Position numbers and translations under genes: made by a program. Below are positions 1 through 64,000 of a stretch of 64,000 bases of DNA, in pieces. Position 1 is the first letter of the stretch; each line of letters starts with the position of its first letter. The notes under the pieces were generated by a model. That model did no database searches and was not told where the DNA came from. It saw only the letters and a list, made by a program, of their open reading frames with translations. Location: NCBI GenBank assembly GCA_021432605.1, contig MU271145.1:1922001-1986000 (forward strand), read 5' to 3'. The stretch comes from Coniochaeta sp. PMI_546 (lineage: Eukaryota; Ascomycota; Sordariomycetes; Coniochaetales; Coniochaetaceae).

Positions 1-568
1 TCGTGTCCCACTTGTACGAGCCGGGCGTCGCAAAGGTCATGTTCTGCGTCAGGGTGAAGGTGGCGGTCGAGGCGATGGAGACGAGGACGTCGATGGCCGT
101 GGGCGTGCCCTGGAGATTGGTGTAGTTCCAGCCCCAGGTTATCGTCTCGCCGATCTTGTACAGGTTGGTGGCTTGCTGGGTCGCGGCGGGTGTGATCATC
201 ACCACGTTGCCGGCTGGGTCTTGGGCTGGGAACTCGGTGTGCGTCGGGGCGGAGGTTTTTGTGCTGTTACCCGTGCCTGTGGGTGTGATGCCGCCAGTAT
301 TGAGGTTTGTGGATTTGGCTGATGGTACTTTTGCTGTGCCTGACGCTGATGGGTTTGCTGTTGCTGATGAGGAATTTGACGACGCTGGGGTATGTTAGCC
401 ATGAGTTTATGATGACTTGTCTGAACGGTGTAACCTACATGAGTCTTGCCGTACAACGAGCGAGTCGATATCTGGGAGCCACCTTGGCCATGACGGCCAT
501 GCTGCGGCTAAGGGTGAAATCGAGAGTGCTATGGTGGCCAGTTGGCCGACGGAAAGTGTGGTCTTCAT
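1..568 (-). CDS. Secreted DUF7137-like protein, 3' part cut off by the window edge
   Basis: Two exons are visible: 568-439 and 384 to beyond 1. They are joined by a 54-bp intron (385-438; donor GTAGGT, branch GCTAACAT, acceptor CCCCAG). Translation starts MKTTLSVGQL and continues into a hydrophobic stretch ending LAAAW, a clear signal peptide. A Ser/Thr/Asn-rich, probably O-glycosylated linker of about 60 residues follows. After it comes a domain with the segments MITPAA, YKIGETITWGWNYT and TFATPGSYKWDT. From memory this matches the fungal DUF7137 family of secreted or membrane-anchored wall-associated proteins, whose function is unknown. The C-terminus, where family members often have a membrane anchor, lies outside the window. 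The start is the first ATG in frame and fits the signal peptide exactly. The gene model is solid; the family name is moderately sure. Confidence 0.75.
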
Positions 569-2275
569 TATGAAATCTGTTTTTCTGCTTCTTCTTTTCT
601 CGGAATAGCTGTTACCAAAGCTGAAGCGGAAGGAAGAGCGGATCGGTTCGGACTATGGATTCGTTGTCTCAAATTCTAGGCGTTGACAGCCCTCTCGGAC
701 GATAACAGGGACGCTGTCCAACCGTCTGGAGTACCAGGCCGTCCAGTGCGTTTGATGCTGTGGCTCCCCCTTATTGCCCGTTCTCGGAATAACGCTACAC
801 CAATTATAAAACAAATAGTCGTCAAGGTTCGCAAAGGGGCTAAAGTCGAAAGCAAGTCTAGCGAATGACGAAAAACACAACCGAAGAATGAAGCGAAGTC
901 GAAGCGTCAAGGTGTAATGTAGCGAATGTGTGTTGTTGTTTGTAGCAAAACCAGGAACGATTGACTGGTTGGCTGCAGAAACAACCAGAGACAAGGAGAT
1001 TCTCGATGAGTTGGATCGAAAAGTGCAGTGCAGTGCAGGGGGGGCCCATCAGCAGAGGAGCGTCAGTGGTAAACCGGCAACTAGCCGTCACTCACCCAAT
1101 GAGAATGTCTCCTCCAAGCCTCACCCCCTGTCGCCGGAGCAATCGCCATCGTATCCTAGTGCGCCCCACGATTTTCTCGTGTTGCCAGAAGACGAGATCC
1201 ACAACATGTCTTTGGTCTTGCTAAAAATACGCGGTTAACAGGTCATGTTCAACAGTTCAAAGACATCGTTGTCGTCCACACAACAGACCACAAAAGATAG
1301 AGATAGAGTTTACAGCCCCATCTCGTAACATGGGACAGAAGACGACCGACGATTAGAGTTTGCCTCGATCCCATTTCGTCCACTTCTGGTGCATACATGG
1401 CCCTCCACCGCAGATTTGGACCGATTTGGTGGAGTTCACCCAGTCCGTGTCCAACGCAATATGTCGTCTTTTTACCGTCTGATTGAACGTCCCACATACT
1501 GCGATAAGTTCATATGTCCATGAAGGCCACGAAGACGAAACTGTACGCGTGCACAACAGTACCTCCAGAGCCCTCCATTAAATCCAGACCTCATTCCCTG
1601 ATCATTCGCCCTCCATGGTACTCTCTCAGGTACTCTATCGATTATCTGTTTGTTTGGTCAAGATTACTACATTCCACTCACTGTTGTGAGCAAGGCACTC
1701 ATAACAGCTACTCTCTGACACGACATTCGAACGAACGCGAAGCGACCAAAACAATGGCCGCTCACTAAGGAACAGTAAATGTGGAATGCGGTGAGCCAGA
1801 AACGAGATAAGAGATCAACCGACCTGCTATTTGAATCTCTCATAGAATTCTGGAGACTCTGGGCGTGACCTCTTATATTTTAGCTTTTCGTTCACGGTTT
1901 CAGGTGCACCGAAACCTGCATACCCTCGCCGACTACTATGTATGCACTTCACGGACCCTCTGCTCCAACTGATCAGTATCTACGCGCCATGTGAAAAGCA
2001 GTCACATGACATTCTCTCAGCTTTTGTCCATCTAGACGCCTATAAACCGTACAAATCAAAGGGGTATCTCAACGAACCCAACCTGACCATGTTTTGCCAT
2101 GAACGCCCAAACGATGTGACATGACAGCCCAAAAGCACAAGATGCAAATACCCTCCCCTCACAAATGCAATCGCATGTAAGCCCCCTCCCCCAGCGAACC
2201 GATGCGCCACGCCCTACGGAACTCGTCTGTAACCTTCTCCTTCTCCCTGTCAGCCTTCTCGGCCTCGCCCGCTCG
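569..2275. other. Intergenic, no gene seen
   Basis: This 1.7-kb stretch lies upstream of the DUF7137-like gene and downstream of SWD2. All open frames are short (about 110 codons at most), overlap on both strands, lack splice-consistent extensions and resemble no family I know. It presumably holds the promoter of the first gene and the 3' UTR of SWD2. Confidence 0.5.
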
Positions 2276-3509
2276 CTAGGCGTGGGGGTCCGGAAGCCAA
2301 AACATGAGCTCCTGGTCCGCCGAGGCAAACATGTTGAAGCGCGGGTTGAACGCCAGCACGGCCGCCTCGCGCTTCTCCTCCAGCACGTAGGCCGGCTCGA
2401 GCACCTTGTCCTCCCCGACGGGACTGCCGAGGGTGTCCCAGACCAGCACGTCCTTCTTGGACCCGGACAGGACGTACCGCCCGTCGGGCGCGAAGCAGCA
2501 GTCGCCGCTGCTGTCCAGCCGTCCCGGCTCGTTGTGGGCCTCGCCCGCTCCCGCGCGGCGGGTGCCCCCCTCGGGCTTGCGGAGGATGGCTTTCAGGTCG
2601 CCCGTGAATGCGTCGAAGAGGTAGTGCGCGTTGCCGCGGGTGCCGAGGAGGATGTGCTTGCCGTCGTTGGAGAATGCGAGGGTGGTCCAGCCCGTGGCGA
2701 GGTTGTCGGCAGCGCGCGGACTGGGCATCTTGTCGACCAGGTCGAACTCGGAGATCGGACCTTTGGTGTAGTTCTTGTAGTCGTAGAGGAGGATGGTGAA
2801 GCTCCACGGCGAGGCGATACCGAAGACGTTGCCTGACGGGTCCCATGCAGACAGGAAGGGCGTCGTGATGTGTAGCTTGCCAACCCAGTTCTTGGCGTTG
2901 AGGGCCCATAGATGCACTGCGTCGTCTCGCCCACAGGAGATGAAGTTATCGGCTCCCGGGTGGAGAGATATGCTCGTCACGCTTGCCGTGTGGCCTTCGA
3001 AGTAGCGGATGAAGGAGGTATTGTGTGTTGAGAGGTAGCGGATCGCATCTGAGCGCGAGATTAGCGTACACATTCGCATTGCTTTAGTGTTTTATGGATC
3101 AGACATCCTCGACCCACGGCTTACCATTCTCCTTTGTGCTCGCGTAGAGGATACTCGAGCTGTGATGCGTAAACTTGGCAAGCTTGACACCGTATTTCTG
3201 GGACAGCAATTTCTTGTCGTGCCGCCCTTCCTTGACGTTGTATATCATCAGTGTCTCGTCGCTCTCCGACGTTATGCAGAGCTCGCCAGGGTCGTCGAAG
3301 TCGATGGATATGACCGATGGTTTAGACTTGGTGTCCTTGACGTCGTCCCGCCGGAATAGTTTCATCGGACGGAAGCTGGCCATTACATCTGAGACTTTGG
3401 TCGTGCTAGGGACGTTGGGCCCCAAAGTCCGCTGGATGTTGAGAGTAGGAGCAGGAGGCGCAGTGGGAGTGGACGCAGACTCGTCGATGTCCATTGGTGT
3501 TGAAGCCAT
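2276..3509 (-). CDS. swd2: WD40 protein Swd2 (WDR82), COMPASS and cleavage/polyadenylation factor subunit
   Basis: Exons are 3509-3125 and 3048-2276, with a 76-bp intron (donor GTAAGC, branch GCTAATC, acceptor CTCAG). The product is 385 aa. The splice joins STKEN to DAIRYLSTHNTSF, and the segment RYFEGHTASVTSISLHPG follows, the most recognisable part of Swd2/WDR82. Several WD40 blades are visible: SIDFDDPGELCITS, FISCGRDDAVHLWAL, TLAFSNDGKHILLGT and CFAPDGRYVLSGSKKDVLVWD. In yeast Swd2 serves both the Set1 histone H3K4 methyltransferase complex and the APT part of the mRNA 3'-end processing factor. The N-terminus has a short Pro/Thr-rich leader not needed for the fold. The gene is divergent from oac1, with 818 bp between start codons. 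Loop insertions such as EGGTRRAGAGEAHN look lineage-specific. Confidence 0.9.
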
Positions 3510-4327
3510 CTTGCCTGATCAAGCTTGCGCGAGCTGATGGATAGATACGAAAGGGGAGGCAGACACCGAATTATGTAGCAAGGTGAACTGATATTTGAAC
3601 CAAGCTGAACGAGTGAAGCTATTACGGTACTTAGTTGGAACAAGCGGCGCGTCGTCGCGAATTCAGTCGTGGGGCAATTGCCAAGATCAACCACTTTGTG
3701 GGGGTTTCGATTGAAGCTTTGAAGCATGGTCCGTGCTCAAGCTCTCACATCTATGTCTAAGGTATTGAAGCGTCGATACGTATAAATTGATAATCTCTGC
3801 CTCAGTATTCACACTGTTCCGTAGTCGTTGACACAGTACCTCTAAGATAAAATACGCAAATCGATCAGCTTGTCATCAGAGAGGGTTTCCGCACACACGG
3901 GGATCTGACTCAGACTTCGGTTTCGGGCTTTTCTTCGTCATCATCACGGCTCCACTTATTTCTTCTCTGCAAGCTCCGAGTCGGAGTTGTGCAGCCGGGA
4001 CTAAAGTCTAGTACCACAGTAGGTCTAGGTTCGCCAATTGCTGGAGGGCCTCAATTTGGAGGGAAGACCCCGAACTTCGCTCATTCTGACCCGGATAGTT
4101 TGTGTCATCGTCCGCAACATTCGCAACCATGGCGCCCTCATGATGAATTAACTGACTCGACACTCACTTTTCCCGTTCTTGGTCTTCCTTATTCCTAATC
4201 GTATCAATTTCCTACCATCGTCATTGTGCTGCGCGTGTCGCTTGATCCCTCCATCTCGGTTGTCCTCCGGCTAAGACCGGCGTAAGCACTTTTGACTTTT
4301 TGGGCGCGGTTAACTGTCGCTATCACG
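3510..4327. promoter_or_regulatory. Divergent promoter region between swd2 and oac1
   Basis: These 818 bp separate the two start codons and must contain both promoters and 5' leaders. No convincing ORF is present. I could not identify a specific factor site. The yeast OAC1 regulator Leu3 binds CCGG-N2-CCGG; the nearest approach here, CCGG-N6-CCGG close to 4270, has the wrong spacing. Confidence 0.4.
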
Positions 4328-5401
4328 ATGTCAACAACTCTCGGGTATGTGTTTCGCTCGAAATTCCGTCTTTACGGTATCATCTCATCGGTGAGGCCGG
4401 ACTTGCTAACTCTCCATCCCTATAGCGCGTTCATAGCCGGCGGCATCGCCGCCTGCGGCGCCGTCACCGCGACACATCCCTTCGAGACGGTCAAGATCCG
4501 CATGCAGTTGCAGGGCGAGCTACAAGACAAAGGCCACCAGCCAAAACTCTACCGCGGCCCCATACACGGCGTCTCCGTCATCGTGCGCAACGAAGGCTTA
4601 AAGGGTATCTACCGAGGTATAGGTTGCGCCTATGTCTATCAGATCCTGCTCAACGGCTGCCGGTTGGGATTCTACGAGCCCATGCGCAACTTCACCACGA
4701 AACTCATCTTCAAAGATCCAAAGACGCAGAGCTTAGGGGTTAACATGTTTTGCGGCGCCACCTCGGGTATCCTGGGCGCGATGGCGGGCAGCCCCTTTTT
4801 CTTGGTCAAGACGAGGTTGCAGAGCTACTCGCCTTTCCTACCGGTGGGCACACAGCACAAGTACCGTAATGCGCTGGATGGGATGCGCCAGATCTTCAAG
4901 GCCGAGGGCGTCAAGGGCTTATATCGCGGCGTCGGTGCGGCCATGATCCGGACCGGCTTCGGCAGTTCAGTGCAGTTGCCGACGTACTTCTTTGCCAAGC
5001 GGCGCTTGGTAAAGCACTTGGGTATGGAAGAGGGCGCACCTCTGCATCTTGCGAGTAGTACAATTAGCGGCTTTGTTGTGTGTATCTTCATGCATCCGCC
5101 AGGTAAGGCTCGGAACTTGTCCACGTTACAAGGCGATCATCCCAACTAACCTATTCGAAACATAGACACCATCATGTCGCGGATGTACAACCAGAACGGC
5201 AACCTATACAACGGCGTCTTCGACTGCTTAGCAAAGACGATCCGGACGGAGGGATTCCTAGCCATCTACAAGGGCTTCCTCCCCCACCTCGCGAGAATCT
5301 TACCACATACCATCTTGACTCTCAGTCTGGCCGAGCAGACGAACAAGCTCCTGAGAAAAATCGAGGACCGCGTCCTGACGAGGCCGGAGATGAAGAGCTG
5401 A
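4328..5401 (+). CDS. oac1: Mitochondrial oxaloacetate/sulfate carrier (SLC25 family)
   Basis: Exons are 4328-4344, 4426-5102 and 5166-5401, giving 309 aa. The first exon is only 17 nt (MSTTLG, last codon split) and precedes an 81-bp intron with CTAAC branch. The second intron is 63 bp. The protein has the three-fold mitochondrial carrier repeat, with signature helices HPFETVKIRMQ, SPFFLVKTRLQ and HPPDTIMSRMY. The loss of the acidic residue in the second signature and the Asp-Thr-Ile form of the third are typical of yeast OAC1 and animal SLC25A34/35. Family members carry oxaloacetate, sulfate, thiosulfate and alpha-isopropylmalate across the inner membrane, linking the matrix to leucine synthesis and cytosolic oxaloacetate. 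The gene converges on ncs2, with 299 bp between stop codons. Membership is certain; substrate is inferred from sequence likeness. Confidence 0.9.
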
Positions 5402-5700
5402 TGTTGCAGCTTAGATTAGGTAGCTGGTGTTCGGGATTTGAAAGGTTATAGGGCTTCTTGTTATGTTTCGCTCGATATCGTCATACATCGTGATACATCA
5501 TTTGTATATATATTTATATGCATAGACCAGGCTTGGGGGGCTTCAAAAAGTTTGAGAATGGAGTACAGCGGAGGTACGCCAACATCTGGCTGAATTAACA
5601 GCATTTCTGGGTATGCATCAAGCAGCAATGTCACAAATTTTGCATCAGATGTCTTATTCCAGCAACTTCTTCTTCCTTTTTGTCCATGTTAGAGCTTCAC

Positions 5701-6917
5701 CTAACCATGGACACTCCTTTCACATCCATAACACAACCAACCACGCCCGGTACCTGCCACTTCCGCATCGTCTCCAATCTCGCCCTTCCACCTCTCATCT
5801 CCCTGCTCATCCAGCGTCATGCCACACATGCCACACCTCTCCTCAGCATCGATGCGGCTTAGCTTGGCCGTCGTTCGCACCACGTTGGCGACAATGGAAG
5901 GGTAGTTCTCCTCCACGTCAGCAAAATACTTTGCCATGACCTCGTCTATGCTCAGATCACGGTGCGATACCACCGAGTTGGCCTTGTCCACCACCTCCTC
6001 TGGTGGAATAATGTCTGCCAGCGGCGGATCTGTCAGGGTGATATACGTGTCGAGCTCCTTACGGTAGAGCTCGCGGAGGGGGTAATGAACGCGGATACTC
6101 TTCTTATCCGCAGACGGATCACGGGTGGAAGAAAAGTGTTCCACAGGGAGCACGCCGTCGTTGATCTGCCATGGCAGGGAGAAGCCGCGGCCCTTGGCTG
6201 TCTCGGCGAGTGTCAGGGCGCCCAGGGTTGTCGTGCTGTGCCCGAATAGGACGGCCTGGCAGTTACGGCTTAGGGCGGTGTGGATCAGTAGGTGCCGTAT
6301 AAAGAGACGGAGAATATCGGCTCTGGATGTGGCGGAAGGGAGACGGTCGAATAAGTCCCTCAGTTGCTCGACAGGAGTGGCGTCCTGCTTGAGGGGGGGT
6401 AGGACGGACCAGTCTATTGATGGGATACCGAGGACGGCGGTGAGGGGGGTTATCTCGAGCTTGAGCCGTGGAAAACGCTCCCTGTAGGTTTCAAGCGTCT
6501 TCTGTAAGAGCTCATTGGGGTGGTCGGAGATGCTGGTGTCGATGCAGATGACGTCGAGGTCAAAGGGTGATCGGCGGCCTTTAGAAACTATAGCGTCGAC
6601 ATAGCCATTCACTATGTGCAAGAGTACAGTGGACGACGTTCCAAAAGAGAGACCAAGGACATATCTCCTTGATATCGGTGCCCCTTGTGGCGGCTGTGTC
6701 TCCTTTCCCACAACGCCGATTTGCCGCACGCACTTGCTGTAGATATACTGGGTGAAGCAGTCCCTATGGCTTATTAGTCGAGTAAATTAGGTGAAATCAT
6801 TGCCAACACATACGTGCAAACTGCTTCCGTTCTACTAACGTGTGCCGCCTCCTGTTTGTTGCACTTTTTGCAGGGTCGTTCCAGGGGCAGTGACCCCGCC
6901 TGGTCTTTTGTTACCAT
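5701..6917 (-). CDS. ncs2: Cytoplasmic tRNA 2-thiolation protein 2 (Ncs2/Ctu2)
   Basis: Exons are 6917-6814 and 6763-5701, with a 50-bp intron (donor GTATGT, branch ACTAATA, acceptor CATAG). The product is 388 aa. The first exon supplies the N-terminal zinc motif C16-x2-C19 and C34-x2-C37, the latter split by the intron and read CTDCF. A second cysteine set, C345-x2-C348 and C379-x2-C382, lies at the C-terminus. The adenine-nucleotide hydrolase fold is present, but its PP-loop reads SFGTSST instead of SGGxDS, as expected for the non-catalytic partner. With Ncs6/Ctu1 and the ubiquitin-like Urm1 this protein thiolates U34 of tRNA-Lys, -Glu and -Gln in the cytoplasm. The start is the only ATG that keeps the first CxxC in frame. 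Confidence 0.92.
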
Positions 6918-7284
6918 CACCAGCTTTACTTCACAACGACAAAGTTTCTTCCGCCTGTTGTGGATAGCTGATGTAGGTTCGCGGAACTAATTGTACAAAG
7001 TGTTCAATATTGCTGGGGTTTCTTGTAAAGATGAGAGTTGAATCGCAAAAGTTGACTCATTATTTTATTGGATCACGTGGCGATTTCCTCGTCTGCATTT
7101 TCTTCTCAGATGAAGTTCGAAGTTGAACACCTTTCTCCTTAAGTCAATGGGATGCATACATACATGGCACATTTATCTGCCTGTCTCAGGTAAGACAGGC
7201 AGCCTGGATTACCCGTCTGTGTAGCTACCAATCTCATTCATCTTTTAGTTGATCTACCCCCTATCACTTGTCTAAGGTGTGACT
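6918..7284. other. Intergenic, no gene seen
   Basis: These 367 bp lie between the ncs2 start and the stop of the APH-like gene, both on the minus strand, and should contain the ncs2 promoter. I see an imperfect hairpin around CTGCCTGTCTCAGG/ACAGGCAG near 7178-7203 but assign no role to it. Confidence 0.4.
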
Positions 7285-8522
7285 TTATCTGCTAAAAAGA
7301 GGAGCCAGTTCGGAGGCGAGAAACCACTCTCGGTCCCTGTTCCAGGCTCGCACTATAACTTCCTTCCCCTTGGTCACGACCTCGAGCAGCTGTTCCGCCG
7401 TCCCCCATCCCTGAACGCTGCCAAAGCATACCAGGTGCGTGCCGACATGGATGGCTGTTCTAAAGGCAAACGCGTCGTCTTCAACGCCGTATCCGGCACA
7501 GAAACCCTGGATCAGCCATAGTCCTGCCTGGATCTCTCGGTAGAGATAGAGCTCATACAACTCTGCGATCATCTGGCCTAAATCAAGGGGCCTCACACCA
7601 AAAGTGCAGAGCTCCCAGTCAATGATAAAAATGGTAGGTTGATTACCATCTGAAAGATGCCGGTCAGGGATGAGAGCACTGAAGTGGTGTGTCAGACTTG
7701 TCTTTGCTTCAGGGGGGAAAACAGAATGTGACGCACTTTCCAGTCCAGAAATCTCCATGGATGATTTGCAGGTTATCCTCATTTGCCATCTCGTCCTCGG
7801 ACATCTTCTTGACCTGTTCCAGAATATCTCGCACATCACTGAGAATCCCCGGATACCTGTCTATGCTCGATACCAGAGAAGCGTAGTTGATGGTATTCTT
7901 CAGCATCTGCATCTCCTTGTTGAGCTTGATCTCCGCCTGTAGCTTGGCCTGGGCCGGGTCAGCGGCCCAGGTGTGGAAGTTACGCAGCCATGTGCCGAGG
8001 TTGTTGCCGATGCCTACGAGTCGGTCCTTCAATCCCGATGGGTTGTCAGCCAGGTGATTGATAGCGTAAGTCTTTAGGTTGACGGAATCCGGTAGGTACT
8101 CTTGGACCTGAGTGTTGGTCTGTGGGTTGAAGTGGAAGAGGCGAGGTGTCCGGACGATACACGACTGAGTTGAGACTGGAGGCAGTGTTGCTAGGGCTTC
8201 CAGGCAGTCTTCTTCGAACTTCTACAAGTCTGTTAGTGTCGTCGGAGAGGCATGGCTCAGGATCACTGGTATCCGCTTGGTGATGGCGACGTACACACCG
8301 AGCTGTTGTAAGCTTAAACCCGGGGTGAGAAGCGACATAACCCTCTCCATGTTTGATGAGGACTGCTTGAGTACCTTCAGGAAGTGCCTGCGTCAAGACT
8401 CCATGGTATATAAAGTTACACGTGCCGCCCGTCAAAGGTTTGAGCGAGCTGCAGGCATATTTCGTACCATCGAGCTCTTGTTTGACCTTGGCCAAGATGG
8501 CATCAGCACTCTCCCCGGCCAT
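7285..8522 (-). CDS. Aminoglycoside phosphotransferase-fold (APH) kinase, substrate unknown
   Basis: Exons are 8522-8295, 8221-7737 and 7678-7285, separated by introns of 73 and 58 bp. The product is 368 aa. The second splice rebuilds the catalytic loop HGDFWTGN, with N238 split across the junction, giving catalytic D233. The metal-binding motif is IIDWEL with D258. An N-terminal KPLTGGTCNFIYHG glycine loop and VLIKHGEG lysine strand complete the kinase fold. Fungal members of this group are annotated variously as phosphotransferase or methylthioribose-kinase-like; nothing here fixes the substrate. Donors are GTACGT and GTGCGT. I preferred the first donor to a nearby GTGTGT because only it keeps phase and yields TTARCKFEED. 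No signal peptide is present, so a cytosolic enzyme is likely. It lies upstream of ncs2 on the same strand. Confidence 0.85.
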
Positions 8523-9977
8523 TTTTGTCGCCGAATGTGATCTGCCCAGGGGAGGGGGATGATAACAACGAGTTGATCGTTGCCTGAACTGAGTGATGTT
8601 CGAGGCTCAAGTGTGGCAATTGAAACATGAGGTTAATCCTAGTACCTTCATAAACTTCAAATAATCTGTGTACCTTGCAGTCCTTGTTTGATATTTAAAG
8701 TGAGAGAATGAACCATCGATCAAATCCCCGTGGCATCAATAGTGCATATGGTCCTATTGTAGAACATATCAACCAATAGAAACCACAGTGTTGACATTGG
8801 AGCTAAAGAGTTCCAGGACACGATGACTCTTTCGCCGAATGCAAGACTAAACAACCCGACAAACGGTCGAAAAGACGAAGTCGATGCATGGAGCCGAAGC
8901 ATGGAGATGAAGACTCCTCCACTACTCAACGACTATGAGCGCGATATATTGAAGTTGATACAGATTACACGAACCCGAAGAGGAGGGTACACTTTGTTGT
9001 ACAACAGGCGTGAGAGCAACATGAGTGGTCGGTGATTACCAAAAAGCACAAGCGGGCCGAGACAGTGCATCGTCAATTGAGCACTGTGACTTCCACAGTA
9101 CCATGTAAGCCAAGTGTCGAGTCGCTGCTCAGCCACCCGGGAATTGCTCCATTCGTCAAGCCGTCCCAATTCACCCCCGACCTCCAACAATTCTGGGGAA
9201 AGATGGCAGGTCTGAAACCTTCAACCGCCGGCCACTCGACATTCCATCCGTCCTATCGCATGAAGCACGCGCTTCGGCTCATGTGCCATCCATCAGATGG
9301 CAGGACTCGTCTCATCTCTTAGCCTCTCTTGTCCATAGTTTTGTCTTGAAGCCACCGGCGCATAATTTCATCAACGGTACCTCAATTTGGGACGGCTTAC
9401 ACCCAGAATCCTTGGTATTTCCGCAACCGGCACTTCTGCAGCTCACCTTTGCATCATCGTCATTGCAACCCCTGCTCTGCGCTCTAAAAGTGTAGCTACA
9501 TATCCCAACAGGCCTGTCCATGCGCTCCCGCGGTTTCATCTGAACGCAGTTTGGCTGCTTTCTCTGATATCGAGGTCGCTCGCCTGGAGAAGATCTGAGG
9601 TAGTGTAGCGTGTGTGGCTGGCGATGGTTTCCAGGGCTCAAGATTTGGAACAGCGTTCTGAAGGTCTACCTAATTTTACCCGGCAACGCGTCCGCCAGCC
9701 CATTTTATAATAGCTGTTATAGCTTCTACCACCCACCACCCGACTTCGATAAACACCAACCACTTCCCCACCTCGCTTTGGGTGCTACCTCACCTCGTTA
9801 CAAACCCAGAGCGTCGCTGGTCGTCGTCACGAAGGCACGAACTGTCTCCTCTGCATCCAAGCAATCCAAGCGATCCGTCACCAACCCTCTAGGTCGACCG
9901 AGTCTCGACCTCAACAATCGAAGCTACCTCTTGGCTGGACCTGTTTGAACCGCACTCGCCTTGGTATCACAGTCGAG
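8523..9977. other. Intergenic, no gene seen
   Basis: This 1.45-kb stretch lies between two divergent genes (APH-like kinase and tandem-PH protein). Open frames of 70-112 codons occur but overlap each other and lack family features. From about 9700 to 9977 the plus strand becomes C/T- and CACC-rich, consistent with the 5' leader of the PH-domain gene. Confidence 0.5.
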
Positions 9978-11240
9978 ATGGTCGAAGTCCAGACGCAATC
10001 AATGGCCGCTGCTCCGAGCGCAAAAATCGAGCGACGCGTCAATGCTGTCATTCCTCCTACATCGATCGATATCCCCCGTCAAAGTCAAAGTCTTGCCGAC
10101 CGGTTTCGAAACCGACTCGCTCAGGACTCGTTCTCCCCGGTGAACCAGAATGGAAGTTTCGAATTCGACCGTGTCATCAAGAGCGGCTATGTGCAGAAGC
10201 GCACACAAAAGACGAAGGTAGGGTTGTCTCATTCCCCGGAATTGCAGCGACGAAGCTAATTCCCATAGGCTTGGAAAACTATATATCTAGTTCTGCGACC
10301 GAACACGCTATCCATCTATAAGTCAGACAAGGAGGACAAGCTGCGACACAAGATATTCTTGTCAGACCTTACAGCGGTGACCCTTTTGAAGGACCCGAAA
10401 CACAAAAGGCAGAACGTTTTTGGACTATTTTCTCCGGCCAGGAACTTTCATTTTCAGGCCTCGACGTTAAATGACGCTAAAGAATGGGTCGAGCTCATTA
10501 GAAGTGATGCCCGAATCGAGGAAGAGGAGGAAGAGATGTTTCTCGCCAGTCCCGTCGTCCAAAGGCGATCGTTCTTTGGATTCACAAACCAGGAAGCCTC
10601 TTCAAGTCGTCAACTTGCCGACCATGATCGCTTGATGTCAAGCTCTCCAGAGCCTCAAGACACACCAATGCCGGTTGTTGTGACATCCCCTAGTCATCGG
10701 CCCTCGCAGTTCGATTCATCTGGTATGTCGGGAGGTGAATTGGCATCGCACTCAGACTTTTCGGACGCCGATGTGCAACGACTTGGGGCTTCGATAGAAA
10801 GCCTAGCTTTGCAGTCAGCCGACAGACCACCGCTGGGGCTCGGCAATGCCAGTCAAGCGAGCGGCATCAACATCGAAAAGGACCCGGACCGTGTCATCTG
10901 GCAGGGACGGCTTCTGTTCCTGCGCAGCAAGCGTGGCGTACGTCAGTGGAAGAACATGTGGGCCGTCCTACGACCGAGGAACTTAATCCTCTACAAAGAC
11001 GAGTCTGAGTACTCGGCACGATTTATCGTCCCAATGTCGTCGATTGTAAACGTTGTGGACATTGACCCCGTCAGCCGCACCAAGGCCCACTGCCTGCAGA
11101 TCATAACCGACGAAAAGAGCTACCGTTTTTGCGCCCAGGATGAGGAAACGTTGGTCCACTGCTTAGGCGCCTTCAAGAGCCTGTTGGCGAAGCGGAAGGA
11201 GTTGGAGGCGAAAGTAGCAGCCAATGCCGCCTCATCATGA
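9978..11240 (+). CDS. Tandem pleckstrin-homology (PH) domain protein
   Basis: Exons are 9978-10217 and 10269-11240, with a 51-bp intron, giving 403 aa. The splice joins YVQKRTQKTK to AWKTIYLVLRP inside the first PH domain. PH1 spans about residues 68-158 and ends in the invariant-Trp helix AKEWVELI. PH2 spans about 289-390 (IWQGRLLFLRSKRGVRQW through CLGAFKSLL). The two are joined by a Ser-rich acidic linker of about 130 residues. PH domains bind phosphoinositides or proteins at membranes. The two-PH layout recalls yeast Opy1, but I see no diagnostic residue and would not name it. The start is the first ATG in frame. The linker contains many SP and RxxS sites, so phosphorylation control is plausible. 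Confidence 0.85.
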
Positions 11241-12837
11241 TAATGACTCCTGCCGCACTCTTTCAGAGACACATGCTCTCTTCTTGGCTTTCGGTTGCCC
11301 AGCCACCTTTTCTTTTCTTGATATTCTGTTTAAATACCCGATATTGCCGTCCTCGAGCGTTCGGCCTGTCACACTTTGGACTTTGGAGGTTGGGCAGTGC
11401 TGTACTTAGGATTGCCATAACCTGTGCAAGCTAGCACTCTCCCTGTCAGATGATGTTTTGTTATGAAGTTTACGACAACGACGCACATGATTGCAAACAC
11501 GGTCCTTCAAAAAGGAACAGGTCCCTTCTCAAGGTGTTCAAGATAAAGCTTGCCATTGACAATATGACACTATTTCTAAATTTTCAGCTGTCCCATGCAA
11601 AGAATGGAAAATATCCCAGAGCGAAGTATGATCCATATTCCTGCCGTTGTCTAGACATTGGTGCACAACCAACCTATCACTTGACTTCTGAGTTCAAGTG
11701 CTCAGCGAGAGAGATCTCTCCTGACGCTTCCAAGCAGTGATTAAAGTTGTCTGTTCTGGTCACGAAGGTGTCCAATCGACTGATACAAGCGCCATGGGGA
11801 TGAGAGTTCTGTGTGGTCAGCTCGGCCATGCCTCTGCTTGGTGTCTGGCAGTGAGGAGCCGCTAGAACAGCAGCAATATAGACCTCGGCCAATCCAGGAG
11901 TTGTGCGCTGCATTTGACCGACACTGCTGGAAATGGCACATGAAGTGGCGTCGAATATACCCATGAGAACTTTCGAAGTAATTTTCCTCATCACTGACAC
12001 CTTCCTTCATCGACACCGTACTAAGATCTCTGATTTGTTCCACCTCCTCATGGCAAATGCTACTCCGCAATGCTACTTTCATTCACAAAACAGGGCCGAA
12101 AGACCAAGATGTCGATCGAGCTCGTCCGTGATCCAATCACATGGCTTTCCCCGACTTACAATCTCCAAAACAGGGGTCTAAGGACACACACCACGTCCAT
12201 ACATCATTAACAACTTGCTTGCATGAGGATACCGTCATTCCCGGTCTTCTAGATCATCCACCGCCGCCGCCGTCCTATTAGATCTCGTTCGCCTTTTATT
12301 CCTGTGGCTTTTTTTTTCACTCAGGTGCCAAGTCGGTATGCAACCTAACGTTGCGCCGTAGTGCAGCTCAGGGTCAATGACCTCCGTCTAAGACATCGTC
12401 GCAAGCGCGAATGAGGACCCTCAGATATCTCCTCACTGCTCCCCTCCATGAGCCACGAAGTCAGGGCTCTGATGGATTGTCCCGTGCTCCTTGACTCTTA
12501 GTGAGTCGCGCGGGAAGGGGGTTATATGTCCGAGTCCATATATATCTCTTATATATATGCGCCGCCACCCTCCCCCTACGAGGCATGACATCAAGGCATC
12601 GCGATGCTGCTTCGTCTCTATCCTTCATTCCCATGCCGCAGTTTCTGAAGCTAAAGACTATCCTCCATAAGATCTATCCATAAGATAGATCTCTAGTCAG
12701 TTGCGTGGGAAAGTAAGCTCCGGATAACACACTCGTTTATATATCCCCTGTCCGTTGTCTCCCAGGACCACATCCTTTACTGCCGTGCTCTGCACGCTGA
12801 TGATATAGTCAGCCCAGCACCTCTTGAGATAGTCAAC
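11241..12837. other. Intergenic, no gene seen
   Basis: This 1.6-kb stretch holds the 3' UTR of the PH-domain gene and the upstream region of the GH5 gene. Short overlapping frames on both strands between 11.2 and 12.2 kb show no domain. An AT dinucleotide run (TATATATCTCTTATATATA) lies at about 12538-12557, and a TATA-like box sits nearer the GH5 start. Confidence 0.5.
12738..12744 (+). promoter_or_regulatory. TATA-like box of the GH5 gene
   Basis: The heptamer TATATAT lies 94 bp upstream of the GH5 start codon, within the range expected for a TATA element of an inducible secreted enzyme. It is assigned by position and composition only. Confidence 0.35.
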
Positions 12838-14088
12838 ATGGCTCTCCTAGCTCGTCTCCTCCTCATTCTCGGGGCCCTCCTCCCCTTGGTCCAAAGCCAG
12901 GCTCTCCCCCTTCACACCTCAAGCCGCTGGATTCTAGATGCCAACAACACCCGCGTCAAGCTGCGCTGCATCAACTGGGCCGGGCACATGGAAGCCCACG
13001 TGCCGGAAGGCCTGCACAAGCAATCCATCGACTTCCTGGCCGACTGGATCGCGCAGCAGGGGTTCAACTGCGTGCGCCTGACCTACAGCATCGACCACGC
13101 CCTCAACCCAGACCTCAAAGTATCCGACGCCTTCGTCGCCGCGGCAGCCGCCTCGGGGGCCTCGAAGGACGCCATGGTAGGCCTGTACAACCAGGCCGTG
13201 GCCAAGAACCCCTTCCTCGCCACCGCCACGACCCGCGACGTCTACAGCGCCGTCGTCGACGCCCTCTGGGCCCGCGGCGTCATGACGCTGCTCGACAACC
13301 ACGTCAGCCGCGCGAGCTGGTGCTGCAACCTCACCGACGGCAACGGGTGGTGGGACTCGGCCTTCGGTTACAACAAGTGGAACAGCCGCTTCTTCCACAC
13401 CCAGGACTGGCTGGCCGGCCTGCAGGCCATGGCGGCCTGGGCGGCCTCCCACCGGGGCGTGGTGGCCATGAGCCTGCGCAACGAGATCAGGGAGTTCCTG
13501 CTCCAGGGCCTCAACGGCCGGCAGGACTGGTACGACCTCGTCGGCCAGGCGGGCCGGCTCGTTCACGGCGCCAACCCGGACGTCCTCGTCGTCGTGGGCG
13601 GGACGCAGAGCTCCACCGACCTGACGCACGTGCGCGGCAAGATGCTCGACACCAGCGGCTGGCCCGGGAAGCACGTGTGGGAGATGCACGCGTACAGCTT
13701 CACCGTCACGTTTCCCAACCTGCTGAACAACTGCGACAGCGTCAAGCTCGAGTACGGGGCCTTTGCGGGTTTCGTGCTCGAGCAGGGCAAGCCGTACACG
13801 GCGCCGCTCATACTCAGCGAGTTTGGCGTGGGGATGACGGGCGGGCCGGCGAGCAATCAGGGGCTGAACGATCAGGACCGGAATTACCTGAGCTGTCTGG
13901 CGGGGTATATGGAGAGCAACGATGCCGAGTGGGCGGTTTGGGCGCTGCAGGGGAGTTATTATGTTCGGGATGGGACCGTGGACTACGACGAGGGCTGGGG
14001 GTTACTGAATCACGACTGGTCTGGGTGGAGGAATCCGGACTTCCCTTCGATGTTGGGGGGGATGTGGAAGGTTACGCAGGGTCCTTGA
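12838..14088 (+). CDS. Secreted glycoside hydrolase family 5 enzyme
   Basis: A single uninterrupted exon encodes 416 aa. Residues 1-20 form a signal peptide (MALLARLLLILGALLPLVQS). The catalytic domain fills the rest: RCINWAGHMEAHVPEGL near the N-terminus, GFNCVRLTYS, LLDNHVSRASWCCN, the acid/base motif SLRNEIRE with E216 and the nucleophile motif LSEFGVG with E328. These are the two glutamates expected for a retaining GH5 (clan GH-A). There is no carbohydrate-binding module or membrane anchor. Family members cut beta-1,4-glucans, mannans or other beta-glycosides; the sequence alone does not settle which. Codons are very rich in G/C third positions up to about 13850 and less so in the last 80 codons. 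It has no intron, unlike nearly all its neighbours. Confidence 0.9.
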   Translation: MALLARLLLILGALLPLVQSQALPLHTSSRWILDANNTRVKLRCINWAGHMEAHVPEGLHKQSIDFLADWIAQQGFNCVRLTYSIDHALNPDLKVSDAFVAAAAASGASKDAMVGLYNQAVAKNPFLATATTRDVYSAVVDALWARGVMTLLDNHVSRASWCCNLTDGNGWWDSAFGYNKWNSRFFHTQDWLAGLQAMAAWAASHRGVVAMSLRNEIREFLLQGLNGRQDWYDLVGQAGRLVHGANPDVLVVVGGTQSSTDLTHVRGKMLDTSGWPGKHVWEMHAYSFTVTFPNLLNNCDSVKLEYGAFAGFVLEQGKPYTAPLILSEFGVGMTGGPASNQGLNDQDRNYLSCLAGYMESNDAEWAVWALQGSYYVRDGTVDYDEGWGLLNHDWSGWRNPDFPSMLGGMWKVTQGP

Positions 14089-14318
14089 GAAACCCCCTTT
14101 GGCTACAAACTAGCTGGATGACAGATGTGAATCGATATGTATGTGTGGATTGAATATCTCCTGTGTTACAATGTCTATACCACCTCGCTAGAGAAATGTT
14201 AATAACCTCCCACGCTGCCGGTAACACTACTTGTGACTACGTCTCCATGTCTTTAACCCTGCGCTTTTTTGGCCAAGCGCTCCAGGGCCGGTAATTAAGT
14301 ATTCCGGAGGGATGTAGT

Positions 14319-14957
14319 CTAAACTGCTTGGCATTCTGATTGTCCCAAGGCGCCTGCTTGTGTTATCTCGGTCGCCGGGGTGTCTGCTGCGTGAACCATC
14401 GAGCAATGATGTTTGTTCACGCAATGCCGTAGCAGCCTGCCTATGGTTCGAAATCGTGTAGCGCAGGGATCGTGACTGCAGTGGAAAAGCCCATCTGATC
14501 CCCGGTATAGACCAGACACTAATGTCTGCCCAGAGACACCAGGCCCTGTTGTCCCCCGAGATGGACGCATACCTTTGGCTTGGGTATATATGTGAACTCC
14601 CGAGCAACCATGGCAACCCCTGCAATGCCACATCATGTTTTTAGTGAGTTTGTATTTCCTGTTGCAAGGATTGTGCATGCAGTAGAAGTATGCTTCGTCA
14701 GCGATTTCCTCCGTGCCAGGACAATTTCTGTGGTCGATCTTGCGATTGTACACTCTGCTGAACTGCACTGCTAAGTCTTGCTCCGGAGCAGCGTATTCAG
14801 TGCGGTCGCTGTGAGGGTAGTGGAAGTGATTTGAACCAGCCGCATGTCCGTTCGGTGTCGGTGCCTCTGTTTTAGATTCAGCCGTCTGCTCCGTCCAGAA
14901 GCCTCGCCCGACGCCGCATGACTGCCTAATTCCAGTCGCTTCCTCAAGACCGCTCAT
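14319..14957 (-). CDS. Small protein with two C2H2 zinc fingers
   Basis: A single open frame of 212 codons starts at ATG 14957 and ends at TAG 14319. Two segments share one spacing, C-x4-C-x12-H-x4-H. Finger 1 uses C93, C98, H111 and H116; finger 2 uses C160, C165, H178 and H183. Both also have the aromatic residue three after the second Cys (Y102, F169) and the core hydrophobic residue six later (M108, L175), and both read HNPC or HDPC at the second Cys. That agreement is unlikely by chance. The N-terminal 85 residues are low-complexity and of unknown role. The start lies only 73 bp beyond the stop of the upstream Pro/Asn-rich gene on the same strand, so its promoter would fall in that gene's 3' part, or the true start may be elsewhere. 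Function unknown; nucleic-acid binding is possible. Confidence 0.6.
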   Translation of the reverse strand: MSGLEEATGIRQSCGVGRGFWTEQTAESKTEAPTPNGHAAGSNHFHYPHSDRTEYAAPEQDLAVQFSRVYNRKIDHRNCPGTEEIADEAYFYCMHNPCNRKYKLTKNMMWHCRGCHGCSGVHIYTQAKGMRPSRGTTGPGVSGQTLVSGLYRGSDGLFHCSHDPCATRFRTIGRLLRHCVNKHHCSMVHAADTPATEITQAGALGQSECQAV

Positions 14958-15030
14958 GTCTACCAACGGGGTGGCTACAGCTGCCACCCCAGACAGGCCA
15001 GCTTCAGCGAAAACGCCTTGGTCACACTTT

Positions 15031-16461
15031 CTAGAAACCTGGGTACGAGTCCTGACCGAAGTCCTCGTCGCCGCCACTTGCGTTCTCAAAGAACATCTCA
15101 TCGAAACTGTTGTTGTCCAATCCGATGTTACCGAGATCGTAATCCATGTCCAGCTTCTCGCCAGAGTTGGGCCCGGCAGAATTGAGTAGGTTCTCGATCT
15201 CGGCGTCAACGTTGGACATGTCGATGGCTGCATTGTTGTTGTCGTTGTTACCCATAGGATTATTGTTGTCATGGTTGTCCATTCCGCCTGCGGTCAGATC
15301 CATCATGCCCGTGTCAAAGTTGGACATGTTGAGATTTCCCGACATGTCTCCTGGGCTGTCAAACTGGGTCATGTCCAGCATGTTGTCGTCGGAAGGATTC
15401 TGCGGTTGCGCTGCCGCCTGCAGATTCGTCTGCCCACCGCCATGCGTGGGCTCGTTCGCTGTCGGAGCTAGAGAGAACGTCATGTCTGTGAAAACCATCT
15501 CTGGTTGCGGAGCCGGACCCTGACTTTGGACTGGAGCGGCTGTGGCGGCACTAGGAGTGACGGAAGGTGCCAGACTCGTTGCGTCCGCCATCATCGGAGC
15601 TGGAGGAGCGACGGGCGCTGACGATGCCGCAGTTTGTGATTGGGGTGTTGAATTCGTTGTTCGAGATGTCTGAGGCGGGGGGGCTGCCTTCGGCTCTTTC
15701 TTTGGCGGAGCACTGCCGGGTCTACCGGCAGTTGCCGCGATCTGGGCAGTTGTTGGCTTTGGCGACGTTTTTGGGGACGACTTGACCTGCTTTGCCTTGG
15801 CTTGTGATAGTGCTGGAGATGGAGATGGTCGCACCTCCGGAGATACGGAAAGATCAAAACCCATGTCGGGCAACGGTGCTGGAGGTCTGCTCTCTTGCTT
15901 AGACGGCCGTGCTGCTCCTGTAATTGAGGAGTGTGGCTGTACAGGTGCCGGGTCGGAAGAAGAAGACGCGTCGGCGACCGGAGATTCAATATCAATAGTC
16001 ATCGGTGCTGGCGGTGCAACTGGCTTGTTTTCCATGGCCGCGACGGGAGCGGCAACAGGAGGTGGCATCCTCTTGGCCCTCAGCTCATTCAGGTCACGGA
16101 GCAAGACTGACTTCGCCTTGATCTGTAAGGGTGTCAGGACGGCTTTTTGCAGTCCAGTATGCGCTGACGAAACTTACAATCTCTGCCTCGAGGTCATCGA
16201 CGGCGCTGTTGAAGTCTATAGTGGCAGACTCAAACCTTGTGTCGAGAGAAGGGCCTGGGGCGGTTTGGCTGCCTCTAGAGTCCTTGCTGCTGTCTTTAAT
16301 GCCTTTAGATACTTGCACGACCTGGGTGGCTCGTTAGTGTTCGGGTTCAAATGGGTTCAATCCGACTCCATTTCGGTTCAGATGGCGAGACTTACCACCT
16401 CGTTGATCGCCTTCTGAAGCTCGTCCAGCTTAGCACTGACTATTTCGTTTGACGACGCCAT
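15031..16461 (-). CDS. Pro/Asn-rich protein with N-terminal coiled coil; candidate Mediator tail subunit Med2
   Basis: Exons are 16461-16396, 16321-16178 and 16122-15031, with introns of 74 and 55 bp and all junctions in phase 0, giving 433 aa. The first 90 residues are helical (SAKLDELQKAINEV; FNSAVDDLEAEIIKAKSVLL; RDLNELRAKR) and probably form a coiled coil. Residues 90-250 are Pro/Ala/Ser-rich. The C-terminal third is Asn/Asp/Met/Phe-rich (MLDMTQFDSPGDM, DNNNPMGNNDNNNAAIDMS) and ends in an acidic-aromatic tail (DEMFFENASGGDEDFG), which looks like a transactivation or condensate-forming region. The plan of short N-terminal helix pair plus Asn-rich acidic tail recalls yeast Med2, a Mediator tail subunit, but identity along the helix is weak in my memory. 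The gene model is secure and the function tentative. Confidence 0.75.
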
Positions 16462-19118
16462 GACTAAAAGCTATGTTTGAGTTCGCCTGACCAGGAAGGA
16501 GGATATTCGTCGACAGGAAAGAAACAAGAGGCTGGTGGTTGTATTCAAGTCCACAACGGAAGATAAGGTACGATTAATCAACAAAAATCTGCAGTGCCGA
16601 ACAGCGGATGTCAAGTATCACGGGGATTTCGCGGGTTTCGAGATGGCCGGTATACTTTGATGCACCGAAGAGGCTGGCGTGTATGTTAACGGCAACTCGA
16701 CGCAGGTGCCACGTCATGAGAAGGCAAATAATCAAGGGCGGCACATCTTGTGTGATCTTCCAACGTGTACCTCGGAGAGCGCAAGGGCGACTTAGGTAAG
16801 GTGAGGTAGCTTGTGTTCCCTCCCTGGTCCAAGTACCTATGGAAGGCACAGCAGCAAGATTGAGTCCTAAGCTGCCTGTCGGGCCTGTACGGTCGAAATT
16901 GTCAAGGGCACTGTATGTCGTCCTTGCAAAGTGGATCTGTTGTGTGAGGCTCTGTTCTTGGGGCAATCTGCAAGGGACATCGGCGCCACGCTTGGGAAGC
17001 TGCTGTGGCGTCCTCACCACCACCGCGACCACAAGTCCACCGAGTCATATATTGAGAGTATATGTGTTGCTAGTATCGTATATATTCGAAAGCAGCCTTT
17101 CTACATGTTCAGGCCTGAGAATCTGTTAGCATTTGGGGTTGCTGAAGAGGTTCATCTTATTTTGTACTGTCTGGTTGGTCAGGAATTCCAGAACCCCACT
17201 GGAGTGGAAGATACTTGTCTAAGGTACCTTAGTGTAGATCTAAGGTACCTTACTGTGGTAGGTTTGAAATGTACCACTTTGACGTGCTGCAGGATAGCTC
17301 CATCACCTTCAACATAAGGCGATGGTTGAATCAGTTCGCACGGGGCAGTCCTCGTCCTGCAAGCTGCTCATACTCCTCGAATGGAGGCTGTTCTTAGGCT
17401 GTCTCTTTATACGGGGATCGTAGACATGTCCAAGGCGAGGAAGCAGGATCTATCAGGAGCCTCGCTGGCTGGAGTAGACTTAGTATGCATTCCATGGTTA
17501 TCCCCTTCGCTCCACCCGTCAAGAGTGAGACAAGAGTCCTATCTGAGGCGCAGAATATTGCAAACTGCTTCAAGTCGCGAGGGGAACGCCAGCCGGAAAA
17601 TATCAGGTAGTGTGCTCAGAGTCGACTTGGTGTAACCAACTGCTTGGTGCCTGAGTGAGTGCAAAGTCTCGCGTATTTGTAATGTGAAAGTTACCTTTAG
17701 GTACAGTCCTTCTCGCGAGGGTTTGTTCTGCGGATTCAGTGCGACAAGTACAACGAGGGAGCGAGCCATGTGAAGGGTCATATCAAACATGGATCCCTCG
17801 ACTAGAGTACCCAAGGTTAGGTACGGGTGCGATCATTGATTACCAGGTAGGGTACCTTTTCCAGGTCCCGTCCTTGCACTTCAAACTGTTGCATCCGCCG
17901 GCGGTTCCTGCCCCACGAACCTCATACCGGTACACCATACCGAACGAGATGTAAGTACCTTCCCTTGGTATGGTAGGCAGGTAAAAGGTAGGTACCGGTA
18001 GGTACGGGAGGTAGGTAAGGTAGGTAGGTACCTTATTATAACCAAGGTGTTGGCCCCTCTTATCTTAGGTAGCTAAGGTACCTTACCTACCTGGACTGTG
18101 ATACCTCGAGGTACCACACTACCTTACACGTACGTGTAGAAACCGCAAGGTGGTCCGAGTGTCAAGACCAACCGTTAGGGCGGTGCGGAACACCTCCACT
18201 TTGTTTTTCCCTTGACAGTCCTTTGACAGGGGTCCCGTCGCCGACTCTCCGCCAATCCACAGCGAGCTCAAGCGGTCGCGCTAACGTGATAGAGGTATGG
18301 CACGATTCGAAAAATCGACCCCATCTTACTTTCCCCTCCTCCCACGCTCCTCTTCCTCCTGCTTTCTCGTTGTTGGGTTTATCAATCTTGCGGAGTGAGA
18401 CGAAGCTATCATTTCGACCGTGCTGTGTTGCGACTGTTTCCGGGGCTTCCTCCTTTCACGGCCGTTTCTCTTTTCCACTCTCACCTTTTGTCGCGCTCTT
18501 AACGTTGTCTTCCCTTACGCTCATCAAATCTCAGTCAACATTTCGAGTCCCGCCTCTCCTTGTCTCTGACTCGGCGTTGTCTTCGTCAATCCCTTCCAGG
18601 TGTCTTTTGATTGCGCAAACCTTCCGGTTACCTCAGGCTTGCTCTACCACTAGACACACTCTCTCCTCGATCTATTCAACGTTGGATTCATCTCCTTTAA
18701 GCTGACTCGGACGTTTTGCATCGCATCACCGTGCTGCTTTCTGCTATCTATTCAAGTCGGTTCCCGTCCATCAGCAACAGCAGGACCGTGCTCGCATCTC
18801 TATCCACCTACGTATTCTGGTCTCTTTGCCCTTAGCTCGGCAAAGAACCTTCCACCACCACCACCGGAACTGAAGATCAGTATCTTTTTCAGCTCGATAC
18901 CAAGGGTTCTTCCTTTTTTCATCGCACAAGTATTCTGAAACCTTTCCCAATACCTTGGCGTATCCTGGGACTGTCTGCTTCCGACCGCGGAGAACTCGAA
19001 CGCATACTGTCTTATTTCTGGGCCGACCAAGTTGCGCCTTTCGATTCGCATCCTTTAGAACTTTTTACGAGATCGACATTCAAGTCACGAAATCCTTGCA
19101 GCAGGTACCACCGTCAAA
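16462..19118. other. Intergenic and long 5' leader of pub1, no gene seen
   Basis: These 2.66 kb separate two divergent genes. The part from 17.2 to 18.1 kb is packed with GGTACC- and GGTAGGTA-type motifs. From about 18.2 kb to the pub1 start the plus strand is strongly C/T-rich (CTCCTCCCACGCTCCTCTTCCT style), typical of a long transcribed leader of a highly expressed fungal gene. The longest frame there (160 codons from 18223) owes its length to this bias and has no family features. Confidence 0.55.
17947..18125. repeat. Dense GGTACC/GGTAGGTA palindromic motif cluster
   Basis: About 180 bp consist largely of overlapping copies and variants of GGTAGGTA, AAGGTACCTT and ACCTACC on both strands, for example GGTAGGTAAGGTAGGTAGGTA and CTAAGGTACCTTACCTACC. 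Two clean palindromes, AAGGTACCTTA and TAAGGTACCTTA, also occur at 17221-17231 and 17251-17262. The unit is self-complementary, so it could form hairpins or bind a dimeric factor. No coding potential is visible. Confidence 0.75.
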
Positions 19119-20843
19119 ATGGCCGATTCAGTACAGTCCACTCAGCTTCCGCCCCCTCCTCAGCCGAATGTCGGAGCCCCTGGGTATGAGAACGGGCAGA
19201 ATAACCAAGGCAACGCTCCTCATATGCCTCCTCCGCCTCTCCATATTCCTCAAAACACGAATCCAATCCCGACGGCAATCACGTCTCCGTTGGGCAGCGG
19301 CGACCAGAGCGGCGGCATCATGTCTCCTGGCAGCGGCGGCCCGTTTGCCCGACGAGCGGCGCCCGAGCCTAACAAGCGGGCGCTCTATGTGGGTGGGCTG
19401 GATCCGCGAGTGACGGAAGATGTGCTTCGCCAGATCTTCGAGACCACGGGTCATGTTCAGAATGTCAAGATCATCCCCGACAAGAATGTGGGTTTCTTAT
19501 CCGGTTCTCGGTGTCTGACCATCCCGGGCTTGCATGGGCCCTGATGCAGATAGATAGGGACAGTTTGCTAACCGATGAGTATACAGGCGAAGGGCTACAA
19601 CTACGGCTTCGTCGAGTATGACGATCCTGGTGCGGCCGAACGTGCTATGCAGACCTTGAATGGCCGCCGTGTCCACCAGTCGGTACGGAAATCGACTTCT
19701 ACGCTACTCTTGAGAGGCTCGCTTCTGACATTTTGCATAGGAGATCCGCGTCAACTGGGCTTACCAATCCAACACGTCGACCAAGGAGGACACTTCGAAC
19801 CACTTCCACATCTTTGTCGGCGATCTGTCGAATGAAGTCAACGACGAGGTCCTCACGCAGGCCTTCTCTGCCTTCGGTTCTGTGTCGGAGGCCCGAGTCA
19901 TGTGGGATATGAAGACCGGCCGTTCTCGAGGCTATGGATTCGTCGCCTTCCGTGATCGCTCCGATGCGGAGAAAGCGCTGAGTTCCATGGATGGAGAGTG
20001 GCTGGGCTCCCGCGCCATTCGCTGCAACTGGGCGAACCAGAAGGGTCAACCTTCGATCGCTCAGCAGGCCACGATGCAGCAGATGGGCATGACCCCCACC
20101 ACTCCCTTCGGCCATCACCACTTCCCAACGCATGGTGTCCATAGTTACGATATGATCGTCAACCAGACACCTGCGTGGCAGACCACATGCTACGTCGGGA
20201 ATCTTACGCCGTACACGACCCAGAATGACCTCGTGCCCTTGTTCCAGAACTTCGGATATGTTGTTGAGTCTCGTTTTCAAGCCGACCGCGGATTTGCTTT
20301 CATCAAGTTGGATACCCACGAAAATGCTGCGATGGCAATTTGCCAGTTGAACGGCTATAATGTTAATGGACGCCCTCTGAAGTGCAGTGTAAGTCTTGGA
20401 GACTTTTTCATGTTTCTCTGATGTGTGACATGCTAACGACAAGCAGTGGGGTAAGGACAAGAGCCCCAGTGCCCAGGCTGGTGCGTTCGATCCCAGCCAG
20501 GCGCAATACAGTCCTCAGAGTGCTGGCGGAGCTGGTTACCCTGCCACGCCATCACAGTACTTCCCTCAGTACGGTGGTATGTAGTAACCCTGCACTCGCC
20601 TCATGTACCCGTGCCGAACGCTGACGGTATGTTCTAGGTCAATACGCCGGACAGCAGGGCAACTTCGCGGCCCCGCAAGCTCAGTCTCCTGCTGGTTATG
20701 GTGCGCAGGCGATGGGTTATGCTGGACCCCCAAGTGCCGGTGGTTACGGACCCGGCCGAGGACAGCAAGGTCAGAACGCGCAGTGGGCTCAGACCACTCC
20801 GCCCCAAAACTTCAACAACGGGTTTGGGGGCTACCAAGGCTAG
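19119..20843 (+). CDS. pub1: Poly(A)/U-rich RNA-binding protein Pub1 (TIA-1 type, three RRMs)
   Basis: Five exons (19119-19487, 19587-19682, 19741-20388, 20447-20576, 20638-20843) encode 482 aa; introns are 99, 58, 58 and 61 bp. RRM1 (about 88-161) has RNP2 LYVGGL and RNP1 YNYGFVEY. RRM2 (about 177-255) has IFVGDL and RGYGFVAF. RRM3 (about 302-374) has CYVGNL and RGFAFIKL. The RRM2-RRM3 linker and the Gln/Gly/Tyr-rich C-terminus (AGQQGNFAAPQAQSPAGYG) are as in Pub1/TIA-1. These proteins bind U-rich mRNA elements, shuttle between nucleus and cytoplasm, stabilise transcripts and enter stress granules through the Q-rich tail. The N-terminal 85 residues are Pro-rich and disordered. Every splice keeps the RRM consensus intact, so the model is secure. 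Confidence 0.93.
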
Positions 20844-23279
20844 ATGGAAATGGAATCGTCCCCGGGAGTTTGGTCAGCGGCATGCTTTGCGCTCTCTCTA
20901 CTTATTGGCAAGAATGCTACGTACCGTGGTATCGTCATGGCCGACCAGTCTCGATCTCACGGTACCAGGAGTTTTAAGGTTGATCTATGTCTGCTTTATC
21001 TTTCGCGCAGTTTTTCCAAGAAGGTTCGAAACGATGTTATTCCTTAATCTCGGGGACTTGGTGGAGGATGGAAAACCAATGGGTCTTCGTTCTTCGTTTT
21101 ACTTTTCTCTCCGATGTATCACATTTTTTCTCTCTCTCGACTCTTATTTTCTCTTCTTCCAAACCCTGTTGCTCGTGATTTCCATACCAGCATACCGTTT
21201 TTAGGTTGGGCTTGTTGTAGGTTTGCGCAGGATTCTTCTCGTCCGATGGCTGATACCTCTCCGATTGATTGTTGATTTTTCCCTGCGCCGGATACCAACT
21301 TTCCTGCTTCCTGCATTTGCGGCCTCTTTCCGTTCTTGCCTCTGAGCAATTTCTTATTGACGAGCTCACGATTTCTGCCATGTCATAGAATCAAACTGCT
21401 TGCCTCTCCTCTTGTGCCTACGGGTGGGACTTAGATCTGGCTCAAGTTCCTAGGAGTCCTGGATCTACCAAGAAGCGTGGTCTGGGTGTTTGTTTCACTT
21501 TCGACGGCCAGAGTACGTACGGGCTCTCGGGTTCTCTGGGAGCGTTGCCGAACATACGGTAGCTTTCATATTTTAGGCGCGATGGGCAGACTGTGAAGGA
21601 TGCTCAGATTTGAGAAGATCTGACGCTCGCTCGGCTTGGGAGAAGAAGACCAGTGTCAATGGGAGATCTTTCGATAGTTTTTAATGACACCAGCGTGAAG
21701 ACTGACGGTTATGATAGACACGGTCGACTTGTACGGCCCCTCGTTAGTTAGTTGCTATGATTCGAGTAGCAGGAATCGTTACCTGGACGATTCACGATCG
21801 TCCTGAACTGCCCATGTGGTGCTTGCAGCGTCGAACTCATCGTCGGCATACCTAAGGTACAGGTAGGTAGTGCCGCTGGTGGTTTCTCCATTATCATGGC
21901 GATGTGGAAAGGAGTGTCCCTGTAGTGCGGAATGAACGAGACTGGTCGTACCTTACTTGCGTGTTGGCAGCACTAAAGTACCACCCACTCTGCCTCCAAA
22001 GTCGGAATAATTCACGATGTACTATGGTACTGTAACTTTGGTTCCTTGAGTACCTGAGAAAATTGTTCGTCTTGCACAGAAAGAAATCAGCTGAATCACA
22101 GCATCCAAATTCTGGGTGTTTACCTCCCGTGTCTTTTAGTACGTTTATCGGCAAATACGGAATGCAAGGCCGGACAGAAGCTGATTCCCACGTTACGGGT
22201 TTGGCAAGAGTGACACAACAAGCTCCACCTTGGATACAAGCCTACGACCTTGAAACTGTGTTGCAGAGTGAAATGAAGCAAAGCAAATCAGTCCTATCGA
22301 TCTCTACCTCACATGCCTACTACCTGTACAATTCTGCATCCAGGTGCTCCATGGTCGCCCCCGAGCCAGGTTCCATTCTGTAGCCGGCAAACTGTTTTGG
22401 GTTGCAAATCACAGTTGAAGGCGTCTCGCCCAACTTGATCCAAGGTGGAGCCCAAGTAATCAGGTACCAACGGTAATGGATTGCCTTTCACCCTCCACGT
22501 GCTGTAGTGAGTACCTTAGTGCAGCAGCACAGCAGAGGCCACTATTGCTTTCTTGCCAGCGTCATTTTTGTCTGCATCCTTGACCGTGAATTGGTGAGCT
22601 GTCGATTATGTACACACTGTAAAATCTGTAAAATTGCCTGCATTCTATCTCACAGCTCTCTTACTACCTACTACTACTATAAGTCCAGAGGTAATAGGGA
22701 AGGTAAAGTACCTAGGTAACCTTGACACAGGGAACTCAAACATGAACCATACCACAGTACAAATGATTAGTCACTACCTTAAGCCCGGCTCTGGACCTGG
22801 AGTGAGTCCCCCTTAGCGTCCATTCCACGGCGTCTCTTCATTGTTTATAGTACCTTATTGTACCTTTATTACTTTATTCACTGATACGACCTGATGTTCC
22901 GCCAACAACCTGAACGTCTTCCCTCAGGGATCACGCTATCCCCCCCACCATCGTATGTCTACTGGGTCTACCGTTTAGTTACTTGCGTCTAGTTAGTCGC
23001 GTCCATCCATACCTTGAGGTTACTTTACCAAGGCCGCAACAAGCTCGGTCGTCCGCTTGTTGGCTGCTCAGTCGTGCTCCATCGTCAGGGCGGGTCCGAG
23101 CATCATCTCCCACACTGGCCACACACCCCGACCACCACTGACACAGCTTCCCCAATTCTCAGCCCAAAATCAACCTCATCAACCTTTCCCTTCCAGCCTG
23201 TTACAAGCCTACTGTCAACAACAAAAACCTCTCATTTCGACTCTTGGCGCGACTGCCAGTCTCGCGCAACCCTGCCGCC
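20844..23279. other. Intergenic, no gene seen
   Basis: The first several hundred bases are T/C-rich and look like the 3' UTR of pub1. Between 21.8 and 22.9 kb scattered GGTACC/AGGTA-type motifs recur (for example CTAAGGTACAGGTAGGTAG near 21850). The last 250 bp before yak1 are C/A-rich leader. No frame above about 170 codons and no domain was seen. Confidence 0.5.
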
Positions 23280-26200
23280 ATGGATCAATGGCAGTCTTAC
23301 TCGGACCCCTCAGGGAGCTCGAGAAGATATAACGGCACTGGCCAGATGTCACCACGAGAGTACAACAACGGCCAATCTCAATCTCAGTCGCAGCATCCTT
23401 CGCAGTCGCAGTCGCAGACGCAGCCACCCGCCGGCTTCAAATACGATCAGTACCAAGGCGGCCTGATACCACAACAGCAGCACTCAAGCCACTCCGCCTC
23501 GCCCGTCACTGCCCCGCAGGGGCGCGACGGTAACGGCGACGTCGCCATGCAGGATGCCAATGATCCTTACGCCAGCATGAAATACCCAATGCGGCCTCAT
23601 CACCAGCATCACCTTTCCTCCGGCGGCCGACAATCGAACCTCCACTCACCTCAGGAACCCTCTTCTGCCGCGCAGCGATATTCCCCCATGGATGTCATGT
23701 CGCCGACCTCGCCTTACGCGCCCAAGACGCAGGCCTCATCGAGCCAGTATACCCAGAACCCCATCCAGCGCCAGTCGCCGAGTCGCTCGTCCGACTACCC
23801 CACACAGAGCCCTTACTTCAGCAGACAGCAGCATCAGAGCAGCCAACAGATGCAGCCCTTGAGTCCATATGTCTCGACTCAAGACGGCTACCCTTCGTCT
23901 GCTGTCGCCGCGATGGACGGTTCGTTCGCCAACGATCCCAAGTCGCCGCGGCGCTTCCAACCACAACAAGGCCCCTCTGTCAGAGGACCCGTGCCGGAAT
24001 TCAAGAAGGTGCGGACGCTTGCGGACTTGCGTCCCAAAGTCAGTTCGCAACCGCCATTTCGGCGAGCGAATCCGGAGGGTGGCTTCATAAGTGTAAGACC
24101 GTCACCATCGCCGCATCTCTTCTGCTGCTGCGGAAGCTCTGTTGCTGACATCCGCGCTCCCAGCCTCTCCAAGCACTCACCGTCCACCTGCCCGCGACGT
24201 ATCGCATTTGCAATCCGAGCTTTAAATACGAGTCGTCGAGAAACCCTCGTCGGGTGCTGACGAAGCCGAGCAAGGGAACCAAGAATGACGGATACGATAA
24301 TGAAGATAGCGACTACATTCTCTACGTCAACGATATCCTCGGCTCAGAAGAGGCTGGTCACAAGTAAGATCAGCGTCGACCATGCAAGTGTCTTGTCACA
24401 GAGGGCTAACAGTGTCGCCAGAAACCGCTACCTTATCCTCGATGTTCTGGGCCAGGGTACTTTCGGTCAGGTCGTCAAGTGCCAGAACTTGAAGACACAA
24501 GAGGTTGTGGCCGTCAAGGTGATCAAAAATCGAACAGCCTACTTCAACCAAAGCATGATGGAGGTGTCTGTACTCGACTTGGTAGGGTTGACCTCTGTAT
24601 ATGGTGCTAATTGACACCTGTTTGTTCTAACAAGTGATGCAGCTAAACACGAAGCTCGACAAGAACGATGACCACCATCTCCTCCGCCTCAGGGACACAT
24701 TTATTCACCGCCAGCACTTGTGCTTGGTGTTCGAGCTGCTGAGCGTGAATTTGTACGAGCTCATCAAGCAGAACCAGTTCAGAGGCCTCAGCACGACCCT
24801 CGTCCGGGTGTTCGCACAGCAGCTCCTCAACGGGCTAGCGCTGCTCAACAAGGCCCGGCTGATCCACTGCGATCTGAAGCCGGAGAACATCTTGCTGAAG
24901 AACCTCGAGAGCCCGATCATCAAGATCATCGATTTCGGTTCGGCTTGCGACGAACGCCAGACGGTATATACCTACATCCAGTCCAGATTCTACCGCTCAC
25001 CCGAGGTCTTGCTCGGTTTGCCATACTCTTCAGCCATCGACATGTGGTCGTTAGGGTGCATAGTTGTGGAGCTCTTCCTGGGCCTGCCGTTGTTTCCCGG
25101 ATCTTCGGAATATAACCAAGTGTCTCGGATTGTCGAGATGCTCGGAAACCCGCCCAACTGGATGATCGAGATGGGCAAACAGGCCGGCGAGTTCTTCGAG
25201 AAGAGATCCGACGAGTTCGGCCGCAAGACATACCATCTGAAGAGTATGGAGCAGTACTCACGGGAGCACGGCACCAAGGAGCAACCTAGCAAGAAGTATT
25301 TCCAGCAAAGCACGCTGCCCGAGATTATCAAGTCTTACCCGATGCCGCGGAAGAACATGAAGCAGCAGGAGATAGACCGAGGTAGGCTAAGATCCCCTCT
25401 TCCGCTACGTGGCGACTTACTGACCCCTATCCTCAGAGATGAACAACCGCATCGCATTCATAGACTTCGTGAGAGGCTTACTCACCATCAACCCCCTGGA
25501 ACGGTGGTCACCACATCAAGCTAAGCTGCACCCGTTCATCACGCAACAAAAGTACACCGGTCCCTTCGTACCGCCCATGAACCTCAAGTCGAGCTCCCTG
25601 GCAAGATCACCGGCGCCGGGAACACAACAACAACAGCAGGCCGAAGCCCTGAGCAAGCAACGCGCCCAAGCGGCCCAAGCACAGGCAAACTCCGCCGCAC
25701 AAAACGCCTACAGCTCCATGGCCGCCGGCCAATACCAGCAACCGTCACACATCTCGCAGAGCTCTCACGTCCAACAACCCAACATGTACGCCAACAACAA
25801 CATGTACTCGGCCGCCGGCTCGCACACAGGCTCATACATCGGCTCCCAGCCCGCCTCGCACACGGGCTCGCACACGGGCGCCCCGCCTCCATACGCCGCG
25901 CAGACAGGAGGCTACGGCCAGCCGGTACTAAGCCAGCAACCAGCCCAGATGCCGCCGGCCAACTACGGTGCCGTCGCCCAGCAGCCGACGATGTACACGC
26001 AGCAAGCGGCCGCCCAACGCAACCGGCAGCGCGCGTCGACGATGGAGCAGCAGCAGAGCGGCATCCCGGCCGCAATCCAGCGGGTGGCGAGCCACCTCGA
26101 CCCGACGCAACCGATCCGCCTCCAGCCGAGCCCGGCGTACTACCCGCCGCCGGCCGACGGGTCCAGCAACCTCGACGGGCGAGGCGGCATGGGGAGGCGC

Positions 26201-26329
26201 GGCAGCCGGGCACAGCAGACGCAGCGCGGAAACCAGCAGCAGGGTAACCGGGACTTCATCCGCAATCTGGAGGAGAGGACACTAGAGGAGGGCTTCATGG
26301 GAAATCCTAACCAGAGCCCGTGGCATTGA
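23280..26329 (+). CDS. yak1: Dual-specificity protein kinase Yak1 (DYRK family)
   Basis: Five exons (23280-24092, 24164-24363, 24422-24581, 24643-25381, 25437-26329) encode 934 aa; introns are 71, 58, 61 and 55 bp. Residues 1-270 are Gln/Ser/Pro-rich and disordered. The pre-kinase DH box DYILYVNDILGSEEAGHK precedes the kinase domain, which starts at NRYLILDVLGQGTFG (about 339). Further motifs are the AVK lysine K370, HCDLKPEN with D468, DFG, and the DYRK activation loop VYTYIQSRFY with autophosphorylated Y502. A Gln/Tyr-rich tail of about 250 residues follows. Yak1 restrains growth when PKA and TOR signalling fall, acting in nucleus and cytoplasm. The start is the first ATG in frame and lies in the good context GCCGCCATGG. 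Confidence 0.95.
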
Positions 26330-27557
26330 ACTATCGGTTCGACCAGAGCTTAGGCCGAGGACCGCCTTGAGTTCATTCCAGAAAGTGGTTGAACGAACCG
26401 GACTGCCAGAAACCTCCGGTGCGGTGTTGCTCATGTCCAGATAAATCGCGAATTGGACGAGGCTGCTGGGGGCTTCCTCCTACTGCTGGCAACGGGGGGT
26501 AACGCGTACAACGGAGGGTTCGGACTCTGTAGAAAGCAGGCTTGACTGGAGACGTACTTCCCTCCTTCGACTCTGTACCGGCGAGACTGTTTCGTGACCC
26601 GTCTCCGTGAGGTCAGAGAACTGCCACAGAACTCCTGGTCCGGTGTCACCAGCCTCTGGCGTCCATTGTGTACTATATTCGAGAACGTTGGAAGGAAGCA
26701 CTGGGGCTGGTCGCGGACGGGGCTGTTATGACTGCCAGATGTCTCCTCGAGCTTTTGTGGGGGAATAGGGGAAAGAAAGCATGGAAGCCGGTTCGAAACG
26801 TGGGTGCGAAGGGAAGGGGGTCCCCGGGAGACCGGCCAAATTGGACCACAATTGTGCGGTATAGAGGAGAACGGGCAGTGCTTCGAAGTTGCATGCAAAA
26901 ATTTCTTCCATCAAGAGTCATGGAGGGAGGGAGCGGGACGTTTGCATTGCTTTTGTTTTGAAAGTTTTCCGTTCCACTTTTGCCAGATCACGACTTGGTT
27001 TATACAACTGCGTGCTGCTTCCGCCCTTCTTCTTTCTTCTCCTTCTCTTTATTCTCGGCTGGGTTTGGGGGATGGGGATGGGGATGAAGCCACGACTGGT
27101 TGTCAGGAGGAGGGCAAGAAGGGAGCACCGTTGTGTGGTAGAAGAGGTTGATGGCTATGGATGGGTCAGGTCGTGCATACTAGGAATGAAAACCTCGAAA
27201 CCGCACAATGTCACTGTTTCTCCCCTGAAGCTGAGAGTGCAAACCTGTTGAAATGCAAAGTAACAGGCCGGAAAATAAAGTCAAGTTTCATGATGTTATT
27301 GACGCGTAGCTGACTACGTCTCCGTCGCCGGAGGCTTTTGCTTCCTCATTTGTGCCACATATCGAGACACCAATCCCATCCAACCAGATACGCCGAGCGA
27401 AAATCACGTAGCTAGATTACAGAGGCCAGCAGCTTCCAGACTCTTCAATGCCTCCCCGAAGATCAACTTGGGCTCCCATATTTTCTATCAAGTAGACGAC
27501 CGCCCCGGAGAGAGAGAAGCAAAGATCACCACACCAGAGAACGAAGAAAAAAAACCT
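26330..27557. other. Convergent intergenic region, no gene seen
   Basis: These 1.2 kb lie between the stops of yak1 (+) and the RRM-like gene (-) and should hold both 3' UTRs. Frames up to 155 codons overlap on both strands without family features. Confidence 0.5.
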
Positions 27558-28914
27558 TCACCTCCCCGGCCCCGGTCCGCCACGCCTCCCGCGCCCGAAC
27601 CCTCTGCCCCGCTGGCTGCCAGGCTGGACCATCCTGTCGCTGTACAGACCGTTCTGGGGCCGGCTGTCGTTGCGCGCCCTGGAACCGCCGCCGCGGTCCG
27701 TGTCCATGGGGTCGTCGAAGCCCATGGAGCCGTCCACGACGGTCTCGCGGGTGGCACGCGGTCCGCTGGGGGCGTGGGCCGGGGCGCGGGTATCGGCGGC
27801 CGGCGGGGCGGCACCGCCGACTTTGTAGTAGACGTGGATGAGGCGTCCGTCAGCCTGCGCAAGGGAAGGAACATTCGAGAGTTAGCATGACGGCTTNNNN
27901 NNNNNNNNNNNNNNNNNNNNNNNNNNNNNNNNNNNNNNNNNATATGGGGTCAGAGGGCATGGCCAATCACTTACAGTCTGGTTGTTGAAGGTGGCAATGA
28001 CATTGTCCGCACCCTCTTTGCTCTCAAAGACAATCTCGGCGATGACGATGGGCTCCGTCTTGAGTAGCCGACAGCTCTGCACCAGGCCGCCGACGGGCGT
28101 CACGGCGCTCTCGATGTCGGCCGCCGTCGTGCCGGGGGCGAAGTTCTGGGCCATGACGACAAAGGGGCCGGCGAGGCCTCGGATTGTCATGCCCTTGTTC
28201 CACGGACTGCTGGTGTTGTTGTTGTTGTTCCTGACCGTCGCTGCTGCTGCTGCTGATGACGACAAGGCCGCCGCCGGGGCGCGCGGGGCCGCCACTCTAC
28301 TCGAGGCGGGCGAGAGCTCCGTCCTTATCAGGGCTCGCGCGACCTGGGCGGCGCGCCGCTGGTCGCTGCGCACGCGGGCTGCGGGGCCGGCGTTGGGGTC
28401 CGTGATCCGGCTCGCCAGAGAGCTGGGGGCTGCCGGTCGCGGGGTGGAGGGCGCCGAGTGGCGCTCGTGGAGGTCGTGGGTCCATTCGCCGTTGATGTTG
28501 CCTGTCTGCGCGGGTTTGGGGGCTGGGGCGCCGCGGGGACCGGTCGAGGCGACGCGCTTGAGGGTGGGGGAGGGGAATGTCAGTTTTATTTGATCCAAAT
28601 GCGAGGGAAGATTAGGAAGTTGGAGGAGGGGATATAATAATAAGGTACCTTCTTTACGCCAACGCGGCCGGCCAGCGAGCCTCCGAGTGCGGGTGCCTTG
28701 GGCGGTGCACTGGAGCGGCGGTCTTTGCCAAAAATTCTGGCTGCGAGGGCTTCATTCTTTTTGCGGTCGCGGGCTAGATGAGAGTAGAGAGAGACTTGGT
28801 CAGATTCTGGCGACAGGCGACTTCTCCAAGATATGGAGAGCTGACAGCTGGGTACGCGGACGGACCTTCGTTGATGATCTTCTCGAAATCGGACGCCACT
28901 TGCTTGCCGGCCAT
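27558..28914 (-). CDS. RRM-like RNA-binding protein with RGG-type tail
   Basis: Four exons (28914-28866, 28773-28649, 28556-27975, 27854-27558) encode 350 aa; introns are 92, 92 and 120 bp, the last containing a 45-bp run of N. The N-terminus (MAGKQVASDFEKIINE, ARDRKKNEALAARIFG) is a short helix found in a conserved but unnamed fungal family. A disordered Pro/Ala/Ser-rich region follows. An RRM-like fold at about 186-262 has GPFVVMAQNFAPGTTAADIE, IAEIVFESKEGA and ADGRLIHVYYK. The tail ends GFGRGRRGGPGPGR, an RG-rich RNA-binding patch. The first donor is the unusual GTCCGT, accepted because it yields FEKIINEARDRKKNEAL. A role in mRNA packaging or export is plausible but inferred. Exon-exon phases all agree, so the N run does not disturb the model. 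Confidence 0.8.
27897..27941. other. Assembly gap (45 N)
   Basis: A run of 45 unknown bases lies inside the third intron of the RRM-like gene. Branch site GCTAAC and acceptor GCGCAG lie on one side and donor GTAAGT on the other, so both splice signals are intact. The real gap length may differ. Confidence 0.95.
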
Positions 28915-29479
28915 TTTTGGAAGATTATGTTAACGGCCGCGAAGGGCACAGAGACGATCGACGGGAGAAGTGACCCCAGGGATCCGACCGATCAAAGGGC
29001 TAGCCTAAGGAGGCGCTGCGAGCTGAGGTGCGGTTTCGTGACAAGGAGTTTGGCAGCTCCGGGTGCTGGGTAGAGTTATGCAAAGGATAACAATTCGAGA
29101 GAGATATACAGAGCGTAATAAATTCTCTGAAGTCTCAAGTGATACTGATCGTAAAGTCGAAGTGTCGGTACTTGGGGGTTTGAAGACAGTTTTGCCAAGC
29201 TGGAATTGAAGGTTGGAGTTGAAAAGGATACACCATAGTTAAGCTGCTTGCTGCTTTTGCCTCGCGCGTCCAGCAACCACACACGCGTCTGGCCCGTGCA
29301 CTCTTTACTTCCATTGAGGTTATAACAGGTATATCGATCCATCTACAATGCAGAGATGCGAAAAATGAGGGGTATTGTTTGGTAATAGGTACCTAAGGTA
29401 GATCTAGTATTGTTTACACGGGTATTTCAAGGTCCTCTCAAAACTCTATATGCTGTAAAGCCTGCCTCAGTTCATCCGA
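28915..29479. other. Intergenic, no gene seen
   Basis: These 565 bp lie between the PPR gene stop and the RRM-like gene start, both on the minus strand. The stretch should contain the RRM-like gene promoter and the PPR 3' UTR. One AGGTACCTAAGGTA motif lies at about 29387-29400. Confidence 0.45.
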
Positions 29480-31479
29480 TCAGCAGATGGTATCAGACGT
29501 CTCTCTCGGCTCCCTTGAGCCCGATGCACCTACAGCAGCTTCCACCTCCTCCAGAGAGTTGATCTTGTCCTCCATCTTGTGCCTCCTGTCATTGAACATC
29601 ATGACATATCTGTTGAGTATGTTTCGTCTGGTCCTCAGCTGCTTGATGACCCGAGGCTCTGCTGCGGCCTCCGTCACAACAAAGTCCATGGCAGCCACCA
29701 TCCTCTTGGCTACGGCCATGGCTTCCATCTGCTCGTTGGACGTCCGTTGCCATGCTTCTTCCGGCGAGCGCGTTGCTATCGACGAAAATGAGAATGACCT
29801 GGTCAAAGTGCCAAACGGTTCCCACATGTTGTCTAAAGCGATGGCGATCTGCCGCCCTAGCGCAAACTTTCCTTCTACTTCGCTGAGACCCGCAGTCACG
29901 GGTCGGAAGTTGGCCCTCGTTGCCTGCAGATACAGCCGCATTGACATTGCGTCTGGGGCCCTGAGCGCCTTCATGGCCTTAAACACCCTCGTGGCGTTGG
30001 CGAAGGCGTGCTTATTGAGGTTGTCCTTGACGCAACACGACAGACCGATTCGGAATGTCTTCGGTGTCAGCATCGCGGGGGGAATCTCTTGTATGAGATC
30101 CGCCGCCTTTGTACTGTTGTGGCCCACCCGCAGGAGCCGTAGATAGCTATGGTAGTTCTCCTTATCTGGCACGACTTTGTACTCATTCACGAACAAATCC
30201 CAGTACTTCGGGCCTAGCGTCGTCTTTCGTGTCGCCCGCAACGATTCGAGGACCAAGGACAGCGTGTTGCTTCCAGGTACTGCGTAACCAACGGGCCCAG
30301 GTTTTGACCCTCGTCGATGCTGGGTCCTAGTCTTGGCAACTGCCTGAATCGGTTGTTCTGCTTCTTGAGCTCGTTGAGATCGCTCTTGGCTTGGTAGGCT
30401 TGCGGTGACCTTGTCCTGCCTCGGAATGTTCATCGTCTGCTCTACAAGGTCCAGGATTTCGTCGTTCTCTTCGCGGCCACCGTGGCGGAGCAGGCGGCCC
30501 ATGGCGCAAACAAGCCGCTCGTCAATGATGATCTTAGCCTTCCGCCACCGTGTGATGACCTCCTCCCAGATGGCCTTGGCCTGGTTGATGACCGACATGT
30601 CTGCCGCAGCGACCGGGTCTCTCTCTGCATCCGGCTCCGCTTCGTCCTCTTCCTCTTCCGGTTTCCGGCGCGGTAACCTGTGAGTCGGTATCTTGGGTCG
30701 CAATGAGTTGAGAATGATGGTGTATGTACGGTTATCCGGCGACCGAAGTTTCTCGTCGGCAGTCGAGACGATGGAGAATAGGCTGTCCATATCCCCGGCA
30801 CGGCCGCACACTTCCAGCACCGCGTTCATATGGATGATGTTTGGTTGCAGCCTCTTGCTGGTCATCATTGTGTGGTATATCCTGACAGCTTCCGACACGG
30901 CTAGGGTCGGATGGTCCGAGTTGGCAAGTCCCCTGAACAGGATCGTATATGTTTGAGCGTTCGGCATCTGGTCTCGCTTCTTCATCTGTGACGGCTATAT
31001 TTAGAGATCATCTCAACAGGACGCAGAGGAAAACGCGGGCATACCTCGTTGTAAAGTTTGACTGCGGCATGTAGCCGCTGGTTGCGCATCAGATAGCCTA
31101 TAAGATGGTTCCAGCTGACCGTGACATCGCCCTTACGGCTGGCCTCTCTGACCAGCAGCAGAGCCTCGTCGTAATCGCCTCGTTCCAACGTGCGCTCAAC
31201 ATGCTCGGCGATCTTGTAATTGTTGTCGAGGTACTCGAGATGCTTCTTGACCTTCCACCTGATCGCTTTGTCTCTTGAGGTTGTGGACACTGACGTGCAT
31301 TCCTCTTCTCTGGGAGGCGCAGCTTTCCGAGTGCTTACAGCTGCGGTCGCAAGGTGTCTGTTGTCCGAGGATAGAAATGCTTTTGTTGCTTGTGGCGCAA
31401 GACGCAGTCGGCTGGGGGTCCGGTGAGTGACCAGAGTGCTGTTTAATGCTCTCCTACAGCAAGCGCGGCATATAAACAT
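29480..31479 (-). CDS. Mitochondrial pentatricopeptide-repeat (PPR) protein
   Basis: Exons are 31479-31045 and 30985-29480, with a 59-bp phase-0 intron, giving 646 aa. The N-terminus is rich in Arg, Leu, Ser and Ala with few acids (MFICRACCRRALNSTLVTHR), a good mitochondrial presequence. PPR-like helix pairs are visible: WNHLIGYLMRNQRLHAAVKL, AQTYTILFRGLANSDHPTLA, IHMNAVLEVCGRAGDMDSLF and NRTYTIILNSL. The C-terminal 150 residues are helical and lack repeats. Fungal PPR proteins process, stabilise or activate translation of particular mitochondrial RNAs; which RNA cannot be told. Yeast Ccm1 and similar proteins are possible relatives. The gene is divergent from pol1 with 440 bp between starts. 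Confidence 0.8.
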
Positions 31480-31919
31480 GGTTCGGTTGTACGATCTCTA
31501 ATCACAGTCCGTCCGCCGTGAAACTTGAGAGCCCTCAGACTTTGGTATCGAGCGAAGAAAAAGTTGAAGCTATCGAGATATGCGACTGGAATTTGCCATT
31601 GCTCATTGGCTGAGAATGACGTCCCGCTAACGCTGCACTAGCGCAGAGACACTGCGGGACATGGGCTCCATTTAGCGCGCCAGGGGTTCGCGTCGCCAAA
31701 AGCGGGTCGTCAATTAGAGACGCGGTCTGGTCTGTACGCGTCTTTCTCGCCCACCAAATAGATGTCCATTTAGCACTTTGACCCGCCAATGCACCACTGA
31801 CTGGCCATCGTTTCCACTCTTCCGTGTTTCTCCTTGCCATTATGTTATGATACACTTCCAAGCATCTCCCCTCAACTCATAGCCGGTACGGTCCTGCTAT
31901 TGTCCTTAAGCCAGACATC
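31480..31919. promoter_or_regulatory. Divergent promoter region between the PPR gene and pol1
   Basis: These 440 bp separate the two start codons. Two copies of ACGCGTC/ACGCGNC-like sequence occur (GACGCGGTC near 31720 and TACGCGTCT near 31736). The second contains ACGCGT, the core of the MluI cell-cycle box bound by MBF in yeasts upstream of replication genes. That assignment is inference from the motif. Confidence 0.4.
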
Positions 31920-34900
31920 ATGTCCAAGGCCGCGAACAAGCGGAACAAGTTCGCTGAGCTGCGAGCTCTTCGGCAGTCGGGCAAGAAGAAGTTCGACACA
32001 TACGAGGTTGACCAGGTCGCCGATTTGTACGAAGAGGTCGACGAGGATAGCTACAAGAAGATTGTCCGAGACCGCCTAAACGAGGACGACTTCGTCGTCG
32101 ACGACAATGGCGAGGGATATGCCGACGACGGCCGCGAGGAATGGGACCGTGTCCCCGCATACGAGACCGAGAGCGAGGACGACTTGCCTGGGCGTGGCAA
32201 GGGCCGCAAATGTTAGCTCCATATATCCTCAGCTCTCTGTTAAACACATGCTTACCTCTTTGTAGCCAAGAAAAGCCGTGACGAAGAGCAGGCGAAGCGG
32301 GATGCAAATGACCGGGACATATCCGAATACTTCACAAAAGGAGCTACCAAAGTCCAACCCAAGCCCAAGGTATGCTTCTCTCAGGATACCACGCTCTGGA
32401 GACAGAGAACTGATGCTTAAAATACAGGTGATCAAAACGGAGGACGACGAGAAATTCCTGGCCGATCTCCTCGGTGAAGTCGACACCAACATCCCGGCGC
32501 CTCTACCACGAACGTCCAAGAAGAGAGAAAGGTCACTCGAACGACCACGAAGAGCTCGTGTCGTCTCGCCCGCCCCTGAAACCCGGCGTCCGTCAGCGAA
32601 GAAGGCAAAGGTTGATAACGACCGGCTACCACCCACGCCCACCGAAGACACTTATATGGACGACGACGCCTACCTGCCGAGCCTCGACGATGAGCAAGCT
32701 GCTGCTGAGCCACCCACGAGCGATCCGGCAGCTCCCTCCTCACCTGTTGTCAAAGCTGTGGAACGCAAGTCACAAGTCAAGTCCGAGCCACAAGACGATG
32801 AGGACGTTGACGACCTTATGGAGGTCGCTCACGCCCGCACCATCAAAACGGCCAGTGTCAACCTGTCGGCGTCGCGGGTGAAGAAGATAATCAAGTCCGA
32901 GCCATACCCTACGCCTGCGAACTCCTCTCCAGAAGTGGCCCAGACCGCTGTCGACTCCTCATCATGGAACCAGATCAACGACAAACTGAATCTTGTCAGC
33001 AGCCCACAGCCAGAGACAAGGTCGCTCGGCAAGCTGGACTACAAGGATGCAATCGAAGAAGACGGAAGTCTCAACATGTTCTGGACTGACTACACCGAGG
33101 TTAACGGTAGCCTCTGCCTGTTCGGAAAGGTCCTCAACAAGAAGTCCAAGAACTATGTCAGTTGCTTTGTCAAGGTCGATAACATCCTGAGGAAGCTGTT
33201 CTTCTTGCCGCGCGAACATCGTGTCCAGGACGGCGAAGCTACGTCAGACGAGGTTGGCATGACAGACGTCTATGCCGAGGTTGACACCCTCATGAACAAG
33301 ATGGGCGTCACCATGTTCAAGAGCAGGCCTTGTACGAGAAAGTACGCCTTTGAGTTGCCGGGGATTCCCAAGGAAACGCAGTATCTCAAGGTCTTCTACC
33401 CCTACACCAAACAGCAGCTCGACCCGTCTCTGACTGGCGAGACCTTCTCTCATGTGTTCGGCACCAACACATCACTCTTCGAGCAGTTTGTATTGTGGAA
33501 GAACATCATGGGCCCTTGCTGGCTGAAGATCAAGGATGCCGACTTCGGTGCTCTGAGGAACGCGTCTCACTGCAAGTTGGAAGTTCTCGTCGAACACCCC
33601 AACATGGTTTCGACCTTGAGTGAGGGAGACAGCCTTGAGGCTCCCCCTCTCACTCTCATGACAGTCGCCATGCGCACAGTCTTCAACGCCAAAGAGAACA
33701 AGCAAGAGATTCTTGCCATCAGCGCACGGATCTACGGCAATGTGTCGCTGAGCGATACTACGCCAGCTGAGAAGCTGCCGTGCAGGACCTTCACACTCAT
33801 TAGGCCAAATGGCACTGCTTTCCCCCTCGGCTTTGAGAGGCTAGTCAATTCGAGGAAGAAGGGGCTAATCAAGCTCATGAAGCAAGAGTCGGAGATCCTG
33901 AGCTTTTTCTTGGCACAGATCGACGTCGTCGACCCCGACGTGATCATGGGCCATCAGCTCGAGGGTGTCGATTATAGTGTTTTGCTTAGTCGTCTCCATG
34001 AGAAGAAGATCCCTCAGTGGTCCCGCTTCGGCCGGCTAAGACGATCACAATGGCCGTCCTCGATAGCTAAGATGGGCGGTAACGTCTTCGCCGAACGTCA
34101 AGTCATGGCCGGTAGGCTTCTGTGCGACCTAGCCAACGACGCTGGCAAGTCCACCATGTTCAAGTGTCAGTCATGGAGCCTTACAGAGATGTGTAACCTG
34201 TATCTCCCAGGGGATAACCAGCGGAGAGAGGTCGATAACGAGGTTGCCCTGAAGACCTGGGCGACCACTCCAAACGGCCTTATGGATTATGTCTCGCACA
34301 TGGAGGCTGACACGTACTTCATCACCGCTTTGGCGCTCAGAGTCCAGATTCTGCCGCTGACCAAGGTCTTGACGAACCTTGCTGGCAACTCGTGGGCAAG
34401 GACACTCACAGGAACACGTGCCGAGCGGAACGAGTACATTCTGCTGCATGAGTTCCACCGCAACAAGTACATCTGTCCAGATAAGCAGGCCTTCAAGGGC
34501 CGCCAGCGCGCAGACGAGGAGAACCAAGACGAAGACAATGCGGACACCAAGAAGAAGGACAAATACAAGGGTGGTCTTGTGTTCGAGCCCGAGAAGGGTC
34601 TATACGACAAGTTTGTGCTTGTGATGGACTTCAACTCGCTGTACCCTTCCATCATTCAGGAGTTCAACATCTGCTTCACCACAGTGGATAGATCGTCTAT
34701 TGTAAGTTAAGGTCCTGGAGCATTTCGAGCTGGCTCATACTGACGACCCATCTAGTCTGATGAAGAAGACACAGTCCCAGAGGTCCCCAAGACCCCTGAA
34801 CAAGGCATCTTGCCGAGGCTTATCGCAACTCTTGTAAGCAGGCGGCGAGCAGTCAAGAGTCTCATGAAGGACAAGAGCGCCACCCCCGAGCAGCTCGCGA

Positions 34901-36534
34901 CGTGGGACATCAAGCAGCTGGCCTTGAAGCTCACAGCCAACTCTATGTATGGCTGTTTGGGTTATACAAAGTCGCGGTTCTACGCCAGACCACTCGCTGT
35001 CCTGACAACTTACAAGGGCCGTGAAATTTTGAGAAGCACCAAGGAGCTTGCCGAGAGCAACTCGCTGCAGGTCATCTACGGTGACACTGACTCTGTCATG
35101 ATCAACGCCAATGTTGACAACGTGGCCGATGCGCTCAAGGTCGGCAACGAGTTCAAGAAAGCTGTCAACGAGAGGTACAGGCTGCTCGAGATTGACATTG
35201 ACAACGTCTTCCGCCGCATCCTACTCCAAGCCAAGAAGAAGTATGCAGCGATAAACATGGTCGAAGTCAACGGCAAGTTCGTCGAGAAGATGGAGGTCAA
35301 GGGTCTGGACATGAAGCGTCGCGAGTACTGCGGTCTCTCCAAGGAGATCTCGTCGCGGATCCTCAACGACATTCTCTCAGGCGACGACACCGAAGTAGCC
35401 ATCCAGCGCATACACGAGTACCTCCGTGAGATCTCGGCCAAGATGCGCGAGAACGCAATCCCCATCCAGAAATACATCATCTACACGCAGCTCGGCAAGG
35501 CGCCCAAGGAATACCCCAACGCGGACAGCATGCCGCAAGTACAAGTAGCTCTGCGTGACCTGGCCCGCGGCAAGAATGTCCGCAAGGGAGACGTCATCTC
35601 CTACATCATCACAGGCGACAGCAAGCAGACCTCGGAACCAGTCGCAAAGCGCGCCTACGCGCCAGGCGACGTAACCAAGGCCGACTCCGGGCTGAGCCCA
35701 GACGTCGAGTGGTACATCGGCAAGCAGATCTTCCCGCCCGTCGAGCGTCTATGCGCCAACATCACGGGTACCTCCACCGCCCAGCTAGCGGAGAACCTCG
35801 GCCTCGACATCCGCCGCTACAACACGAGCAGCAACCACAACTCGGGCTCCGGATCCAACGATCTCGAAATCCACCCCCTCGAGTCCCAGATCCCTGACGA
35901 AGTCCGCTTCGCGGAATGCACCCGCCTCTCCCTCCGCTGTAGGGCATGCAAGACCTCCTCCCCCTTCGAGGGCCTCCTCGGCACACCAGCCTCAGCCCTG
36001 GAGAAGCGCGTCTCGGCCGCCGGCCTAACATGCCCGAACTGCTCAGCCACGCTCTCGACCCTCAGCGTCGTCGCCCAGGTGGAAGCCGCCGTCCGCGCGG
36101 CGGCAGCGCGCTACTACGAGGGCTGGCTCGTCTGCGACGAGGCCACCTGCGGCAACCGCACGCGGCAGATGAGCGTGTACGGTACCCGTTGCCTGGGACC
36201 CAAGGGTCACGCGCGCGACTGTCTGGGCCGGATGCGCTACGAGGTCGGCGAGCGGGACGTGTACAACCAGATGGTGTACTTCGCGAGCCTGTTCGACGTC
36301 GACAAGGCCAAGACGCGGGCTGCGGCCAAGGACGGCGACGGGGCGGAGGTTACGCCCGCAGAGCGAGAGCGGATTCTCGCTCTTGCTGAGCATAATCGCA
36401 CCAGGTTCGAGACTGTCAAGGGGGTTGTGGATCGGTACCTCGAGAAGAGCGGCCGGCGGTGGGTGGCGATGGGTCCGCTCTTCTATAACAAGCTGAAGTT
36501 GGGTGCGCTGGCAGCTGTTGCGGTTGGTGCTTAA
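31920..36534 (+). CDS. pol1: DNA polymerase alpha catalytic subunit
   Basis: Four exons (31920-32211, 32266-32369, 32428-34701, 34756-36534) encode 1482 aa, close to the 1468 of yeast Pol1; introns are 54, 58, 54 bp. The N-terminal region (KRNKFAELRALRQSGKKKF; ISEYFTKGA) is the conserved pol alpha leader. The inactive exonuclease-like domain follows, then LTGTRAERNEYILLHEF. Family B motifs are motif A DFNSLYPSII (D866), motif B ANSMYGCLGY and motif C YGDTDS (D1000, D1002). The C-terminus has two cysteine clusters (CRACKTSSPF...CPNC and CDEATCGNRT...C) that bind zinc and the B subunit. With primase this enzyme starts every DNA strand in the nucleus. The first donor is the weak GTTAGC, but the join GRKSKKSRDEEQAKR is as expected. 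Confidence 0.96.
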
Positions 36535-37011
36535 TGATGGAGTGGAAGCTGGATGGTTGTCCTGATGAGTCACTGTGCGTTATGATTGTGCTTGGATGGT
36601 ATTTGGATGCATGATGGTCTGCTTTTTAGTAGCTCCGTTTGAGCCATGCGTGCTTTGGTTACCGGCGTTCAGGTGTAGATGTGTCTTCAACTTTCATATA
36701 CAAACTTGTTGATATGCTTGATCGTTCCAAGGCTATTATTATGCGGTCCTAACTAACTATCTGCTGAATATATTTGTTGGGGTGAGAAAAACAGCTTGGA
36801 CAATTACACCAAACCTAAATGATGGGCTCATCATCATGTTTGAGTGCCCCTGAACACCTGTCGACACCTGGTGTCTTCTGAAATTTTCCAACTGTCTGGA
36901 GGCCTGTGTTTGCCTTCTCTACCACACAGCACCACGATCAAGAATTGCCAAAGCACACAAGATTCTATAAAAAAAATAAGACAATCTCATATAGTCCATG
37001 GGCAAAAGGAT
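36535..37011. other. Intergenic, no gene seen
   Basis: These 477 bp between pol1 and the tRNA gene are the likely pol1 3' UTR plus tRNA 3' flank. A run of T on the minus strand (AAAAAAAAT on plus, at about 36969-36977) lies some 35 bp past the tRNA end and could act as a pol III terminator. Confidence 0.4.
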
Positions 37012-37116
37012 TGCGCCAGCCGCGAATCGAACGCGGGGCCCATCGAGATGTCACCGAGCCTCAGAAGAGGCTCGTAGTGATGGCAACGATGGATTTTACC
37101 ACTAAACCACTGGCGC
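37012..37116 (-). tRNA. tRNA-Gly(GCC) with a 34-nt intron
   Basis: Read on the minus strand, the gene begins GCGCCAG and ends CTGGCGC plus discriminator A, a perfect 7-bp acceptor stem. The T arm is CCGCG-TTCGATT-CGCGG. The D arm contains GGTTTAGTGGTAAAAT. The anticodon stem CATCG/CGATG holds the loop TTGCCAT, giving anticodon GCC. An intron of 34 nt (37047-37080) interrupts the loop one base after the anticodon, the canonical position; it folds into a 7-bp hairpin GAGCCTC-TTCT-GAGGCTC. It lies between pol1 and eIF4G and reads GGC/GGT glycine codons. CCA is not encoded, as usual. Confidence 0.92.
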
Positions 37117-38305
37117 TGGTTGTGCTTGTATACCTTGTTGAGCCCTTAACCCTGCCTATCAACCTAGCCCACAAAGTGGAGGTGAAAAAAAAAAGTCTTA
37201 CTTCCGGTGCTTACTTGGTATTAATTTGTGGCACACACGGGGGGCTTGCATCACTTCAACTTGCCCCAAAAGTTTGCAGAGTCTAACCAACGCACTTGAT
37301 AGACTTGATGGCACAAAGTCTTACCACCTCATGACAGAAGTGGCATGTAGAAGTCAAGAAATACAGCTAAGATAGAAGAAATGACGCATGTCCGACGTGT
37401 TCTTCGTACTGGAGGATGGATGGCTGAGTATAGAGCTTCACAATTTCACTGCGGGCAAAGAGCATGATCAGAAGTTAGCTTATCTGGAAGCAAGATGCTA
37501 GCCAACGACTATTCTTCCTCTTAGGTCTAGTCCTGTTACCGAGTCCTTGTAATCTTCAATCAGCCGGCCTGAGTCGCAAGTCGTGAAGTCATGAAAGACA
37601 CGAGAACGAAAGCTGGGGACACCAGGTACCGTTCTGAATACACACCTTCACTAAACCAGGACCGTCTGAGAGCAAATATAAAGCCATCATCACTGTGACT
37701 GAAACAAGGTTGTGTAGGTCGAGCGGGTGCAACACGTTTGCTCCTTCAGCCCTCTCTCGCCAGCAAGTGAGGAAATCTGTACCATCGTTGAGCAGGGAGA
37801 CATAGGCTCACACCAACTCGAGATTTCCCTCATGCCTTGCATGTTCACCGCACATATTGCCGAAACCCAAGAAGGTAGGGCCGAGAGACACAATCACACG
37901 GGGCAGAAAAGTAGACCTAGAGGTATTATAATTTGAGTAGTTGCCGTTGGCATATCCCTCTTCCTGCCATGAAAAGCTAAACGGGGAAAAGATGCACGCG
38001 AGACTTTTCAATGAGAGAGAAAACACGAGCCGCAGATAATAATCACAGTGAAGAAGCGAAAAGTGTTCCCCCCATAAACTCCGCTGTGAGAAAGAGAAAA
38101 GAGACGAAAAAAATCTTGAAATACAAGCAGCTCCCCCTTCCACACGCATCTATGAAAATGTTCAAGGTATCAAGAAGGGGAGGGGAAGATCTGCGCGCGA
38201 CTGTATTAACACAATTTTGTATACCCCCTGTCGCCTGCAAATGCAAAAAGACCAAACCCGTCCGGTCTATCCATGCAAGACACCGTAATGCAAGGAAATG
38301 TGAGC
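37117..38305. other. Intergenic, no gene seen
   Basis: These 1.2 kb contain the tRNA 5' flank and the 3' UTR of eIF4G. A-rich tracts are frequent between 37.1 and 38.2 kb. Frames of up to 138 codons lack domains and conflict with each other. Confidence 0.5.
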
Positions 38306-41300
38306 TCAAGCCTCCTTCTTCTCTTCGCCCTCCAAGGAAGCCTTGGTCAGGGCGGGGGAAGCCTTGGTTGACGGAGGTGAGGCCGGGTGATCGGCACTGT
38401 CGGCGAGTAGGCTGTGAGGCATGTTAGCATATCAATGTCGCGACACCGTGTGAGTACAAGGGGAAAGCGACATACCCGAATGCATTTGTGTGAGCAACTG
38501 CTGTGGGCGGCGTGCCAGTCCGAGAAGACGCTCCAGAATCCTCGCCGGGACGTCCAAAGCCACCGCCAGGAACCAGACGACGACCACTGTTGCTCCGGGA
38601 GCTGAACATCGAGGTTGGACCAAACGAGGCGCTGGTGCTAGGCGTACGCGTGGCCGAGCCCTTGAGGCGGCGTAGGTCGTCAGAGCCAATCTGGTTCTGC
38701 AGAGCCTGGTTGTATGCGGAGAAATTTCTTGCGTCTCCCCTGCCCGCCTGCGGCCGGCCACCACCGGGACCTCCTCTCTGGTTGCTACGTGCGCTCTCAG
38801 CTGCCTTTTGGGCAGCGGCAGCCTCAGCCTGTGGAGATGTTAGCATCGTGAAGGGTTCTGTTTGTTGACAGACATATCAAAGACTTACCTCAGCTTGGAT
38901 CTCCTTCAGAGTCTTAGGGCCCTTGTTGGCCTCCTTTGATGCCCAGTTGGCCTTCCGCAGGTCGACGACGTCCATCAACATGAACTTGAGACGGCTGGGG
39001 AGGTTCTCGAGGTCCATGATGCTCTGGATGCGCTGGAAGTAGGCGTCCATCATACCTCTGCCCTTATCAGTGCTGTCAAGGTTGCCGCCAATCGTCCGCA
39101 GCAGCTTGGTAAGCGACTCAATCTCAGCCTCATCAGGAATGCCCTGGAACTCAAGGAGCTTGCGGACACACTCGTGCATGATACGTTCCGTCAGCATGCC
39201 GAGCTTGAAGAGTTCACCGATGAACTGGACGAGACCCAGACCGCGCCGCTTAGCAGCAGCAGCGATGTAGTACTCGTCAGACAGGAGCGCAGCCTCGCCC
39301 GCCTTCTTGCCCTCCACGTCTGCCGGCTGCTCAGGCAGGTCAACCTTCCAACCCCTCTCGAACTCTTCCTGGCATCGGTTGAGAAGATACTTGCGGAATA
39401 GAGCGCCGCCGCTGACAACGTTGCCGTTCTTGTCTAGAATGCTCTCGTCGCGAATCTCAGGGCTCATCATCTCAAGCATGCGCTTGCAGAACTTGGCATA
39501 CATTGAGGCCCAGTGGGCCTCGTCTGTCGCCTTTTCGAAGGTAAGCTGGATAACTTGGCGGAGAGTGCGGCCATCCTGTTCGTTCTTCGATTGTCCAGCA
39601 ATAGTAAGAATCTGATCCGAGATCTTGTCGAACTTCTCCGGGGTCATCTTGTTCAGAGCTGCCTTGACCTTTCGTTGCACCATCTCCGGGTCCAGATGGC
39701 CTTGCTGAGCAAGGGCAGCAATTGGTGCTTGAGCAGCCTTGTTGCCGATGCTCGTCGGTTTCCAGCCCGAAGCCGTGACAGCGATGGGCTTGAGTTCTTG
39801 TCCTGCAGTGAGAGGCATGTTCTTCGCGTTCTGGGCACTGCCACCAAAGGTGTCCCTCTTGCTGCCGCCACCGCCACGTCTGCTGCCTTGGCGAGGCGAG
39901 TTGGGCATACCACCGGCGTTGGCAGATGATGGTGTCCTGGACATGCCCTGAGAGCTGGGGAAGCCACCGCGACCACCAAAAGATGCCATAGGGTTACCCA
40001 TGGCTGGTCTGGAGATCTGGCCCTGCGACATAGCAAAGCGCTCCGCCGAAGTGGTTCCGGATCCCAGAGGCAGGGGCTTAGAGGCGAATTGGCCCATAGA
40101 GGGGAATCCGCCAGCAGGCCCAGCCTTGGAGGCAGAACGTCCTGTTCCGGGACCGGCAGACCTAGTGGACGCCGACCTAGAGCCGCCATCTGGGTCGCCA
40201 ATGAGGGTCTTGATTTGCTGGTGGAATTCGAGTGATGGCTCCTCGGTGAACACCTTCTGGAACTGGAGGAGGAACTGGGCGTCATACTTGAACGACTTGT
40301 TCTTCCGGGTGACCGCTGAGTTCAATGCTGGGTTGGGAGACGAGAAGCCGCTCGGGTAGATCTTGGGGTCGTACAGTTCTTTCTTATCGAGCCAACGAGC
40401 AGACTTTAGCGATTGAAGAGCCGCACTTGGTTGAGGAGGCTCCACCGGCTTCGAGGGGACAACGAGGTTCAATGCCGCAGGCTTAGTCCGAGCCTTATCG
40501 CTGCCGCCGGTCTTGGGAGCGGGAGTCGAGACACTGCTGTCGGTGGTGTTGATGTTGAGTTTCGCCAGCTTGTCAGCAACAGAGCTAGGCGTCGGAGCCT
40601 TGAGATCCTCGATCTTCTTGGCGAGAAGGTCCGAAACAGACTCTCCGTTGCCGGCAGCGGCCTTGGCTTCTCTCTCGGCCCGTTGTCGCTCACGCTCCTC
40701 CTCAAGACGTTCCATCTCACGCTCTTGCTCTCGAAGCTTTGCGTCATTCTCGGCCGCGAGCTTCTCTTTGTCAGCGTCGGCGCGCTTCTTGGCTTCTTCG
40801 GCGGCCGCCTTCTTCTTGAGAGTCAACTCAGCCTGCTCTTTCTCCCGCCTGGCGTCCGCCTCTTCCATCTCGCGGATCATGCGCTCGAGTTCCTCATCCT
40901 CAGTCTCCGTAGGCTTGTCGGCCTTGGACGCTTGCTCTTCCGCGGCGGCTGCAGCCTTGGCATCGGCCTCTGCTTTCGCCTTTGCTTCTGCCTCAGCATC
41001 AGCCTTGGCCTTCGCTTCGGCTTCGGCCTTGGCTTTGGCCTCGGCTTCCGCTTGCTGCTTGGCCTTGGCCTCTTCTTCAGCCTTTTTCTCGGCCGACAAG
41101 CGTTCAGCTTCCTTCGCTCGCTGCTCTTCTTCCTTCTTAGACTTCTCTTCGGCGGCGGCCTTCTCTCCGGCAGCAGTAGCGGCAGCAGCCTCGTCCGCCT
41201 TAGCCTTGTTCTCGGTCGGGCCTTCGCTCCCTTCGGCAGTCTTTCGGACGAGCTCCGCAAACTCACTCTTGATTTGCTCAGCCGTCTTGCCGCCGGTGAC

Positions 41301-43458
41301 GGAAGCACTGTCAGTTCGAGTATGAAGGGGAGTGGACGGCTTTGGAGGTGGTGTCGGCGTGGATGCGACAACAGGAGGTGTTGAAAGATGACTAGCTGCG
41401 GCGGGTGATGCGGGAGCCTTGATTTTGTCCAAGTCGAGAACATCACCTGATGGAGTCTTGATGACGATCCTCTTGTTCTTTGGTGCCTGTCGAGAGGTCC
41501 CTTGAACGATGGCAGGAGGTGTCGGCTGCGACGAGCGCTGGGAAGGTGTTTGTGCAATCTGTGGGGCTTGGGTATGACCAGTACTCGAGGACGGTCTCTC
41601 GGAAACCTGTGATGAGTTACGTGACATGGGTTGCGCGGCAGGGGGACCCGGTTGATACGGGTTGACAAAAGGCTGGTTGAAGCCTGGCCCGGACGCTGGA
41701 GGAGCCTGGTTCATATATGGAGGCTGACCTCCATATCCAGGGAAAGCACCCATCGAATAGGGGCGACCGTACGGGTCGAAACCCTGATTGGGATAGACGC
41801 CCATTTGTCCCATCTGCTTCTTTGCGGTTAGCAACTTTTCAAAATTGCCACTCTCAGGCGATAGATTTATCTCTCCTGTGGGCTGAAGAATAGAAGAAGA
41901 GCGAAAGGGAACGTAATCATAGGGAGGTGGTCCGCCCGGACATGGAGGTGGAAGAGAGAATCCACCAATGTCAGCATTCCACTCCCGTCTTGGCTCGTCA
42001 CGTCTGCTGCTGTTCATGCTGGGCCGACGAGAGCCGTTGAACTGGTAGAAAGACTTGTTCTGGTTGTGGTGCTTGTACGAAGAGCTGGGCTGTCGAGCAC
42101 TATAAGAAGATCTCTCATATTCTCGGCGATTGCCCCCCTTCTTTTTGTGCGACTTGGCAGTAGAGAAAGTAAAGGAATCAGTCGAACTGGGAGGGGGATA
42201 TACTTGTTGCTGATAGAGGTGTGGTGGAGGGTAGTACTGCTGTTGGGCAGGAATGGGAACAGCTTGCGCCATGTTCGGGGTCCCTAGGTGCGGTACCGCG
42301 GGAGCCTGTGCTGGGCTGGCGCGAGGTGGTTGCGGCGAGTTAGGGTACGGGCCGATGGAGTTACGGCCAGGCTGATACGGCATACCACCTCGGCCGGCGT
42401 TAGGGCCACCGTATCGTTGCTGATTGTGGTTGTTGGGCGGATAGCCCATTTGTTGATTATTGTAGGGAGCCGTGAAGTTACGACCGCCACGACCGCCTTG
42501 AGCTTGGTAACCGCCACGATTGGGGCCATGTCCACCGTGACTGGGCATGTCTCCTTGCGCCGATACCTGTGAGTCTCTTCGGATGTGAGTTCCAGCCTGT
42601 TGATGGCCCATGGCAAGAGGGTTCTGAGCAACAGGTGGTTGCTTCAGGTGGCGCTAGATCGAAGACAAAGTATCAGCATTAACGCTTATTCAGTGTATGA
42701 TGAGTCTTGGGCTTCTCAGATGGAAAAGAGTGCCATGTCGTCGTTACTCATTTGGTTTTGGCACACAAGGCTCCCATTCTCAGGTTTCGGTGAAGGGAAA
42801 GCAAGGGAAAGAAGGAAACACTCACATCTCCCTCGCCGGGAAAGCTTCCGAAAGTCATTGGGTTAGGAGGAGGCGCGCTCGAAGGAGGGCGTCCGCCAGT
42901 AGCCGAGGGAACGGGGATGGGAGAAGGTGATTGCGCGGGTGAAGGAATACGGTGGTTGCTGTTGTTGCCGGGAATCGGGATGGGGGCCGAGACTGAAGGC
43001 TGTGGTGTGCTGTGAGCGACGGCTGGTGAATCTTTGTATCCAAACTGAATGCTGGCTTTAGACCCGCCAACGGGACCGCCGTTAGCAATGTGACTAGATG
43101 GCGCGTTGGCACTGATGGTGACTGAACCCTTTCGGGCGTGGTTGTTCGATGCTCCGTTGATGGTGGAGGCGCCGTGGACGACGGCTGGGGCACCGGAGAC
43201 AGCAGCGGAGGCTGGGACGGCTGGCGTGATGTTAGGACGGCCGTTTACCGGCGAAGCTGACACAGGCTTTCCATTCTGCGAAGCGGGTGCAGATACAGCG
43301 GGGCCTCCGACCACGATGGGCGGATTAGTGCCCGTCGCAGTCAACGGCGTCGGTGTCGGCTTCTTCGTCGCACCAGCAGCAGAGGCATATGACGGAGCTG
43401 CGGTTGATGAGGAAATCGGCGCCGAGGTTGGGTTGGGTTGACCAGCAGTAGAAGTCAT
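38306..43458 (-). CDS. tif4631: Translation initiation factor eIF4G
   Basis: Four exons (43458-42826, 42653-38889, 38828-38476, 38411-38306) encode 1618 aa; introns are 172, 60 and 64 bp. The N-terminal 650 residues are Pro/Gly/Gln/Asn-rich and disordered, with RGG-like and tyrosine-rich patches. A Lys/Glu/Ala-rich helical segment follows (about 690-880). The eIF4E-binding motif YDAQFLL starts at Y1001. An RG-rich stretch precedes the MIF4G domain (about 1200-1445: LNKMTPEKFDKISDQIL, SMYAKFCKRMLEMM, RIMHECVRKLLEF). The tail is Ser/Arg/Gly-rich and ends SLEGEEKKEA. eIF4G scaffolds eIF4E, eIF4A and poly(A)-binding protein on mRNA caps in the cytoplasm. No MA3 domain is seen, as in yeast. The last two exons are short but all phases agree, with GCTAACAT branch sites in both introns. 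Confidence 0.94.
40957..41083 (-). repeat. Imperfect AEAKAK/AEAEAK codon repeat in eIF4G
   Basis: Inside the eIF4G coding sequence about 125 bp repeat hexamers and 12-mers such as GCCAAGGCC/GAAGCC, encoding tandem AEAKAK units near residue 750. The peptide should form a long charged single helix. Synonymous changes between units show that it is not a very recent expansion. Confidence 0.7.
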
Positions 43459-46110
43459 AAGGGACTTGTTGACTCGAAAGCCGTGTGTTTCTGGTGGTCG
43501 CGGTGTGGTTTGAGGTGCTGATGGTGGTGATAATGAAGGGAGAAAGACAGGCAGGTCCGTTCAAAGTTTTTGGGCTTGAACGAAATTAAAAAAAAAATTG
43601 GGTGGATGTCGAATCCAGCCAAGCGCGGTCGCGAAAAGACAAAGCTGAAGGATTGTCTGTCGAGAAGAATCGTCGACCGAGAGGTGAATCGAGGAGATTA
43701 TTACTCGTCCAACAATCGAAACCCTGTTCTGCTGAGCGAGGAAAAGGTTCTCGAGGTTGTGAAGAGTCGACACTCGTTCGGTTTGTGGTTGCTTGGGAAG
43801 GAGTGGATTTCCTGTCGCAAAAAAGTCCTTAACCCGACCGCGAGACAAATTAGTGACGGGCTGGGGGGGGATAAGAACCAGAGCAAGAGTGGAGATTTTT
43901 CCTTTTTCTCTATTAAAAGTAGAAAAAAAAGAAACAGCTCCTGTTCTGCTAGCTGAGAGAAAACACTCCGATGATTATTACAAAGGAGGTTTGAAAAGAA
44001 CTGAGAGCGTAGATCCAGATGGTATGGATCCTCTCTATTCACTTCTAGGATGAAGATGAATGTGTGATGGTGAAGGCGGAAAAAAAAGTTCCTGAGGGAA
44101 ATGGCCCTTCCTGCTTTGGCGGGCGAAATGATGGGCGATTTTTTTTGGACGGGGGTGTGGCAGCTTGGCTTGGCTTGGTCCGTGTTGGCCCAGAGAAAAC
44201 ATGACAAGGGGTGAAGATTTTGAAGTACCATACACGTGTAGTATAAGGTATGAAAGTACCTTGCCTTGCTTTACCATAGTACTCTGGTACTAACAGTGCA
44301 CTGAACTGCACTGTCCGGTCCGCACATCCAAAACGTCCCTCGCTTAATTACATGCCGTTCCTGTCCCCTGCTTGTACCTTTTGCCTCGTAAGGAGGTTCG
44401 CGCTATGGCAGCAAAACTACCTACAGGTACCTCTGCTGTACACGTACATAAGGTAGGTTACGAATACCAATTCTGAGGTAGGTTGGTTCTCTGACTCAAC
44501 CAACCTTCTAGCACGACGTGCAGAGCCGAAGCATGCAGAGAGGAGTCACAACTCCCTAGATCTCTTGCTGCGCAAACTCCTAAATCCGCGAATACACCAG
44601 CAAATACCATCCATATTCGGAGTCAAATGCCCTACCAACAACTCTAACAAACAATACTGTGAAACCTAAACGAAATGCGTCATGAACCTAGCTGGGAGAG
44701 TCGTACTTCTGGATCTGGACATCATGTTCGCCCTACCCGGGCAGGTAGTCATGTCTGACCACCGGCCACCAGTATCGCGACTCATTCATATCTACACAGT
44801 CAAAACAGTACCTAGGAAGACTGATCGCAAACTTCGATATCCGTTGCTTCTCTACAGGTTTCGATGCTCACCAAGCACGTGCAATCGATAGATACCTTAT
44901 ACTTCTCTCCGTCATCAAGGCTGGGCATCCCTGTGATGCTCAAACAAAGCTAAGCACTGTACGTATTGTACAATATTGCCGTGTGGCATGTCGACATTGT
45001 TATCTTGGTAGCTCCTTGTCTTCTCGTCTGACGCCCTTTCGCCCCCGAACCAGACTTGGCGGATACCGGTACTGTACATAGATGGCCGGAAGTGTGCCGG
45101 CACTGGGTAGTGAGGCCGAGATGAAGCTTAAGTAAGAGCCAAAGGAAAGCCCGGGACACAGCCGTCCTCACAAATGCCCGGTACCTAGTATTGGGGTACA
45201 ATAGAGAAAGTGCCCGGGGTCATCTTCGAGATGTCTTCTCTGCATGCAAATTATCCGAACAACCGTTGCAAGTGCTACTGAGAATGTAGCCCTGACCCCT
45301 TGAAAGAGTTCCGGCTGTCTTTCAGCCACTATCCCACCCCCAGATCGACGGCACAGCATCTCCCGTCTGGAAACGAAACCAGGATTCGAGCCATCCAACA
45401 CCTACTCACCTGCACTACCATAGTACACGAGATTTCGCCAGTTGGCGCGTCTGAGTGAATGACTAGGTACCGATAAAGGGTAGTCATCAAGTACACGGTA
45501 CTCAAAAATCTGATTACAGTTCAAGTGATTGGCTGTTGTACCCTGGGATTTGCCAGATATATGGTCAAGGCGCGCAAGGAGGTGGCAACCCCGGGTCAAG
45601 TATTCTCTTTTACACGTACCTACTTTGCTGGCTCTCGCTGTTGGAGTAGACCAGCACAACTGGCAAGGATCCTGCTGTACTCGATAAGTGCATAATAGCA
45701 ACCTCGTCCAAGGCACAGAGGCACTGTGTGTACACAAGCACCACCAGCCAATCGTCGCTCTGCTCTTCCCATTGTTCCCGAAATGGAACGATTTTGAGAC
45801 GAGCAGTCGATTCTGGCGAAAAGGACGTGCTTTCCTCAACCTCTATCATCGTATACTTTGCAGCAACGCCATGTATCCTCTCACGCTGAAGTTCGATTAT
45901 TGGTAAGAATGAGGTCATTGCAGAACTATCTGGAACAACCATTCGAACATTCGTGCTTTAGCTTGTATGGATGGATTACTTCGCAACTCAAATTCTGGAA
46001 AGGCTTCGATCGCTCGCTCACGTATACCCTGCACAGTGACGAAACCTACGCGGCTACCTACGGACAATGGCAGTACCTCCTGCACGTAGACTCGAAAGGT
46101 ACCCTAGACG
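43459..46110. other. Intergenic: eIF4G leader and left flank of the transposon, no gene seen
   Basis: The first 700 bp upstream of eIF4G are the likely promoter and 5' leader and contain several A runs and one G run. GGTACC/AAGGTAGGT-type motifs recur at 44.2-44.5 kb. From 44.6 to 46.1 kb frames of 60-145 codons occur on both strands; none has recognisable domains or a splice-consistent extension. Confidence 0.5.
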
Positions 46111-46119
46111 CGCGTGGAT
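46111..46119. repeat. Left 9-bp target-site duplication (CGCGTGGAT)
   Basis: CGCGTGGAT lies directly before the left inverted repeat and recurs without change directly after the right one at 50126-50134. A 9-bp duplication is the hallmark of Mutator-like transposases. Confidence 0.95.
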
Positions 46120-46174
46120 GAGTAGCGGGATAGGTACCCCCTCGCATGGGAAGGGCACCTCTATCTAACCGTAT
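46120..46174 (+). repeat. Left terminal inverted repeat of the MULE
   Basis: The 55-bp repeat begins GAGTAGCGGGATAGG and ends TAACCGTAT. It differs from the right copy at four positions. Two of these are CpA in one copy and TpA in the other, as RIP would produce. Confidence 0.95.
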
Positions 46175-46719
46175 TAGGACTAGGTCTTCAACCGCCGGCT
46201 GCCAGGCCTTGGCGCATCTCTACAGACATTTCCCGTAGCCTTTGCCGGAGATTGCGAGAATATATGCCCAGGCCGCATAGGTCAATTGAGTATAATCAAC
46301 CCTGGATTCCCATACAAAATAGTACCTTCTTGTATCTCAAATACTTGAATTGCCTTTACGTCAATGTAATCAAACTCGATCAATAGCTATTGTAGATATT
46401 AGGACTTATATAATTATAACTATAGACCTTCGTCTGCCGCGAACTCGCGGTCGCAAAAACCGCGATTTTTATCGGTCTTATCTATTTTAGCGCGAGCCGC
46501 TAAAAATTTGAAGACCTCCCATTGGTTATAGCCTCTAGCTTATTTATAGCCTGGCTCCTTTATTCTATACGCGACGCGTTTTTGTTGATCTCATAGAAAC
46601 TTATACCTATTCTATATCTTACTTTCCGCCTCCCTACGCCGTTATTTATACTATCCTTCGCCCTACGTTTTACAAGCTTAATTACTCGATAGAGTCAATA
46701 ATATCGTCAATATCCTCGG

Positions 46720-49330
46720 TTTCTAACGGCTTCTAGGATAATAGGCGCGATTGGCAGCTCGAAGAAATAGGGGACCTGGATAACATAGATGATATACTAG
46801 AGTTCGATAAATTTGATGACCGCGCCGACGAGGGACCTTTGGAAATCGATAAAAACCACTTTGGTAATGACCTTGGCCTTATTAGTAACGAGGTTATCGT
46901 TCAAGATTATGGCCACGTTAACCTCGTCGGCGCCGAAAGCGACGACGGCGAAGTGTTATCTCTTCTAGAAACCCTAGGCTTGCCGGAGGACCTCGTTCCT
47001 TGGTACAATCTCTATTCCAATAACTTTAATACCGCAAGCGAGGCTATCTACGTTATCAACGAACTCGTAAAGAAGAACGGTTTCGTAGTTACCCAACGAC
47101 GAAATTATTACCAAGCGGGGAGAATAGTTCGTATTATTCTAAGTTATTCCAAAAGGGGGGATCCTGAACGACCTTACAAGTCCTAATATTCCGCCGAACC
47201 TCCTACGAAACGTAGAAAGACGGTCTTACGCGGTTCCTCCGCCTATAACTATCCTTGGCGTACTATTATTATTAGCCGCCTCCGTAACAATCTTCAATAG
47301 CGGTTTAGCTTCAAAGACTACGGAGACCTCGTATATAATTATATCTTCGATTCCAACGCCCGTTAGATATTAACCTATCGCCGTCGTAAGAGAACTTAAG
47401 CCGTAATAGATAAGATTATCGAACTAGATAAAATCCATATTGTTTCCGCTACCGATATCGCGTAACGGATACGGGCGCTTTATCCTAGGCTAGTTCTACG
47501 CCTTTAAGATATTAGGGACATCCGGAAAGCGGCGAAGAAGAAGGAGTTGGGCCCCCGTATACCGTATCAATAGTTCGTTACCGACTTATACGACGATAAG
47601 GGTATCGTTAGACCGTATATCTTTAGGCAAACGGAAGACTCGCCCGTTAAACGTATCTTATAGTCCTATTAAGATTACCTATACTTATAAAAGAAAAACC
47701 CCGAAGTCTAGTCAATCGACTATACCTATTACGTTAACAAATATAATATACCGTTTTATAACATTACCGGTATTACTAACCTCGGTATAACGTTCAATAT
47801 TACGTTCTATATCCTCAACGGCGAAAAGGAGGAGGACTTTATTTGGCTCTTTACGTAGATAAAGTTCTTACTATATAGCCACCATATTCAACTCCTATAC
47901 GTGATAATAACCGATATCGATAAAGTCCTTAAAAAGGCGGCGAGGGTAGTATTTCTTAATGAAATCAAATACTAGGTATGTCTCTAGTACGTATTAAAGA
48001 ACGTAGTTTTCAACGTAAAGAAGAAATAGATCGGTTTACTCAAAGGTATTATAATCGGCGAGATAGGCGGCGGTAAAGGAAGCCGTATAGCCCGGCCTAA
48101 CGTTACTACCGAGTTCCTTAACGACGATATCTCTAATACTAGGTCGCGGCAAGTAGCCTTGGATTCCTAGAGCAATAAGGTTGCCAACGCCTTCTTCGTT
48201 CCGGCAAAATAACTAAAACATCTCGGCGCCAACGGTGTTCGCGATCCCCGGCTTTATAAGATAGCTCGTAAACTCCGCGCTATTCGGTCCTCCGAACGAG
48301 ATAGGACTTATAATAATACTATAGACGGTATCCTCGCGGCTTTTCGTACTTTCGTCTACGCGGAAATAGAGGCGGCGGCGAAAGAAGCCTGGCGAACGTT
48401 AGTAAACGACTTCCCTAGCTAGCTAGATATTATTACCTATTTGGAAAGGATATATCTACCTCTAGCAGACGAGTTTTATATTTACGGTATCAATACCTAT
48501 CGTAATTTCGGTCTCCGCGCGAGTTCGCGGGTAGAGTATTCTTACTAGATAATAAAACGACTTCTTCCTAGCCGCCGAATTGACTTTTATATCTTTTATC
48601 TCGCTATCAAGGAGATAAAGGTTCGGTTGATCAATACTTACGAAACGAAGTTTAGCGATCAATAGAGAATCCAACTTACGAGCCCTAATAAGGACCTACT
48701 TAGGAAGCTCAATACCTTGATATCTTATAGAACGTTCAAACTATTAGAAATTTAGATTCAACTAGCGAAAGAAACTCTCAAAGATAACCGGCGTATAGAT
48801 TATATAGAACGTTTCGGCAAGCAATTCGGTCTACCTTATTAGTACCGGATTATCCTAATCCTTTAGTTTGAATACCTAGTTCTAGAGCCTTATCTAATTG
48901 ATATATACTGGTAGATTCAAAAGAGAGAGGTATGTTTCCTTATAATAGTTTTGTACGGCTATTAATATAGTCTCTCTTCCTTAAGACTTATTACTATATC
49001 TACTTCGTAATCTCGAAGAGCTAAACCCTTACGTACGGCTAAGCCGGCAAAATAATATTAATAGGCCTAGGGTAATAGGTAGGTTCGTAATTCCCGCTAT
49101 AGTAAGAGATAGAAACAATTCGGTTTATTACGAGCAACGCTACGATAACCCTCGCCGGGAGAAAGCCGCGCCGAAGACTAAGCCGGCTATATAAAAGAAT
49201 AAGAAAGGTAATGCGATAGAGGCGGCCGCCGCGTTGTTTACCTAGGCCTTCAAAGACCAGGCTAATATTTAAGAACAGTTATAAGCAGATCTATAAGTAT
49301 AAAAGGCGTAGATGGCATAGATAGAAACGT
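46720..49330 (+). pseudogene. Decayed MULE transposase (FAR1-like N-terminus, MULE domain)
   Basis: One plus-strand frame runs through most of this span. An open piece of 115 codons (46839-47186) reads LVKKNGFVVTQRRNYYQAGR, the beginning of a FAR1-type DNA-binding domain; YNYPWRTIIISRL follows further on. The MULE transposase core lies near 47720-48040, with IDYTYYVNKYNIPFYNITGI, FNITFYILNGEKEEDFIWLF and VIITDIDKVLKKAARVVF, matching the D-x-T(N)-x-Y and TD-x-D-x-A-x-x-x-A-x-x-x-VFP patterns of that family. Between 47200 and 48050 alone about fourteen in-frame stops occur, nearly all TAG or TAA in place of Gln codons. No functional protein can be made. The C-terminal part carries a 27-bp tandem repeat. 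Confidence 0.85.
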
Positions 49331-49361
49331 TGTTACGGGAGATCAAGGTAGGTACGGCGGC

Positions 49362-49586
49362 GAGCTCTAGGACTACTCCCAGGTAGAGCGCGGCGGCGAG
49401 CTTTCCTTGGCAGAACGCGGCGGCGAGCTCTCCCTGGCAGAACGCGGCGGCGAGCTCTCCCTAACAGAACGCGGCGGCGAGCTCTCCCTAGCAAGGCGCG
49501 CCGCCAAGCTCTCCTTAGCAGGGCGCGCCGCCAAGCTCTCCCTAGTAGGGCACGCCGGCAAGCTCTCCCTAGGCAGAATATCCTAG
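49362..49586 (+). repeat. 27-bp tandem repeat, about seven copies, inside the MULE
   Basis: Copies start near 49398, 49425, 49452, 49479, 49506, 49533 and 49560, exactly 27 bp apart, plus a degenerate one at 49362. The unit resembles GAGCTCTCCCTGGCAGAACG plus CGGCGGC and encodes nine residues, SSPWQNAAA, in the transposase frame. The first copies keep CGGCGGC and the later ones read CGCCGCC, so the array has two subfamilies. Confidence 0.85.
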
Positions 49587-50070
49587 CATATAATACCGAC
49601 CGGAACACTAGAATATGCCGCTACTACCGTTACAACGCTTATAACACGTATAACTATCACCAACCTTACTAACGCCGGTAAGGTCAACGGCAAGCGTAAT
49701 ATAATATCCCGGGTTCCATCAATCAACCTGGCAAATATAAGTAGCCGCCGGCGCCGAGGTAGGAAAGAAGGTAGGTAGGCGCCGGGGCGCCGGTAGTAAA
49801 CGTGGCCTACCTTATAGTTTACACTCAATTGAATATAATTCTGCCGTATTTGACCGCCTGAAATCGTCGTTCTTTTGAAAACTTTACGGATTTGGAAGAA
49901 TTGGCTCGCTCTAGGCATCGCGATGGCTTCAATCGTCAATATTCTTGTAGTACGGTAGCAGGTCTGCGCGGATGGCTGTCTACATAGGCTAAGAAGTCAC
50001 TTTACCGCTAATTTTAGTATAGGTAGACCTGCCAGAGTATGATAGCTGGCATTTATCGAAACATTGCTAA

Positions 50071-50125
50071 ATACGGTTAAAGAGAGGTGCCCTTCCCATA
50101 CGAGGGGGTGCCTATCCCGCTACTC
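50071..50125 (-). repeat. Right terminal inverted repeat of the MULE
   Basis: Reverse complement of the left repeat with 51 of 55 matches and no gap. It reads GAGTAGCGGGATAGGCACCC from the outer end inward. Confidence 0.95.
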
Positions 50126-50134
50126 CGCGTGGAT
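50126..50134. repeat. Right 9-bp target-site duplication (CGCGTGGAT)
   Basis: Identical to 46111-46119 and adjacent to the right inverted repeat. Confidence 0.95.
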
Positions 50135-50708
50135 GGTTTGCTAAGTCCACTACATTGGCTATCGATAGCTAGCCTCAGATGGGCCCATCCTGCCCGTCAC
50201 TTCCGCCCCATGCAAACAATGATATCCTGCAGCCGTTGTCAAATGAAGCTGTAAACGAGACTGTGGCTGTTGCTGCACAGGCAGGGATGTGCTCGTGGCC
50301 AAAGACGTGGCTTATTGTTTCCACCAGAAGTTTTCTGGAATCTGCAACATGCCAACACCCAAATGACCTTGAAGTATCAGGCAGACATCGCCGTTGGTCC
50401 GTAGAACACCGTCAAATTACTGAGACACATACACAGTGCTACCATGCAATAATCACGGAATCTCTGGCAGTATCAGTCACCTTGTTCCAAACCAGAACTT
50501 TGGTCAAATATCAGGGCCTTGTATGCGAATTTGCATGCACAGTAGAAAATCTAACTCTCCGAAACAACAAGGCAAGTTTGGTATCTGACTCCAGTGAACT
50601 TCCACCCCGTGCCGATAGTAAGACAATCCTGGCGGCTCACCACTAATAACCATATAAAAACTTTTGACCTTGCCACGATGTATCGTCCCAGCAAAAACCG
50701 TCACAGAC
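50135..50708. other. Intergenic, no convincing gene
   Basis: These 574 bp lie between the transposon and the Aquarius stop codon. A 155-codon plus-strand frame (50179-50646) has no known domain and would overlap the Aquarius 3' UTR. Confidence 0.45.
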
Positions 50709-53700
50709 CTAATCTTCCTCGGCTTCAAATCCCTCGGCCTGTGCCTCCGCAACAGCCTCTTCCGCATCCTCAGAATCAATCACCCCCGCAGGCCCTTCGT
50801 CCGGCTGCGGCAGCGCCTCCTGCGGAGCAGCCACGTCCTCGGGCAGCCCCCGCTCGGCGCGGAGCTGCTTGATCCTCGTGTTTGTCATCTCGAAGACGTA
50901 TTGGCCGAGGTGCTCGACGTTCTCCATGACCGTCTCGCCCGCCACGGCCTTCCCCTCTTCCTCCGACAGGACCCTGGAGGAAGGCCAGAGCTCGCCCGTC
51001 ACGAGCGTCAGTTTGTCCGGCCGCTGGAGCAGCAGCTCAAACGCCTCACGCAGCTCAAAGCATGCCTCGAAGACCTCGCGCCTACCCAGGATATAGAGCC
51101 CCAGCCGGGCGCGGGACAGCGCCACTGTGAGACGGCGGATATCGCGTAAGTATCCTACCCTCGACGTGCGAGTCAACGACAGGATTATGTCTATAGAGCG
51201 GGTTAGCAAAACCGTGGCAGCAGGGGAGCCTTGGGCAACTTACAGTCGTTCTGCTCGCCCTGGTACTTGTCCACAGTGGTCACTATCCGTGGCAGCCCAA
51301 AGAGAGGATTCTTCGCGCACCGATGGGCTAGCACATCCTTGATCAGAGCCCGCTGACCGGCATATGTCGCCAGAATACTGATCTTTGCGGCCGGGTAGCC
51401 GAGCAACCGCATATACTGGTAGATGGCGACGGCATATTCTGCTTCGCCCAGGTTCTGTATAAAGTGCGGCGTCGGCTCGGATTCTCCTTTACCCTTGTAG
51501 TCCGGAACGTTGATGAATTGGTAGTCGTACTTGAAGCCCGCATTCGCCGTCAGGTACTCTTGCTGAGTCTCCACATGTGGCAGGTTACCCAGCTTGGGGT
51601 ATCTCCACTGGTAGAGTCCTGCAATCGATGGCCGAGCGCGGCCTTGTTGATCGAGTGTGATTGCCGGCACACCGAGACGCACCAGGCGGGAGAAGAGGGA
51701 CTGCTCCAGGTTTGCGTAGTGTCGGAAGGCTAGGCTCTGAATGACGGGAGAGTTCTGGAAGTGATCGCCACACAAGACAACCCTCTGCAAGGGCATCTGT
51801 CCGTCTTTGGGCTTCTGCATGGCCAAGGGGATGAAATTCTCGATCTCTGTGATCTGAGCGGCTTCTTCCATAACAACATTGTCGTAGTGGAAGCCGAGAG
51901 ATGCTATCTCCGCCCTCCTCATAGCTGCATGCGTCGACGTCATGGCGATGATACGAGCTTCGTTGATGAGCAAATAGTTCGCCTTGTCCCTGTCACGCCG
52001 CAATATCTCGAAAGGCAGAATATCTGCCAGTTCCGAGAATATCTTCGAGATGTGACGGTAGCATCCGGTGGCGATCTCCTCGACGGTCTCGCGATCTGCG
52101 CCGGGAGGGAAAAGTGGTTGAGGTGCGTCGGCGAAGTAGTAGTGGAAAGGGAAAGCTTGAACGATATCCTCCGCGGATGCCTTCTCTGATTTGAGGATCT
52201 CCTCAAATTTGGCCCACGCAGGCTCAACATAGACCGAGTTGAAATATCCAGCTGTTTCGGCTGAGTTTCCGTGAGCACCTGGCGCGCCAATACTTGCGGC
52301 CAGGCGATTGACCTCCAGAAGATACCTATCGCGATTTTGCAAGAAGGACTCGACTCTCCCAAGTTTGCTGAAATTGCCCTCCGTTTCAAGCTCTTCCTCG
52401 CCGTGACCAAGCCGCAGGAGATGTCGCTCGTCTATATCCAGGGCAACAATCTTCGCGAACAGCTGATTAAGGGCTTGGTTGCTGTGGGCGATAAGCAACG
52501 TCCTCTGGTTGGGGAAATTATGGTATATGTTGTTGATGATTTGCGTGGCAACGTCCGTCTTGCCCGTGCCTGGTGGCCCTACAATAACAGTCAGGCCTGG
52601 TTGTGTGCCAGAGATGATTGCCTCCACCTGAGCAGGAGTGAAGCGGATTTGGTTCAGTTTCGGCGCATCGACTGGATATGGGCCATTGTTGGGTGGCTTG
52701 TAGGTCGAGACTTTGAGCGTCTCCACGTCAGCGATCAGTGCAGGTTCTGCATCCCGCCTCCGCTTCTTAGAAGACTTCGCAGTCGGTTCTTGAGCCTGGC
52801 TGGCAACGTTCTCCAGCACGTAAGGTGGGCCGAAGCTTCCCGATGCATCGTCACTCGGCTCAATGATCTTGCCAGGCAGGCTCTCAATGAGGTGTTGCCA
52901 GTCCAGGAACGTGTCCCTGTAGTCGACCTTCTTGATCCGATTTGGGAGATGCTTGTATGTTGCCCCCGCCGGATCACCGTAACCGAGAAATACTTCATGG
53001 AGCCAAGAAGCCAAAGGAACGTCTGAAAGCGCCAAGTTGCGGATAGACTCAAGGACCGGTTTGAAGTTGTTTTCCCTACCGCTCCTCCGCACGATGACGT
53101 TGATCTCATCATAAACATTCGGCTTGCCCGAGGAAGACGTTTCCGTGTCCTCCTTGTATCGTTGCGGATCAAGCTTCAGTTGTATCCTTCGCGTCGAGTT
53201 TCGATCTCGGCCATCATAGTACGCCTTCGCGTCTTTGATAGGATTGCCTTTCTGATCAACTATCTGGGTAACCTCTGCCGACCGAACGGCCTTCAGGCCC
53301 ATTTGTTGAGATTCAGCCTGAGAAGCACCTCCATTCGATGACTGTTTCGCCTTCGACGCATCTACAGCAAGGAGGAAAACAACATCGCCAGGCCTTAACG
53401 ACTCCCAGTCGCGCCGGATAGACTCCGAACATTTCCGTACATCGATCACCACCTCGGCCCGTACGCTGGATGGTTTGTCGTCACCAACGAGGGCGGGAAT
53501 GACCTCCAGTATAGACGGTTTGCTGACAGGAAGCGCCATCTTCGAAAAGCCTGAGAACGAAGTCTCGCCGGGCTTCCGGGATTCTGGCTGAAGCCTTCGG
53601 AGCACATCCTCGATATCTCGGCGTATCCCGTAGAAAGACTCGCATCGGTAAAGCACCAATGATCTCCAGAGAAAGTCCCCAACGGACAGGTACTGAAGAT

Positions 53701-55257
53701 TCAGCTTGGGTAGCGCCAAGGGCCGAGATCCGTCATAATAGTCAGTTCTCATCAGGCTGTGATCGAAAAGCGTCACTTCGTCCGGGAGAACATTGAGTTT
53801 GTGAGCAGTCTCCTGGAATGTGTCCCTTTTCTCGAACGTCGATAGTAGTACCTCTAATATAAAGTTTCGATCGATGACTGCCTTGGATAAGTCAGGATAA
53901 GACGTTCTTAGGTCTAGGAGGTCCGCCAGTTGCTGTAGCTCCTCAGTAGAGAGCGGTTCAAGGAGGCCTGCCAGTTCTGTCCTCTTCGAGATCGAGCCAT
54001 AGTTCGACAAGGCGAGGACTGTCAGTTTATCCTTGAAGTGTTTCAAAGAGATCCTCTGTAATTTTGCTAGTTGTGAGCAGTGCCGGTCATAGGCCTCAGT
54101 CCGACTATATTGCACGCCGGTCTGATCATCGACTGTGAAATGCGTGTAATGAGCTAACATGGAGTAAAGGTCGCGTAAGAGGTCACTATCCTCGTCATTG
54201 AACAACGGGGAAAGAGTAAGGGCCGGTAGGACGTGGAGATCCTGCAGCAGAGTGTTGACGTATCGCCTTGTTGGGAGTTGACTTTGTAGATCTGTCAGGA
54301 ACTCGACGAACCGCTCGCAGTATTGCAGTTGTTCTGTATCGTGTAAGTAGTTGATTTCATCGAGAGAATAATGGCGTTCCTACCTTCTTTGACATCGTCC
54401 GAGTAAATCTGGTTGAGAAAATCAAGGACTAATGTGTAGAGCCAAGACCGCTCAAACCTAAGCCGGGCCTTAGTCTCGTCATCCGCAGCATCGTAGCGTT
54501 TGGCGGAAGCCTTCCAAGCTTTTCTCAAATGCGGACCGGCGTTGAGAAGCTGGTCTCTCTTCTTGTCGCTCGATAAATTGTGCCAGACTGATATTGAGAC
54601 GAGCGGCGCGCACTCCTTGCGCACTATGCCACAATCTAGGCTCTGGAAAGCATGTATGACAAAGAGGAGAACCTGTTTTCTGATAGTCCACGATAATGAT
54701 GTGTCGAGACTCATGGAGAGGATTCGTCGAAAGAGTGCTGAGAAGTCCGAGGGCCGGTCGTTGAAGATACCTGAGTGATGTTAGAAGACACACGGCTCGA
54801 GAGTTGCGCAAAGTCACTCACTCCATGTTTCCAGCCTCTCTCTTCGCTTGACATTGGCGAGCAGTACAATCAGCAGTACGTGAAAGTTGGATGAGTCTTC
54901 GGTGTATCCCGGCCAGAGATAGCTAGACAGAAATGTTAGCTGAGGTGGACTGACAAGACAGAGCTCGGATTGCATGTTAACGGACCTTTCGAGAGTTTGG
55001 AGACCTTCCAGTGCAAGTAGCGACTTGAATTGAAACCCGTCCTTCTCGATCGTATCCCATATTTCGCGTTTCAACACATCGTTCTTGACCTTGACTTTCG
55101 TAGTACGTTTCGACTTCTTCAACCAATGTTGCTTGGCGAGGGCCGCGAACTCGCCCTCCCCCTCGTCTTCGCGGACATTGTCGCTGGAAGCTAGCTGAGC
55201 TGAGGTTCCTTGTGAACGCGATGGGGCACTGCTTCGTAGTCGCTTTGCCGGAGGCAT
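50709..55257 (-). CDS. Intron-binding spliceosomal helicase Aquarius (Cwf11)
   Basis: Five exons (55257-54986, 54922-54822, 54770-54384, 54333-51244, 51190-50709) encode 1443 aa; introns are 63, 51, 50 and 53 bp. The N-terminal armadillo-like region includes SYLWPGYTEDSSNFH and LSLDTSLSWT-type helices. The helicase core has Q-motif-like RFTPAQVEAIISG, Walker A GPPGTGKT (about 840), the DEAD-like box VMEEAAQITEIENF, LCGDHFQNSPVI, LDQQGRARPSI, VDKYQGEQND and the motif VI region VALSRARLGLYI. This is the Aquarius branch of UPF1-like SF1 helicases, which binds the intron upstream of the branch site in the spliceosome. The C-terminus is acidic (EDAEEAVAEAQAEGFEAEED). The first donor is GTCCGT. The gene is head-to-head with the THO1 fusion gene. 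Confidence 0.95.
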
Positions 55258-55807
55258 ATTGATCACTTCAACGCTCCTTTGAAATTCGTCGCGTGCCGAA
55301 AGGCTCGGCTATAATTGAGCGACTGAAGGCTGCATGAAATAAACTGCTTAGGAACTTTAAATGTCGAGCAAGTGGTCGTCGAACAGGCGTCACAGGTGTG
55401 GCTTGCTTTGATGCGGCTTCACCTGCAGCTGAGCTTTGCTAGCGCGTCAGCCTTGCAGTTGGAGGCCAAAAAGCCACGGCACTTTTTCGACCGCCCCACA
55501 TTGAATGCTTGGATCGCGTCTTGGTCTGCCTTCAGCCTCATCGATCAGCTTTGTCGACATTACCTTTCTGTTATTCAATCATTCAACCATACTCGGCCGT
55601 ATTGCTCCTACGAAGGAAGCTTTACATATCGTTTTAGGAGTACCTGTTTCGCCCACTACTCCAAGCCATACTTCCCCATTCGGCATTTCGACCGCCTTCG
55701 TGTCCAGCCTATTCAGCTATCGATGGCGTCTACCAGTACAACAAAGCCTTGATTACAGAGGGCAGCATTTTCTTCAACCAAACACTCGCTCCCCTCTGGC
55801 AACTACA
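55258..55807. promoter_or_regulatory. Divergent promoter region between Aquarius and the THO1 fusion gene
   Basis: These 550 bp separate the two start codons and presumably serve both genes. The part next to THO1 is C/T-rich leader. No conserved site could be named. Short frames here are not supported. Confidence 0.4.
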
Positions 55808-58518
55808 ATGCCTTCTCTCGAGATACAAAGTCCAGTTGTCCCCGGTGTGTCCGCTGTGGATAGCCTCCTGGAAGAACTACTTCAACATGCCGAAATAGTC
55901 AAACAGACGGCATCGATCGAGCCTGCTCTCGCTACATCGGATTTCGAAGATCTGCCAGCTCGATTAGTCCAGGCCCTCGCTCCGACTGGCTCACCGGAAG
56001 ACACAGACGAGAATGGCGATCTCAGCAAGGCACGACGGTTCGCGATCATCGAGACCGTCGCGCGCGACAAGTTCAGCAATCTGATTGTGAGTGGAGGAGG
56101 GCAAGAGACGGTGTAGTCGACAACACTGACCACACCCTAGGCGACAACTTCAATTGACTCTCCAGCGTTTGTCCGAGTCTGGAATCTTTTCGATATCCTC
56201 TCTATCCTCTCCGACAGTGGAAGTTGCGAACCTGCGCTCTTGTTTTGGCTTGTGGAAGAGTTGCTCGACAGCCAGACGATCTCGGGATGCCGCAAAGTCT
56301 TTGATTACCTCGAGTCCCGCCGCGAGAAGATCACTTCAAAGCATTTCGAGCAGAAGAAGTTGGTTATTTTACGGACGTGCAATGAGCTACTTAGGCGACT
56401 ATCTCGAGCAGAGGATACGGCCTTCTGCGGCAGAGTTTTTATTTTCATGTTCCAGAGTTTTCCGCTGGGTGACAAGAGCTCGGTCAATCTTCGCGGAGAA
56501 TACCATGTTGAGAACGAGACGACATTTGATCAGGACTTCAAGAAGGATGGAAGCGCAGAAAAGATGGACGTGGACCCGCCAAGCAATGGAGTCCAAGAAG
56601 CCTCAGATACCAAGGCTTCGTCGAAGGCCGCATCCTCCGACGGAAAGACATCATCGCAGACCGCTAGCCGTCTTGACCCGGATCAACTGTATCCTGTTTT
56701 CTGGCCTCTACAGTCCATCTTCAGCCAGCCAAAAAAGCTATTTGAGCCTGCCCATTTAGCCCAGTTCAAGGCAGGTATAGAGGCCACTATGGCCACATTC
56801 AGCACCATCAAACCTGAGGCTCAGAAGCAAAAGCAAGAAAAGGACAAGCAGGGCGAGGATACGAAGCGGAGCCCGAAGGAGAAAGCGGAAGATGGCGATG
56901 ATGAACTCGCTAACGCGTTCAATCCGAAATATCTGACCAGCCGGGATCTATTCGAGTTAGAGGTAATGTCTCCAACAGGTGCTCACATTGATCCTGTTGC
57001 TAACTCCCCCGTAGATCAGCGATCTATCATTCCGGCGATATGTCTTGGTTCAAGCTCTGATCGCCTTGGACTTTCTGCTATCTCTAACACCCAAAGCCAA
57101 GGAGAAGTTAAGCACTACCAAAGTTCAAAACAAGTCTGTGATGTACTCAGACCAGGTTCTGAGCGATGATGACGCGAAGTGGGCGAACGACATGAAGAAG
57201 ACGATCGGCGACTACATTAGACAGGGGCATCCCGTAGAGGGTCCCTATTTCCTGAGGATGGTTGAATCGGTGCTGGTCCGAGATAAGAACTGGATACGGT
57301 GGAAGGTGGAGAACTGCCCTTCTATAGAGATGCCGCAAGTCTCACCTCAAGAGTTCAAGGAAGCCAAGGCCGTCGCGCGGAAGATGGCGACCAACAAACG
57401 TCCATTTTCGGCGATGGGAGCTCTCTCTCTGGACTTCTTAGCCGAGGACGGTGATGGCGACGTGATGAAGAAGTTCAGGTCGAGAGAGCGGTGCGAGGCT
57501 CCCGACCTGATGTCTTTCCGGAGAAAGATTGCCGACGACGATTTTGAGATTGAGATGCCGACAAATAACCAGACCAAGGCAGCCGCCATCGAAGGCAAAG
57601 CCAGTAAGAGCTGGAGGGCGCTGAGGATTGCCAGCCAATACAAGCTAGCCTCATTCGACAGGATTGACAACCCGGAGAAGATCGATGCTGTCTTTGAAGA
57701 GCAACCAGCAGTACAGCCTGAGGAGACCGCTCCAAACTCGGCTGAAGCAGCGGATCTTCCGGATGATCGTCGACCAGTCGTCCTTGTTGGTCCGAGCGGT
57801 GTTGGGAAGTCGTCACTGATCCAAATGCTGCTCGAAAAGCATGTGGGTGTGTTTGAGAAAGTACCGGCGTACATTACAAGGAAGGCCGGACCAGGGGAAT
57901 CAGATGGTCGGGACTACCACTTCGTGGATGCGCAAGCATTCAGTATGATGCGCGATGGAGACCAATTCCTCCAGTACACGGACACCAGCGGCGTCAACTA
58001 TGCTACAAGTCGGAGGCTAGTCGATACTGTCACCGAAGCCGGGAAAGTTCCGGTCCTTGTGATGGATCATGAGGTGAGTCACTACCTGTGATTGAGTCGA
58101 CTATGGTTGGTAGCTTTCAACTGACACGTCATGGCAGGGTGTACAACAAGTGAAAGATTTAGAATACGCGGCACGCTATGTGTTTATCAAGCCATCGAGT
58201 GCTGAGATCTTGGGAAATCGCCTAAAAGAGAAAGAGATCTCGAATGAAGCGATCGAGGAGATCCTGAAGCGTCTCCCAGGTCAGCTTGAAACCGCCATTG
58301 CCAGCGATTTCTATGACAAAGTCATCACAGGGGACAATGTCGAGGAGGCATACGAGTGCCTCCGTGAATTTATCTATAGCCCCGTGGCAAATGGCACAGC
58401 TGCAAACGGCGAGGTGGCACTGGACAACACCGAAGGAGACAAGGACCAGGCGATGCCCGATGCTTCCGATATTCCAATCTTGAGTTCGAAAGATACAAAT
58501 GGTGGCGGTATGAATTAG
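55808..58518 (+). CDS. THO complex subunit 1 (Hpr1/THOC1) fused to a guanylate-kinase-like domain
   Basis: Four exons (55808-56086, 56141-56962, 57015-58073, 58138-58518) encode 846 aa; introns are 54, 52 and 64 bp, all phase 0. Residues 1 to about 600 are THOC1: helices such as LLFWLVEELLDSQTISGCRK, YPVFWPLQSIFSQPKKLFEP and the signature LFELEISDLSFRRYVLVQAL. THO couples transcription to mRNA export. Residues about 618-800 form a guanylate-kinase-like fold: RPVVLVGPSGVGKSSLIQML (P-loop 626-633), ITRKAGPGESDGRDYHFVDA, SGVNYATSRRLVD, VLVMDHEGVQQV, RYVFIKPSSAEIL and FYDKVITGDNVEEAYECL. THOC1 C-terminal sequence and the P-loop lie in the same 353-codon exon, so the fusion is not a splicing artefact. 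Several substrate residues are altered (see findings). Confidence 0.92.
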
Positions 58519-60208
58519 CATGAACCGGCGTCCGTAGAGTGCCTTTGTGTGCTCAGCGAGGAGGAGGAGTCGAGCGTTGTCTATGATACCCGTTTTCTTA
58601 ATCGTGATGCCTTCGGTGATATGTCCTCTACTTTTTTTTGCATTGCGATGCCCTGTTCCTCAAAATCTGTTTTAACTTAAGAAGCAGTTTCGACAGACTG
58701 CTACACGTGTATGTGTGAAGTCTGTCAATGTGTTTATGAACCCATGACTCATCACTCTGGGTCGCTGGCACCGAGCGACCGTCCGCACGGCGCAAAGAGG
58801 TGTGTCGAGCACAACAAACCCTTTGTGTTACAGCAACTTTAGCGATGCTGTGGATACTGGGTCTCCAACGGTACACACGTGTGTGACTTCGCGGGGAGTA
58901 GTCGACATTCCATGGAATTCTCGGTAACCCCAGCTGCATATCTGACGTCAACGATTCAGGGTCATCTGGTCCCTGAATCTGTAACGCACCAGAGAATCGT
59001 GTAACTGATGCACCTAGGTGAGAGGAATGGGCCGCGTCTCTTGTGTGTGGAATTCTACGACTTATTACATTGTAGGCCCCGTATCGCAGGACTGACCAGC
59101 CGACCAATTTTCCTCAAAGCGGGTGTGCGTGTGCTGCTCATAAGCAAGATTAGTAGGGTTCCGATGACCACAGCTTGATGAATTTGAGATGCGGTCGATG
59201 ATTGAGCCTGCGATCGATTTGGGGTAGAAAGAGTGTGGGTCAGGCTGCTCAGCTTGTCCTATTTCAGCCAAGCGCTGACAAGGATGGGTTGACGTATTTT
59301 CAACTGCGGTAGCCGCTCGTTGAAGCTCGACGTAGCTGGCTGTTCCGATACTGATTAATGCCGCTGAGATTATGCTCAGTCGCCTCACAAGCTGAAGTAC
59401 CGGTACCCATCTCTACGTGCCAAGGGCTGGAACCATGAGTGGCTTCCACCCGTCCAGCCGGCAGTGTCCTTTATGCGCAAATCCAGTGCTCCCAGGAGTG
59501 TACACTACACTACACTACTCTAGTCTAGTGCTCCCATCTTCTCGAGGTTGTTGCTAGATGTCGTTGAGCGTAGAACTTCCTCCAACCTTCCCTTCATTTT
59601 GCATGACGACTAGTACACGAGAGTCGCGCTCTTCTTTCAGAACCCTCCTCCGTCGCTGCTACACACCTCTACACTGTACCCCGGCACCCGCAATCTGTGC
59701 GGATCATCATGTGTCTCTCATAACATCAAGGTTCTCCACAAGCAACGTACATTTACCTTGTTCTCCGCCTCAATAGAGACAGACAACACGACGGGGGCAC
59801 CATTTGGCCTATCTATATACGCGCAAAAGGCATACATCTAGGTCAAGGATCTCATCCTACAGACATACTTTCACGCTTCTCAAGAGTTCCTATGGCCAGC
59901 TCAAGCAAACATCTTGCAAATCACACCATCATTCCCCACGATCGTCTTCTCTAGCCTAGCCTGTCACCACGCTACTGTTCCGCATACTTAGCCCATGTCA
60001 CTACCCTGGTACTGGAGCCAACGCCGACCCTTCGTCACAACGTCCATTGTTACACTGGGAACGACAACACCGGAGCGACTCCCGTGAACTGGTGAAAGAT
60101 AGCCAGCGTCAGCTCAAATCCGTTTGATCCAGGAAAAGACTCCACACAAGCTGTCATACCGACATCATTCATGCATCCAGCAATTGGCTGGACCTCATAT
60201 CACAGTTC
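58519..60208. other. Intergenic, no supported gene
   Basis: These 1.7 kb hold the THO1 3' UTR and the promoter of the LON-RING gene. A short CACTA-type array (TACACTACACTACACTACTC) lies at about 59501-59520. A 107-codon minus-strand frame near 59065-59388 starts hydrophobic like a signal peptide but has no ATG in frame. Confidence 0.5.
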
Positions 60209-62030
60209 ATGTCCTCATCTCGGGCAGACGATGCTGTTGCGACCTCGTCACTACCTCTTCACGGTACCCTGTCCGTCACTGACGACGCGGCGGTCGAGGT
60301 TCCTGTAGACGAACAGCAACATCTTACCGTTGAGCAAATCAGGGATGTTGTCCGTTTGGTACAATGCCCGAGATGCTCCTTTCCTCTGCGGCAGCCCGTG
60401 ACTCTACCGTGCGGAAAGACGATATGCAGGCTGTGTCTTCCTGAACAATATGTTCGGGCAAATATATCATACCCCGCGACTGAGTCTAGGGCTCGGGGCT
60501 TCCGTTGCCCCTTTCCTGACTGCGAAAAGGAGCACGCAGTCGGTGATTGCAGCGCAAATGTCGCCCTAAACAAAGTCTTACCAGGGGTCCGGGCGGAATA
60601 TGAAAAGGGTCGGGAGGTCGCCCTCACCAGTTGTCTATCGACACATGTGGTGGCCAAAAATCAATGGGAGGCGGCCGGCGTGCCTTCCTTACGAGACGAG
60701 GGATCTGTTTCGAGGTCTCTTCCCGGCGGACGGCTGCTGGCAACATATCTCCTCGCCGAGATGGGAGAGCTCGACTACAATGCCGAGGTCACTTATCTCA
60801 GCCCAGACAGCACTGAGCACGCCAACCTCGATGCTGCTATTTTAGCCCATGTAAAAGAGGTGACAAGGGCAGAAATGGATTGTCAGGTCTGTTACGCTCT
60901 GTATTACGACGCAGTCACAACTCCGTGCGGGCACACATACTGTCGCGTTTGCCTTCAACGCGTGCTGGACCATGCGAGGCATTGTCCCATATGTCGACGG
61001 CCCCTTTCCATACAGCCACTTATCTATCGTGAGGCTTGCCCAGAAAACGAACTGATAAAGAGAATCACGACGTATTTCTGGGCAGATATCCTCGAGGAAC
61101 GCCGGCAAGCAGTGCTAGCCGAGGCCATCAGTCACCAGGCGGGCGAATGCGACATGCCTCTTTTCATTTGTACACTCGCCTTCCCTTCCATGCCTACTTT
61201 TCTCCACATTTTCGAACCCAGGTATCGTCTGATGATTAGGCGGGCTCTGGAAGGAAACCGGACCTTTGGCATGGTATTGTATGACCACCCCGGCTTCGTG
61301 GAGTTTGGAACAGTGTTACGGATCGTCAATGTTGAGTTTTTCGACGATGGCCGGAGTCTCCTTGAGACAATCGGGGTTTCCCGATTCCGGGTACTCCGGC
61401 ATACTTCGGTCGACGGCTATACGGTGGCGAAGGTCGAGATTATCAATGATATCAGCATCGCAGAAGAGGAGGCACTAGAAGCGGCGGAAATCCAAGGGGC
61501 TCTGAGTACGGTGTCTGGAACAGACAACAACTCGGAACAGCCACCAGTCACAAGCACCTCCAGGTTCCCGACCACGAGACAGGAGATAGAGACTACACCG
61601 ACGCAGATACTGATGGATTTTGCCATGGATTTCGTCAGACGCATGCAGCAACAGAGTGTTGGGTGGCTGACCGCGCGCATCTTGGCGATATACGGCCAGT
61701 GTCCGAGCGACCCGGCTATCTTCCCCGGGTGGTTCGGCAACATACTCCCCGTTAGAGAGACGGAGAAATATCGCTTACTCGAAACTACGAGTGTCCGACA
61801 GAGGTTGAAAATATGCTGCGGTTGGATCTTGGAGTGGGAAGCTAGCCGGTGGTAAGTCTTTTCTCGCATGTCTCCTCTGTGATGTCACAGACCCGCCACT
61901 TGAGCACAGCTTGTTCGTGACCCCCGGGCCTATCGGACATTACGTTGTGGCATATACACAGCTCTATGGTCCTGCGATTGGTATTCCCATTGGAATCACC
62001 GCACTGTGGCTGATGCGCGGCGTCTTCTAG
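60209..62030 (+). CDS. RING-RING-LON protein (LONRF-like ubiquitin ligase) with C-terminal membrane segment
   Basis: Two exons (60209-61851 and 61910-62030) with a 58-bp intron encode 587 aa. RING 1 starts at C53 (CPRCSFPLRQP, LPCGKTICRLC, FRCPFPDCEKEH). RING 2 starts at C225 (CQVCYALYYDAVTTPCGHTY, CRVC, HCPICRRPL). A LON substrate-binding domain spans about 315-540 (FICTLAFPSMPTFLHIFEPR, RTFGMVLYD, LLETIGVSRFRVL). Without splicing the protein would end ASRW; the donor TGGTAAGT and acceptor GCACAG instead add LFVTPGPIGHYVVAYT and a hydrophobic segment GPAIGIPIGITALWLM, a likely membrane helix or tail anchor. Animal LONRF proteins have RING and LON domains and act as E3 ligases. Substrate and membrane are unknown; the terminal exon is well supported by phase but lacks transcript proof. 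Confidence 0.85.
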
Positions 62031-62670
62031 AAGCGACAGTGTTGACGGACGACCAGGTCTTACCTAGACTGCATAGTCTTGTAGAAGTGGACATCAATTA
62101 CACAGCATCACGACGGCGTAATTGCACCAAATATATATATCGCATTTCAGGCATTGTATGAGCATGAGTGAGCGAGTCGAATGCGGTTGCGCCAATCTGA
62201 TAGCTAGCTAAGTGTGTGGTAGATAGCTGTTACTGATATACACCTTATGTTTTATGAGTACAACTTAAAATTGAGTACTAGACATATGAACTGAGATGCC
62301 TGTGATTTCGGCTCTTCAAGATCCAATGTGCTTGGGGTACCCTAGATACAGGTTATAATCAGCCACAAGGGAATCATTTTGGCGGTTGCATTAGACCCTT
62401 CGGATGCCTGTCGGTTTCGCCCTACCGCTCGATGTCTGGGTTGAGAAAGCACCATCATCGCCTGTGGCAAACAGGGAAACAACGACCTGCTGTGATCTAC
62501 TGCGCCAAGCGGACTCGAACCTCATCAGACATAAATTCGCTTCTCGGTTCGATCGGGATCTTGAGCTGACAACTCCCAACTCCATAACTCGCCTAGGTCT
62601 ACATCTCAAAGTCGAACGGCACATCACGCTCTTTGCGAACTGTTTTAAGCATAGTTATATATTTGGAAAC
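62031..62670. other. Intergenic, no gene seen
   Basis: These 640 bp contain the 3' UTR of the LON-RING gene and the promoter of the last gene. A tRNA-like T-loop (GGTTCGAGTCC on the minus strand near 62510) has no matching stems and is not a tRNA. Confidence 0.45.
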
Positions 62671-64000
62671 ATGAACACAACTCCGGATGATGCTCCTGTC
62701 CAGATGCCGGACCAGACCGGTCACGAAAGCAGTGTACAGCACGTTGCTTCTGAAGAAGTTCCACCGGAAGAGACGAGGGGCGGGCCTATTACTCGACTGG
62801 TGAAAGTGCAAGGTGCCATACGCAGTACATACGATGTCCTCGACAAAGCACGGTCTTCCCCAAACATGGACGGCAGCCGGATTCGTGATCTCTTCGAAAT
62901 GTTGACGAAGAAGCCCTTATCTCCAAGAAGGGCAGTGGAACGAAATGGACTGAATGTGAGCATCAAGCGAACATTGACAGCAGTGTCCCGAAGACACGAG
63001 ATGTCGTGGTATATGCGGCGCTAACAGACACTTCGACAGATACTCTCGAACATCCTCGCCATAGCGGTAAAGGAGGAATTCGATATCGTTCCCAGGCAGA
63101 TTGGACGCACTGCCAGTCGCTTCTGGCTTTTTGGCCGCTCCTGGGTGAGGCCACCAGTCCCGGAAAATCATGGATTTCTCTCCAAGATAGACCCAGGCAC
63201 GCTGAACGTCTTTCGTGTGCGACTGACCTGTCGCGAGTGGGATCGGCTCGTAGAGGAGAGACAGCTCTTCTACACGGTATTGATACTCTCCCTCCCTGTA
63301 TGACCATGTCCGAAGCTGAGTCAAGCTGATGAAACGCCCCAGTCAAATGTTTTTCACTTCTCCTCTTGGGAAGATGTAGCGACATACCTGGCAACTCTAA
63401 CGCCGGGGAGCAGAAGAGCAATCCGCCGTGTCGGTGTCACAGAAACGCTAGACCGCGCACTCTTGCCTGTCACCAGCTCTACTCTTAACCCCCTCGTCGA
63501 CGGATGGTCGATTCACGATTCCGCACGTCTCGCTTGCACGTTGCTACGAGACTTGTGCGTAAATCTGGAGATGTTCTTGCTTGTTATCGATATGGGGGAT
63601 TTCATAGATAACAAGATCAACTATGTTGCCCACCTGCCGTACCGATACCCGAAAAACACTCCGCTTTGCATCGGCCTACTCCGCGGTCTGAGGAGGTTCG
63701 ATGTATACTTGTCGGGGTTCTGGCCCGGGCCACCTAGTAGTCTGCTGGTAGTGGAATGCCTGGGGAACCGAGAGACAATTCGCTACTTTGCCCCTGATGT
63801 GTTATCGGACTTGCCTCCTGATGAAGCTTGGGCTGAAAGGGTACTGTCAAGACTCAAAGCTACCATCATTCGACACACCCAAAGCATCCACCTTGCAGGT
63901 CCTGATCCTTTGACTCGGACCGGGGAAGATAACAGGCAACTTCGACATCTGCTTCGCCTCACCGGCGTTTTCCCACTGGGAGATCTCCGTAGGCCCTATG
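62671..64000 (+). CDS. Fungal DUF7730/F-box-like protein, 3' end outside the window
   Basis: Three exons are visible (62671-62955, 63040-63276, 63343 to beyond 64000), with introns of 84 and 66 bp, all phase 0. At least 393 residues are encoded. The first 95 residues are polar, without a domain. The next exon begins ILSNILAIAVKEEFDIVPRQ. The third has NVFHFSSWEDVATYLATLTP, GSRRAIRRVGV and a long Leu/Arg-rich region. The pattern of LFYT/N-FHF-S followed by LTP-x3-R-x-IRR is common to a large family of uncharacterised fungal proteins related to F-box/DUF7730 sequences. No catalytic motif is visible. Family assignment is from memory and moderate; the open 658-nt third exon makes the gene itself likely. 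Confidence 0.65.

Follow-up and report, generated by a model that had tools for sequence, protein, structure and literature searches.

A Coniochaeta gene encoding a THOC1 domain followed by a guanylate-kinase-fold domain with an apparently worn GMP site

The window analysed here is a stretch of 64,000 nucleotides of Coniochaeta DNA. Its gene content and short GT-AG introns point to a fungus. Between positions 55808 and 58518 it carries, on the plus strand, a gene of four exons, whose product combines a THO complex subunit 1 (THOC1) domain, efThoc1, with a C-terminal guanylate kinase (GK) domain. Its main features are the following.

55808-56086, plus strand: exon 1, start codon ATG through aa 93 (translation; followed by GT-AG intron 56087-56140)
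56141-56962, plus strand: exon 2, initial part of efThoc1 (translation and efThoc1 match at aa 106-607)
57015-58073, plus strand: exon 3, remaining efThoc1, linker, P-loop and GMP-binding part of the GK domain (single open frame)
57789-57812, plus strand: P-loop GPSGVGKS, aa 626-633 (translation, codon scoring and DNA pattern search)
58138-58518, plus strand: exon 4, GK lid and C-terminal GK part, C-terminal tail and stop codon TAG (58516-58518)

Once spliced, the four exons encode 846 aa and a stop. The three introns are of the GT-AG type (54, 52 and 64 bp), and exons 3 and 4 both start at a codon boundary. An earlier note on this DNA had read exon 3 as running without interruption from the THOC1 signature to the P-loop, and translation bears this out: SFRRYVLVQALIAL and GPSGVGKS lie in the same frame of that exon, with no stop codon at the junction of the two parts. 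When codons were scored in overlapping windows, the annotated frame ranked first of six in every window of exon 3 (8 of 8) and of exon 4 (3 of 3). Its minimum, +0.07 bits per codon, fell in the C-terminal tail; within exon 3 the score dropped to +0.08 bits per codon across the linker and P-loop (57735-57914). Such a fall, in a gene model that rests on genomic sequence, is what a mis-joining of two adjacent genes might leave. However, a single open exon spans the junction, and no Met is present from aa 548 to the P-loop at aa 626, so that a free-standing GK protein would have to begin in a further 5' exon that was not seen. The same three-intron fusion has also been published for another fungus (PMC5732230). 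Given the position of the junction and the missing Met, mis-joining is hardly probable at all. The DNA pattern tailored to the P-loop had a single occurrence in the 64-kb window; as it was built from the gene itself it has little bearing on chance, on which the profile E-values given below do bear.

A divergent gene lies upstream (51203-55257, minus strand). It encodes the intron-binding helicase Aquarius/Cwf11, with three Aquarius N-terminal Pfam domains and AAA_11/AAA_12, and its start, as placed by eye, is about 550 bp from that of the THOC1 gene. The pair, both concerned with nuclear mRNA processing, may be driven from a common promoter region. Downstream, a gene at 60128-61855 (plus strand) encodes RING fingers and a LON substrate-binding domain. 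Unresolved bases at about 27895-27942 appear as X in the translations, and a search of the whole 64-kb window against Rfam gave 0 matches at gathering scores.

A Pfam search of the 846-aa product, which the earlier note had proposed as a check, recovered both domains. The efThoc1 match (PF11957) is nearly full length, covering profile positions 1-476 of 490 at aa 106-607 with 487.4 bits (cut-off 27, E 6e-146). Guanylate_kin (PF00625) follows at aa 619-800 with 122.7 bits (cut-off 25.2, E 2e-35, profile positions 2-180 of 182), and the P-loop GPSGVGKS conforms to GxxGxGK[ST]. Among the 20 Pfam families reported at E values up to 10, one further family passed its cut-off: MMR_HSR1, which matched this P-loop stretch too, with 24.1 versus 21.9 bits. 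The proposed fusion of THOC1 with a guanylate-kinase-like domain thus holds, at 487 and 123 bits within one protein, and an efThoc1 domain joined to a guanylate-kinase fold is confirmed as real in the gene model, transcript evidence aside.

Human THOC1 ends in a death domain, and the C-terminus of yeast Hpr1 is not known to carry a GK domain. When the first 620 aa were compared with all PDB chains, human THOC1 was matched with E values of 9e-41 (7znk) and 1e-40 (7apk), the 7znk match covering aa 119-578 and extending to chain residue 505. Stretches common to both proteins, such as LLRRLS, FCGR and WRALR, are spread over the whole domain. Human THOC1 thus resembles the Coniochaeta protein in its efThoc1 domain; in contrast, none of the 46 PDB matches of the GK domain is a THOC1 chain. 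Apart from human THOC1 chains, the matches of the first 620 aa up to E 10 comprised a single further chain (E 1.8); yeast Hpr1 was not among them. In the yeast complex, Sub2 is bound by a Tho2-Hpr1 platform (PMC7744097). By homology to the human THOC1 chains, we infer that the Coniochaeta protein would assemble into a THO complex. Two scans of viral contigs gave no relatives, either among 20 pattern matches for the 846-aa protein or among 86 for a THOC1 alignment.

Whether this architecture had been described in Pezizomycotina was left open in the earlier note. It is in fact already known: a 2017 study of Magnaporthe oryzae reported MoGuk2 (MGG_06394) and its knock-out (Cai et al. 2017, PMC5732230). 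MoGuk2 is an 810-aa protein encoded by a gene with three introns, with an N-terminal efThoc1 and a C-terminal Guanylate_kin domain. The Coniochaeta protein has the same order of efThoc1 and GuKc, the same number of introns and a similar size of about 800 aa (846 versus 810), a likeness drawn from the described architecture and not from the sequence of MoGuk2, which was published as a guanylate kinase. Cai et al. interpret it as an enzyme of GTP synthesis, while noting the link of efThoc1 to elongation and mRNA export; the parts of their paper considered here contain no tests of THO assembly or export (PMC5732230). The enzyme reading is repeated in a 2024 review (PMC10879430), and MoGuk2 is also mentioned in PMC10055536 and PMC7987659. 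Among the papers found on THOC1, Hpr1 or THO together with guanylate kinase, judged mostly from titles and the first lines of abstracts, PMC5732230 alone describes the fusion; judged in the same way, no publication ties MoGuk2 to TREX. The name MoThoc1 has been given to a different protein of M. oryzae, MGG_04399 (PMC9767378). We considered whether MoThoc1 was a second name of MoGuk2 and rejected this, the locus numbers being different (MGG_04399 versus MGG_06394; PMC9767378). With the name already taken by MGG_04399, either of the two proteins may be the THO subunit of M. oryzae.

The GK part resembles enzymes over its full length. In comparisons with PDB chains, aa 614-802 matched the human guanylate kinase with 107 bits and that of yeast with 103, whereas MAGUK chains reached at most 64 bits (MPP5 64, Dlg and CASK at most 44) and LRGUK 55. 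FAP42, which was listed first, owes its 108 bits to a sum over several repeats, the best single repeat giving 39. MAGUK, LRGUK and FAP42, all found as PDB matches, resemble the Coniochaeta protein in having a GK fold within a larger protein, but their partner domains differ from efThoc1. Identity of the GK domain to the yeast, human and mouse enzymes was 34-36% (yeast 35%), and to bacterial sequences 34% in the median and 38% at best. In a tree of GK domains, the Coniochaeta sequence lay on a long branch (1.34) and grouped with two sequences from Dormiibacterota (support 0.89), a kinship that we treat as long-branch noise. It matches yeast Guk1 and human GUK1 over the whole domain and, like them, has the P-loop and a number of residues of the GMP site and lid. 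It differs from them in its score against the NCBI equivalog profile for guanylate kinase, TIGR03263 (126.6, below the cut-off of 160.45), which all six controls passed (yeast 228, human 209, four bacterial sequences 212-244), and in a set of near-invariant columns.

These columns were defined on 83 references, comprising the yeast, human and mouse enzymes and 80 bacterial sequences, the best 80 of at least 583 guanylate kinase relatives among 596 stretches retrieved by a contig scan. The choice of bacterial sequences was guided by two peptide patterns (yeast residues 2-11 and 42-50) and by how closely they resemble the Coniochaeta domain; they are taxonomically uneven, with many Polynucleobacter and Sphingomonadales, so that counts per column are not independent. 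The references include no known inactive GK domains such as those of MAGUKs. At least 95% conservation was found in 33 columns, of which the Coniochaeta domain retains 22 and departs at 11. In the numbering of the yeast enzyme without its Met, the departures are at S32 (faced by K or by V in different alignments) and S34A, T36I, R41G, E69Q, A71T, G79A, P123S, R135K, A150Q and N168G; none falls within the two stretches used for selection. When each reference was left out in turn, departures numbered 0 (55 references), 1 (18), 2 (6) or 3 (4), hence at most 3, with column totals of 33-35 in the six references where these were given. Among the 80 bacterial sequences, S34 was retained in 77, R41 in 79, and T36, E69 and R135 in all 80; each of the five is changed here. 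Two of the changes concern the following codons.

57888-57890, plus strand: Gly659, at the position of yeast R41, a GMP-phosphate-binding arginine (alignment; role from PMC4718807, offset in numbering inferred)
57972-57974, plus strand: Gln687, at the position of yeast E69 (alignment; E in 80/80 bacterial sequences)

The P-loop, R38, Y50, Y78, R131 and R146 are kept. Of the residues that we take to form the conserved GMP site (yeast S34, R38, R41, Y50, E69 and Y78), S34, R41 and E69 are thus replaced, by A, G and Q. In guanylate kinases, E69 and S34 contact the guanine, and N168 lies near the adenine. The ATP half of the domain seems better preserved than the GMP half, although R135 and N168 are changed as well. 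From these alignments, much of the GMP site appears to be gone from the GK domain of this copy while its P-loop is intact, a wear known from one fusion sequence, that of Coniochaeta. Since the P-loop is intact, a nucleotide-binding module is possible, one of the two options under which the earlier note envisaged a regulatory input to TREX, as yet hypothetical.

In guanylate kinases, R40, R43, Y80 and Y82 hold the phosphate of GMP, and in GK protein-interaction domains that of a phosphoserine (PMC4718807). Single changes in the hinge (S36, numbered S35 in PMC3335814, and F33) are reported to cut or abolish kinase activity and to confer protein binding (PMC4718807, PMC3335814). The hinge of the Coniochaeta domain is unlike that of the enzymes and contains a proline, which together with the GMP-site changes would suit the MAGUK-like module suggested in the earlier note, bringing in this case a phosphorylated partner to THO. 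Yet R40 and R43 of PMC4718807 would correspond to R38 and R41 here, an offset that we infer from the sequences, so that of the two arginines that hold the phosphate in enzymes and MAGUKs alike, the first is kept and the second is Gly. Moreover, the PDZ or SH3 domains that accompany the GK domain in a MAGUK were not found among the 20 Pfam families, and the GK sequence is closer to enzymes than to MAGUKs, as the PDB scores indicate. The phosphopeptide-binding suggestion does not stand up well to these observations, and we regard it as quite improbable.

Alternatively, the protein would be bifunctional, a working GMP kinase carried by a THOC1-like protein, supplying GDP in the nucleus or serving GTP synthesis in general, as Cai et al. 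propose for MoGuk2. In heterozygous guk1 yeast, GDP was 6.72 with MoGUK2, against 3.54 with MoGUK1 and 2.92 with the empty vector, and in the MoGUK2 deletion mutant GDP and GTP were decreased and GMP was increased (PMC5732230). These data, the GDP rise and the pool shifts, which Cai et al. take for enzyme activity, speak against a complete loss of activity and against a worn GMP site in MoGuk2 as well; the intact P-loop and the lid arginines R131 and R146 of the Coniochaeta domain also favour an active enzyme. Cellular nucleotide pools are, however, an indirect measure of enzyme activity, and S34, T36, R41, E69 and R135, all changed in the Coniochaeta domain, as well as its TIGR03263 score, argue against an active kinase, which we consider unlikely.

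The MoGuk2 deletions bear on the weight of the two domains. The MoGUK2 knock-out is defective in sporulation, perithecia and infection, and GDP and ATP rescue it in part (PMC5732230). None of the three deletion constructs (efThoc1, GuKc and P-loop) restored vegetative growth, which indicates that the GK part matters. Conidial morphology and virulence were not rescued without efThoc1, whereas they were partially rescued without GuKc or the P-loop; the P-loop deletion was the mildest in these respects, and efThoc1 mattered most (PMC5732230).

Taken together, we consider it probable, with moderate confidence, that the gene encodes an Hpr1/THOC1 protein ending in a GK module that is degenerate and may bind ATP. 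This reading is favoured by the two domain matches and the human THOC1 match, the retained P-loop, R38, Y50, R131 and R146, the changes at 11 of the 33 columns, the score below the equivalog cut-off, and the greater severity, for conidial morphology and virulence, of deleting efThoc1 than of deleting GuKc or the P-loop. Like its yeast and human counterparts, the THOC1 part would assemble with Tho2 and Sub2/UAP56. The GK domain attached at its C-terminus would bind ATP or another nucleotide, its phosphorylation of GMP being weak or nil, and its main role on the export complex would be that of a nucleotide-responsive or protein-docking module. Against an identity as THOC1 stand the name MoThoc1 borne by MGG_04399 and the lack of a matching yeast Hpr1 chain. 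A bolder proposal, rather doubtful at present, is that MoGuk2 and the Coniochaeta protein are the Hpr1/THOC1 of the filamentous-fungal THO complex, with a pseudo-guanylate-kinase that binds ATP and not GMP as a nucleotide-gated switch of export. The effects of the knock-out on growth, sporulation and infection would then stem from faulty export and not from a shortage of GTP.

The fusion itself is already in the literature; what is new here is an apparently worn GMP site beside an intact P-loop in the Coniochaeta copy. A protein with a strong THOC1 domain is classed in the literature as a metabolic enzyme, and the phenotype of its knock-out was published under GTP synthesis. Because that phenotype is already published, its reinterpretation as that of a TREX subunit is directly testable. 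To our knowledge, yeast and animals have no P-loop domain built into the mRNA-export complex; if the proposed reading is true, such a domain would give this complex a built-in nucleotide or partner sensor.
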